Position numbers and translations under genes: made by a program. A stretch of DNA of 42,894 nt from Alphaproteobacteria bacterium (GTDB taxonomy: Bacteria; Pseudomonadota; Alphaproteobacteria; CADEGL01), in assembly GCA_026400755.1 (NCBI GenBank), contig JAPLOM010000027.1, forward strand, positions 84,575 to 127,468, in the 5' to 3' direction. The notes below the pieces were generated by a model. The model ran no database searches. It saw only the letters and a program-made list of their open reading frames with translations, and was not told where the DNA came from. How positions within the stretch are numbered: position 1 is the stretch's first letter; every line of letters starts with the position of its first letter. This document shows, in pieces, positions 1 through 42,894 of this stretch.

Positions 1-491
1 GCGGCCTTGAGGCCCATGTGGAAATCGCGCGTGTCTGCCTCGTCCGGCACCATGGGCGTCAAATCGGCTCCGCCGCCGAACCAGCCGCGCGAGGTCACGA
101 TGTGGCGCGTATTCATGTGCACCGCCGGGACCAGCGGAGAGCGCAGATGGGCGACCAGCGAGATACCGCTGGCCCAGAAGCGCGGATCGTCCTCGGCGCC
201 CTTCATTTCCTTGCGGAACTGGGGCGAGAACTCGCCTTCCACGGTCGAGACGTTGACGCCGACCTTCTCGAATACCCGTCCGTGCATGATTGACATGACG
301 CCGCCGCCACCCGAGGCCATGTTCGACTCCGCCGCCCGGGTCCAGGCCTTGCGCTCGAAACGGCCGGGCGCCATCCGGGCTTCGTCGGCGCCCCGGTAAT
401 CGTCCTCCAGCCTCTGGAAGGCCGCGCAGATCTGGTCGCGCAGGTCTTCGAACCAGGCCCGCGCGGCTTCCTTTTGTTTGTCCACCGTCAT
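1..491 (-). CDS. hemF: Oxygen-dependent coproporphyrinogen III oxidase, N-terminal part (cut by window edge)
   Basis: HemF decarboxylates two propionate side chains of coproporphyrinogen III, using O2, to give protoporphyrinogen IX in cytoplasmic haem synthesis. The minus-strand frame opens with ATG at 491 and runs off the left edge, leaving 163 codons of a protein usually near 300 residues. Family blocks visible are the glycine-rich [19 protein letters not shown] segment, [11 protein letters not shown], and [23 protein letters not shown]. The start overlaps the trmL stop by four bases (ATGA), so the two genes are probably translationally coupled. The remainder of the gene lies outside the window. 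Confidence 0.95.
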
Positions 492-940
492 GCCGGCCAT
501 CCGTCCGTCTGCCGCAATGCTTCCCCCAATACCATGGCCGCTGCGACAGCGACATTGAGCGAGCGCAGTCCCGCGCGCATGGGAATGCGCAGGCGCGCGT
601 GCGACACGTCCTCGACCTCGGGCGGCAGGCCGGTCGATTCCTGGCCCAGCAGCAGCGCGTCGTCGGGCCGGAAGTGGAAGCTGGTATAGGGCGTGTCGGC
701 ATGGGCCGAGAGGGCGATCAGGCGCACTGCCGGCTGGGTGGCGCGGTAGGCGGCCCAAGATTGGTGACGGATCAACGCGGCCTCGGGCAGGTAATCGAGG
801 CCGGCCCGGCGGAAATGCCGATCGGAAAAAAGGAAGCCGCAGGGCTCCACGATGTCCACCCCCACGTCCATGCAGGCGGCCAGCCGTAACAGGGTACCGG
901 CGTTCTGGGGGATGTCTGGCTGATACAGAACGAGGCGCAT
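488..940 (-). CDS. trmL: tRNA (cytidine/uridine-34-2'-O)-methyltransferase TrmL
   Basis: This SPOUT-class, SAM-dependent enzyme 2'-O-methylates the wobble nucleotide of tRNA-Leu isoacceptors in the cytoplasm. The 150-residue protein begins [16 protein letters not shown], the usual family N-terminus. The trefoil-knot SAM site is visible as [14 protein letters not shown] followed by [17 protein letters not shown] chose the ATG at 940 because the frame upstream of it shows no family similarity. It is the first gene of a minus-strand pair with hemF and is divergent from petA. A perfect TATAAT on the minus strand lies about 50 bp upstream. Confidence 0.93.
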
Positions 941-970
941 TTCTAGGCGATTGAAAAGCCTGCTAGGCCT

Positions 971-999
971 TTGCAAGGGTGGGGTGATTCGATTATACC
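971..999 (+). promoter_or_regulatory. Probable promoter of the petABC operon
   Basis: A sigma-70-like pair, TTGCAA (971-976) and TATACC (994-999) with a 17-bp spacer, lies about 100 bp before petA. On the opposite strand a perfect TATAAT occupies 997-992 and points at trmL, although no good -35 box is visible for it. The two -10 elements overlap, so petA and trmL may compete for polymerase. This is assigned from sequence only. Confidence 0.4.
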
Positions 1000-1106
1000 C
1001 TTGTCAGCCAATCTGGATATGGCCAAGCCGGGTGGACGCCCTGGTTTTCGGCCTCGGTCCCGCGGCTGCCGGGAGTTTCGGGAGTTTTCAAGGAAAGGTT
1101 GACGAC

Positions 1107-1664
1107 ATGGCGAGTACCGTCCACTCGACGGCCCACGGCGCACATGGGGACGGCGGAACACGCCGGGATTTCCTCTATCTCGCGACGGGTGCCATGGGCG
1201 CCATCGGCGCGGGCCTGGCGGCGTGGCCCTTGGTCGATTCGATGAACCCGTCGGCCGAGGTGCTGGCGGTGTCGTCGACCGAGGTGGATTTGGCGCCGGT
1301 GGCCGTCGGCATGGCATTGACGGTCAAGTGGCGCGGCAAACCGGTTTTCGTCCGTCACCGCACGGACAAGGAAATCAAGGAAGCCGAGGACGTGAACGTC
1401 GCCGAGTTGCGCGACCCGCAGACGGACAAGGCGCGCACCGAGAAGCCGGGCTGGATCGTCGTCGTCGGCATCTGTACCCATCTCGGCTGCGTGCCGCTCG
1501 GCCAGAAGCCGACGGATCCGCGCGGCGATTACGGCGGGTGGTTCTGCCCCTGTCACGGTTCGCACTACGACACCTCGGGACGTATCCGGAAGGGACCCGC
1601 GCCAAAGAATCTGGCGGTGCCCGCCTATACGTTCCTGAGCGATTCCAAAGTCAAAATCGGTTGA
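1107..1664 (+). CDS. petA: Ubiquinol-cytochrome c reductase, Rieske iron-sulfur subunit
   Basis: This is the Rieske subunit of the bc1 complex, which passes electrons from ubiquinol to cytochrome c1 on the periplasmic side. The 185-residue protein carries a twin-arginine signal (TRRDFLYLA) and a single hydrophobic anchor near residues 22-45. The 2Fe-2S ligands are in CTHLGC and CPCHGSHYD. The ATG at 1107 is preceded by AAGGAAAGG and gives the expected N-terminus; the longer upstream reading is not family-like. It is the first gene of petABC, 13 bp ahead of petB. Confidence 0.97.
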
Positions 1665-1677
1665 CGGTGACCCGGCC

Positions 1678-2907
1678 ATGAGCGCCCCAGCAATCAACAA
1701 CCGGTTCCTCAAGTGGTTCGACGACCGCCTTCCGGTCGTCAGCTTCATGCAGCACGAACTGCATGAGTACCCCACTCCGAAGAACCTTAACTATTGGTGG
1801 AACTTCGGCTCCCTGGCCGGCATCTGCCTGGTCATCATGATCGCCACAGGCGTCGTCCTGGCCATGCAGTACACGCCGCATGTGAGTCTGGCGTTCCTGT
1901 CGGTCGAGCGCATCATGCGCGACGTCAATTACGGGTGGCTCTTGCGCTACCTGCATATGAACGGCGCGTCGATGTTCTTCCTCGTGGTCTATATCCATGT
2001 CTTCCGCGGTCTTTATTACGGCTCCTACAAGAGCCCGCGCGAGGTTCTGTGGTGGCTGGGCCTGGTCATCCTCCTTCTCATGATGGCCACGGCGTTCATG
2101 GGCTATGTCCTGCCCTGGGGCCAGATGAGCTTCTGGGCCGCGACCGTCATCACCAACCTGTTCTCGGCCTTCCCGTTGGTGGGCGAGCCCATCGTGACCT
2201 GGCTGTGGGGCGGTTTCTCGGTCGACAACCCGACGCTGAACCGCTTCTACGCGCTGCATTACCTCCTGCCCTTCGTCATCGTGGGCGTGGTGGTGTTGCA
2301 CCTGATCGCGCTGCACAAGCACGGCTCCAACAATCCGCTGGGTATCCCGCACAAAGGTCCGCAGGATTCGATCCCCTTCCACCCGTACTACACGGTGAAG
2401 GACCTGTTCGGCCTGGGCGTGTTCTTCATCGTCTATATGGCGTTGGTGTTCTTCGCCCCGAACATGCTGGTCGAGCCGATCAACTATGTGCCGGCCGACC
2501 CGCTGGTCACGCCGCCGCACATCGTGCCGGAGTGGTACTTCCTGCCGTACTACGCGATCCTGCGCTCGATCCCGGACAAGCTGCTTGGCGTCATCGCGAT
2601 GTTCGGCTCGCTCCTGATCCTGTTCGTACTGCCGTGGCTCGACACGTCCAAGGTGCGCAGCGCGCGCTTCCGGCCGATCTACAAGAAGCTGTTCTGGGTG
2701 TTTCTGGCCGACTGCATCATCCTGGGCTGGGTCGGTTACAACCCGCCCGAGGGCCACTTCATCGTCATCGGACAGATCGCGACGGCCTACTACTTCCTCC
2801 ATTTGCTCGTGATCATGCCGATCGTGGGCAAGGTGGAGCGCACGCGGCCGCTTCCCGACAGCATCAGCGCGCCCGTCCTGAAAGGCGCCCACAAGGAGAA
2901 GGCATGA
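1678..2907 (+). CDS. petB: Cytochrome b of the bc1 complex
   Basis: This 409-residue integral membrane protein holds the two b-type haems and the quinol-oxidising and quinone-reducing sites. The paired haem histidines are visible in the helix reading [17 protein letters not shown] and in the second helix containing FYALHYLLP and VLHLIALH. The Qo-site PEWY motif is present ([15 protein letters not shown]), as is [12 protein letters not shown]. Length and motifs suit the full-length alphaproteobacterial form in which the b6 and subunit IV parts are fused. Its stop overlaps the petC start (ATGA). Confidence 0.98.
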
Positions 2908-3677
2908 TGATGCGGGCACGGATCCTTGCCGCCGCGGTTACGGCGGGCCTCGGTCTCGCCCTCGCGGCGCCGGCAAGCGCGGCGGAAGGCAATGTCGAGC
3001 TGCCGAAACAGAATTGGTCGTTCAACGGGCCGTTCGGCACGTTCGACCAGGCCCAGTTGAAGCGCGGCTATCAGGTCTATGGCCAGGTCTGCTCGGCCTG
3101 CCATTCCATGCACCTGCTCTACTACCGGAACCTGATGGATATCGGTTTTTCCGAGGCCCAGGTGAAGGAGATCGCGGCCGGCGTGGAAGTGACCGATGGT
3201 CCCAACGAAGAGGGTGAGATGTTCACCCGCCCGGGCCGTCCGTCCGACCATTTCCGCTCGCCGTTCCCGAACGACAACGCGGCGCGCGCGGCCAACGGCG
3301 GCGCCCTGCCGCCCGATCTCTCGCTCATCATCAAGGCGCGCGAGGGCGGTGCGAACTACGTCTACGGCGTGCTGGCCGGCTTTACCGATCCGCCGGCGGG
3401 CGTCACCGTGCCCCAGGGCATGCACTACAACAAGGTCTTCCCGGGCCACATGATCGCCATGAACCCGCCGCTGTCCGAGGGTCTGGTGGATTACGGCGGG
3501 GAGCCCAAGGCCACCGTGGATCAGATGGCCCAGGACGTGACCGCGTTCCTGGCATGGGCCAGCGAGCCCGAGATGGAGGCGCGCAAGCGCCTCGGCATCA
3601 AGGTGATGCTGTTTCTCATAATCTTCACGGGCATGCTGTATGCGGTGAAGCGCAAGGTCTGGGCAAACATCCACTGA
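2904..3677 (+). CDS. petC: Cytochrome c1 of the bc1 complex
   Basis: This membrane-anchored c-type cytochrome accepts electrons from the Rieske protein and delivers them to soluble cytochrome c. The 257-residue precursor has a Sec signal peptide ending near ASAAEGN. The haem attachment site is CSACH, and the probable axial methionine lies in [11 protein letters not shown] single C-terminal membrane anchor is visible around [20 protein letters not shown]. The start at 2904 overlaps the petB stop by four bases; two further ATG codons follow directly, so the exact start is uncertain by one or two residues. Confidence 0.97.
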
Positions 3678-3701
3678 GCCGGCGGCAAATCTCGGTCTAG
3701 C

Positions 3702-3728
3702 GCCGCCGGAGCGGGCGACTCCGGCGGC
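3702..3728 (+). terminator. Hairpin after petC, probable transcription terminator
   Basis: A perfect 10-bp inverted repeat, GCCGCCGGAG (3702-3711) and CTCCGGCGGC (3719-3728) with a 7-base loop, sits 24 bp after the petC stop. No clear T-run follows, so it may act as a GC-rich terminator or an mRNA-stabilising hairpin rather than a classical intrinsic terminator. Confidence 0.55.
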
Positions 3729-3767
3729 TAGTCCGCCTTAGAAGTCGCCCTCAAAGAGGGGACTGAG

Positions 3768-4640
3768 GTGGGCGAACGTATCATCGGCATCATCGGCGGC
3801 AGCGGCCTCTACGACATCGAGGGCTTCTCCGACGCCAAGTGGCAGACGGTCGAATCGCCGTTCGGCCAGCCCTCCGACCAGCTTCGCGTCGGCATGCTGG
3901 ATGGCCAAAAGGTGGTCTTCCTGCCGCGCCATGGCCGCGGCCACAAAATTCCACCCAGCGAGATCAACTACCGCGCCAATATCGACGCCTTGAAGCGGCT
4001 GGGCGTGACCGATGTGATTTCGGTCAGCGCCGTCGGCTCCCTGCGTGAGGATCTGCCGCCGGGCACCTTCGTCGTCGTCGACCAATTCGTCGACCGCACC
4101 TTCGCGCGGGTGAAAAGCTTTTTCGGCACAGGTTTGGTGGCTCACGTCTCCATGGCCCATCCGGTCTGCGGACGCCTGGGCGACCGTATCGAGGCCGGCG
4201 CGCGGACGTTGGGCATCCCCGTCCATCGCGGCGGCGCCTACCTGGCCATGGAAGGCCCGCAATTCTCGAGCTTGGCCGAATCCGAGCTCTACCGTTCGTG
4301 GAAATGCGCCGTGATCGGCATGACCAACATGCCGGAGGCCAAGCTCGCGCGCGAGGCCGAGCTTTGCTACGCCACGGTCGCCATGGTGACGGACTACGAT
4401 TGCTGGCACGCCGGCCATGACGCCGTCACGGTCGATGCCGTGATCCGCGTGCTGTTGGCCAACGCCGACAAGGCGCGCGCGCTGGTCAAGACCGTGGCGC
4501 CCAAGCTGGGTGGTGAAGCGCATCCTTGCTCCAAGGGCTGCAACATGGCGCTGGAGCATGCGCTCATCACGGCGCCCGAGGCGCGCGACCCGAAAATGGT
4601 CGAGCGTTTGCGCGCCGTCGCTGGTCGCGTCCTCAAGTGA
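3768..4640 (+). CDS. mtnP: S-methyl-5'-thioadenosine phosphorylase
   Basis: MtnP splits methylthioadenosine (MTA), the by-product of polyamine synthesis, into adenine and 5-methylthioribose-1-phosphate. The 290-residue protein shows the family blocks IGIIGGSGLYD, LPRHGRGHKIPPSEINYRAN, VSAVGSLRE, MEGPQFSSLAESELYRSW and MTNMPEAKLAREAELCY. The start is GTG at 3768. Its stop overlaps the GTG of the following class II aldolase, which suggests that the two act together on the MTA carbon skeleton. speD about 4 kb away would supply the source pathway. Confidence 0.95.
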   Translation: MGERIIGIIGGSGLYDIEGFSDAKWQTVESPFGQPSDQLRVGMLDGQKVVFLPRHGRGHKIPPSEINYRANIDALKRLGVTDVISVSAVGSLREDLPPGTFVVVDQFVDRTFARVKSFFGTGLVAHVSMAHPVCGRLGDRIEAGARTLGIPVHRGGAYLAMEGPQFSSLAESELYRSWKCAVIGMTNMPEAKLAREAELCYATVAMVTDYDCWHAGHDAVTVDAVIRVLLANADKARALVKTVAPKLGGEAHPCSKGCNMALEHALITAPEARDPKMVERLRAVAGRVLK

Positions 4641-5293
4641 GCGACGCCCTGCGCCGCGCGATGATCGCGGCCGCACGGCGGATGAACGAACTCGGCATCA
4701 ATCAGGGTACCTCGGGCAATATCGGCGTGGGCTGGCGCGGCGGCTTCCTGGTCACGCCGTCCGGCATGGAATATGAGCACCTGAAGCCGGCCGACATCGT
4801 GGCCATGGACATGGACGGAAATCCGTCCGGCCGGCGTAAGCCGTCCAGCGAGTGGCGCATCCACCGCGACATCCTGGCGGCACGTCCCGAAGCGGGCGCG
4901 GTCGTCCATGCCCATCCGCCCTATGCCACGACCCTGGCGTGCCTCGGCCGCGGCATTCCGTCGTTCCACTACATGGTGGCCATGGCGGGCGGCGATTCGA
5001 TCCGCTGCGCGCCCTACCAGACCTTTGGCACGGAGGCGCTGTCCAAAGCCGCTCTGGCGGCCCTGCGCGACCGCAGGGCGTGCCTCCTGGCCAACCATGG
5101 GTTGGTTGCGTTCGGCCGGGACATTCCCCACGCGTTGCGCATCGCGGTCGAGGTCGAGACACTGGCGGGCCAGTACTGGCGCGCGCTTCAGATCGGGCGG
5201 CCAAAGCTTCTGTCGAAGGCCGAGATGAACGTGGTGATCGAGAAGTTCAAGACCTACGGCGTTCAGCCCAAGCGCACGCCGCGCCGGCCGTGA
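4637..5293 (+). CDS. Class II aldolase/adducin-family protein, possibly methylthioribulose-1-phosphate aldolase
   Basis: Class II aldolases of the fuculose-1-phosphate type are zinc enzymes that cleave ketose phosphates to DHAP and an aldehyde. The 218-residue protein has GTSGNIGVGW, a phosphate-binding-type loop, the HAHPPYA pair of zinc histidines near residues 92-94, and a further histidine in LLANHGLVAFG. The GTG start at 4637 overlaps the mtnP stop (GTGA). In Rhodospirillum rubrum a related aldolase cleaves 5-methylthioribulose-1-phosphate after MtnP and MtnA. Coupling to mtnP makes that role attractive here, but the substrate is inferred; MtnB-like dehydratase or another sugar-phosphate aldolase remain possible. 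Confidence 0.82.
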   Translation: MSDALRRAMIAAARRMNELGINQGTSGNIGVGWRGGFLVTPSGMEYEHLKPADIVAMDMDGNPSGRRKPSSEWRIHRDILAARPEAGAVVHAHPPYATTLACLGRGIPSFHYMVAMAGGDSIRCAPYQTFGTEALSKAALAALRDRRACLLANHGLVAFGRDIPHALRIAVEVETLAGQYWRALQIGRPKLLSKAEMNVVIEKFKTYGVQPKRTPRRP

Positions 5294-6150
5294 GCGCGAT
5301 CACCGGCATCGACCACACGCTGATCGGCGTGCGCGATTTGGAGAAGGCGCGCGCGTCCTATGCGCGCCTCGGATTCACCCCATGCCCGCGCGGCAGCCAT
5401 ATCGGCTGGGGTACCGCCAATTACTGCCTGATGTTCCCGGACGACTATGTGGAGATTTTGGGCATCGTCGACCCGTCCCAGTTCACCAACAACCTGGACG
5501 CGTTCCTGGCCAAGCGTGAAGGGTTGATGGGGTTGGCCTGGGCGACGCGGGATGGGAACGCGGTGAAGGCCGAGTTGGAGCGCGCCGGCATCGCGGCCGA
5601 TGGGCCGAAGGATCTGAAACGCCGTCTGGAGTTGCCCGAGGGCACGGTCCTGCCCGAGTTCAAGCTGGTCTACCCGAGCCCGGGCGCCACGCCCTCCTTG
5701 GCCAGTTTCGTGTGCCAGCATCTGACGCCTGATCTTCTGCGGCGGCCGGAATGGTTGGCTCATCCCAATGGCGCGAACGGCCTCGTCGGCATCACCGTCG
5801 CGGTCGAGGATTCCAGCGGCCTGGCGGCCGCCTATGGGCGCGTTTTCGGCATGGGTGCCGTGACGCGCACCGACGACACGGTCGTGGTGCGGGTTGGGCC
5901 GCATGTGGTGATGTTCGCGCCCAGCGAGGCGCTGGACCTGTTGCATCCCGGTTTCGAATTGCCGGCGGGCGCTGAGTTGCCGCTGGCGGCCGTGATGACC
6001 GTGGCGGTGGCCGACCTGGCCAAGACCTCGTCGTTCTTGCGCGGGCGAAGCATCCAGCACGACGACGTCGAGGGCCAGGCCATCATGGTGCCGCCGTCCC
6101 AGGCTTGCGGCGTGTGGCTCGAATTCGTCGCGCGCCCAGCCAAAAACTAA
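5290..6150 (+). CDS. Glyoxalase-like (VOC-fold) protein
   Basis: This 286-residue protein begins with a glyoxalase/bleomycin-resistance fold: ITGIDHTLIGVRDLEKA, followed by ANYCLMFPDDYVEILG. A second, weaker repeat starts near GLVGITVAVEDSSGLAAAY and ends with ACGVWLEFVARP. Two-repeat proteins of this kind resemble the Glyoxalase_3 family. The histidine in GIDH and the glutamate in VEILG could be metal ligands. The GTG start overlaps the aldolase stop by four bases, making it the third gene of the mtnP unit. A role in handling an aldehyde or sulfur metabolite is only a guess from context. Confidence 0.75.
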   Translation: MSAITGIDHTLIGVRDLEKARASYARLGFTPCPRGSHIGWGTANYCLMFPDDYVEILGIVDPSQFTNNLDAFLAKREGLMGLAWATRDGNAVKAELERAGIAADGPKDLKRRLELPEGTVLPEFKLVYPSPGATPSLASFVCQHLTPDLLRRPEWLAHPNGANGLVGITVAVEDSSGLAAAYGRVFGMGAVTRTDDTVVVRVGPHVVMFAPSEALDLLHPGFELPAGAELPLAAVMTVAVADLAKTSSFLRGRSIQHDDVEGQAIMVPPSQACGVWLEFVARPAKN

Positions 6151-6175
6151 GGGCGCCGGGCATGGCCCGGCGCCC
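6151..6175. terminator. Bidirectional hairpin terminator between convergent genes
   Basis: A perfect 11-bp inverted repeat (6151-6161 and 6165-6175) with an ATG loop lies between the VOC-fold gene and hsp20, immediately after the VOC-fold stop. Read on the minus strand it is followed by TTAGTTTTTGG, so it should work best as the hsp20 terminator and may also stop plus-strand transcription. Confidence 0.7.
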
Positions 6176-6196
6176 CAGTTCCGATCGGACTGATCG

Positions 6197-6667
6197 TTAA
6201 GCGGCCTTCGCGGCGCCTTCGATCAGCGTCTTGTCGCCCGAAGCGCGCTTGACCTCGATCTTGCGCGGCTTCATGGCTTCCGGCACCTCGCGCACCAGAT
6301 CGACGTGAAGCAGGCCGTTGTCCATCGACGCGCCGGTGACGCGCACATGATCGGCCAGCTGGAACTCGCGCTTGAAGGCGCGGCCGGCGATACCGCGGTA
6401 GAGATACTGCGCGGCCTGGCCGTTCTGGCCTTTCTTCTCGCCGACGACGCTTAGCGTGTCTTCGTGCTGCACGATCTCGATCTCGCTTTCACCGAAGCCC
6501 GCGACGGCCAGCGTGATGCGATAGGTGTCCTCGCCCGTCTTCTCGATGTTGTAGGGCGGATAGGAAAAGGCCGAGTCTTCGGCCGACAGGGAGGATTCGA
6601 GCGCGGAAGCAAGCCGGTCGAAGCCAACCGTGGAGCGGAACAGGGGGGCAAAATCGAAACTACGCAT
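6197..6667 (-). CDS. Small heat-shock protein, Hsp20/IbpA class A
   Basis: This is an alpha-crystallin-type chaperone that holds unfolded proteins in large cytoplasmic oligomers. The 156-residue protein has the alpha-crystallin domain at about residues 38-140, with YPPYNIEKTGEDTYRI, the class-A block RGIAGRAFKREFQL, and NGLLHVDLVREVPE. The start at ATG 6667 is preceded by AAGGAG; the longer reading upstream is the leader RNA. Heat control is suggested by a sigma-32-like promoter and by a leader hairpin that covers the ribosome-binding site. Confidence 0.95.
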   Translation of the reverse strand: MRSFDFAPLFRSTVGFDRLASALESSLSAEDSAFSYPPYNIEKTGEDTYRITLAVAGFGESEIEIVQHEDTLSVVGEKKGQNGQAAQYLYRGIAGRAFKREFQLADHVRVTGASMDNGLLHVDLVREVPEAMKPRKIEVKRASGDKTLIEGAAKAA

Positions 6668-6757
6668 GATCACATTCTCCTTTGCGAAGCAACGTGCGGT
6701 CTGGTCCACCCGAGGGCTGGACCGTTGTGCCGAGCCCGACAATCGGCGCCCGTGCGT
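6668..6757 (-). promoter_or_regulatory. ROSE-like RNA thermometer in the hsp20 leader
   Basis: The predicted 90-nt 5' leader contains three successive hairpins. The first pairs 6747-6743 with 6733-6729, and the second pairs 6723-6718 with 6708-6703. The third, next to the start codon, pairs CACGTT (6696-6691) with AATGTG (6676-6671) and CTTC (6689-6686) with GGAG (6680-6677). A single G at 6690 is left bulged and the loop is five bases. The helix includes the AAGGAG ribosome-binding site and a TTGCT block. A bulged G opposite the Shine-Dalgarno and a UYGCU block are hallmarks of ROSE elements in alphaproteobacterial heat-shock genes. Folding was done by eye. Confidence 0.75.
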
Positions 6758-6763
6758 TGATCG

Positions 6764-6791
6764 ATATGGTCACGACAAATCGGCCTTCAAG
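6764..6791 (-). promoter_or_regulatory. Sigma-32 (RpoH)-type promoter of hsp20
   Basis: On the minus strand, CTTGAAG (6791-6785), a 13-base spacer and GACCATAT (6771-6764) closely match the heat-shock promoter consensus CTTGAAA-N13-CCCCATNT. Transcription would begin near 6757, about 90 bases before the hsp20 start, giving the leader that holds the thermometer-like hairpins. Confidence 0.75.
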
Positions 6792-6885
6792 CACTTGTGT
6801 GGGCGGTGGGCGCTTCCTAGGAGCCGAAAATTCGCAAGATTTTTAAGATATTTACGATGAGTAATCTAAATGCGCCGCCACGTCG

Positions 6886-6891
6886 TATAAT
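6886..6891 (+). promoter_or_regulatory. -10 box upstream of the small secreted protein gene
   Basis: A perfect TATAAT lies about 30 bp before the ATG at 6922. I see no convincing -35 hexamer at the normal spacing. The surrounding 6835-6890 stretch is AT-rich compared with the window. The assignment is tentative. Confidence 0.4.
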
Positions 6892-6921
6892 AGGCGACCC
6901 TATTCGGTGGAGGATTTTGCG

Positions 6922-7191
6922 ATGCGCGCGTTTCTCTTGGCCGTGCCCCTCAGCATGGCAGTGTTGATCGGCGCCAGTGCGGCGGAAACGTCCTACAGCA
7001 CGGGCTACACGCGCGGCTGCCTGAACGGCAGCGTCTATGCCGGCAGCCCCGTGCCGGCCATGGACCCCGACGCGACGAAGATGTCCAACGATCCCGAATA
7101 CGCAAAGGGGTACAAGGACGGCGTCGCGCAGTGCTACCTCGACACCATCAACACGATGGGCGGCCGCCTGGGCGGCGGCGGGGGACGCTGA
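6922..7191 (+). CDS. Small secreted two-cysteine protein of unknown family
   Basis: I do not recognise this 89-residue protein. It has a Sec signal peptide (MRAFLLAVPLSMAVLIGASA) with probable cleavage after ASA. The mature part contains GYTRGCLNGSVYAG, then YAKGYKDGVAQCY, and a glycine-rich tail ending GGGGGR. The two cysteines could form a disulfide in the periplasm. The ATG at 6922 follows GGTGGAGG. It is paralogous to the small lipoprotein at 20694-20972: the GY-x2-GC-x2-G-x-VYAG block, the G-x3-G-x3-CY block and the GGR end are all shared. It stands alone between divergent hsp20 and a convergent phosphotransferase. Confidence 0.75.
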   Translation: MRAFLLAVPLSMAVLIGASAAETSYSTGYTRGCLNGSVYAGSPVPAMDPDATKMSNDPEYAKGYKDGVAQCYLDTINTMGGRLGGGGGR

Positions 7192-7197
7192 GACGTC

Positions 7198-8286
7198 CTA
7201 GAACGCCTTGCCCCGGGCCACTTGGTCGCTGAAGTCGAGCACGACTTGGGCAATGCGGCCCAAGGGCTCGAAGCGTTGATCCTGGGTGATGCCGCGCTGG
7301 TAGCGGGCGTAAAGCTGCAGCAGAACGACCGCCAGCTTGAAGTTGCACAGCACCCGGTGGAACAGGAAGTTCGAGACGTCGCGGCCCGATAGGCGCCCGT
7401 ACATCTCCACCACCTCTCGGCGCGTGGGAAAGCCGGCCTGGGCGGTCGGCATTTGGCCGAAATCGTGAAGCTCTTTCGGATCGGACGGCTCGATCCAATA
7501 GCTCATTAACGTTGCCAGGTCGAAAAGCGGGTCGCCGCGCGTGCACTGGTCCCAGTCCAGCACGGCGACCGGCCGCACCGGATCGCGCGCATCCAGGATG
7601 ACGTTGTCCAGCTTGTAGTCGTTGTGAAGCAGCGTGGCCTCGGGATCGGGCACCTTGTTCGCGCGCAGCCAGGCGGCCAGCGTGGCGACGATCGCGGGCG
7701 GCGCACCGTCGGTCGCCACCTCCGCGCGCTTGATCCAGCCCTCGACCGCCCGCTCGAGGAAACCCACGGGTCGGCCGAGATCGCCCAAGTCGACATCCTC
7801 GGGCTTCACGCGATGGAAGGCGGCCAGCGTTTCCATCAGCATCGCCGTTACCTCGGCGCCACGTCCGACCAGGGGGTCGGGCAGGCGGCCGCGCACGACC
7901 AGGCCGGGCCGGTATTCCATCATGAAGAAGGGTGCCCCGAGCACCTCGTCCGACGGCTCGAACAGCAGCGCCTTCGGCGCCAGGGGGAACTGCCGGTAGA
8001 GGCGCGAGAGCACGCGGTGTTCGCGCCCCATGTCGTTGGCGCCGGGCGGCAGGGGCCCCGCGGGCGGGCGGCGCAGCACGGTCGGCTTGCCGTCGACCTG
8101 GAGCAGGAAGTTGAGGTTGCCGAAGCCGCCGGAAAATTGGTGCGGCGGCGGGCTGGACGAGAAGGACATGCCTTTGCCGCCCAGATAGGAGGCCAGCTTG
8201 TGCCAGGGTTGTGGCGCGGCGATGGCCGGGTCGAGGAAACGGTCGGTCGTGTCTGCCGGGCCACCGGCGATCTTGGAAACAGTCAC
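7198..8286 (-). CDS. Phosphotransferase family protein (aminoglycoside phosphotransferase/ACAD10-11-like kinase fold)
   Basis: This 362-residue protein has the APH/choline-kinase-like fold. The catalytic loop HNDYKLDN is at about residues 221-228, and the metal-binding DWD motif (AVLDWDQCTRGDPLFDLA) is near 244-246. An N-lobe FSGGFGNLNFLLQV resembles the nucleotide-binding loop. The start is GTG at 8286, supported by GGAGG about ten bases upstream. The closest functional family I can name is the kinase domain of ACAD10/ACAD11, which phosphorylates hydroxyacyl-CoA. Substrate is unknown; it is unlikely to be a true antibiotic-resistance enzyme. It lies downstream of speD, separated by a hairpin. 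Confidence 0.82.
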   Translation of the reverse strand: MTVSKIAGGPADTTDRFLDPAIAAPQPWHKLASYLGGKGMSFSSSPPPHQFSGGFGNLNFLLQVDGKPTVLRRPPAGPLPPGANDMGREHRVLSRLYRQFPLAPKALLFEPSDEVLGAPFFMMEYRPGLVVRGRLPDPLVGRGAEVTAMLMETLAAFHRVKPEDVDLGDLGRPVGFLERAVEGWIKRAEVATDGAPPAIVATLAAWLRANKVPDPEATLLHNDYKLDNVILDARDPVRPVAVLDWDQCTRGDPLFDLATLMSYWIEPSDPKELHDFGQMPTAQAGFPTRREVVEMYGRLSGRDVSNFLFHRVLCNFKLAVVLLQLYARYQRGITQDQRFEPLGRIAQVVLDFSDQVARGKAF

Positions 8287-8409
8287 GCTTCTAACCTCCG
8301 CGTGGAGCGAAGGAGGATGCTAGACGAGCCGGCGCGCGAAACAAACGCGTGAGGCGCCGTCTCGTTCAATTTTATTGGAGGATTTCGGGAAGGAAGGATA
8401 AACCGCGGC

Positions 8410-8430
8410 GGCGGCGCTTTTGGCACCGCC
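8410..8430 (-). terminator. Probable terminator after speD
   Basis: An 8-bp stem with one G-U pair (8430-8423 with 8417-8410) and a CAAAA loop lies 17 bp after the speD stop on the minus strand. Only a weak TTT follows a few bases further on, so it may be a leaky stop. Confidence 0.45.
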
Positions 8431-8446
8431 GCTTGGCGTTGCGGGC

Positions 8447-8971
8447 TTAAGTAATGATACCGCGCTTGTGCTCAGAGATTTGCACCTGCCCAGCCTGAAG
8501 CGCGCGCTTCATGGCCGGCACCGCATCGTGCGGATTGCAGGCGCCGCACATGAACACATCAATGGCGGCATAGCCCCGTTCGGGCCAGGTGTGGATGCTG
8601 ATATGCGACTCCGCGAGCAGCGCCAGGCCCGACAGGCCGCAGTTGGGCCCGAAGTGGTGGAGCTTCACGTCGAGCAAGGTTGCGCCGGCCGCTTCCGCGG
8701 CTTCACGCATCATCGCGTCGACGATCTCGATGTTGTCGAGATTCTTGGCATCCCACAATTCGACGATCAGATGCCGTCCCGCGAACAGGAGACCGTCCTG
8801 CTCGATGAAGTAGCCCTTCACGTCGTTAATTTTCGCTTCTGACGGCCTCGTTCCGTCTTCGAGCACCCGTTCCTTCGAAACCACCTTCGGAACGAGCTTA
8901 GGCTTTTGCCTGTCTGGAACGTTACGAGCCGTTGTCGGCCGCTGTCCAGAAACGGCTAAGGAAGCGTTCAT
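8447..8971 (-). CDS. speD: S-adenosylmethionine decarboxylase proenzyme
   Basis: SpeD decarboxylates SAM to give the aminopropyl donor for spermidine. It is made as a proenzyme that cleaves itself at Glu-Ser to create a pyruvoyl group. Here the site is LLAES-HISIHTWPE, with cleavage between residues 121 and 122. The catalytic HTWPERG and MCGACNP segments follow. The 174-residue protein is longer than the roughly 120-130 residues typical of class 1B SpeD, because of an Arg/Lys-rich extension of about 50 residues. ATG at 8971 is preceded by GGTGGAGGTT. No speE is adjacent. MTA produced downstream would feed mtnP. Confidence 0.94.
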   Translation of the reverse strand: MNASLAVSGQRPTTARNVPDRQKPKLVPKVVSKERVLEDGTRPSEAKINDVKGYFIEQDGLLFAGRHLIVELWDAKNLDNIEIVDAMMREAAEAAGATLLDVKLHHFGPNCGLSGLALLAESHISIHTWPERGYAAIDVFMCGACNPHDAVPAMKRALQAGQVQISEHKRGIIT

Positions 8972-9045
8972 GCGCAATTGAACCTCCACCGTAACCAGAT
9001 TGTAGTAAGGGGGGTAAATAGATGGATTGCGGACTTGAACACAAG

Positions 9046-9079
9046 AAAAAAAAGGGCCCGGGGAAAAAAAACTTCGGGC
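9046..9079 (-). terminator. Intrinsic terminator of the cysQ-to-acyl-CoA-dehydrogenase operon
   Basis: On the minus strand GCCCG (9079-9075) can pair with CGGGC (9060-9056) across a T-rich loop, followed two bases later by a run of eight T (9053-9046). A small GCGTT/AACGC hairpin just upstream, followed by its own run of eight T, offers an alternative. Either way the stretch has clear terminator character and lies about 30 bp after the dehydrogenase stop. Confidence 0.6.
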
Positions 9080-9111
9080 TGCGTTCTCAGCGCAACGCGT
9101 TGTGGCGCCAG

Positions 9112-10902
9112 CTAGAACTGCTCCTCTGCCAACGCCATCGTCGACGCTGCGCCCGTCTGGATGACGGCCAGCAAGGCGCTCGACTGAGGCAGGATTTTGT
9201 CAGCGTAGAAGCGTGCGGTGGCGCGCTTCGCGGCCAAGAAATTCCCATCACTGGCCGATTTCTCACCCTCCGCCGCAGCCAGTGCTGCGCGCGCCATCAT
9301 CCAGCCGCCAGCCACGATTCCGACCAGCGTCTGGTAGTGCGTGGCACCAGCGGCGGGCGCAAGTGGGTCGGTTTTGGCGGCGTCCAGGAGCCAGCCGGTG
9401 GCTTCCGCCAGCGCTCGGGCGCCGTTGGCCAGTCCATGGCGGATGGCTGCCATGTCCTCGCCGCCGGTCTGCGCCAGCTTCGCGTCGAGCGCCCCGATCT
9501 CCGCCTCCAGCCGGCGGGCGGTTTCGCCGCCCTCGCGCAGGAGTTTGCGCCCGACCAGATCGCGTGCCTGGATGCCATTGGTGCCTTCGTAGATCGGCGT
9601 GATGCGGGCGTCGCGGAAAAGTTGCGCCGCGCCCAAGTCTTCGACGAAGCCCATGCCGCCGTGGATCTGGACGCCCAGCGAGGCCACCTCGCAGGCAACA
9701 TCCGTGCTCCAGGACTTCACCACCGGCGTCAGGAAATCGACCAGCGATTGGCTGTGGCGGCGCTCGGCCTCGTCCGGGTGGCGCCGCGCGCGGTCGAGCA
9801 GGATCGCGGTCTGATAGGCTAGGGCGCGCGCGGCTTCGGTCAATGCGCGCATGGTCATCAGCATCCGCCGCACGTCGGGGTGGCGGATGATGGGGACGGG
9901 TTCGCGCCCGGCGGCGGCATCGTCGCGGCCTTGAACGCGTTGGCGGGCGTAGGCGCGCGCCAACTGGTAGGCGCGCTCGGCCACCGCGATGCCCTGTATG
10001 CCCACGCCCAGCCGCTCGTTGTTCATCATCGTGAACATGTATTCGAGGCCGCGATTTTCCTCGCCGACCAGATAGCCGACGGCGCCGCCCTGGTCGCCAT
10101 AGGCCATCACGCAGGTCGGGCTGGCATGGATGCCCATCTTCCGCTCGAGCGAAACGCAGCGCAGGTCGTTATGGGCGCCGAGCGTCCCGTCCGTGCCGAC
10201 CGTGCGCTTTGGCACGATGAAAAGAGAGATGCCGCGCACACCAGCAGGTGCGTCGGGCAGGCGCGCCAGCACCAGATGCACGATGTTCTCGGCGATGTCG
10301 TGATCGCCATAGGTGATGAAGATTTTCTGGCCGGTAATGCGGTAGCAACCGCCCTCGCGCACCGCGCGCGTGCGGATCTGTCCCAGATCCGAACCGGCTT
10401 GCGGCTCGGTCAGGTTCATGGTGCCGGTCCAGCGGCCTTCAACCAGGGGCGCGAGGTAGAGGGATTTCTGCGCCTCGGTGCCGTGAACGGCCAGCACCTC
10501 GGCCGCGCCGACACTCAGCATCGGGCACAGCGAGAAGGCCAGATTAGCCGAACTCCACATCTCCGACAGCGGCGTGTGAATCGCCCAAGGCAGGCCTTGG
10601 CCGCCATGTTCCGCGTCGAAGGGCACGCTGGGCCAGCCGCCCTGGACAAACTTGGCATAGGCCGCGGCCCAGCCCTCTGGCGTGCGCACAACGCCGTTCT
10701 CGATCCGGCTGCCTTGCCGGTCGCCGGGCTGGTTGAGAGGCGCCAGCACTTGGCTCGCGAGCTTGCCGGCTTCTTCCAGCACGGCTTCCAGCAGATCGGG
10801 CGTTGCCTCGCCGTAACCGGGCAGGGCGCGAACCTCGTCGAGACCGACGACGGCTTCGAGCAGGAATCGCATATCCTGGATCGGCGCGGTGTAACCGTTC
10901 AT
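9112..10902 (-). CDS. Acyl-CoA dehydrogenase of the DmdC/long C-terminal type
   Basis: This 596-residue flavoprotein oxidises an acyl-CoA to the enoyl-CoA. The acyl-CoA dehydrogenase signature TEPQAGSDL is at about residue 165, and the catalytic glutamate lies in PIYEGTNGIQARDLVGRK (E439). The length, the opening YTAPIQDMRFLLEAV and the extended C-terminal domain fit the DmdC-like subfamily, which includes methylmercaptopropionyl-CoA dehydrogenase. Many members with this length have other or unknown substrates, so I do not assign dmdC. It is the last gene of a minus-strand operon, nine bases after the ATP-grasp-like gene. Confidence 0.9.
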   Translation of the reverse strand: MNGYTAPIQDMRFLLEAVVGLDEVRALPGYGEATPDLLEAVLEEAGKLASQVLAPLNQPGDRQGSRIENGVVRTPEGWAAAYAKFVQGGWPSVPFDAEHGGQGLPWAIHTPLSEMWSSANLAFSLCPMLSVGAAEVLAVHGTEAQKSLYLAPLVEGRWTGTMNLTEPQAGSDLGQIRTRAVREGGCYRITGQKIFITYGDHDIAENIVHLVLARLPDAPAGVRGISLFIVPKRTVGTDGTLGAHNDLRCVSLERKMGIHASPTCVMAYGDQGGAVGYLVGEENRGLEYMFTMMNNERLGVGIQGIAVAERAYQLARAYARQRVQGRDDAAAGREPVPIIRHPDVRRMLMTMRALTEAARALAYQTAILLDRARRHPDEAERRHSQSLVDFLTPVVKSWSTDVACEVASLGVQIHGGMGFVEDLGAAQLFRDARITPIYEGTNGIQARDLVGRKLLREGGETARRLEAEIGALDAKLAQTGGEDMAAIRHGLANGARALAEATGWLLDAAKTDPLAPAAGATHYQTLVGIVAGGWMMARAALAAAEGEKSASDGNFLAAKRATARFYADKILPQSSALLAVIQTGAASTMALAEEQF

Positions 10903-10911
10903 GGCGTCACC

Positions 10912-11847
10912 TTAGCGGCGGGCAGATGCGCGTGGAAACTTGGCGAGCGCCTTGAACGCGCGCGCGAGACGGGCGCGGACGGCGCGTCCGGCATCCAGCG
11001 AGGCGCAGTTCACGATGGCCAGGCGAAAGCCGCCCGGCGGCATCGAATGGGCTTCGGGCGACCGGTCTTCGTGGAAGGAAATTTGGATGCTGGAGATGCC
11101 GGTCTTCGTGGCCAGTTCGGCCACCAGGTCGCGGTCGATCGGACGGTAGCGGCGGCCGTGGGGGCCGAACAGAACCACGCTGTAGCCTGTGCGCCGGTTC
11201 CAGTCGGCGAAGTTCCAGCGCCCGTCGCGGTAAAGCGGCACCAGGCTTTCGACCCAGCCTTCGCCGTAGAGGTCGGGCCACTGATCGCTCATGCGCAGGT
11301 GAATCTCGATGATCCGTCCGCCGATCGTCTCCAGGTTCACGACGCCGGAGAAGCCCGCCATCTCGCGGCGCAGCCACGCGCCGCAATAGGCTTCGAGCTT
11401 GGGCCGCCGCGCGGCCTCGACCGTCCAGTGATCGAAGGTGCCGCCGCGTCCCGGCTTGCCCTTGGTGTGGCGCCACCAGACGGGTTTTCCGCGCGCCAGC
11501 GCCACGTCCGAACTGATGTGCTGGCCTTCCAACAGGCGTGTCCACATGTGACCGGGCGCCTGGTGGTGGCGAAGCTCGGCCGCGCTGCGCAGGATGCGGC
11601 TGCCCTTGCCCATGCCCTTCAGGTTGTAGATCGGCTTGCTGAAGACCGGATAGCGCGGCGGCGGCACCCCGTGGGGCGCGGCAGCCAGCCCTTGGCTGAT
11701 GGCGATAAAGAGCTTGTTGTGAAGGTGGCGCAGGCGCGGATAGAGCAGCCAGCAATCGCCGTCGTCGGTCGGGATGACGACGCCGCGCGGGCAGGAGATG
11801 CCATCGAAGAACTGCGTGCGCCATGGATCGTGTTCGACGAACGGCAT
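10912..11847 (-). CDS. Conserved hypothetical protein, ATP-grasp-like
   Basis: I cannot name a family for this 311-residue cytoplasmic protein. Its layout resembles an ATP-grasp enzyme. A KPIYNLKGMGKGSRIL segment looks like the lysine and glycine-rich ATP lid. HMWTRLLEGQHISSDVAL resembles the ligase-style middle strand. VNLETIGGRIIEIHLRMS resembles the acidic C-terminal strands where Glu and Asn normally bind Mg-ATP. It has no signal peptide or membrane segment. It sits between the flavoprotein and acyl-CoA dehydrogenase genes with gaps of only 23 and 9 bases, so it should be co-expressed with them. A long open frame on the same strand in another register (10907-11824) looks like a GC-rich shadow. 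Confidence 0.7.
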   Translation of the reverse strand: MPFVEHDPWRTQFFDGISCPRGVVIPTDDGDCWLLYPRLRHLHNKLFIAISQGLAAAPHGVPPPRYPVFSKPIYNLKGMGKGSRILRSAAELRHHQAPGHMWTRLLEGQHISSDVALARGKPVWWRHTKGKPGRGGTFDHWTVEAARRPKLEAYCGAWLRREMAGFSGVVNLETIGGRIIEIHLRMSDQWPDLYGEGWVESLVPLYRDGRWNFADWNRRTGYSVVLFGPHGRRYRPIDRDLVAELATKTGISSIQISFHEDRSPEAHSMPPGGFRLAIVNCASLDAGRAVRARLARAFKALAKFPRASARR

Positions 11848-11870
11848 GGTGCGGCGGTAAGCGGGTTCGG

Positions 11871-13307
11871 CTAGGAGGGCAGGACCTTGCCGGGATTCAT
11901 GATCCCGGCCGGGTCTAGGGCGGCCTTCACGCGCTTCATCACGTCCAACTCGACGGGATCGACATGGCGCGCGAATTCCTCGCGCTTCAGGCGGCCGATG
12001 CCGTGTTCGGCGCTGATGCTGCCACGGAAGTCGGCGGCCACGTCGTGGACGATGCGGTTGAAATGCGCCCAGCGCGCCAGGAACGCCTCGCGGTCGGCCC
12101 CCTCCGGCCAGCCCAGGTTGAAATGCACGTTGCCGTCGCCAACATGGCCGAAGATGAACAGGCGGATGCCCGGCAGGTCGGCTTCGCAGGCCAGCGAGGC
12201 CGCGCGAATGAACTCGGGCACCTTGGAGACCGGCACGCTGACGTCATGCTTGATGCCGCCGCCCGCGATCTTCTGGGATTCGGGAATGGCTTCGCGCACG
12301 CGCCACATTTGCTGCGCCTGGCCGGCGTTATTGGCGACCACCGCGTCGGTGACCAGGCCATCCTCGGCGGCCTGGCCCAGCGCGGTCTCCAACGTTTCCG
12401 ACAGCATGCCCGAAGACGAGCCCGCCGATAGTTCGATCAGCGCGTAATAGGGCGACGGCTCGGCGAAGGGGTGGATCGTGCCTGGCACGCGCTCGACGGC
12501 CAGGGCGATGCAACTGCGCCCCATCAGCTCGAAACCGGTCACCAGGTCGCCGGACGCCGTACGCACGCGCGCCAGCAATTCGACGGCGGCGTCCGGCGTG
12601 GGCAGGGTGACGAGGGCGGTGGCCACCTCCTGCGGACGCGGAAACAGCTTGAGCACCGCCGCGGTGATGATGCCGAGCGTGCCTTCCGCGCCGAGGAACA
12701 GATGCTTCACGTCGTAGCCGGTGTTGTCCTTGCGCAAGGCGGAAAGGCCGTTCCAGATCTGCCCGTCGGGCAAGACGACCTCGATGCCGAGCGTGAGTTC
12801 GCGCATGTTGCCGTAGCGCAGCACCGCCACGCCACCGGCGTTGGTCGAAAGGTTGCCGCCGATCTGGGCCGAGCCCTCGGCGCCCAGGCTCAAGGGGAAC
12901 AGCCGGTCGGCGTCTTGTGCCGCGCGCTGGACGTTGGCCAGGATGCAGCCGGCCTCGACCGTGATCGTGTAGTTGAGCGCATCGATCTCGCGCACGCGAT
13001 TGAGCCGCGACAAAGACAGCACAATCTCCTCGCCCGATTCGTGGGGCACCGATCCACCGCACAGGCCGGTGTTGCCACCCTGGGGCACGATGGGCGTGCC
13101 TACCTCCGCGCACAGGCGGACGACGGCGGCGACCTCTTCGGTGTTGGAAGGCCGCACGACCATGCGCGCCTGCCCGCGATACAGGCGGCGTTCGTCCAAG
13201 AGGTAAGGAGCCATCTCCGCGGGATCGGTGATCGTGCCTTTCGGCCCTACCGCCGCGCGAATCCGCTCGATGAGATCGTCCGTGGCCATCTTGGGCACGG
13301 CGCTCAT
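11871..13307 (-). CDS. FAD-linked 2-hydroxyacid dehydrogenase, GlcD/D-2-hydroxyglutarate dehydrogenase type
   Basis: This 478-residue flavoprotein oxidises a D-2-hydroxyacid. The PCMH-type FAD domain is shown by PQGGNTGLCGGSVPHE at about residues 75-90 and by GGNLSTNAGG. The C-terminal cap has IFGHVGDGNVHFNLG, with the metal-binding histidines, and ends with SAEHGIGRLKREEF and DPAGIMNPGKVLP. The overall pattern fits D-2-hydroxyglutarate or D-lactate dehydrogenases; glycolate oxidase would normally have glcE and glcF alongside, which are absent. It follows sua5 by 58 bp in the same minus-strand operon. ATG at 13307 is used; a second ATG six codons in is possible. Confidence 0.9.
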   Translation of the reverse strand: MSAVPKMATDDLIERIRAAVGPKGTITDPAEMAPYLLDERRLYRGQARMVVRPSNTEEVAAVVRLCAEVGTPIVPQGGNTGLCGGSVPHESGEEIVLSLSRLNRVREIDALNYTITVEAGCILANVQRAAQDADRLFPLSLGAEGSAQIGGNLSTNAGGVAVLRYGNMRELTLGIEVVLPDGQIWNGLSALRKDNTGYDVKHLFLGAEGTLGIITAAVLKLFPRPQEVATALVTLPTPDAAVELLARVRTASGDLVTGFELMGRSCIALAVERVPGTIHPFAEPSPYYALIELSAGSSSGMLSETLETALGQAAEDGLVTDAVVANNAGQAQQMWRVREAIPESQKIAGGGIKHDVSVPVSKVPEFIRAASLACEADLPGIRLFIFGHVGDGNVHFNLGWPEGADREAFLARWAHFNRIVHDVAADFRGSISAEHGIGRLKREEFARHVDPVELDVMKRVKAALDPAGIMNPGKVLPS

Positions 13308-13365
13308 GCCACCACTCCATTCGTCATGGCGGGCATTAAGCCCGATGGGTTCGTCAGCGGCAAGG

Positions 13366-14340
13366 TTAGCCCCGCTCGGCCGCGCGCCGCAGCCGGTCGT
13401 TGATGGCGCGGCCCAAGCCCTGCTCCGGCACCGTCATGACCGCGATGCCCGCGCATTCGCCGGGCCGGTCCAGCACGCGCAACATGGCGAACAGATTGGC
13501 CGCGGCCTCCACCACGTCGCCCGCTGCGCTCAGGTTCAGCATGTCCCGCGCGCCCGACGGTACGCTGGGGCCGAACGCCAGCAATGCTTCTTCCCTGCGC
13601 GGCTCGACGGCGCCGAGTCGCAAGGGCAGGCGCGTGGCATAGTGGCGCACCAGCCGGCCGGGCGAGCGTGGCGCATCTTCCGAGCCGTCGTCTTCGATGA
13701 CGGGGCCGATCGCGGTCTCGATCTCCTCCCGTGCCAGCCCGCCCGGCCGCAGGATCGCGGGTGTCTTGCCCGATAGACCGACGACGGTCGATTCCACCCC
13801 GACGCGGCACGGGCCGCCGTCGAGGATCAGGGAAACTTTATTGCCGAGGGATTCGGCGACGTGGGGCGCGCTGGTCGGGCTGACCGCGCCCGAGAGGTTG
13901 GCGCTAGGCGCGGCCAGTGGGTGGCCCGCGGCTTCGATCACGGCGCGGGCCACATCATGGGCGGGCACGCGCACCGCTACGGTGTCGAGGCCCGCGCTGG
14001 CGAGGAGCGAGATCCGGCAGTTCGGCGCGCGCGGCAGCACCAAGGTCAGCGGCCCGGGCCAGAAGCGGCGCGCGAGTGCATCGGCGGTTTCGTTGAAGAC
14101 CGCGTCGTGCCGCGCCTCGGCGGCGTCGGCATAGTGGACGATCAGCGGATTGAACTGCGGCCGCCCCTTGGCGGCGAAGATGGCGGCGACGGCGCGTTCG
14201 TCGGTCGCGTCGCCGGCCAGGCCGTAGACCGTCTCGGTCGGCAGGGCAACGAGCTTGCCTGCGCGCAACAACCGTCCGGCCTCGGCGACGGCGTCGGGCG
14301 AGGCGGTCAGGATTCGCGGCGTTGCGGACGGATCGCTCAC
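13366..14340 (-). CDS. sua5: L-threonylcarbamoyladenylate synthase, two-domain Sua5 type
   Basis: This enzyme makes threonylcarbamoyl-AMP from threonine, bicarbonate and ATP for the t6A37 modification of ANN-decoding tRNAs. The 324-residue protein has the YrdC domain first, with KLVALPTETVYGLAGDAT and PLAAPSANLSGAVSPTS, then the linker and Sua5 domain beginning near LRPGGLAREEIE. The length marks it as Sua5 rather than the short TsaC. The start is GTG at 14340, 24 bp after cysQ, with no strong ribosome-binding site visible. Confidence 0.93.
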   Translation of the reverse strand: MSDPSATPRILTASPDAVAEAGRLLRAGKLVALPTETVYGLAGDATDERAVAAIFAAKGRPQFNPLIVHYADAAEARHDAVFNETADALARRFWPGPLTLVLPRAPNCRISLLASAGLDTVAVRVPAHDVARAVIEAAGHPLAAPSANLSGAVSPTSAPHVAESLGNKVSLILDGGPCRVGVESTVVGLSGKTPAILRPGGLAREEIETAIGPVIEDDGSEDAPRSPGRLVRHYATRLPLRLGAVEPRREEALLAFGPSVPSGARDMLNLSAAGDVVEAAANLFAMLRVLDRPGECAGIAVMTVPEQGLGRAINDRLRRAAERG

Positions 14341-14364
14341 GGCAGCCAGTCTAGCGCGCCGCGC

Positions 14365-15147
14365 TCAACCCCGCCCGTGGGCGACGAAGTGTGGGTTCTC
14401 GAAACCCGGTTTGGCATAGAGGAACTCGTTACCTTCCAGCGTTTCGACCCGGCCACCTGCCGCGATTAGCACGGCGTGGCCCGCGGCCGTGTCCCACTCC
14501 ATGGTGCGGCCCAGGCGCGGATAGAGATCGCCAGCGCCTTCGGCCAGGACGCCGAATTTCAGCGCGCTGCCCACGGGCAGGCGTTCGCGCACCGGATAGG
14601 GCGCCAGGAACGCGTCGACCGTGGCCTTTTCGGAGTGGGAGCGGCTGACGAGCACGGTCAGCCCGTCGCGCGGCGCGGCGCGGGCGGAGATCGGGCGAGG
14701 CGTGCCGCGGCCTTGCGCCAAGGTCGCCGTGCCCGGGCCGTGGCCCGCATAGAGCAGCCCGCTTCCTTTGGCTGGCGCCAAGAGAACGCCGAGGGTCGGG
14801 CGCCGGTCCTCGATCAAGGCGATGTTCACGGTGAACTCGCCGTTGCGGGAAATGAACTCGCGCGTGCCGTCCAACGGGTCGACCAGCCAAAAGCGCGTGC
14901 CGACATTCTGCGGCAGGCCATGGTCCGAAACGGCCTCCTCCGAGACGGTGGGGATGCTGGGTGTCAGGCGCTTCAGGCCGGTGAGGATGATCTCCTCGGC
15001 GGCGCGGTCAGCGTCCGTGACAGGCGACTTATCGGCCTTGGTCGTGACCTCGATGGAGCCTTCGTAGATTTTCATGATCGCCGCGGCCGCTTCGAGCGCC
15101 AGGGCGGAAACCGCGTCCGTGAGCGCGCGGCGGTCTGCGATGGTCAT
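14365..15147 (-). CDS. cysQ: 3'(2'),5'-bisphosphate nucleotidase CysQ
   Basis: CysQ hydrolyses the sulfate-assimilation by-product PAP to AMP. The 260-residue protein has the inositol-monophosphatase-superfamily metal motifs: VSEEAV, FWLVDPLDGTREF and EWDTAAGHAVL. DPLDGTREF, rather than the DPIDGT of inositol monophosphatases, and the KADKSPVTDADRAAEE opening match the CysQ branch. ATG at 15147 follows GAGGAAAG. It is the first gene of the minus-strand operon that runs to 9112. Confidence 0.92.
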   Translation of the reverse strand: MTIADRRALTDAVSALALEAAAAIMKIYEGSIEVTTKADKSPVTDADRAAEEIILTGLKRLTPSIPTVSEEAVSDHGLPQNVGTRFWLVDPLDGTREFISRNGEFTVNIALIEDRRPTLGVLLAPAKGSGLLYAGHGPGTATLAQGRGTPRPISARAAPRDGLTVLVSRSHSEKATVDAFLAPYPVRERLPVGSALKFGVLAEGAGDLYPRLGRTMEWDTAAGHAVLIAAGGRVETLEGNEFLYAKPGFENPHFVAHGRG

Positions 15148-15406
15148 TCCGATCTTTCCTCAGGCGTATCCGTGTCGAGGTACTTTATCGGCCCAAGCCA
15201 CGTGTGGGCGGATCATAAGTGAAGCGGCAGCACGAACCACTTTCAATCCACGCGGTCAGCCTTTCGGGTGTGGGCTTCTTGCGAGAGGCATCGAGCGCGT
15301 GGGCGTTTAATGGATTGCTTCCAGTTCGCGCTTGGCAGCTGGTTATATTTGGAACCTTAATTTTCTTTACCCCTTTTGCTGAAAGTCACACCGAACTCAT
15401 CAGAGT

Positions 15407-15422
15407 TGGCAGAACCAGTGCA
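15407..15422 (+). promoter_or_regulatory. Candidate sigma-54 (-24/-12) promoter
   Basis: TGGCAGAACCAGTGCA keeps the GG and GC dinucleotides at the spacing required by RpoN. It differs from TGGCACG-N4-TTGCA at two of the well-conserved bases. It points toward the LuxO-like gene 156 bp downstream. Because that gene encodes a sigma-54 activator, autoregulation is plausible but not shown. Confidence 0.35.
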
Positions 15423-15485
15423 AGGCCGCCCGCCATATTTTGAGGAGTCTTCAAAAAGTGTCGGATTTTCAAGCTTTTTTCTCTT

Positions 15486-15527
15486 GTTGCATTTTTCAAC
15501 GAACTGAATAAATTTGCGAATTGCAAA
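15486..15527. repeat. Two tandem operator-like dyads upstream of the LuxO-like gene
   Basis: GTTGCATTTTTCAAC (15486-15500) and TTTGCGAATTGCAAA (15513-15527) are both 15-bp imperfect palindromes centred 27 bp apart. Each contains a 13-base core that matches TTGCA-N3-TGCAA, the LuxO binding site known from Vibrio qrr promoters, at nine of ten fixed positions. They lie 86 and 59 bp before the GTG start. They may be binding sites for the regulator itself. Confidence 0.5.
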
Positions 15528-15578
15528 AAGAGGGGCGCCGCACGGGCCGTCGCGTGGTTGGAAAGCTGAGGCTGCCGC

Positions 15579-17024
15579 GTGAACGAACCGCAATTGCCAC
15601 AGGTTCTGCTTGTCGAGGACACACCCTCGGTCGCGCGCGTCTATCTGGAGTATCTCAGGTCCGAGCCCGTGGCGGTCACCCATGTCGAGACCGGCAACGA
15701 TGCCCTGAAATTCATCAACAAGCGGCCCCCGGAAGCGATCCTCTTGGATCTCATGCTGCCCGACATGGACGGCATGGACATTCTTAAGGAAGTGGTCTCG
15801 CGCAACCAGGGCTCGGCCGTCGTGGTCATCACCGCTCACGGTTCGATCAGCAACGCGGTCGCCGCCATGCGGGCCGGCGCCTTCGACTTCCTGGTCAAGC
15901 CGTTCAATGCCGAGCGCCTGGTGGTCACCCTGCGCAACGCCCTCGAGCGGCGGCGCCTGACCCAGCTGGTCGAGACCTATAAGGAAGATTTCGGCCGCGA
16001 CGAGTATTTCGGCTTCGTCGGCTCGTCCCTGTCCATGCAGGCCGTCTACCGCATGATCGAAAGCGCGGCGCCCAGCAAGGCGACCGTCTTCATCACCGGG
16101 GAAAGCGGCACCGGCAAGGAGGTTTGCGCCGAGGCCATCCACCGCCAAAGCCCGCGCCGCAACGAATCCTTCGTCGCGCTCAACTGCGCCGCGATTCCGA
16201 AGGATCTGATGGAAAGCGAGATCTTCGGCCACGTGAAGGGCGCCTTCACGGGCGCGGTGGCCGACCGCTTGGGCGCCGCCGCCAAGGCCAACGGCGGCAC
16301 GCTGTTTCTGGACGAGATCTGCGAGATGGATCTGGGGCTGCAGTCCAAGCTGCTGCGCTTCATCCAAACCGGCACCTTCCAGAAGGTCGGCAGCACGACT
16401 TTGGAGAAGGTCGACGTGCGCTTCGTCTGCGCCAGCAACCGCGCGCCCTTGGCCGAGGTCGAGGCGGGCCGGTTCCGCGAAGACCTCTACTATCGTCTAC
16501 ACGTCATTCCGATCCAGGTTCCGCCGCTGCGCGACCGCGACCGCGACGACGACGTCAGGCTGATCGCGCGCAAGTTCCTGACCGACTTCGCCCGCGAGGA
16601 GAGCAAGCGCTTCGCCACTTACGCGCCGCAAGTCGAGGCTATCTTTGCGGCCTATACCTGGCCGGGCAACGTGCGCCAGTTGCAGAACGTCGTGCGCAAC
16701 ATCGTCGTGCTGAACGACGGCGAGATCGTGGTGCCGGAGATGCTGCCGCCGCCGTTGAACAGCGTGGACCCGGCCTCGGTCGGGGTGCGCAGCGTCTCGC
16801 GCGCGGCGGGCGAGGGCGATGGAACGGCGTCCGCCACTCCGCAGCCCGAGACGCCGGAGCAGATCCGCCCCCTGTGGGAGGTGGAACGCTTTGCCATCGA
16901 GCGGGCGATTGAAGTATGCGGCGGCAATATTCCGCGCGCGGCCGCGCATCTTGGCATCAGCGCGTCGACGATCTACCGCAAGCGCATGGCCTGGGAAGGC
17001 GGAACGGCGCCGTCGCCTAAATAG
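15579..17024 (+). CDS. LuxO-like sigma-54-dependent response regulator
   Basis: This 481-residue protein activates RpoN promoters after phosphorylation. It has a receiver domain (about 1-125) with acidic pair E13-D14, phospho-acceptor D57, T85 and K107. The AAA+ domain (about 145-390) has Walker A GESGTGKE and the sigma-54 contact loop GAFTGA at 221-226. A Fis-type helix-turn-helix forms the end (AAAHLGISASTIYRKR). The opening VLLVEDTPSVARVYLEYL resembles LuxO more than NtrC. The start is GTG at 15579 with GAGG seven bases upstream. No histidine kinase or phosphotransfer gene is nearby, so its input is unknown. Confidence 0.9.
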   Translation: MNEPQLPQVLLVEDTPSVARVYLEYLRSEPVAVTHVETGNDALKFINKRPPEAILLDLMLPDMDGMDILKEVVSRNQGSAVVVITAHGSISNAVAAMRAGAFDFLVKPFNAERLVVTLRNALERRRLTQLVETYKEDFGRDEYFGFVGSSLSMQAVYRMIESAAPSKATVFITGESGTGKEVCAEAIHRQSPRRNESFVALNCAAIPKDLMESEIFGHVKGAFTGAVADRLGAAAKANGGTLFLDEICEMDLGLQSKLLRFIQTGTFQKVGSTTLEKVDVRFVCASNRAPLAEVEAGRFREDLYYRLHVIPIQVPPLRDRDRDDDVRLIARKFLTDFAREESKRFATYAPQVEAIFAAYTWPGNVRQLQNVVRNIVVLNDGEIVVPEMLPPPLNSVDPASVGVRSVSRAAGEGDGTASATPQPETPEQIRPLWEVERFAIERAIEVCGGNIPRAAAHLGISASTIYRKRMAWEGGTAPSPK

Positions 17025-17045
17025 GCGAGGCGCCGCGCGCCGGTT

Positions 17046-18218
17046 CTATGCCTTCACGTGCAGGTCGCGTGGAACGACGGCCAGCGTTTCGGCGCCCTTC
17101 TCAGTTACACGCCAGCTTTCGCTCACCTCGTAGCCCCAGCCCGTCATCCACATGCCCGTGACCATGTGGAAGGTCATGTTGGGCTGCAGGACCGTTTTAT
17201 CGCCGGGGCGCAGGCTGGCCGTGTGCTCGCCCCAATCGGGTGGATAATTGACGCCCAGCGAATAGCCGATGCGCGATTCCTTGCTGTAGCCGTGCTTGGC
17301 GATGACCTTGTTCCAGGCCGCGTGAACCTCGCCGCAGGTCAGGCCCGGCTTGATCGCGTCCAGCGCCTCGCCGATGGCCACATTGCAGACCTCCGCCAGC
17401 TTCACCAGCTCGTCCTTGGGCTTACCTAGATGGACCGTGCGGCAGAGCACGCTGTGATAGTGATAGCGCGCGGCCGATAGCTCCAGGCAGATGCCGCGGT
17501 TGTTCTGGAACGGCTCGTCCGTCCAGGTCAGATGCGGCGCGGCGCTCTTGGGTTCGGGCATCACCAGCGGCACGAAGGCCGAATAGTCGCCGCCGAATTC
17601 CTTGGTGCCGCTGATCTGGGCCTCGGAGATCTTGGCCACCGCATCACACTCGCGCACGCCCGGCGCGATCACGTCGTAAGCCACGCCCATGATCTTCTCG
17701 ACGATCTTGGCCGCCTGCTTCATGTAGTTGATCTCGGCGGGCGACTTCACGATGCGGACCCAGTTCACCAGCAGGTCGGCGTTGACCCAGGTGGCGTTGG
17801 GCAACGAGCGCTTGAACTCTTCATAGGCGCGCGGCGTGAAATAGAACGAGTCCATCTCGAGCCCGATGCGCTTCTTGTCCCAGCCCTTCTCCTTCAGGAT
17901 CTCGGCCATGAAGCTGGAGGCGTGGCGCTCCGGCGTCTGGACATAGATGTCCGGATAGCCGCGCACGTTGTCGGGCTTCAGGTAGGTGGTGAACTCGCAG
18001 CCCTTGGAATCCATGAAGCGGCCGGTCCAGATCGGCTCCGGCGCGTCCAGGGCCAGGATCACGGCCTGCGGGGTATAGAACGACCAGCCGTCATAGCCGG
18101 TCAGGTAGTTGAGGTTCGCCGTGTCGGTCGACAGCAGAACGTCGACGCCGGCTTTCTGCATCGCTGCCTTCACCTTGGCGATGCGCGCATCGAACTCGGA
18201 TTTGGGAAACGGGATCAT
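17046..18218 (-). CDS. M24-fold hydrolase, creatinase/ectoine hydrolase-like, lacking canonical metal ligands
   Basis: This 390-residue protein has the pita-bread fold of M24 peptidases, with an N-terminal creatinase domain (TANLNYLTGYDGWSFYTPQ) and a C-terminal catalytic domain. The usual metal ligands are not conserved: where aminopeptidase P has DxG and SDxTRT, this has LELSAARYHYHSVLCRTVH, and the GHG histidine and the following glutamate motif are also replaced. The pattern resembles ectoine hydrolase (DoeA/EutD) and creatinase, which act on small amidines or amides. ATG at 18218 follows GGCGGAGCC. It lies 12 bp downstream of the FAH-family gene, in one operon. Confidence 0.8.
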   Translation of the reverse strand: MIPFPKSEFDARIAKVKAAMQKAGVDVLLSTDTANLNYLTGYDGWSFYTPQAVILALDAPEPIWTGRFMDSKGCEFTTYLKPDNVRGYPDIYVQTPERHASSFMAEILKEKGWDKKRIGLEMDSFYFTPRAYEEFKRSLPNATWVNADLLVNWVRIVKSPAEINYMKQAAKIVEKIMGVAYDVIAPGVRECDAVAKISEAQISGTKEFGGDYSAFVPLVMPEPKSAAPHLTWTDEPFQNNRGICLELSAARYHYHSVLCRTVHLGKPKDELVKLAEVCNVAIGEALDAIKPGLTCGEVHAAWNKVIAKHGYSKESRIGYSLGVNYPPDWGEHTASLRPGDKTVLQPNMTFHMVTGMWMTGWGYEVSESWRVTEKGAETLAVVPRDLHVKA

Positions 18219-18230
18219 CGCTGGCTCCGC

Positions 18231-19073
18231 CTATTCGCTGATGATTGGGTTCTTGAGGGTGCCGACGCCCGAAATCTCGACCTCAGCCACATCGCCCGGC
18301 TTCATGAACAAGGGCGGGGTGCGCTTGGAGCCGACGCCGGAGGGCGTTCCGGTCGGGATCACGTCGCCAGGCCGTAGTTCGGTGAAGGTCGTGATGTAGG
18401 CGATCAGCTCCCGGATCGGGAAGATCATGACGTCGGTGCCCGAGCGCTGGACCTCCTTGCCGTTCAGGCGCGTGGCCAGGGTCAGTTTCTGCGGGTCGGG
18501 GATTTCGTCGGCCGTTACCATCCATGGGCCGAAGCCGCCGGTGGCCGGGAAGTTTTTGCCAGGCACGAACTGGGTGGTCTGGTACTGCCAGTCGCGCACG
18601 CTGCCGTCGTGGTAGCAGGAATAGCCGGCGACGTGCTCCAGCGCCTTCTCGCGGCTGACGTGGCGGCCGGCCTTGCCGATGATGACCGCCAACTCGCCCT
18701 CATAGTCGAGCTGGTCCGAGACCTTGGGCTTCACGATGGCTTGGCCGTGACCCACTTGCGTGTCGGCGAAGCGGGTGAACAGGGTCGGATGCGAGGTCTT
18801 GTCGCGCCCGGTCTCCTTGCGGTGCTCGTCGTAGTTGAGGCCGATGCAGATGATCTTGTCGGGATCCGGGATCGGAGGCAGGTAGGTGATGTCCTCGAGC
18901 TTCACGTCAGGTTTCGAGCTTTCCACCGCCTTGCGTGCCTGGTCCAACGCGCCCGCGGCCAGCACGGCCTTGAGCGAAGAATGGGGGAGACGTCGGTTGA
19001 GGTCGACGATGCCGCCTTCCACGATTGCGCCGTAGGACACCTTGCCGCCGGCTTTGAATGTCACGAGTTTCAT
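18231..19073 (-). CDS. Fumarylacetoacetate hydrolase (FAH)-family protein
   Basis: FAH-fold enzymes hydrolyse, decarboxylate or hydrate beta-keto or 2-keto acids with a divalent metal. The 280-residue protein shows IICIGLNYDEHRKE, the metal-binding glutamates in DYEGELAVIIGK, CYHDGSVRDWQ, and the terminal GDVIPTGTPSGVGSKRTPP block typical of ureidoglycolate-lyase and 5-carboxymethyl-2-hydroxymuconate-isomerase-like members. ATG at 19073 is preceded by GGGGAGGG, and I rejected a longer reading. It heads a minus-strand pair with the M24 protein and diverges from the CoA-ligase gene, suggesting a small catabolic locus. Substrate unknown. Confidence 0.9.
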   Translation of the reverse strand: MKLVTFKAGGKVSYGAIVEGGIVDLNRRLPHSSLKAVLAAGALDQARKAVESSKPDVKLEDITYLPPIPDPDKIICIGLNYDEHRKETGRDKTSHPTLFTRFADTQVGHGQAIVKPKVSDQLDYEGELAVIIGKAGRHVSREKALEHVAGYSCYHDGSVRDWQYQTTQFVPGKNFPATGGFGPWMVTADEIPDPQKLTLATRLNGKEVQRSGTDVMIFPIRELIAYITTFTELRPGDVIPTGTPSGVGSKRTPPLFMKPGDVAEVEISGVGTLKNPIISE

Positions 19074-19192
19074 GCCGCCCTCCCCGAAAAATGAAGACCG
19101 CCGCGCCCTCGCGCGGCGGCCGAAACCATGACCGCCCGCCACGGGGCACGCAAGCCTTGTCCGGCGCGCCTGCGCGGTGCTAGGTGGGCGCG

Positions 19193-20692
19193 ATGAACGC
19201 GACTGACTTTCTTCTGGCGTCTACTGCCGATCGCGTCGGTCGGCCTGCCTTCCTGTGGCGCGACCGGACGCTGACCTATGGCACCCTGGAGGCGGAGACG
19301 GCCCGCGCCGCCCATGCCCTGGCCTTGTTCGGCCTGCGCGCGGGCGAGCGGGTGCTGTTCCTGTTGAAGGACACACCGACTCTAGTCTGTGCCTATTTGG
19401 GTGCGATGAAGATGGGCGCGGTCGCGGTGGCCTTGAACCCGCGCTTGACCGCAGAGGACCTGGCCCATGTCGCGGCCGACAGCGGCGCGCGTCTCGTGCT
19501 GTGCGATCAGGATAGCCGTGCAGTTGCCGAGGCCGCTATTTCGGCAGTAGGCGGCGCGGCGCGGATTGTCATGGCGGGAGCGCCGGACGCGCCCTTCGAA
19601 ACCGCGATGTCATCGCAGCCGGTGCACCATGATTCGGCGCCGACCGTGGAAGGCGACATGGCCTTCTGGGTCTATACCTCGGGCACCACGGGCCGTTTGA
19701 AGGCGGCCGTCCATCGCCACCGGGACGTCATGGCGTCCGATCTCTACCCACGCGAAATCCTGGGCGTGGGTCCGAACGACATCCTTTATGCGACCTCCAA
19801 ATTGTTCTTCGCCTATGCGCTGGGCACCATCCTGTTCGGAACGCTGCGCTTGTCGGCCGCCGCCGTGCTGAATGATGCACCGTCCGATCCCACCACCGTC
19901 GCCGCCGTGGTGGCGCGGCACCGCCCCACGATCATGTTCTCGGTGCCGACGCTCTATCGCGGTCTGCTCGCGGCCGGGGTCACTGAAGGCACGGCGTTCC
20001 GGCGCGTGCGCCACTATGTGTCGGCCGGCGAGCGCCTATCGCCTGCGCTCTACGATCAGTGGCTGGCGCGTACCGGCGTTTCGATCTTGGACGGCATGGG
20101 CGCGTCGGAAACCATCTACATGCTGCTGACCAACGGCGCGGGCCGCATCCGTCCCGGCGCGTCGGGCCTGCCCGCGCCGGGTGCGGAGGTGAAGCTGGCC
20201 GATGCGGTGGGCAACCCCGTCGCCGTGGGAGAGCCCGGCATCCTGTGGGCGCGGATCGAATCCTGCGCGACGCACTATTGGAACCAGCCGGCGGCGTCTT
20301 CGCGCGCCTTCCGCGACGGTTGGTTCGCGACCGGCGATCTCTATCGCGTCGACGCGGACGGTTTCTGGCATCACGAGGGACGCGCCGACGATCTGCTCAA
20401 GGTGGCGGGCCAATGGGTCAGCCCCACGGAGGTGGAGGAGGTTGCGTTGTCGGTCGCTGGCGTGCGCGACGCCGCGCTGGTTGGACGCGCGGACGAGAAT
20501 GGTCTGGTGCGCACCACGCTCTATGTTGTGCTGATGGGCGATGTGGACGAGGCGTTAGCGGCGCTGCGGGCCGTGTTGGCGGAACGGTTGATGCCTCACA
20601 AAGTGCCGCGCGAGTTCCGCGCGGTTGATGCCGTGCCACGCACGGCGACAGGCAAGCTGCAGCGTTACAAGCTGCGCGAGGTGGCGGCCTAG
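19193..20692 (+). CDS. AMP-forming acyl/aryl-CoA ligase, benzoate-CoA ligase-like
   Basis: This 499-residue ANL-superfamily enzyme activates a carboxylic acid through an acyl-adenylate to its CoA thioester. The P-loop-like YTSGTTGRLK is at about 161-170, GMGASETIYM marks the substrate-binding region, WFATGDLYRVDADG and GRADDLLKVAGQWVSPTEVE form the hinge, and the catalytic lysine is K488 in TATGKLQRYK. KLFFAYALGTILFGTLRLSAA resembles benzoate-CoA ligases and related 4-hydroxybenzoate ligases. ATG at 19193 is preferred; a GTG nine bases upstream is possible. It is divergent from the FAH gene. Confidence 0.88.
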   Translation: MNATDFLLASTADRVGRPAFLWRDRTLTYGTLEAETARAAHALALFGLRAGERVLFLLKDTPTLVCAYLGAMKMGAVAVALNPRLTAEDLAHVAADSGARLVLCDQDSRAVAEAAISAVGGAARIVMAGAPDAPFETAMSSQPVHHDSAPTVEGDMAFWVYTSGTTGRLKAAVHRHRDVMASDLYPREILGVGPNDILYATSKLFFAYALGTILFGTLRLSAAAVLNDAPSDPTTVAAVVARHRPTIMFSVPTLYRGLLAAGVTEGTAFRRVRHYVSAGERLSPALYDQWLARTGVSILDGMGASETIYMLLTNGAGRIRPGASGLPAPGAEVKLADAVGNPVAVGEPGILWARIESCATHYWNQPAASSRAFRDGWFATGDLYRVDADGFWHHEGRADDLLKVAGQWVSPTEVEEVALSVAGVRDAALVGRADENGLVRTTLYVVLMGDVDEALAALRAVLAERLMPHKVPREFRAVDAVPRTATGKLQRYKLREVAA

Positions 20693-20693
20693 C

Positions 20694-20972
20694 TCAGCGT
20701 CCGCCGGTGCCGCCCCAGTTTCGCGACGAAGCCATGGCCTGCGTGTAACACTCCTGCTGACCTTCGTTCCAACCCTGGGTGTAGTCCGCGTCGGTGCCAT
20801 AGCGCGCATTGTCGCGCGGCGCCTCGGGCCCTGATTTGCCGGCATAGACCTGGCCGGAACTACATCCCGCGATGTAGCCATCGCGATAACCCTGCGTGGC
20901 ATATGGTTTTACCGTCGAACAGGCAGCCAAGACGCTTGCGCAAAGGATCACGATTCGGGTCGCACTTCCCAT
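20694..20972 (-). CDS. Small lipoprotein, paralogue of the secreted protein at 6922-7191
   Basis: I do not recognise this 92-residue protein. It starts MGSATRIVILCASVLAACST, with a lipobox (VLAAC) that places the lipidated cysteine at residue 18, so it is probably anchored to the outer or inner membrane. The mature part repeats the pattern of the small protein at 6922: GYIAGCSSGQVYAG, YTQGWNEGQQECY and a final GGTGGR. ATG at 20972 follows GAGGCGG. It is convergent with the CoA-ligase gene, one base beyond its stop. Longer readings of this frame upstream are not supported. Confidence 0.75.
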   Translation of the reverse strand: MGSATRIVILCASVLAACSTVKPYATQGYRDGYIAGCSSGQVYAGKSGPEAPRDNARYGTDADYTQGWNEGQQECYTQAMASSRNWGGTGGR

Positions 20973-21200
20973 TGCTACCGCCTCGAAGTTAGCGCTCTGG
21001 AACAATACGGCATCGAACCCGTTGTGGATCATCCCACCCGGCGCGCACTGCGCCCTCAATCTGCCCGAATGATGGTTTGATTTGTTCCTTAACCCTAAGT
21101 CCGGTTTAATGAAAACGGGGCTGGCGGCGAGCGGCATGGTGTATTGTCCATTCCGCTCGTTGAGAGACGCCGCTTGCGGCGCGCGAATGCGAGGTTTGCG

Positions 21201-22745
21201 ATGAAGGTCTTGGCGGTCCATCCGGGCCCGTTGATGTATACGAAAATCTATCTTCGCTTGGAGCCGCTCGGACTGGAGCTGGTGGCGGAAGAGTTGCGTC
21301 GCGCCGGTCACGACGTGCGCATCATGGATCTGCAAACCGAATCGCCGCGCGCGCTCGAAAAACTGGTCGATTCCTGGCAGCCCGACGCCATTTGTTTTTC
21401 GTGCAACTACCTCGCGAACGTGCCCGAGGTGATCGACTTGGCCAAGGATATGCGCGTCCGCGTGCCGCGTGCCTTTATCTTTGTCGGCGGGCATAGCGCC
21501 TCTTTCGTGGCGCCCGACATGCTCATGCACGGTGAAGGCGCCATCGACTGCATCCTTAAGGGCGAAGGCGAGGCCGTTGTGGCCAAGCTGCTGCAGGTCG
21601 TGCAGGAGGACCGCGGCGCGATCCTGGAGGTGCCGGGTGTGGTGACCACCGAGGGTGAGGGCCCCAAGCCCATTTTCGTCGAGAACCTCGATGACCTCAT
21701 GCCGGCGCGCGACCTTCTACGCAACCGGAAGAAGTATTTCATCGGCGTCCTGGATCCCGCGGCGTCGATCGAGTTCTCGCGCGGCTGCCCATGGGACTGT
21801 TCGTTCTGCAGCGCCTGGACCTTCTATGGCCGCAGCTACCGGACGGTCAGCCCCGAGCGCGCGGTCGAGGACATGGCGCGCATCAAGGAGCCGGGCGTTT
21901 TCATCGTCGACGACGTTTCCTTCATCCAGTCCAAGCACGGCATGGCCATCGGCGAGGCCATCGCGCGCAAGGGCATCAAGAAGCAGTACTACCTCGAGAC
22001 GCGCGGCGACGTGCTGCTGCGCAATCTGGACGTCTTCAAGTTCTGGAAGGAGCTGGGTGTCGCCTACATGTTCCTGGGCCTCGAGGCTATCGACGAGGAA
22101 GGGCTGAAGCGCTATCGCAAGCGCATCACCCTGAATCAGAATTTCGAGGCGCTGGAGGCCGCGCGCAAGCTGGGCATCCAGGTCGCCATCAACATCATCG
22201 GTGACCCGGACTGGGACCTTGAGCGCTTCAAGGTCGTGCGCGAATGGTGCATGGAAATCCCCGAGATCGTGAACATCAGCATTAACACGCCTTACCCGGG
22301 GACGGAGAGCTGGCACACCGAGGGGCGCCGCCGCACGACGCAGGATTACCGCCTGTTCGACATCCAGCACGCCGTGCTGCCGACCAAGCTGCCGCTGCAC
22401 GAATTCTATGCCGAGCTGGTGAAGACCCAGCAGGTCTTGAACATGAAGCATCTGGGCTGGGCCGCAGCCAAGGGCACGGCCGCTATCGCGGCTAAGTTGC
22501 TGCTGCGCGGGCAAACCAACTTCGTGAAGATGCTGTGGAAGTTCAACAGCGTCTACAATCCCGAGCTGCAGATGGCCGACCACGCCCGCCCGGTGAAGTA
22601 TAAGATGTCGATGGCGCACGCACACGACGGCAAGACCGACAAGAACACGCTCTACGTCCATGAGCCGCGCGGCCGCAAGGGCCGTGCCATCGACGACGCC
22701 ACGGAAAGTTTCGTCGAACAGACGCGCATGGGCGCCACCGCCTGA
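21201..22745 (+). CDS. hpnR: Hopanoid C-3 methylase, B12-binding radical SAM enzyme
   Basis: HpnR adds a methyl group at C-3 of hopanoids, giving 3-methylhopanoids in the membrane. The 514-residue protein opens MKVLAVHPGPLMYTKIYLRL, a hallmark of HpnR, followed by the B12-binding domain (about 1-150). The radical SAM motif is RGCPWDCSFCSAWTFYGRSY with Cys196, 200 and 203. VFIVDDVSFIQSKHG and YYLETRGDVLLRN are further family blocks. The ATG at 21201 is preceded by GAGG. No other hopanoid gene (hpn/shc) is nearby, so the gene is separate from the main cluster. It is followed 20 bp later by selO. Confidence 0.9.
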   Translation: MKVLAVHPGPLMYTKIYLRLEPLGLELVAEELRRAGHDVRIMDLQTESPRALEKLVDSWQPDAICFSCNYLANVPEVIDLAKDMRVRVPRAFIFVGGHSASFVAPDMLMHGEGAIDCILKGEGEAVVAKLLQVVQEDRGAILEVPGVVTTEGEGPKPIFVENLDDLMPARDLLRNRKKYFIGVLDPAASIEFSRGCPWDCSFCSAWTFYGRSYRTVSPERAVEDMARIKEPGVFIVDDVSFIQSKHGMAIGEAIARKGIKKQYYLETRGDVLLRNLDVFKFWKELGVAYMFLGLEAIDEEGLKRYRKRITLNQNFEALEAARKLGIQVAINIIGDPDWDLERFKVVREWCMEIPEIVNISINTPYPGTESWHTEGRRRTTQDYRLFDIQHAVLPTKLPLHEFYAELVKTQQVLNMKHLGWAAAKGTAAIAAKLLLRGQTNFVKMLWKFNSVYNPELQMADHARPVKYKMSMAHAHDGKTDKNTLYVHEPRGRKGRAIDDATESFVEQTRMGATA

Positions 22746-22765
22746 ATCCCGACGAAAGGCAGCTG

Positions 22766-24199
22766 ATGGTCGGGCTCAATTGGCGCTTCGACAATAGCTA
22801 TGTGCGCCTGCCCGAGGCGTTCTATGCCCGCCTCGGGCCGACGCCGGTCAAAGCGCCGAAACTCGTTATATTCAACCATGCATTGGCCCAGGAATTAGGT
22901 TTGAAACCTGGCGAGGTCGCGGAGGAGGCGCTGGCCGCGGTGTTCGCCGGAAACGTCCTGCCGGATGATGCGGCGCCGCTGGCGCAAGCCTATGCCGGGC
23001 ATCAGTTCGGCGGTTTCACCATGCTAGGCGACGGGCGGGCGATCGTGCTGGGCGAGCACATCACGCCGCGCGGCCAGCGGGTCGATATCCAGCTCAAGGG
23101 TTCGGGACCGACGCCCTTCTCCCGCATGGGCGACGGCCGCGCCGCGCTCGGCCCCATGCTGCGCGAATACATCATCAGCGAGGCCATGCATGCGCTCGGC
23201 ATTCCGACTTCGCGCAGCCTGGCTGTGGTCGCGACCGGAGAGGCGGTGCATCGCGAGCGCTTCCTGCCGGGCGCTGTGCTGACCCGTGTGGCCGCCAGTC
23301 ATCTGCGCGTCGGCACATTCCAATATGTCGCCGCGCGCCGGGACATGGATGGGCTTCGCACCCTGGTCGATTACGCCATTGAACGGCATTACCCTCAATT
23401 GAAAGGAAGCGAATCGCCCGCGCTGGCGTTGCTGTGGGCCGTGATGGAGCGCCAAGTCGATTTGATCGTGAATTGGATGCGCGTCGGTTTCATCCACGGC
23501 GTCATGAACACGGACAACATGACGATCTCGGGTGAAACCATCGATTACGGTCCCTGCGCCTTTATGGATACTTACGATCCCGCGACCACGTTCAGTTCAA
23601 TCGATCACGGCCGCCGCTACGCCTTCGGCAACCAGCCTGGTATCGCGCGTTGGAATCTCACGCGCCTGGCCGAGGCGCTGTTGCCTCTGATCGATGCGGA
23701 AACGGACAAAGGCGTCGCGCTGGCCGGAGAGAAACTCGAAGCCTTCGATGAACTCTACGTGGCGCGCTGGGCGGCAATGATGCGACGGAAGTTGGGCCTG
23801 TCCGGCGAAGACGCGGGCGATACGGCCCTGATCGAGGATTTGCTGGGCTGGATGGAACGCCATCGAGCGGACTACACCAATACGTTTCGGATGTTGACCG
23901 TTGAGCGAGACGGCGAGGGAATTTACGGCGGGGAAGTTTTTGTTGCTTGGCGGGATCGCTGGCGCGCGCGTCGGGGTGATCATGCGGCGGCGCGGCTTCT
24001 GATGGAAACCGCGAATCCCGCCTACATCCCGCGCAATCATTTGGTGGAAGCGGCTCTTGAGACAGCCGGCAAGGGCGATTTAGCGCCGTTCAACGCGCTG
24101 CTGGATGTTTTAGTAAAGCCCTACAAGGAACGTCCGGGACTCGCAGCCTATACCGAGCCCAATCCCGAGGAAAATTATCGAACCTTCTGTGGGACGTGA
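22766..24199 (+). CDS. selO: Protein adenylyltransferase SelO (YdiU family)
   Basis: SelO is a pseudokinase-fold enzyme that transfers AMP to Ser, Thr or Tyr of target proteins and is linked to redox stress. The 477-residue protein shows QLKGSGPTPFSRMGDGRAA (K111), REYIISEAMHALGIPTSRSL and NTDNMTISGETIDYGPCAFM. The C-terminal Cys475 in FCGT, coded TGT, occupies the place of the selenocysteine of animal SelO, and Cys264 in YGPCAFM corresponds to its disulfide partner in E. coli. ATG at 22766. It probably shares a transcript with hpnR. The role in this organism is inferred from the family. Confidence 0.93.
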   Translation: MVGLNWRFDNSYVRLPEAFYARLGPTPVKAPKLVIFNHALAQELGLKPGEVAEEALAAVFAGNVLPDDAAPLAQAYAGHQFGGFTMLGDGRAIVLGEHITPRGQRVDIQLKGSGPTPFSRMGDGRAALGPMLREYIISEAMHALGIPTSRSLAVVATGEAVHRERFLPGAVLTRVAASHLRVGTFQYVAARRDMDGLRTLVDYAIERHYPQLKGSESPALALLWAVMERQVDLIVNWMRVGFIHGVMNTDNMTISGETIDYGPCAFMDTYDPATTFSSIDHGRRYAFGNQPGIARWNLTRLAEALLPLIDAETDKGVALAGEKLEAFDELYVARWAAMMRRKLGLSGEDAGDTALIEDLLGWMERHRADYTNTFRMLTVERDGEGIYGGEVFVAWRDRWRARRGDHAAARLLMETANPAYIPRNHLVEAALETAGKGDLAPFNALLDVLVKPYKERPGLAAYTEPNPEENYRTFCGT

Positions 24200-24215
24200 A
24201 CAAACTCAGAGGGGA

Positions 24216-24290
24216 TGGTGGGCGCGGCTGGGATTGAACCAGCGACCCCTCGCATGTGAAACGAGTGCTCTACCGCTGAGCTACGCGCCC
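24216..24290 (-). tRNA. tRNA-Val (anticodon CAC)
   Basis: The minus strand folds as a full cloverleaf. The acceptor stem pairs GGGCGCG with CGCGCCC. The D-arm is GCTCAGCGGTAGAGC, and the anticodon stem CTCGT/GCGAG has loop TTCACAT giving anticodon CAC. The T-arm is GCTGG-TTCAATC-CCAGC. The discriminator A is at 24219 and CCA is encoded at 24218-24216. It lies 44 bp downstream of gph on the same strand and is convergent with selO. It reads GUG valine codons. Confidence 0.96.
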
Positions 24291-24334
24291 GGTCTCGATG
24301 GGAGGCGCATTAATGAAGCCGCGCGCTAAGCCTG

Positions 24335-25036
24335 TCAAGAAACCGACCCGGTCAACTGCCGCAGGGCTTCCGGCAGATCGGTGAAGCGGTCTATCAGCGC
24401 ATCGGCGCCCCAATCCTCGATCCGTCCTTGGATATAGCCGTAGGTCACGCAGACGCAGGGCAGGCCCACACCTTGCGCCGCGCGCACGTCGTTGATGCTG
24501 TCGCCGATCATGATCGCGGGCGCGCCGGAGGCGACGCCCATGGCGTCCAGCGTCGCGCGCAGATGGGCGGGATCGGGCTTGCGGCGCGAGACCTTGTCTG
24601 GTCCCACGGCCGCGTCGAAGTACCGCGCGAGACCCGTGCCCTTCAGCACGGCCTCGATCAGCGCATCCGGCTTGTTGGTACAGACGCCGAGCTTGTGGCC
24701 GGCCTGCTTGAGCTGGGTCAGAACCGGCGCGACGCCGTCATAGGGCTTCGTCAGGACGGCGGGCGCTGCGTGATAATGCGCCATGAAGCGGACGAGGAGA
24801 GTGTCGAGCACCACGCCCTCCGGGGCCGGGCCAGACACCGCGAAGGCGCGCTGGACCAGTTGCGTCGCGCCGTCGCCGACGAACGAGATCACCACGGCCG
24901 GATCGAGCGCGGGGTGTCCCTCTTCGCGCAGCAGCCGGTTGACCGCGACGCCGATGTCCGGGGCGCTGTCCACCAGCGTGCCGTCCAGATCGAAGACCAG
25001 CGCCGGGAGGGGCGTTGGCGCTGTGGCGCGGATCAT
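24335..25036 (-). CDS. gph: Phosphoglycolate phosphatase, HAD superfamily
   Basis: Gph dephosphorylates 2-phosphoglycolate formed by DNA repair or Rubisco side reactions. The 233-residue protein shows HAD motif I in LVFDLDGTLVDSAPDIGVAVN, motif II in GVCTNKPDALIEAV, lysine motif RRKPDPAHLRATL and motif IV in MIGDSINDVRAAQGVG. The ATG at 25036 gives the normal length; a longer open frame upstream overlaps glmU and is not real. It is divergent from glmU with about 100 bp between starts. Other pyrophosphatase-like HAD functions cannot be excluded. Confidence 0.9.
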   Translation of the reverse strand: MIRATAPTPLPALVFDLDGTLVDSAPDIGVAVNRLLREEGHPALDPAVVISFVGDGATQLVQRAFAVSGPAPEGVVLDTLLVRFMAHYHAAPAVLTKPYDGVAPVLTQLKQAGHKLGVCTNKPDALIEAVLKGTGLARYFDAAVGPDKVSRRKPDPAHLRATLDAMGVASGAPAIMIGDSINDVRAAQGVGLPCVCVTYGYIQGRIEDWGADALIDRFTDLPEALRQLTGSVS

Positions 25037-25139
25037 GCAAACATCCGTAACAATATGTGACTGGCCTGGAGGGGAGGGGCGTGGCAATTTCCCTTCCCGA
25101 TTCAACGGATTAGACCTCGGTTCTAGGCAAAGCAGCGCG

Positions 25140-26495
25140 ATGGCACAACGCAAAACCGCCGCCGTGATTTTGGCCGCCGGCAAGGGCACGCGCATGAAAT
25201 CGCGCAAGCCCAAGGTCATGCACGCGCTGGCCGGCCGGCCGATGATCGAGCATCTGTTGGCCTCGGTGCGCGCGGCCAAGCTCGACCGTGCCGTGATCGT
25301 CATCGGGCCCAAGATGGAATCGGTGGCCGAGGCCGTTTCGCCGGTTCCCGCCGCGGTCCAGAAGGACCGACTGGGCACGGGTCATGCCGTCCTCTGCGCG
25401 AAAGACGCGCTCAAGGGTTTCGCGGGCGACGTGCTGGTGCTTTACGGCGATACGCCGCTTCTGACGACGGAGACGTTGCGCCGCGTGATGGCCGCGCGCC
25501 GTAAAGGGGCGGCGGTCGTGGTGCTGGGTTTCGAGCCCGCTGATCCGGGCGCCTATGGCCGGCTCGTGCTCGGGCCCAAGGGCGGCCTCGACGCCATCGT
25601 GGAATACAAGGACGCCACGCCCCAGCAGCGCGCGATCCGCCTGTGCAACTCGGGCGTGATGGCGGCGGATGCGACGCTCCTGTTCACGCTCCTGTCCAAG
25701 GTGCGCAACGACAATGCCAAGGGCGAGTACTACCTGACCGACGTGGTGGCGCTGGCGCGCAAGAAAGGCCTGCCCTGCGCCGTCGTGCGCGCGCCGGAGG
25801 AGGAGCTTCTTGGCGTCAACTCGCGCGGCGAGCAGGCCGTGGCCGAGGCCGTCATCCAGACGCGCCTGCGCGCGAAGGCGATGGAAAACGGCGCGACCCT
25901 GATCGACCCGTCCTCCGTCTTCTTCTCCGCCGACACCCGGCTCGGCCGGGACGTGACCGTCGGCCCCAACGTGATCTTCGGACCTGGCGTGACCGTGGCG
26001 GACGAGGTCGAGATCCGCGCCTTCTGCCATATCGAGGGCGCCAAGATCGGCAAGGGCGCCATCGTCGGTCCCTTCGCGCGGCTGCGGCCCGGCGCGGTCT
26101 TGGGCAAGGAAGCGCATATCGGAAATTTCGTCGAGGTGAAGGCCACGGTGATCGAGGCCGGGGCCAAAGCCAACCACCTGACCTATCTCGGCGACGCGCG
26201 CGTCGGCGCGGGCGCCAACGTGGGCGCGGGCACCATCACCTGCAACTATGACGGCTTTCTGAAGTCGCACACCGATATCGGTAAGGGCGCCTTCATCGGT
26301 TCGAACTCGGCGCTGGTCGCGCCGGTCAAGATCGGCGACGGCGCCATCGTGGGCGCGGGCAGCGTCATCACCAAGGACGTGCCGGCGAATGCGCTGGCCG
26401 CCGCGCGCGGCGACATGCGCGTGATTCCCGGTTGGGCCAAGGCTTACCGGGAACGCAAGAAGGCCGAGAAGGCCGCGCGAAAGAAGGGAAGCTAG
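25140..26495 (+). CDS. glmU: Bifunctional UDP-GlcNAc pyrophosphorylase/glucosamine-1-phosphate acetyltransferase
   Basis: GlmU acetylates glucosamine-1-phosphate and couples it to UTP, giving UDP-GlcNAc for peptidoglycan and lipid A. The 451-residue protein has the uridylyltransferase domain (about 1-230) with LAAGKGTRMKSRKPKVMH and LYGDTPLL. The left-handed beta-helix acetyltransferase domain follows, with hexapeptide repeats and GAGTITCNYDGFLKSHT. The tail is lysine-rich (ERKKAEKAARKK). ATG at 25140 gives the expected N-terminus. It is followed after six bases by glmS, its pathway partner. Confidence 0.97.
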   Translation: MAQRKTAAVILAAGKGTRMKSRKPKVMHALAGRPMIEHLLASVRAAKLDRAVIVIGPKMESVAEAVSPVPAAVQKDRLGTGHAVLCAKDALKGFAGDVLVLYGDTPLLTTETLRRVMAARRKGAAVVVLGFEPADPGAYGRLVLGPKGGLDAIVEYKDATPQQRAIRLCNSGVMAADATLLFTLLSKVRNDNAKGEYYLTDVVALARKKGLPCAVVRAPEEELLGVNSRGEQAVAEAVIQTRLRAKAMENGATLIDPSSVFFSADTRLGRDVTVGPNVIFGPGVTVADEVEIRAFCHIEGAKIGKGAIVGPFARLRPGAVLGKEAHIGNFVEVKATVIEAGAKANHLTYLGDARVGAGANVGAGTITCNYDGFLKSHTDIGKGAFIGSNSALVAPVKIGDGAIVGAGSVITKDVPANALAAARGDMRVIPGWAKAYRERKKAEKAARKKGS

Positions 26496-26501
26496 AAACG
26501 T

Positions 26502-28325
26502 ATGTGCGGAATCATCGGAATCATCGGCAAAGGCGACGCGGCGCCGTTGCTTGTCGACGGGCTCAAGCGCCTGGAATATCGCGGCTACGATTCGGCCGGT
26601 ATCGCGACCTTGGTGAACGGCCATATCGAGCGCCGCCGCGCCGAGGGCAAGCTGAAGAACCTGGCCGCCCTCCTGGAGCGCGATCCGCTGCCGGGCAAGA
26701 CGGGCATCGGCCATACGCGCTGGGCGACGCACGGCATCCCGAGCGAGCGCAACGCGCACCCGATCTCGACCGACAGCGTGGCCGTCGTCCATAACGGCAT
26801 CATCGAGAATTTCCAGGAACTGCGCCGCGAGCTGATGGCCGCCGGCTGCACGTTCACGAGCGATACCGACACCGAGGCTATCGCGCACCTGATCAGCCAG
26901 CTGTTGAAGACCGAGAAGACGCCGCAAGAAGCGGTCGCCAAGGCGTTGAAGCGTCTGCACGGCGCGTTCGCCCTGGCCATCCTGTTCTCCGGCCGCAACG
27001 ACCTCATGATCGGCGCGCGGCGCGGCAGCCCGCTGGCCATCGGCTACGGCGACGGCGAGATGTATCTGGGCTCGGACGCGTTGGCGCTCGCGCCGCTGAC
27101 CCAGCGCATCAGCTATATGGAAGAGGGCGACTGGGTCGAGCTGACGCCCACCGGCGCCACGGTCCACGACTCGAACGACGCGGTCGTGAAGCGTGAGATC
27201 AAGCAGACGGCCTTGTCCGGCGCCATGGTCGGCAAGGGTCAGTACCGCCACTACATGCAGAAGGAAATCTTCGAGCAGCCGGCGGTGATCGGCGACACGC
27301 TCCAGTCCTTCCTGAATCCGGCCGAACGTTCCATTCGGCTGCCGAAGCTGCCGTTCGACCTGGGCAAGGTGCCGCGCATCACCATCTCGGCTTGCGGCAC
27401 GGCCTTCTTCGCGGGCCTCGTGGGCAAATACTGGCTGGAGCAGATCGCGCGCGTGCCGGTCGAGGCCGACATCGCGTCCGAGTTCCGCTACCGCGAGGCG
27501 CCCATGCCTGAAGGCGGCGCGGCGCTGTTTGTGTCCCAGTCCGGTGAGACGATCGACACGCTGGCGGCGCTGCGTTACGCGAAAAGCCAAGGCCAGCACA
27601 TCGTCGGTATTGTGAACGTGCCTGAAAGCGCGGTCGCGCGGGAATCCGACGTCGTTCTTTCCACTCTGGCGGGTCCGGAAATCGGTGTGGCCTCGACCAA
27701 GGCCTTTACGACCCAGCTCACGGTCCTGGCGGCCTTCGCCATCGCCACCGCCAAGGCGCGCGGCGCCATCGACCACGCGCGGGAGATCCAGCTCTACACC
27801 GCGCTGACCGAGGTACCCTCCCGCGCGGCCGAGATCCTGAACAATGATGGGGCCATTCAGAAGATCGCCGAGTTCGTCATGCAGGCGCGCGACGTGCTGT
27901 ATCTCGCGCGCGGCAATCTGTTCCCGCTGGCCCTCGAAGGTGCCTTGAAGCTCAAGGAAATCTCCTACATCCATGCCGAGGGCTATGCCGCCGGCGAGAT
28001 GAAGCACGGGCCGATCGCGTTGATCGACGAGGACGTGCCCGTGGTGGTGGCTGCGCCCAGCGGGCCGCTCTACGAAAAGACCGCGTCCAACGTGCAGGAG
28101 GTGGTTGCCCGCGGCGGCCGCGTGATCCTCTTGTCCGATGCGAACGGCGTGCGCAACATCGGCACCAAAGTCGAGTTCGCCGTCGAACTGCCCGAAGTCG
28201 ATCCGTTCGTGGCGCCGATCCTCTACGCCATTCCCGTGCAGCTTCTGGCCTATCACGTGGCCGTCCTGAAAGGCACGGACGTGGACCAGCCGCGCAATCT
28301 GGCCAAGAGCGTCACGGTCGAATAG
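26502..28325 (+). CDS. glmS: Glutamine-fructose-6-phosphate aminotransferase
   Basis: GlmS makes glucosamine-6-phosphate from fructose-6-phosphate and glutamine, the first step of amino-sugar synthesis. The 607-residue protein has the Ntn glutaminase domain beginning MCGIIGIIG, where the Cys becomes the N-terminal nucleophile, with EYRGYDSAGIA and GHTRWATHG. Two SIS domains follow (VSQSGETIDTLAALR), and it ends with QPRNLAKSVTVE as in active enzymes. It is the second gene of a glmUS operon. No glmS ribozyme is expected here and none is seen in the six-base gap. Confidence 0.98.
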   Translation: MCGIIGIIGKGDAAPLLVDGLKRLEYRGYDSAGIATLVNGHIERRRAEGKLKNLAALLERDPLPGKTGIGHTRWATHGIPSERNAHPISTDSVAVVHNGIIENFQELRRELMAAGCTFTSDTDTEAIAHLISQLLKTEKTPQEAVAKALKRLHGAFALAILFSGRNDLMIGARRGSPLAIGYGDGEMYLGSDALALAPLTQRISYMEEGDWVELTPTGATVHDSNDAVVKREIKQTALSGAMVGKGQYRHYMQKEIFEQPAVIGDTLQSFLNPAERSIRLPKLPFDLGKVPRITISACGTAFFAGLVGKYWLEQIARVPVEADIASEFRYREAPMPEGGAALFVSQSGETIDTLAALRYAKSQGQHIVGIVNVPESAVARESDVVLSTLAGPEIGVASTKAFTTQLTVLAAFAIATAKARGAIDHAREIQLYTALTEVPSRAAEILNNDGAIQKIAEFVMQARDVLYLARGNLFPLALEGALKLKEISYIHAEGYAAGEMKHGPIALIDEDVPVVVAAPSGPLYEKTASNVQEVVARGGRVILLSDANGVRNIGTKVEFAVELPEVDPFVAPILYAIPVQLLAYHVAVLKGTDVDQPRNLAKSVTVE

Positions 28326-28362
28326 CTTACGGCCTTCCGCCCAACCGATTGGAGTGCGTTCC

Positions 28363-29079
28363 ATGAAGCTGTCCGACTTCAAGGCCCTGACGTTCGATTG
28401 CTATGGCACGTTGATCGATTGGGAGACCGGCCTGTGGAATGCGATCCGCCCGTGGGTCGAGAAGGCGGGCGTGAAGGACGGGCGCGAGCAGGTTCTCTCC
28501 GTCTTCGGCGGCATCGAAACCGGTGTCGAAGCCAAGGAACCTTCACTCAACTATCGCAAGGTGCTAACCAAGGTGCATGGCGAGGTCGCGAAGCATTACG
28601 GTAAGCAACCCGATCCGGCGATGGCCGCCGAGTTCGGCGATTCGATCCAACACTGGCCCGCGTTTCCCGACACGGTCGAGGCGCTGAAGTCTCTAAAGAA
28701 ACACTACAAGCTGGTCATCCTGTCGAACGTCGACCGCGCGTCCTTCGCCCACTCCAACAAGAAGCTGGGCGACATCTTCGACGCGGTGGTGACGGCCGAG
28801 GACGTGGGCTCTTATAAACCCGACCGGCGCAATTTCGAGTATGTGGAGAAAGAGGTCGCGAAGCTGGGCGTGTCCAAGGCACAGATTCTGCACACCGCGC
28901 AAAGCGTCTTTCACGACATCGTGCCGGGCCGCGCCTATGGCTTGAAGACGGCCTGGATCAATCGCCGCCACGACAAGGCCGGTTCGGGGGCCACGCCGCC
29001 GCCCGATCCGAACGCCAAACCCGACGTTATCTTCACCAGCATGGGCGCCATGGCCGCGGCGCGCGCCGCCGAAGGCTAA
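28363..29079 (+). CDS. HAD-family hydrolase, haloacid dehalogenase type II-like
   Basis: This 238-residue enzyme resembles L-2-haloacid dehalogenases. The nucleophile aspartate is in LTFDCYGTLIDWE, motif II is LSNVDRASF, the lysine motif is YKPDRRNFEYV and the last motif is VFHDIVPGRAYGLKTAWINR. A tail of about 40 residues with a Pro-rich stretch (GATPPPDPNAKPD) follows. ATG at 28363 sits after GATTGGAG. It lies 37 bp after glmS and may share its transcript. Many proteins of this group act on phosphates rather than halides, so the substrate is uncertain. Confidence 0.85.
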   Translation: MKLSDFKALTFDCYGTLIDWETGLWNAIRPWVEKAGVKDGREQVLSVFGGIETGVEAKEPSLNYRKVLTKVHGEVAKHYGKQPDPAMAAEFGDSIQHWPAFPDTVEALKSLKKHYKLVILSNVDRASFAHSNKKLGDIFDAVVTAEDVGSYKPDRRNFEYVEKEVAKLGVSKAQILHTAQSVFHDIVPGRAYGLKTAWINRRHDKAGSGATPPPDPNAKPDVIFTSMGAMAAARAAEG

Positions 29080-29101
29080 GCCCTTGTAAACATTCGCGGG
29101 T

Positions 29102-29125
29102 CCGGGCGGGTTAACACCTGCCCGG
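29102..29125 (+). terminator. Hairpin after the HAD hydrolase gene
   Basis: CCGGGCGGGT (29102-29111) pairs with ACCTGCCCGG (29116-29125) over ten base pairs, one of them G-U, with a TAAC loop. It lies between the HAD gene and gabD. There is no T-run directly after it, but the stem is stable enough to end the glmU-glmS-HAD transcript. Confidence 0.5.
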
Positions 29126-29169
29126 CGCGACACTATCATTTGTCCTTACACCTCCCGAGGAGAGCGGTC

Positions 29170-30627
29170 ATGAAACTCGACGATCCGAAATTGCTGCGCC
29201 AGAAATGCTACATCGACGGCGCCTGGGTCGATGCCGATAACGGCCAGACCATCAAGGTCACGAACCCGGTCGACAGCGGCGCCATCGGTACCGTGCCGCG
29301 CGCCGGCACCGCGGAGACGCGCCGCGCCATCGAGGCCGCGAACGCTGCCTATCCCGGCTGGCGCGCCAAGACCGCCAAGGATCGCGCCACGATCCTGCGT
29401 AAGTGGTTCGAGCTGATGATCCAGCACAAGGAAGACCTGGCCCGTATCATGACCGCGGAGCAGGGCAAGCCGCTGACCGAATCACGCGGCGAGATCATCT
29501 ACGGCGCCTCGTTCATCGAGTGGTTCGCCGAGGAAGGCAAGCGCGTCTATGGCGACGTCATTCCGCAGCCCATGGCCGGCCGCCGCATCATAGTGACCAA
29601 GGAGCCGGTGGGCGTCGTCGGCGCCATCACGCCGTGGAACTTCCCCAACGCCATGATCACGCGCAAGTGCGGCCCGGCGCTGGCCGCCGGATGCACGGTC
29701 GTCTGCAAGCCCGCGTCGGAGACGCCGTATTCTGCGCTGGCTCTGGCCGAGCTGGCCGAGCGCGCCGGCGTCCCCAAGGGCGTGTTCAACGTGGTGACAG
29801 GTTCGGCCAAGGAGATCGGCGCCGAACTGACCTCGAACCCCATCGTCCGCAAGATTACCTTCACGGGCTCGACCGAGATCGGCAAGCAGCTGATCCAACA
29901 GTGCGCCGGGACCGTGAAGAAGATGTCGATGGAGCTGGGCGGCCACGCGCCGTTCATCGTCTTCGACGATGCGGACATGGACGCCGCCATCGAGGGCGCC
30001 ATGCAGTCCAAGTTCCGCAACATGGGCCAGACTTGCGTTTGTGCGAACCGCATCTATGCCCAGGATGGCATCTATGACGAGTTCGTCTCGCGCCTGGCCC
30101 AGGCCGTCTCCGGCCTCAAGGTCGGCAACGGCATGGACGACGGCGTGACCCAAGGCCCGCTGATCAACCTGGCCGCGATCGACAAGGTCGAGGAGCATAT
30201 CGAGGACGCTGTCTCCAAGGGCGCGCGTCTCGTGGTGGGCGGCAAGCGCCATTCGCTGGGCGGCTCGTTCTACCAGCCGACCATCCTGGCCGACGTGAAG
30301 GCCGGTATGAAGATCACGAAGGAAGAAACCTTCGGTCCGGTGGCCCCGATCATCCGCTTCAAGGAAGAAGCCGAAGTGGTGAAGATGGCCAACGACACCG
30401 AGTTCGGCCTGGCGTCCTATTTCTATACGCGCGATCTGGGCCGCGCTTGGCGCGTGTCCGAGGCCTTGGAATACGGCATCGTCGGCTTAAATGTAGGCAT
30501 CATCTCGACCGAAGTGGCGCCGTTCGGCGGCATGAAGGAATCGGGTCTGGGCCGCGAGGGGTCCAAGTACGGCATCGACGACTTCCTCGAGGTCAAATAC
30601 GTTTGCATGGGTGGCGTCGGCACGTAA
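29170..30627 (+). CDS. gabD: Succinate-semialdehyde dehydrogenase
   Basis: GabD oxidises succinate semialdehyde, from 4-aminobutyrate, to succinate with NAD(P)+. The 485-residue protein has the aldehyde-dehydrogenase blocks [32 protein letters not shown], the general base in [16 protein letters not shown], and the catalytic cysteine in [11 protein letters not shown]. The C-terminal [20 protein letters not shown] and [12 protein letters not shown] match GabD rather than betaine-aldehyde enzymes. The ATG at 29170 follows GAGGAGAG. No gabT is adjacent. Confidence 0.92.
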
Positions 30628-30650
30628 GAACCACGCCCTTTCGTCCGTTC

Positions 30651-30678
30651 GCGGGCGCGGGCTTCGGTCCGCGCCCGC
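30651..30678 (+). terminator. Strong UUCG-capped terminator after gabD
   Basis: GCGGGCGCGG (30651-30660) and CCGCGCCCGC (30669-30678) form a perfect ten-base-pair stem. It is extended by G-U and C-G pairs to a C(UUCG)G tetraloop and followed by TTTCGTCT. This is a stable intrinsic-terminator-like structure. It ends only 22 bp before the gor start codon, so a separate gor promoter would have to overlap it. Confidence 0.7.
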
Positions 30679-30700
30679 TTTCGTCTCTAGGGATCGAGCA

Positions 30701-32077
30701 ATGGCCACATACGACTTCGACCTGTTCGTGATCGGCGCCGGTTCGGGCGGCGTGCGCGCTTCGCGCTGGGCCGCGCGTTACGGCGCCAAGGTGGCCGTCG
30801 CGGACGACGACCGGCTGGGCGGCACCTGCGTCAACCGCGGCTGTATCCCGAAGAAGCTCTATGCCTACGCCTCGCACTTCCACGAGGATTTCGAGGATGC
30901 AGTGGGCTTCGGCTGGGACAAGGCTGCGCCCAAGTTCGACTGGTCGCGTCTGGTGGCGGCCAAGGAAAAGGAAATCACCCGCCTCAACGGCATCTACGCC
31001 AAGCTGCTGGACGGCTCCGGCGTTACGCGCATCGACGGGCGTGCCACGGTCGAAGGCCCGCATGCGGTGAAGGTCGGCGGCAAGAGCTACACGGCCCGCT
31101 ACATCCTGGTTGCGACCGGCGGCCGGCCGCACACGCCGGAGATTCCCGGCGTCGAGCTGGGCATCGTCTCCGACCAGGCATTCGACCTGCCCGCGCTGCC
31201 CAAGCGTATCGTCATCTTGGGCGGCGGCTATATCGCGCTGGAATTCGCCGGCATCTTCACGGGCCTGGGCGTTAACACCACGCTGGTCTATCGCCAGCAT
31301 TTGCCGCTGCGCGGCTTCGACGAGGACGTGCGCAAGCATCTGGCCGTCGAGATCGCGAAGAAAGGCATCAAGATCCGCGCGGGCGCGAACCTGAGCAAGA
31401 TCGAGCGCAAGGGCGCCGCGCTGCTCGCGCATACCGACGCGGGCGATACGATCGAGGTCGACCAGGTCATGTTCGCCACGGGCCGTTCGCCCAACACCAA
31501 GGGCTTGGGGCTGGAGAAGGCCGGCGTGAAACTCGGCAAGAACGGCGAGGTCGTTGTCGACGAATACTCGCGCAGCAATGTCGAGAGCATCTATGCCATC
31601 GGCGACGTGACCGACCGCATCGCGCTGACGCCGGTGGCGTTGCACGAGGGCATGTGCGTGGCCGAGACGCTGTTCAACGGCACGCCGACCAAGTCCGACC
31701 ATTCGGACGTGGCGGCCGCGGTGTTCAGCCAGCCCACCGTCTCTGTCGTCGGCCTGACCGAGGAAGAGGCGCGCAAGAAATTTGCGAAGGTCGACATCTA
31801 CCGCACCTCGTTCAAGCCGCTGAAGCACACGCTCACGGGCCGCGACGAACGCACCATGATGAAGATGGTGGTCGACGCGGCAACTGGCCGGGTGCTGGGC
31901 TGCCACATGGTGGGGGCCGATGCCGCCGAGATCATCCAGGGCATCGCCATCGCCGTGAAGATGGGCGCGACCAAGGCCGACTTCGACCGCACCATCGGCA
32001 TCCACCCCACGGCGGCCGAGGAATTCGTCACCCTGCGCGACAAGGTGCCCGACCTGGTCCCCAAGGCGGCGGAGTAG
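30701..32077 (+). CDS. gor: Glutathione-disulfide reductase
   Basis: Gor reduces oxidised glutathione with NADPH in the cytoplasm. The 458-residue flavoprotein starts with the FAD-binding FVIGAGSGGVRASRWAA. The redox-active disulfide is C43-VNRG-C48 in GGTCVNRGCIPKKL. The second nucleotide site is ILGGGYIALEFAGIFTGLG, with NADP-type arginines in VYRQHLPLRGFDEDVR. The C-terminal catalytic histidine is in HPTAAEEF (H435). The ATG at 30701 gives the standard N-terminus. It stands between gabD and aroG, probably with its own transcription start. Confidence 0.95.
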   Translation: MATYDFDLFVIGAGSGGVRASRWAARYGAKVAVADDDRLGGTCVNRGCIPKKLYAYASHFHEDFEDAVGFGWDKAAPKFDWSRLVAAKEKEITRLNGIYAKLLDGSGVTRIDGRATVEGPHAVKVGGKSYTARYILVATGGRPHTPEIPGVELGIVSDQAFDLPALPKRIVILGGGYIALEFAGIFTGLGVNTTLVYRQHLPLRGFDEDVRKHLAVEIAKKGIKIRAGANLSKIERKGAALLAHTDAGDTIEVDQVMFATGRSPNTKGLGLEKAGVKLGKNGEVVVDEYSRSNVESIYAIGDVTDRIALTPVALHEGMCVAETLFNGTPTKSDHSDVAAAVFSQPTVSVVGLTEEEARKKFAKVDIYRTSFKPLKHTLTGRDERTMMKMVVDAATGRVLGCHMVGADAAEIIQGIAIAVKMGATKADFDRTIGIHPTAAEEFVTLRDKVPDLVPKAAE

Positions 32078-32176
32078 GGCGGCCCGGGGGCCCCCTGGAA
32101 AAATCCCGAATTACGCCTATTATCCCGACCGTCCCGAGGCCCCGAGCCCAGGGACACGAGGCGGAGGAGCCTGATT

Positions 32177-33485
32177 TTGGCCCAGAAATGGCAGCTCGAT
32201 AGCTGGCGGGCAAAGCCCGTGCAGCAAGCGCCGGTCTATCCAGACCCGGCCGCGCTGAAGGCGATGGAAACGCGCCTCCGGCGGGTGCCGCCTTTGGTCT
32301 TCGCGGGCGAGGCGCGCCGGCTGAAGGCGTCCTTGGCCAAGGTCGCCGACGGGAAGGCTTTTCTGCTTCAGGGCGGCGACTGTGCGGAAAGCTTCGCCGA
32401 ATTCCACCCCGACAACATCCGCGACACGTTCCGCGTCCTGCTGCAGATGGCCGTGGTGCTGACCTATGGCGCCGCGTGCCCGGTGGTGAAGGTCGGCCGC
32501 CTGGCCGGCCAGTTCGCCAAGCCGCGCTCGGCGCCGACCGAGAAGATCGGCGACGTAGAGTTGCCGGCCTATCGCGGCGACATCGTTAACAACCTGGATT
32601 TCACGCCCGAGTCGCGCACGCCCGACCCGGAACGGCTGATGCTGGCCTACAGTCAGGCGGCGGCCACGCTCAACCTTCTGCGCGCCTTCGCCCAGGGCGG
32701 CTATGCCGACCTGCACCAGGTGCATCGCTGGAACATGGGCTTCGTCTCCCGCAGTCCCCAGGGCGCGCGTTACCAGGAAATGGCGGCCCGGCTGACCGAA
32801 ACGCTCAACTTCATGGAAGCGTGCGGGCTTACGTCCGAGACGACGCCGCAGATCCGCGAGACGGATTTCTTCACCTCGCACGAGGCGCTGCTGCTGCCGT
32901 ATGAGGAGGCGCTGACGCGCGTCGATTCGACGAGCGGCGATTGGTACGACGTCTCGGCCCACATGCTGTGGATCGGCGACCGCACGCGCCAGATCGACGG
33001 CGCGCATGTCGAGTTCCTGCGCGGCGTGAAGAACCCGATCGGCCTCAAATGCGGCCCATCCATGGAGCCGGACGGATTGTTGAAGCTGATCGACGTCTTG
33101 AACCCGGAGAACGAGCCCGGCCGCCTGACGCTGATCGCGCGCATGGGCTCGGACAAGGTCGATACCAAGCTGGCGCCGTTGATCCGCGCGGTTCATCGCG
33201 AAGGCCGCTCGGTCGTGTGGTCTTGCGACCCCATGCACGGCAATACGATCAAGTCTTCGACCGGCTACAAGACCCGTCCGTTCGATCGCGTCCTGGCCGA
33301 AGTGCGTGGCTTCTTCGCCGTCCATCAGGCCGAGGGCACCTATGCCGGCGGCATCCATCTGGAGCTGACGGGCCAGGACGTCACCGAATGCCTCGCAATC
33401 CTTGGAGCTCGCGTTCCTTGTCGCCGAAGCCCTCAAACACGAGCGGAGCGAACTCGATCGACGCCGCGTCGCCGCCGCGTCCTGA
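32177..33485 (+). pseudogene. aroG: Class II DAHP synthase, internally deleted and frameshifted
   Basis: The intact enzyme joins phosphoenolpyruvate and erythrose-4-phosphate to start the shikimate pathway. Reading begins at TTG 32177 after a good GGAGGAG site and matches class II DAHP synthase for 405 residues, including GGDCAESF (metal ligand C69), CDPMHGNT (H354) and [12 protein letters not shown] (E396). Directly after VTEC the conserved block with GGA, DRYHT and CDPRLN is absent. The normal C-terminus, [17 protein letters not shown], resumes in another frame (33387-33485). The block lost carries the fourth metal ligand (Asp). In the original frame translation continues with unrelated residues to 33520. 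This is either real inactivation or an assembly error; another DAHP synthase elsewhere would be needed for prototrophy. Confidence 0.85.
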
Positions 33486-33528
33486 GTCGCCCTCCGCCGA
33501 TCCGTCCAACCATCCCCTAGGCGTACCC

Positions 33529-34650
33529 ATGCCTGGTGCCGACGACGTCACGCGTTGGACGGATGCCTACTTCAACAAGAGCAAGGCCACCGTCCGCCGT
33601 TACGGCGACAAGACGGTGACCTACGCGCTGTTCATGCGCCGCCCGGTTCTGAGCACACCGCGCCTGATGGTGGATTGGCTGAACGGCATCGCGGCGGCGC
33701 GCGGCGTTTCCTTCCAGATCGAGCTGAACTACCAGGAAGGCGAGTGGGTCGGCGCGGGCGAGCCCATGCTGTACCTGACCGGGCCGTTCTCGCACCTGGT
33801 TGATCTCGAGACGCTTTATCTTCAGAAGCTCGGCCCGGCTTGCGTCGCGTCCTACAACGCCTATTCCATGTGCGTCGACCTGCCCAAGGTGGCTTTCTTG
33901 GCCATGGACGCGCGCCACTGCGCGGGCACCGAGATGGCCGACATCATGGCCTATGCGGCCTCGGTCGGTTCGGAAGCGGCCAAGCGCAAGGTCGGCGCCA
34001 TCGGCTTCGTCGGCAACGCGACCGACGCCACCGCCCATTACTTCGGCCAGAAGAAGGGCCTGGGCACCATGCCCCATGCGCTGGTCGGCTATGCCGGCTC
34101 GACCGTGCGCGCGGCCGAGATGTTCCGCGAGACCTTCCCGGATGAGCCGCTGACCGTGCTGGTCGACTATTTCGGCCGCGAGATCTCCGACGCGCTCGCC
34201 GTCTGTCGCCGTTTCCCCGATCTGGTCGAGGCGGGCAAGTTGGGCGTGCGCATCGACACGCCCGGCGGCCGCTATGTCGAGGGGCTCGATCCGCCGGCTG
34301 CCTATGCGGTGCTGGAACGCTATGTGCCGGAAGCCGTGCGCGGCTATTGGACGGAAACGGAGTTGCGCTATCTGGTCGGCACCGGCGTCTCCGCCGCCGC
34401 CGTCTGGCACATGCGCGAAAGCTTGGACAAGGAAGGCTTCCGCAAGTGCAAGATCGTGGCCTCGTCTGGCTTCACGCCAGAGAAGTGCCGCGTCATGGCG
34501 CTGGCCAACGCGCCCATCGACGTAATCGGCACCGGCTCCTACCTGCCTGAGCGCTGGACCGAAACCTATGCCACCGCGGACATCGTGGCCTATGACGGCG
34601 AGCCGCGCGTGAAGGTCGGCCGCGAGTTCCTGCTGCGCCCCAAGAAGTAG
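33529..34650 (+). CDS. pncB: Nicotinate phosphoribosyltransferase
   Basis: PncB converts nicotinate and PRPP to nicotinate mononucleotide in NAD salvage. The 373-residue protein opens RWTDAYFNKSKATVRRYGDK, with the YF region typical of the family. PRPP and substrate residues lie in FLAMDARHCAGTEMADIMAY, VGNATDATAHYFGQ and VGTMPHALVGYAG-like segments (here LGTMPHALVGYAG). VRIDTPGGRYVEG and VIGTGSYLPERW follow. The ATG at 33529 has no clear ribosome-binding site and lies 44 bp past the aroG remnant stop. nadE, the final step of the same pathway, follows about 0.8 kb later. Confidence 0.9.
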   Translation: MPGADDVTRWTDAYFNKSKATVRRYGDKTVTYALFMRRPVLSTPRLMVDWLNGIAAARGVSFQIELNYQEGEWVGAGEPMLYLTGPFSHLVDLETLYLQKLGPACVASYNAYSMCVDLPKVAFLAMDARHCAGTEMADIMAYAASVGSEAAKRKVGAIGFVGNATDATAHYFGQKKGLGTMPHALVGYAGSTVRAAEMFRETFPDEPLTVLVDYFGREISDALAVCRRFPDLVEAGKLGVRIDTPGGRYVEGLDPPAAYAVLERYVPEAVRGYWTETELRYLVGTGVSAAAVWHMRESLDKEGFRKCKIVASSGFTPEKCRVMALANAPIDVIGTGSYLPERWTETYATADIVAYDGEPRVKVGREFLLRPKK

Positions 34651-35322
34651 CTAGCGGCGCAACGCCGCCAGTGCCTGCCGCTTGAACGCGCGCAGGTCGT
34701 GGTCCGAAACCTCGAAGATTTCTTCCGCGGTGAAATCGCCGTCCCACCACAGGCAGATGCCGCTTTCGGCTTCGGTCATCTTCCGGCCCAGCTCGCGGCG
34801 CGTCAGGCAGAAATCGCGGTTCATGACCAACTGGTGCGTCTTGCGCAAGAAGCGCAGATGCGCGCCCTCGATCTCGACCATCCAACGATGATGATAGAAC
34901 CCGACCTCTGGCACGTTGCCGAAGGACGCGCGCAAGCCGAAGAAGCGCGCCTTGGCGAAGATCTCGCGCGCGCGGCTCGGCACTTCGACATAGCCGCGCT
35001 TGGCGACGCGGGCCAGTTCGCGGCAGACCACCAGCGGCTCGCGCACGTCTTCCAGCAAGTGCGAGCAGATGGCGAAGTCGAAGAACTTGTCGGGATAGGG
35101 CCAGCCGCCCGCGCAGACATCCTGGATATGCCAGGTCTCGTCCGTGAACCGCTCGGCTTCGCCGGGGGGCAAGGAATCGTGTTTTTGACGGGTCTCATAG
35201 CGGCCTAGATCGATTACGTGGGTGGCCGGGCCGAAGGGGTTTTGCCAGCCGCCCACGTCCAGCACGCGCATGCCTGCGCGGGCGGTTTCGACCAGGCGGG
35301 GCAGGTTGCCGCGGAGGATCAT
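34651..35322 (-). CDS. SAM-dependent methyltransferase-like protein
   Basis: This 223-residue protein has a class I methyltransferase fold. Motif I is in MRVLDVGGWQNPFGPATHVIDL, an acidic motif in WHIQDVCAGGWPYPDKFFD, and motif IV in FAICSHLLEDVREPLVVCRELAR. The second half (FYHHRWMVEIEGAHLRFLRK and WWDGDFTAEEIFEVSDHDL) does not match a family I know. Such proteins often act on cell-surface sugars or lipids. It lies on the minus strand between pncB and nadE. Its stop directly abuts the pncB stop. The substrate is unknown. Confidence 0.78.
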   Translation of the reverse strand: MILRGNLPRLVETARAGMRVLDVGGWQNPFGPATHVIDLGRYETRQKHDSLPPGEAERFTDETWHIQDVCAGGWPYPDKFFDFAICSHLLEDVREPLVVCRELARVAKRGYVEVPSRAREIFAKARFFGLRASFGNVPEVGFYHHRWMVEIEGAHLRFLRKTHQLVMNRDFCLTRRELGRKMTEAESGICLWWDGDFTAEEIFEVSDHDLRAFKRQALAALRR

Positions 35323-35409
35323 GGGGTCCGGTTATAGAATCCCGCCCGTGCGGGCGCCAGCAAAGCCCGCCCGATTGCCTTCCGTCGAGCCCGCCTTATA
35401 GTGCCCGCC

Positions 35410-37074
35410 ATGACCGATACGCTCACCATCGCCCTGGCCCAGGTCAATCCGACCGTGGGCGATTTGGCTGGCAACGTGGCGCGCATCCGCGCCAAGCGGG
35501 CCGAGGCCGCGACGGTGGGCGCCGATCTGGTCGTCTTCACCGAATTGACCGTCTGCGGCTATCCGCCGGAAGACTTGGTGCTGCGTCCGTCGTTCCAGGC
35601 CGCCACGGCCGCCGCGGTCGACGGGCTGGCCGCTGACACCGCGGACGGCGGCCCGGCCATGATCGTCGGCGCTCTCCGGGTCGAGAACGGCGCGCTGCAC
35701 AACGCGGCCTTTCTGTTGGAGGGCGGCAAAATCGCCGCCGTACGGCTCAAACATGATTTGCCTAATTACGGCGTCTTCGACGAAAAGCGGGTCTTCACGG
35801 CCGGCCCCTTGCCTGGGCCGATGAGCTTTCGCGGCGTGCGCCTGGGCGTCATGGTCTGCGAAGACATGTGGACGCCCGAGGTGGCCGAGTGCCTGGAGGA
35901 ATCCGGCGCCGAGATGATGATCGTCGTCAACGGTTCGCCCTATGAGACGGCCAAGCACGATGAGCGCGTGAACCTGTCCGTCGCGCGCGTGACCGAATCG
36001 AAGCTGCCGCTGCTCTATGTCAACCAGGTCGGCGGCCAGGACGAACTGGTGTTCGACGGCGCGTCCTTTGTGCTGGGCGCCGATTGCAGCCTGCGCGCCC
36101 AGGCCAAAGCGTGGCGCGAGGATCTGCTGGTCACGAAATGGACGCGCGGCGCGGACGGTGCCTGGTCTTGCGCGGAGACGCGGCGCGAGCCGCCCCCGGA
36201 CGGGCATGAAGGCGTCTATCAGGCGCTGGTCTTAGGCTTGCGCGACTATGTGCGAAAGAATGGGTTCCCCGGCGTCCTGATCGGCTTGTCGGGCGGCATC
36301 GATTCGGCATTGGCCGCGGTGTTGGCGGTGGACGCGCTGGGTGCGAAGAACGTGCGCTGCGTGATGATGCCGTCGCCCTATACGTCGCAGGAAAGCCTGG
36401 ACGATGCGGCCGAGATCGCGCGGCTTCTCGGCATCCGTCTCGACAATGTCTCTATCGGCCCCGCCATGGAAGCGTTCGGCGCGATGTTGAATCCGTTGTT
36501 CGACGGGTTGCCGCCGAACACGGCGGAGGAGAACATCCAGGCGCGCGCGCGCGGCATGACGCTGATGGCGCTGTCCAACAAGTTCGGCCACATGGTTCTG
36601 TCGACTGGCAACAAGTCCGAGATGTCGGTCGGCTATGCGACCCTCTATGGCGACATGTGCGGCGGCTACGCGATCCTGAAAGACGTCTACAAGATGGAGG
36701 TCTATGCCCTGTCGCGCTGGCGCAATCAGGCCAAGCCCGACGGCGCGCTAGGCCCCGAAGGCCGGGTGATCCCGGAGAACGTGCTGACCCGCGCGCCGAC
36801 GGCCGAGTTGAAGCCCAACCAGACCGACCAAGATTCCCTGCCGCCCTATGCCCAGTTGGACGACATCCTGTCGTGCCTGGTCGAGGGCGAGATGCCGGTG
36901 GACGAGGTGGTCAAGCGCGGCCATCCGCGCGAGGTGGTCGCGCGCGTGTGGACCATGCTGATGCGTGCCGAATACAAGCGGCGCCAGGCGCCGCCGGGTG
37001 TGAAGATCACCCGCCGCGCCTTTGGCCGCGATCGTCGCTATCCGATCGTCAACGGCTTCGCCGACCGCACATGA
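35410..37074 (+). CDS. nadE: Glutamine-dependent NAD+ synthase
   Basis: NadE amidates nicotinate adenine dinucleotide to NAD+, taking ammonia from glutamine. The 554-residue protein has an N-terminal nitrilase-type glutaminase domain with the catalytic triad E45 (FTELTVCG), K114 (LKHDLPNYG) and C150 (MVCEDMW). The C-terminal synthetase domain has the ATP pyrophosphatase loop GLSGGIDSALAAV (residues 294-299 SGGIDS) and LSTGNKSEMSVGYATLYG. ATG at 35410 is used; a GTG nine bases upstream is possible. Its stop overlaps the gltX start (ATGA). Confidence 0.97.
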   Translation: MTDTLTIALAQVNPTVGDLAGNVARIRAKRAEAATVGADLVVFTELTVCGYPPEDLVLRPSFQAATAAAVDGLAADTADGGPAMIVGALRVENGALHNAAFLLEGGKIAAVRLKHDLPNYGVFDEKRVFTAGPLPGPMSFRGVRLGVMVCEDMWTPEVAECLEESGAEMMIVVNGSPYETAKHDERVNLSVARVTESKLPLLYVNQVGGQDELVFDGASFVLGADCSLRAQAKAWREDLLVTKWTRGADGAWSCAETRREPPPDGHEGVYQALVLGLRDYVRKNGFPGVLIGLSGGIDSALAAVLAVDALGAKNVRCVMMPSPYTSQESLDDAAEIARLLGIRLDNVSIGPAMEAFGAMLNPLFDGLPPNTAEENIQARARGMTLMALSNKFGHMVLSTGNKSEMSVGYATLYGDMCGGYAILKDVYKMEVYALSRWRNQAKPDGALGPEGRVIPENVLTRAPTAELKPNQTDQDSLPPYAQLDDILSCLVEGEMPVDEVVKRGHPREVVARVWTMLMRAEYKRRQAPPGVKITRRAFGRDRRYPIVNGFADRT

Positions 37075-38411
37075 GCGTCGTCGTCCGCTTCGCGCCCAGC
37101 CCGACGGGGCGGATGCATGTCGGCAACGCGCGCGTGGCGTTGGTGAACTGGCTGTTCGCGCGCCGAAACAGCGGCAGCTTCATCCTGCGCGTGGACGACA
37201 CCGATACGGAACGTTCGCGCCAGGAATACACCGAGGCCATCCGCGAGGATCTGACGTGGCTAGGGCTTCTGTGGGATCGGACGGAAAGCCAGTCCGCGCG
37301 CATGGACCGCTATGCCGCAGCGGCGGATCGTTTGCGCCAGGCTGGCCGGCTTTATCCTTGCTACGAGACGCCTGAGGAACTGGAGCGCAAGCGCAAGCGC
37401 CAGCTCGCGCGTGGCCAGCCGCCACTCTACGACCGCGCCGCGCTCAAGCTGACGGACGAGGAAAAGCACAAGCTGGAGGCCGAGGGGCGCAAGCCCCATT
37501 GGCGCTTTCTGATCGAGCGAACGGAAATCGTCTGGAACGACGTGGTCCACGGCGAATGGCGCTTTGACGGCGCCAAGCTGAACGATCCCGTCCTGGTGCG
37601 CGGCGACGGCCAGCCACTGTTTCCGCTCAGCTCGGCCGTGGACGATATCGAGATGGGCATCACCCATGTCATCCGCGGCGAAGATCATGTCTCGACTACG
37701 GCGGCCCAGACCCAGATCGCGCCCGCGCTTGGCGCCGAGGCGCCGACCTTCGCCCATCTGCCGCTGATGTCGGACGCGGGCGGGCAGGGGCTGTCGAAGC
37801 GGCTGGGCAGCCTGTCGCTGGGCGAGATGCGTGCGGACGGCATCGAGGCCATGGCGGTGAACTCCTATCTGGCGCGGTTGGGCTCGCCCGATCCCATCGT
37901 GCCGGCCATCCGCCTCGACGAGCTTTCCGAAGGCTTCGAGGTTTCGCGCCTGGGCCGGGCCGGGCCGAAGTTCGACTTGGGCGAACTGCGCATCTTGAAC
38001 GCGAAGGTCCTGGCGCTTCTGCCCTATGAGGCTGTCTCCGTGCGCCTGGCCGCGCTGGGCATGGCACAGGCGGACGAGCGGTTCTGGCTCGCCGTGCGCG
38101 GCAACCTGGAGAAGCTGGCGGACGCGCGCCAGTGGCACGATGTCTGCCACGGCGAGGTGCGGCCCGTGATCGACGATCCGGCCTTCACGGCCGCGGCGGC
38201 CAAGCTTTTGCCCGAGGAGCCGTGGGACGAGCGCACCTGGAGCGGCTGGACCGGCGCCGTGAAAGCGGCTACGGGAAAGTCGGGCAAGGGGTTGTTCATG
38301 CCGGTGCGCCTGGCGCTGACGGGTGCCGATCATGGACCCGAGGTGAAGAATTTGTTACCCCTCATCGGCCGTCCGCGCGCGCTCGCGCGCCTCGGCGGCA
38401 AGACAGCCTGA
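37071..38411 (+). CDS. gltX: Glutamyl-tRNA synthetase, second (SKR-type) form
   Basis: This class I synthetase charges tRNA with glutamate. The 446-residue protein has the HIGH-type motif HVGN at residues 16-19 in APSPTGRMHVGNARVALVNW. The KMSKS-type motif is GLSKRLGSLSLGEM, with the lysine at 243. VIRGEDHVSTTAAQ and LPLMSDAGGQGLSKR are typical of the GltX2 branch, which in many alphaproteobacteria coexists with a second GluRS and may differ in tRNA-Glu/tRNA-Gln preference. Its ATG overlaps the nadE stop. cysS follows 15 bp later, giving a nadE-gltX-cysS operon. Confidence 0.95.
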   Translation: MSVVVRFAPSPTGRMHVGNARVALVNWLFARRNSGSFILRVDDTDTERSRQEYTEAIREDLTWLGLLWDRTESQSARMDRYAAAADRLRQAGRLYPCYETPEELERKRKRQLARGQPPLYDRAALKLTDEEKHKLEAEGRKPHWRFLIERTEIVWNDVVHGEWRFDGAKLNDPVLVRGDGQPLFPLSSAVDDIEMGITHVIRGEDHVSTTAAQTQIAPALGAEAPTFAHLPLMSDAGGQGLSKRLGSLSLGEMRADGIEAMAVNSYLARLGSPDPIVPAIRLDELSEGFEVSRLGRAGPKFDLGELRILNAKVLALLPYEAVSVRLAALGMAQADERFWLAVRGNLEKLADARQWHDVCHGEVRPVIDDPAFTAAAAKLLPEEPWDERTWSGWTGAVKAATGKSGKGLFMPVRLALTGADHGPEVKNLLPLIGRPRALARLGGKTA

Positions 38412-38426
38412 ACCGGCGGATTTCCC

Positions 38427-39812
38427 GTGGCGCTCACCATCTACAACACGATCGCGCGCCGGAAAGAGGCGTTCGCGCCTCTCGATGAAAAGCGTGTGCG
38501 CATGTATGTCTGCGGCCCCACGGTCTATGACCTGGCCCATATCGGCAATGCGCGCCCGGTCGTCGTCTTCGACGTGCTGTTCCGCTTGCTGCGTCGGCTT
38601 TATGGCGAGCAGCACGTCGTCTACGTGCGCAATATCACGGACATCGACGACAAGATCATGGCCAAGGCGGCGGCCAGCGGCGAGCCGATCGATTCGATTA
38701 CGCGCCGCACCGAGGACGCGTTCCACGCCGACATGGGCGCGCTGGGCGCGCTGCGCCCGACCCACGAGCCGCGCGCGACCGAGACCGTGCCCGAGATGGT
38801 CGCGATCATCGAGGAGCTGATCCGCCGCGGCCACGCCTACGAAGCGGAGAAGCACGTTCTGTTCAACGTGCCGTCGATGCCCAACTATGGCCGGCTGTCG
38901 GGACGCAACCGCGACGAGATGGTGGCGGGCGCGCGGGTGGACTTAGCGCCCTATAAGCGCGATCCGGCCGACTTCACCTTGTGGAAGCCCAGCGTCGCGG
39001 ATCAGCCAGGTTGGGACAGCCCATGGGGCCGCGGCCGTCCGGGCTGGCATATCGAATGCTCGGCCATGTCCGAGAAGTTCCTGGGTTTCCCCTTCGACTT
39101 GCATGGCGGTGGGCTCGACCTGATCTTCCCGCACCATGAGAACGAGATCGCGCAAAGCTGCTGCGCCCACGGCGCGGACACGTTCGCGCGCTATTGGATG
39201 CATAACGGCTATCTGGTCGTGAACGGCGAGAAGATGTCCAAGTCGCTGGGCAATTTCTTCACTGTGCGAGAGCTGTTGGAAAAGGGCTGGCCGGGCGAGG
39301 TGATCCGCCTGGTGCTGATCGGCACCCACTATCGCCAGCCGCTCGACTTCACCGAAGACGCCATGAAGCAGGCGCGCACGCGGCTCGACCGCTGGTACCG
39401 CGCGTGCGCTCATATCGCCGCCGTTGCGGACGCGGTACCGGGCGACACGGGGGGCGATGCGGAGTTCGAAGCCGCGTTGCTCGACGATTTGAACACGCCG
39501 CTGGCCCTCTCGGTGCTTGACCGACAGGCCACGCGTGTCCTCAACGCCATGCCGGTGGAGATCGCGCCTTTGGCGTCGTCGTTCCGCGCGAATGCCGGTA
39601 AGTTGGCGCTCCTCGCGCAAGACCCCGCCCGCTGGTTCCAGGGCACGGCGCCAGCCGAGGACGTGGCTGAAATCGAGGGCTTGATCGCCCAGCGCAACGC
39701 CGCGCGTAAGTCCCGTCAGTTCGCCGAAGCGGATCGGCTCAGGGACCTGCTGAAGTCCAAGGGTGTTGAGCTCGAGGACGGTGCCGGCGGGACCACCTGG
39801 AAGCGGGTCTAA
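38427..39812 (+). CDS. cysS: Cysteinyl-tRNA synthetase
   Basis: CysS charges tRNA-Cys with cysteine in the cytoplasm. The 461-residue class I synthetase has YVCGPTVYDLAHIGNARP, with zinc ligand C29 and HIGN at 38-41. Further zinc ligands are in GWHIECSAMS and FPHHENEIAQS, and KMSKS is at 269-273 in GEKMSKSLGNFF. The C-terminal RQFAEADRLRDLLKSKG anticodon-binding region is intact. The start is GTG at 38427, with GGCGGA upstream. No truncation is seen, in contrast to cimA immediately downstream. Confidence 0.97.
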   Translation: MALTIYNTIARRKEAFAPLDEKRVRMYVCGPTVYDLAHIGNARPVVVFDVLFRLLRRLYGEQHVVYVRNITDIDDKIMAKAAASGEPIDSITRRTEDAFHADMGALGALRPTHEPRATETVPEMVAIIEELIRRGHAYEAEKHVLFNVPSMPNYGRLSGRNRDEMVAGARVDLAPYKRDPADFTLWKPSVADQPGWDSPWGRGRPGWHIECSAMSEKFLGFPFDLHGGGLDLIFPHHENEIAQSCCAHGADTFARYWMHNGYLVVNGEKMSKSLGNFFTVRELLEKGWPGEVIRLVLIGTHYRQPLDFTEDAMKQARTRLDRWYRACAHIAAVADAVPGDTGGDAEFEAALLDDLNTPLALSVLDRQATRVLNAMPVEIAPLASSFRANAGKLALLAQDPARWFQGTAPAEDVAEIEGLIAQRNAARKSRQFAEADRLRDLLKSKGVELEDGAGGTTWKRV

Positions 39813-39900
39813 ACATCTGATTTTGGCCGAAACTACCCGTCGGGGGCGTTGACGGAACGGCGCCCCTGTGGTGAAAGTCTGCGCCACCCGCAGGACCCAG

Positions 39901-41449
39901 ATGACCAAAGAGCGCGTATATCTCTACGACGTGACGTTGCGCGACGGCGCCCAGACCCAGGGCGTCGATTTTGGTGTTGCGGACAAGGTGGCGCTCGCCC
40001 GTGAGCTGGACCGGCTGGGCGTGGATTACATCGAGGGCGGTTGGCCCGGCGCCAATCCGACCGACGACGCCTTCTTCGGCAACCCGCCGGCGCTGAAGCG
40101 CGCGCGCCTGTCGGCCTTCGGCATGACCCGCCGCTCGGGTCGCAGCGCGGAGAACGACCCCGGCCTCAGCGCCGTGCTCGGCGCCAAGGCGCCCTGCGTG
40201 TGCCTGGTCGGCAAGACTTGGGACTTCCAGGTCGACGTGGCGCTGGGCGTCTCACGCGACGAGAACGTTTCCATGATCCGCGACAGCATCGCGCACGCGA
40301 AGACGAAGGCGGACGAAGTGCTGTTCGACGCCGAGCATTTCTTCGACGGCTACAAGGCCAATCTGGACTACGCGCTCCAGTGTCTGGACGTGGCGTATAA
40401 GGCCGGCGCGCGCTGGATCGTGTTGTGCGACACCAACGGCGGCACGTTACCGCACGAGGTGGAAGCCATCGTCACCGAAGTGGCGAAGCGCATACCCGGC
40501 AAGCATCTGGGCATCCATTGCCACAACGACACCGAGAACGCGGTCGCCAACTCTCTGGCAGCCGTGCGCGCGGGGGTGCGTCAGGTCCAGGGCTCACTCA
40601 ACGGTCTGGGCGAACGCTGTGGCAACGCTAATCTGATCTCGATCATTCCGTCGCTGATGCTGAAAATGGGCTACGACGTCGGCCTGTCCAAGGCGGACTT
40701 GACCCATCTGACCCACGTCTCGCGCGTGCTCGACGAGCGGCAAGGGCGGATTGCACGTCTCGGCGGTCGAGAAGGACCCGAGCACCTATGAGCACGTTGC
40801 GCCCGAGCTGATCGGCAACCAGCGCAACATCGTGATCTCGGACCAGGCCGGCCGCTCCAACATGCTGGCGCGCTTCCGCGACATCGGCCTCGAGGTCGAT
40901 CCCAAGAATCCCAAGATTGGCGGGCTGATCGAGGTCGTGAAGCAGCGCGAGTTCGACGGCTATTCCTACGACGGGGCGGATGCGAGCTTCGAGCTTCTGG
41001 CCCGCCGCGCATTGGAATCGGTGCCGGAGTTCTTCAAGCTGGCCAGCTTCCGCGTCATCGACGAGCGGCGCTGGAACGCCAAGGGCGAGGTCATCACCTT
41101 GTCCGAGGCCACCATCAAGGTCGACGTGAACGGTGGCCACGTCATGACCGTGGCCGAAGGCAACGGCCCCGTGAACGCGCTCGACACCGCGCTGCGTAAG
41201 GCACTTTTGCCCTATTACCCTGCTTTGTCGGACTTGCGCCTGGTGGACTACAAGGTCCGCATCCTGACGCCTAACGAGGGTACGGCGGCCGTCACGCGCG
41301 TGATGATCGAAAGCGCGGACGAGACCGGCGCGCGCTGGTCCACGGTGGGCGTGTCGGGCAACGTCATCGACGCCTCCTACATCGCGCTGCACGACAGCCT
41401 GACCTACAAGCTGTTCCGCGGCGGCGCCGAGGGCGCCCGCGCCCCGTGA
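39901..41449 (+). pseudogene. cimA: Citramalate synthase, internally deleted and frameshifted
   Basis: The intact enzyme condenses pyruvate and acetyl-CoA to citramalate for isoleucine synthesis. From ATG 39901 the catalytic TIM barrel is normal: VTLRDGAQTQGVDF (D15), GIHCHNDTENAVANSLA (H206 and H208) and GLGERCGNANL. After VLDER (residue 280) about 19 conserved residues are missing, the region that normally includes APNRHAPYVG and AFAH. The sequence resumes one frame later at KGGLHVSAVEKDPSTYEH (40742 onward) and continues to the normal C-terminal LeuA-type regulatory domain. The first frame stops at 40791. The two parts would not give one protein. trmJ overlaps the final stop. Confidence 0.85.
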
Positions 41450-42264
41450 CCGGCACCGACCGCAGCCGGGCGGTTGCCGCAGGGCCTGCCCCCGCGATCG
41501 TGCTGGTCGAGCCCCAGCTCGGCGAAAACATCGGCTTCACGGCCCGCGCCATGAACAATTGCGGGTTGAGCGATCTGCGCCTAGTCCGTCCGCGTGACGG
41601 CTGGCCCAACGATAAGGCGCTGGCCGCCGCGTCCGGCGCCGACGCCATCATCAACGGCGCGCGCCTGTTCGGCTCGGTCGAGGACGCCATCGCCGACCTC
41701 AACCGCGTCTATGCCGCAACCGCGCGCCTGCGCGACATGCACCGGTCCGTGGTGACGGCGCGACAGGCGGCCTCCGAACTGCGCGCGCATATCGGAGCAG
41801 GCGATTCCTGCGGCATCTTGTTCGGGCCCGAGCGCATGGGCCTGATCAACGACCACGTGGCGCTGGCCGACATCGCCATCACCATTCCCTTGTCGCCTGG
41901 CTTCTCCTCGCTCAACCTGGGCCAGTCGGTGATGATCATCGGCTATGAATGGTTCCAGGCCGGCGACGACACGCCGCCGCGCCAGTTGCCCGAACGCTCG
42001 CCGCCGGCCGCGCGCAAGGATCTGATCGCCATGTTCGAGCATCTGGAGCGCGAGCTGGACGCCAGCGGCTTCGTCATCGATCCGGAAAAGCGGCCGTCGA
42101 TGGTGCGCAATCTGCGGACGATGTTCGAGCGCGCCGAACTGTCGGAGCAAGAGGTGCGCACCATGCGCGGCCTGATCGTCAGCCTGGTGGAAGGGCGCCG
42201 CCGGCCGCGGCGCAAGACGCTGAAGGAAGAAAACGACAAAAGCGAACAGGGGGAGGGGACATGA
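41446..42264 (+). CDS. trmJ: tRNA (cytidine/uridine-32-2'-O)-methyltransferase TrmJ
   Basis: TrmJ, a SPOUT methyltransferase, 2'-O-methylates position 32 in the anticodon loop. The 272-residue protein has IVLVEPQLGENIGFTARAMN at the start, ILFGPERMGLINDHVALAD in the knot and IPLSPGFSSLNLGQSVMIIG at the SAM site. A helical C-terminal extension (about 185-272) is typical of TrmJ over TrmL. The GTG start overlaps the cimA stop (GTGA) and its own stop overlaps the next ATG. Its expression may therefore depend on translation of the second cimA frame. Confidence 0.93.
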   Translation: MTGTDRSRAVAAGPAPAIVLVEPQLGENIGFTARAMNNCGLSDLRLVRPRDGWPNDKALAAASGADAIINGARLFGSVEDAIADLNRVYAATARLRDMHRSVVTARQAASELRAHIGAGDSCGILFGPERMGLINDHVALADIAITIPLSPGFSSLNLGQSVMIIGYEWFQAGDDTPPRQLPERSPPAARKDLIAMFEHLERELDASGFVIDPEKRPSMVRNLRTMFERAELSEQEVRTMRGLIVSLVEGRRRPRRKTLKEENDKSEQGEGT

Positions 42265-42894
42265 TCGATCTTTCGGGCAAGGTCATCCTGGTGACCGGCG
42301 GCAGCCGCGGCATCGGCGCTGGCATCGTGGAGGTTCTGGTCGGCGCGGGCGCCGACGTTGCGCTCCACTACAACGCCAGCGCCAAGGAAGCGGAGGCTCT
42401 GGCCAAGAAGGTCGGTGCGGGCAAATGCCATCTGGTCCAAGCCGACCTGTCCGACCCCAAGGCGCCTGTCGCGTTGTGGGAGAAGTCGGTTGCCTGGAAG
42501 GGCAAGGTCGACGTGCTGGTCAACAACGCTGCCGTGCGCCTGTCGGCCGCGCTCGATTCGCCGTTCGAGGAGTTCGATCACGCCTGGACCGAATCCATGC
42601 GGGTGAACGTGATCTCGGCGGCCCATCTTTGCCGCCTGGCCATGCCGCAATTCCGCAAGATTGGCGGTGGCACCATCATCAACATGTCGAGCCGCCCGGC
42701 CTTCCGCGGTGACCGGCCTGATTTCCTGCATGACGGCGCATCCAAGGCCGGCCTGATGGCGCTGACCCGCGGCATCGCGCGCTTCTTCGCCCACGAGCAG
42801 ATCATGTGCTTCGTGGTCGTGCCCGGCATGATCGCGACCGAGCAGGTGGACGATTTTATCCGCCACTATTGCCAGAGCCAGGCCATGGACGAGA
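42261..42894 (+). CDS. Short-chain dehydrogenase/reductase, C-terminus beyond the window
   Basis: The 211 codons visible show a classical SDR with the NAD(P) loop TGGSRGIGAGI (from about residue 12) and VNNAAVR. The catalytic serine is in MSSRPAFRG. Where SDRs have YxxxK, this reads HDGASKAGLMALT, so the tyrosine is replaced by Asp (codon GAC) while the lysine is kept. The next VVVPGMIATE segment is normal. The ATG at 42261 overlaps the trmJ stop and is preceded by GGGGGAGGGG. The role is unknown, and loss of the tyrosine may mean a changed or absent dehydrogenase activity. Confidence 0.85.
   Translation, partial: MIDLSGKVILVTGGSRGIGAGIVEVLVGAGADVALHYNASAKEAEALAKKVGAGKCHLVQADLSDPKAPVALWEKSVAWKGKVDVLVNNAAVRLSAALDSPFEEFDHAWTESMRVNVISAAHLCRLAMPQFRKIGGGTIINMSSRPAFRGDRPDFLHDGASKAGLMALTRGIARFFAHEQIMCFVVVPGMIATEQVDDFIRHYCQSQAMDE

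Follow-up and report, generated by a model that had tools for sequence, protein, structure and literature searches.

Organization of the locus

All coordinates refer to the window, the whole stretch of 42,894 nucleotides of alphaproteobacterial DNA that was analyzed. Three genes of the forward strand open the region of interest. The first, petA (1107..1664, within an open reading frame spanning 951-1664), encodes the Rieske iron-sulfur protein; its start was placed from the frame, and homologues occupy the same place in related loci. Cytochrome b is encoded by petB (1678..2907), recognized as an open reading frame and by tblastn in related loci, and cytochrome c1 by petC (2904..3677). The latter was named by eye from the CSACH haem motif in the frame 1794-3677, and its presumed ATG start overlaps the petB stop. 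The petABC genes lie directly upstream of mtnP on the same strand, which had passed unremarked in the sequence-only reading.

The intergenic stretch between petC and mtnP (3678..3767, forward strand) contains a GC-rich stem-loop with a predicted folding energy of -44.1 kcal/mol (z -2.16 against shuffled sequences, 5 of 200 being equally low). A terminator between the two genes was considered and rejected: the stem-loop lacks a T run, and the terminator scan lists no site there.

Three further genes follow on the same strand, each with a GTG start. The first is mtnP, 5'-methylthioadenosine phosphorylase (3768-4640, 290 aa), with profile search scores of 520.7 bits against NF006492 (cut-off 437) and 308.2 against TIGR01694 (cut-off 274.85). 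The second encodes a class II aldolase (4637-5293, 218 aa), most likely an Ald2/DrdA-like aldolase for 5-(methylthio)ribulose-1-P / 5-deoxyribulose-1-P, as judged from its PF00596 match (192.4 bits), the residues shared with FucA and the gene context. The third encodes a four-module VOC protein (5290-6150, 286 aa), a conserved petABC neighbour that scores 127.9 bits against PF13468 (Glyoxalase_3; gathering cut-off 25.1). The reading frames bear out the earlier statement that the three genes are joined by GTGA at each junction, at 4637-4640 (mtnP stop, aldolase start) and at 5290-5293 (aldolase stop, VOC start), both on the forward strand. The order mtnP, aldolase, VOC, with or without mtnA between, was found in 14 of the 80 named loci fetched with the VOC protein and in loci of further relatives, and because it recurs in this way it is not due to chance.

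Outside the operon, speD for S-adenosylmethionine decarboxylase lies on the reverse strand (8447-8989). A PF02675 match of 122.6 bits confirms its earlier naming, and it is a possible source of methylthioadenosine (MTA).

Salvage genes elsewhere in the genome

As previously noted, mtnA is missing from the window; a search of the rest of the genome yielded a single copy (TIGR00512, 420.9 bits, cut-off 279). Neither mtnC nor mtnD (acireductone dioxygenase, ARD) had a match in the genome. For mtnB, five of the six other class II aldolases of the genome were scanned (all except the L008 paralogue), and all five were far below the cut-off. In this search, no complete mtnBCD cycle was found, and the proposed genome-wide check, mtnA present with mtnB, mtnC and mtnD absent, came out in favor of the earlier reading to this extent.

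A RubisCO-like protein (RLP) of 362 aa (G000:C29) is encoded as well; its best match is 3qfw (434.8 bits), which we take to be R. palustris RLP1 (DeepYkr). A Cupin_2 gene adjoins the RLP gene. With this pair present, the aldolase is not the sole exit for methylthioribulose-1-phosphate, and two known exits for this compound appear to be available in the genome.

Gene context of the aldolase in relatives

Orthologues of the aldolase (E<=1e-30) were found in 47 of 142 relatives, and genes were regarded as linked when they had the same orientation and lay no more than 300 bp apart. The orthologue adjoins mtnA in 27 of the 47 genomes and mtnP only in 7 more, a total of 34/47; in the remaining 13 it stands beside neither. 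With kinship ignored, mtnA was present in 40/47 genomes with the aldolase versus 25/95 without it (Fisher p 1.9e-11), and mtnP in 42/47 versus 30/95 (p 2.5e-11). Seven of the 47 aldolase-bearing genomes had no mtnA match.

This context lends good support to reading mtnP and the aldolase as putative members of a dihydroxyacetone phosphate (DHAP) shunt. The earlier proposal that their pairing marks an MTA shunt stands in view of the linkage, the presence of mtnA and the lack of mtnC and mtnD matches; it needs qualification in that RLP and cupin form a second exit. The gene block may also provide a context criterion to distinguish shunt aldolases from FucA in cases where both are annotated as FucA.

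Proposed pathway

Most likely, mtnP and the class II aldolase gene that overlaps it encode two enzymes of the DHAP shunt already known, and the VOC gene belongs to the block by position. MtnP would split MTA, and probably also 5'-deoxyadenosine, by phosphorolysis, releasing adenine and a ribose-1-phosphate substituted at C5. MtnA, whose gene lies outside the window, would convert this sugar phosphate to its ribulose-1-phosphate isomer. Cleavage of the isomer by the aldolase would give DHAP together with 2-(methylthio)acetaldehyde (or acetaldehyde). Gene identities, active-site residues, gene context, the presence of mtnA and the lack of mtnC and mtnD matches were computed; the substrate, direction and product of the aldolase are what we infer. 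The shunt itself has been published (PMC5893883, PMC6079011), and clusters of phosphorylase, isomerase and aldolase are described in the available text of PMC6079011. The window would represent one more alphaproteobacterium with a published pathway for recycling a by-product of polyamine synthesis.

A somewhat unlikely alternative is that the operon serves mainly for 5'-deoxyadenosine, a by-product of radical SAM enzymes, which would be converted to DHAP and acetaldehyde as by DrdA, with MTA handled by RLP and cupin. It overlaps the preferred explanation and differs in the main substrate. The salvage of 5-deoxyribose uses the same enzyme types, according to the accessible part of PMC6079011, PMC10986504, as far as available, describes the shunt enzymes of E. 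coli as taking both substrates, and the genome does possess the RLP-cupin pair for MTA. However, RLP was found in only 7 of 142 relatives (E<=1e-30), so that most aldolase-bearing genomes would be unable to divide the work in this manner, and mtnP and mtnA are common to both routes.

Family assignment and phylogeny of the aldolase

The alignment shows that the window aldolase keeps all positions corresponding to those which we take to be the metal ligands and the catalytic Glu/Tyr of E. coli FucA. Its best NCBIfam matches are FucA models, and all scores are below the respective cut-offs (227.3/264, 208.7/264 and 203.1/400.25). Its identity to E. coli FucA is 47-49%. These matches, together with the complete set of catalytic residues, would suit an ordinary aldolase of L-fuculose-1-phosphate, or of another sugar phosphate, coupled to mtnP by chance. 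We consider this unlikely, as the scores fall short of the FucA cut-offs, the protein lies outside the FucA group in two trees, and its orthologues adjoin mtnA or mtnP in most genomes, as given above.

The trees were built from rows that had no stop, covered about 160 residues in tblastn and were not identical to another row, L039_1501 (the window copy) being dropped as a duplicate; the second tree left out L099_7943, L201 and L163_1021. Both trees place E. coli FucA and Ald2 in a group with eight alphaproteobacterial aldolases that have no mtnA or mtnP neighbour in the available stretch, which for four of the eight covers only about 1.5 kb per side. Four neighborhoods of these unlinked FucA-group rows were scanned: two contain a sugar kinase (FGGY, PfkB), one a solute-binding protein with a permease, and one a mandelate-racemase-family enzyme. 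In the second tree, the mtnA-linked row L178 is placed next to the FucA group (81/89), and seven of the unlinked rows fall outside this group; the trees therefore do not show the linked aldolases as a single clade.

E. coli Ald2, the sole characterized Ald2 compared, is not the closest relative of the window aldolase by identity or in either tree. It shares 43% identity with the window aldolase and 58% with E. coli FucA, and its position inside the FucA group suggests that it may have arisen independently. Constraining the window aldolase into the FucA group was not rejected by an AU test (p-AU 0.441). The phylogenetic check proposed earlier was thus answered in part: the placement outside the FucA group was recovered, and the separation from it is not enforced by the test. 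With E. coli Ald2 grouping with FucA and a p-AU of 0.44, the substrate is not settled by sequence alone.

A residue signature distinguishing shunt aldolases from FucA was sought and abandoned, since one column only (FucA position 115) reached the 75% criterion, which is too little. This position is V in 42 and I in 7 of 49 linked rows and I in 9/9 on the FucA side, with V in both E. coli Ald2 and the window.

The VOC protein and its neighborhood

The predicted model of the VOC protein (pLDDT 95.4) resembles PDB 3p8a, a hypothetical protein of S. aureus (Z 22.6, 2.5 A, 231 residues), and 4-hydroxyphenylpyruvate dioxygenase (HPPD; Z ~20-21, 3.2-3.5 A, ~260 residues), both sharing the VOC fold, with 12-17% identity among the matches listed. 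A sequence search of the PDB gave one chance match only (E 0.29). The iron site of HPPD sits in its C-terminal domain. The alignment of the family (A2) comprised 53 of the 80 named loci, taken by choice, with L171 left out for a stop in its match. Among 54 sequences, the window His residues kept in at least 80% were only 9, 37, 144 and 158 of 286 residues. An HPPD-like dioxygenase was therefore rejected: the fold is similar, but no window His beyond position 158 is conserved, and the C-terminal His pair of HPPD is not conserved in the window protein.

The VOC protein had been suggested as an added enzyme for the aldehyde or a related thiol product, which would make 2-(methylthio)acetaldehyde, 2-(methylthio)ethanol and thiol adducts its candidate substrates. 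Its gene overlaps the aldolase gene, 55 of the 80 named loci have mtnP upstream of it in the same orientation, and it co-occurs with mtnP (25/29 genomes at >=150 bits, p 1.7e-5; at 200 bits, p 0.0044), which may reflect some link of VOC to MTA. For the aldolase itself, however, the association is weak (p 0.026 or 0.11, depending on the threshold). Sixty named loci extended 5 kb or more upstream of the VOC gene; in 13 of these, cytochrome b lies upstream in the same orientation and a search for mtnP there gave nothing. In three genomes (G041, G044 and G106), the VOC gene lies 1.1-2.1 kb after cytochrome b, and no mtnP, mtnA or aldolase match was obtained at the thresholds used. Nucleosidases were found in two of the three, by a scan that left out the third PNP_UDP matches of G041 and G044; in G106, a PNP_UDP-family match is wholly absent.

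Because the VOC gene persists near petABC in such genomes, a role on the aldehyde is unsupported, and the suggested pathway enzyme appears very unlikely. In the neighborhood survey called for earlier, the gene follows petABC also in loci where mtnP was not found. Compared with the alphaproteobacterial block petABC-mtnP-apt-mtnA-aldolase-VOC, the order in the window is a shortened version. Among culturable relatives with the block, Tistlia has mtnP, mtnA and the aldolase, and Skermanella has no mtnP at this locus. Within the old arrangement petABC-(mtnP)-(apt/mtnA/aldolase)-VOC, the VOC gene has the look of a conserved neighbour and not of an additional step in the pathway, and the block makes its product unlikely to be a pathway enzyme. 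The product is probably a metal-dependent VOC enzyme, with a putative metal site and a chemistry independent of MTA.

Comparison with known systems

The DHAP shunt of R. rubrum and R. palustris (MtnP-MtnA-Ald2) uses a phosphorylase, an MTR-1-P isomerase and a class II aldolase, all likewise encoded here; in Rhodopseudomonas palustris, where ald2 lies apart from mtnP-mtnA, RLP and cupin are likewise present (PMC5893883, available text), and a strain lacking ald2 and rlp1 is described in that paper. The R. palustris Ald2 is RPA4655, and ald2 of R. rubrum shares an operon with Rru_A0360/A0361. In contrast to the shunt loci of Rhodospirillum rubrum and R. palustris, the aldolase here overlaps mtnP, mtnA lies elsewhere, petABC precedes and VOC follows. 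In the MTA-isoprenoid shunt, RLP acts with cupin; the RLP gene with its adjacent cupin is also present in this genome, outside the window operon, as a parallel exit.

The 5-deoxyribose cluster drdK/drdI/drdA and its phosphorylase variants combine a FucA-like aldolase with an isomerase and a kinase or phosphorylase; such clusters are reported in six phyla, and DrdA acts in 5'-deoxyadenosine disposal in Bacillus thuringiensis (PMC6079011, available text). The window cluster differs in having neither isomerase nor kinase. In the mtnK-mtnA-ald2 locus of E. coli (S88), described in the accessible part of PMC10986504, a FucA-like aldolase is linked to mtnA, as in the relatives studied here, and a kinase stands in place of the phosphorylase found here.

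Assignment of the aldolase as methylthioribulose-1-phosphate dehydratase (MtnB) of the ordinary methionine salvage cycle, with which it shares the class II aldolase fold and whose model TIGR03328 does match, is strongly disfavored, the score being 70.4 bits versus a cut-off of 137.05 in a genome with no mtnC or mtnD match.

Aldolase/short-chain-dehydrogenase fusion in relatives

Among 22 relatives with mtnP and mtnA but without a window-type aldolase, 13 carry an aldolase/short-chain-dehydrogenase (SDR) fusion near mtnA or mtnP, an example being L135:4728-6782. We tentatively propose that this fusion (NF006192) may replace the small aldolase in the order mtnP-(apt)-mtnA-[slot]-VOC, and that its dehydrogenase, or a free SDR after mtnA, might handle 2-(methylthio)acetaldehyde. 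The main risk to this proposal is the stereochemistry at C4: RhaD-type aldolases differ there from the configuration of 5-deoxyribulose-1-P, given as an inferred 3R,4R in PMC6079011. The available text of PMC5893883 assigns the aldehyde step only to a putative alcohol dehydrogenase, for which the fusion would be a concrete candidate. No literature tying the VOC family or the fusion to MTA was found, most subscription papers lying outside the search. A general mtnA-SDR pairing was rejected, as 12 of 15 mtnA stretches outside the window's family had no match to that SDR (E 1e-12). In the window's own family, a free short-chain dehydrogenase gene lies directly after mtnA.

MTA genes in the window and its genome

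The sequence-only reading had placed mtnP, a class II aldolase and a glyoxalase-fold gene at GTGA junctions, and reading frames and profile matches confirmed both coordinates and content. The trio lies on the + strand, 3' of petABC: mtnP (3768-4640; 520.7 bits against a family cut-off of 437), the aldolase (4637-5293; PF00596 match) and the VOC protein (5290-6150; PF13468 match), with a GTGA overlap at each junction. The petC-mtnP gap (3678-3767) holds a GC-rich stem-loop without a T run. Elsewhere in the window, the profile match of a class II DAHP synthase (32177-33520) ends at position 403 of 438 and the final 40 residues appear out of frame, possibly through a frameshift or an assembly error.

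The genome assembly comprises 3.36 Mb in 87 contigs and is rated 100% complete. The mtnA gene, earlier noted as absent from the window, was found above cut-off as a single copy on a separate contig, C50. Neither acireductone dioxygenase nor mtnC gave a match in this genome; in 14 control genomes the same searches were positive in five and seven cases, but above cut-off in only two and one, respectively. The genome encodes seven class II aldolases. Against the mtnB profile (cut-off 137.05 bits) the window aldolase scored 70.4 bits, and the five scanned of the other six scored 31.8-40.6. Because mtnC and acireductone dioxygenase gave no match and the aldolases fell below the mtnB cut-off, the genome, as far as these searches reach, lacks the mtnBCD cycle, which would have spoken against a DHAP shunt; the mtnB scan covered five of the six other aldolases.

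A RubisCO-like protein (RLP) of 362 aa is encoded on contig C29 immediately beside a Cupin_2 gene (L174:6989-8552). Among solved structures it is closest to 3qfw (434.8 bits; runner-up 117.2), and it falls far under the MtnW cut-off (106 against 513.6). A thiamine-diphosphate-type enzyme and an F420 hydrogenase beta-like ORF, both named by eye, adjoin the pair. In PMC4958253 and PMC5893883, the MTA-isoprenoid shunt is described with RLP and cupin as its gene pair. Since this pair is present besides the aldolase, the cell seems, by its gene content, to have two exits for methylthioribulose-1-phosphate, as does R. palustris. RLP was found in 7 of 142 relatives (E 1e-30), all seven with mtnA (p 0.0035).

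Publications already describe the reaction sequence of the shunt in R. rubrum, R. palustris, B. thuringiensis and also E. coli. PMC6079011 describes clusters of a kinase or phosphorylase, an isomerase and a FucA-like aldolase in six phyla, and according to PMC5893883 the three enzymes occur in about 6.5% of the sequenced bacteria listed in KEGG. Thus the window most likely adds a further example of a known pathway, with an ordinary core; the reading of the VOC gene is corrected below, and an aldolase/dehydrogenase fusion provides one lead beyond the window. The literature searched contained no report of a petABC-linked order, of VOC as a neighbour or of a shunt role for the fusion.

Context and phylogeny of the aldolase

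Orthologues of the window aldolase (small aldolase) were detected in 47 of 142 relatives (E ≤1e-30). Counting as neighbours only same-strand genes no more than 300 bp away, we found the small aldolase beside mtnA in 27 genomes (16 of them also with mtnP within 3 kb), beside mtnP only in seven and beside neither in 13. Phylogeny being ignored in these counts, mtnA is present in 40/47 genomes with the aldolase versus 25/95 without it, and mtnP in 42/47 versus 30/95.

Identity to E. coli FucA (L091:42-689) is 47-49% for the window aldolase and 58% for E. coli Ald2 (L090:30370-31011); the window aldolase and Ald2 share 43%. In the alignment the window aldolase keeps the residues that serve in E. 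coli FucA as metal ligands and in catalysis. Its sequence is at most weakly indicative of substrate.

Two trees were computed (74 and 71 rows). In both, FucA, E. coli Ald2 and eight alphaproteobacterial aldolases formed one group, with support of 97/84 and 99/92 in the 71-row tree, where the bootstrap had not settled. None of the eight had mtnA or mtnP as neighbour in the stretch examined, which for four reached no further than about 1.5 kb either way. The genes scanned beside four of the eight encode kinases of the FGGY and PfkB types, a solute-binding protein and a permease, and an enzyme of the mandelate-racemase family. The backbone was poorly resolved: the linked or unlinked state switched at least eight times in the 71-row tree, the mtnA-linked row L178 stood nearest the FucA group, and seven unlinked rows fell outside it. 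In the proposed comparison with known Ald2 and FucA, the window aldolase lay outside the group of the two E. coli enzymes in both trees, but forcing it inside cost only 5.1 log units and was not rejected (AU test p 0.441). Separate clades for cluster aldolases and canonical FucA are described in PMC6079011. The grouping of E. coli Ald2 with FucA, and not with mtnA-linked alphaproteobacterial aldolases, suggests that shunt aldolases may have arisen more than once. It is gene context, together with the lack of mtnC and mtnD matches, that supports the shunt reading; the tree does not carry it. Of 5426 complete E. coli genomes, 1224 contain a match to the mtnK-mtnA-ald2 stretch of this species (L090:27955-31011).

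An aldolase/dehydrogenase fusion

Both mtnP and mtnA occur in 59 relatives, 22 of which lack the small aldolase. Surroundings of mtnA, mtnP or both were inspected in all 22, and 13 (G008, G011, G029, G033, G037, G048, G060, G079, G082, G091, G097, G108 and G131) carry on the same strand a fusion protein that joins a class II aldolase domain to a short-chain dehydrogenase (SDR). The fusion lies less than 100 bp from mtnA, mtnP or apt in ten of them and 0.6-1.7 kb from mtnA in G008, G060 and G082; it was not seen in the stretches beside mtnA/mtnP of the other nine, two of which are short. Among the best 80 of 342 VOC loci it stands immediately 5' of VOC in seven (L106, L135, L144, L150, L153, L155, L170). 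Copies occupy the slot between mtnP/mtnA and VOC in L135:4728-6782, L150:2817-5015, L170:4704-6989, L153:4669-6948, L076:8561-10618 and L250:7156-9186. At ≥200 bits, no fusion was found in 77 loci, 13 from the window's genome and 64 around small-aldolase matches, some genomes being counted twice among the latter.

Five copies scored 825-1098 bits against NF006192 (cut-off 639), a model for bifunctional aldolase/short-chain dehydrogenases without a named substrate, and 404-494 against the rhamnulose-1-phosphate aldolase fusion model TIGR02632, under its cut-off of 567.75. By BLAST, the aldolase domain of the fusion did not match the window aldolase significantly. For the enzyme that reduces 2-(methylthio)acetaldehyde, PMC5893883 names no more than a putative alcohol dehydrogenase; the fusion is a natural candidate, as a lead, for the enzyme handling this aldehyde.

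In the window's family the same step might instead fall to a free SDR, which directly follows mtnA in four members and starts 14 bp after it in the window's genome, where the two genes lie at L175:6387-8260 on contig C50. The homologue following mtnA is 96% identical in G001 and 72% identical in G002, while in G003 two copies stand in a row, the first 51% and the second 58% identical. However, the free SDR and the fused domain share only 28% identity, further short-chain dehydrogenases lie in the same region, G002 has this SDR but lacks the aldolase, and no match to it was found in 12 of the 15 mtnA stretches from outside the family; this assignment, too, is kept as a lead.

The VOC gene and its neighbourhood

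Upstream of VOC on the same strand, the best 80 of 342 loci contained cytochrome b (55), mtnP (55), apt (18), the aldolase (15) and mtnA (14), and 14 had cytochrome b but no mtnP match. In the 60 of these whose upstream stretch spans 5 kb or more, the counts were 45 for cytochrome b, 41 for mtnP and 11 each for apt, aldolase and mtnA; 13 had cytochrome b without mtnP (at 5.4 kb in one, L098), and six had none of the five genes. A convergent ychF lies downstream in 43 of the 80. From these counts, VOC belongs to a conserved block, trmL-hemF, petABC, mtnP, apt, mtnA, aldolase, VOC, then convergent DLH-ychF-pth-rplY-prs (most names given by eye from sequences), from which individual members drop out. 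A DUF924 gene directly precedes VOC in four loci, from two Skermanella, Arenibaculum and an Azospirillaceae MAG (L104:6456-7001, L139:6432-6977, L098:6447-6989, L100:4587-5132).

The earlier proposal that VOC could add a step to the shunt was not supported. In G041, G044 and G106 the gene lies 1.1-2.1 kb 3' of cytochrome b, and mtnP, mtnA and the aldolase gave no match above thresholds; G041 and G044 have an MTA/SAH nucleosidase above cut-off instead, and G106 had no PNP_UDP-family match at all. At ≥150 bits, VOC co-occurs with mtnP in 25 of 29 genomes (p 1.7e-5) and with mtnA in 24 (p 7e-6). Its association with the aldolase is weak (15/29, p 0.026; at 200 bits 9/18, p 0.11), and the neighbourhood survey showed a petABC-linked block. 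VOC was concluded to be a positional neighbour, with a function probably independent of MTA.

The AlphaFold model of the protein is confident (mean pLDDT 95.4) and would, by our reading, comprise four VOC modules; its closest solved folds are 3p8a (Z 22.6) and then HPPD-type enzymes (Z about 20-21). Across 54 aligned sequences H9, H37, E55 and H144 are invariant, H158 is kept in 53, and no window histidine beyond position 158 is conserved. We infer a putative metal site in the N-terminal domain.

The alphaproteobacterial order petB-mtnP-mtnA-aldolase-VOC also appeared in L095, a contig named for the cyanobacterium Phormidium willei, which is probably a contaminant.
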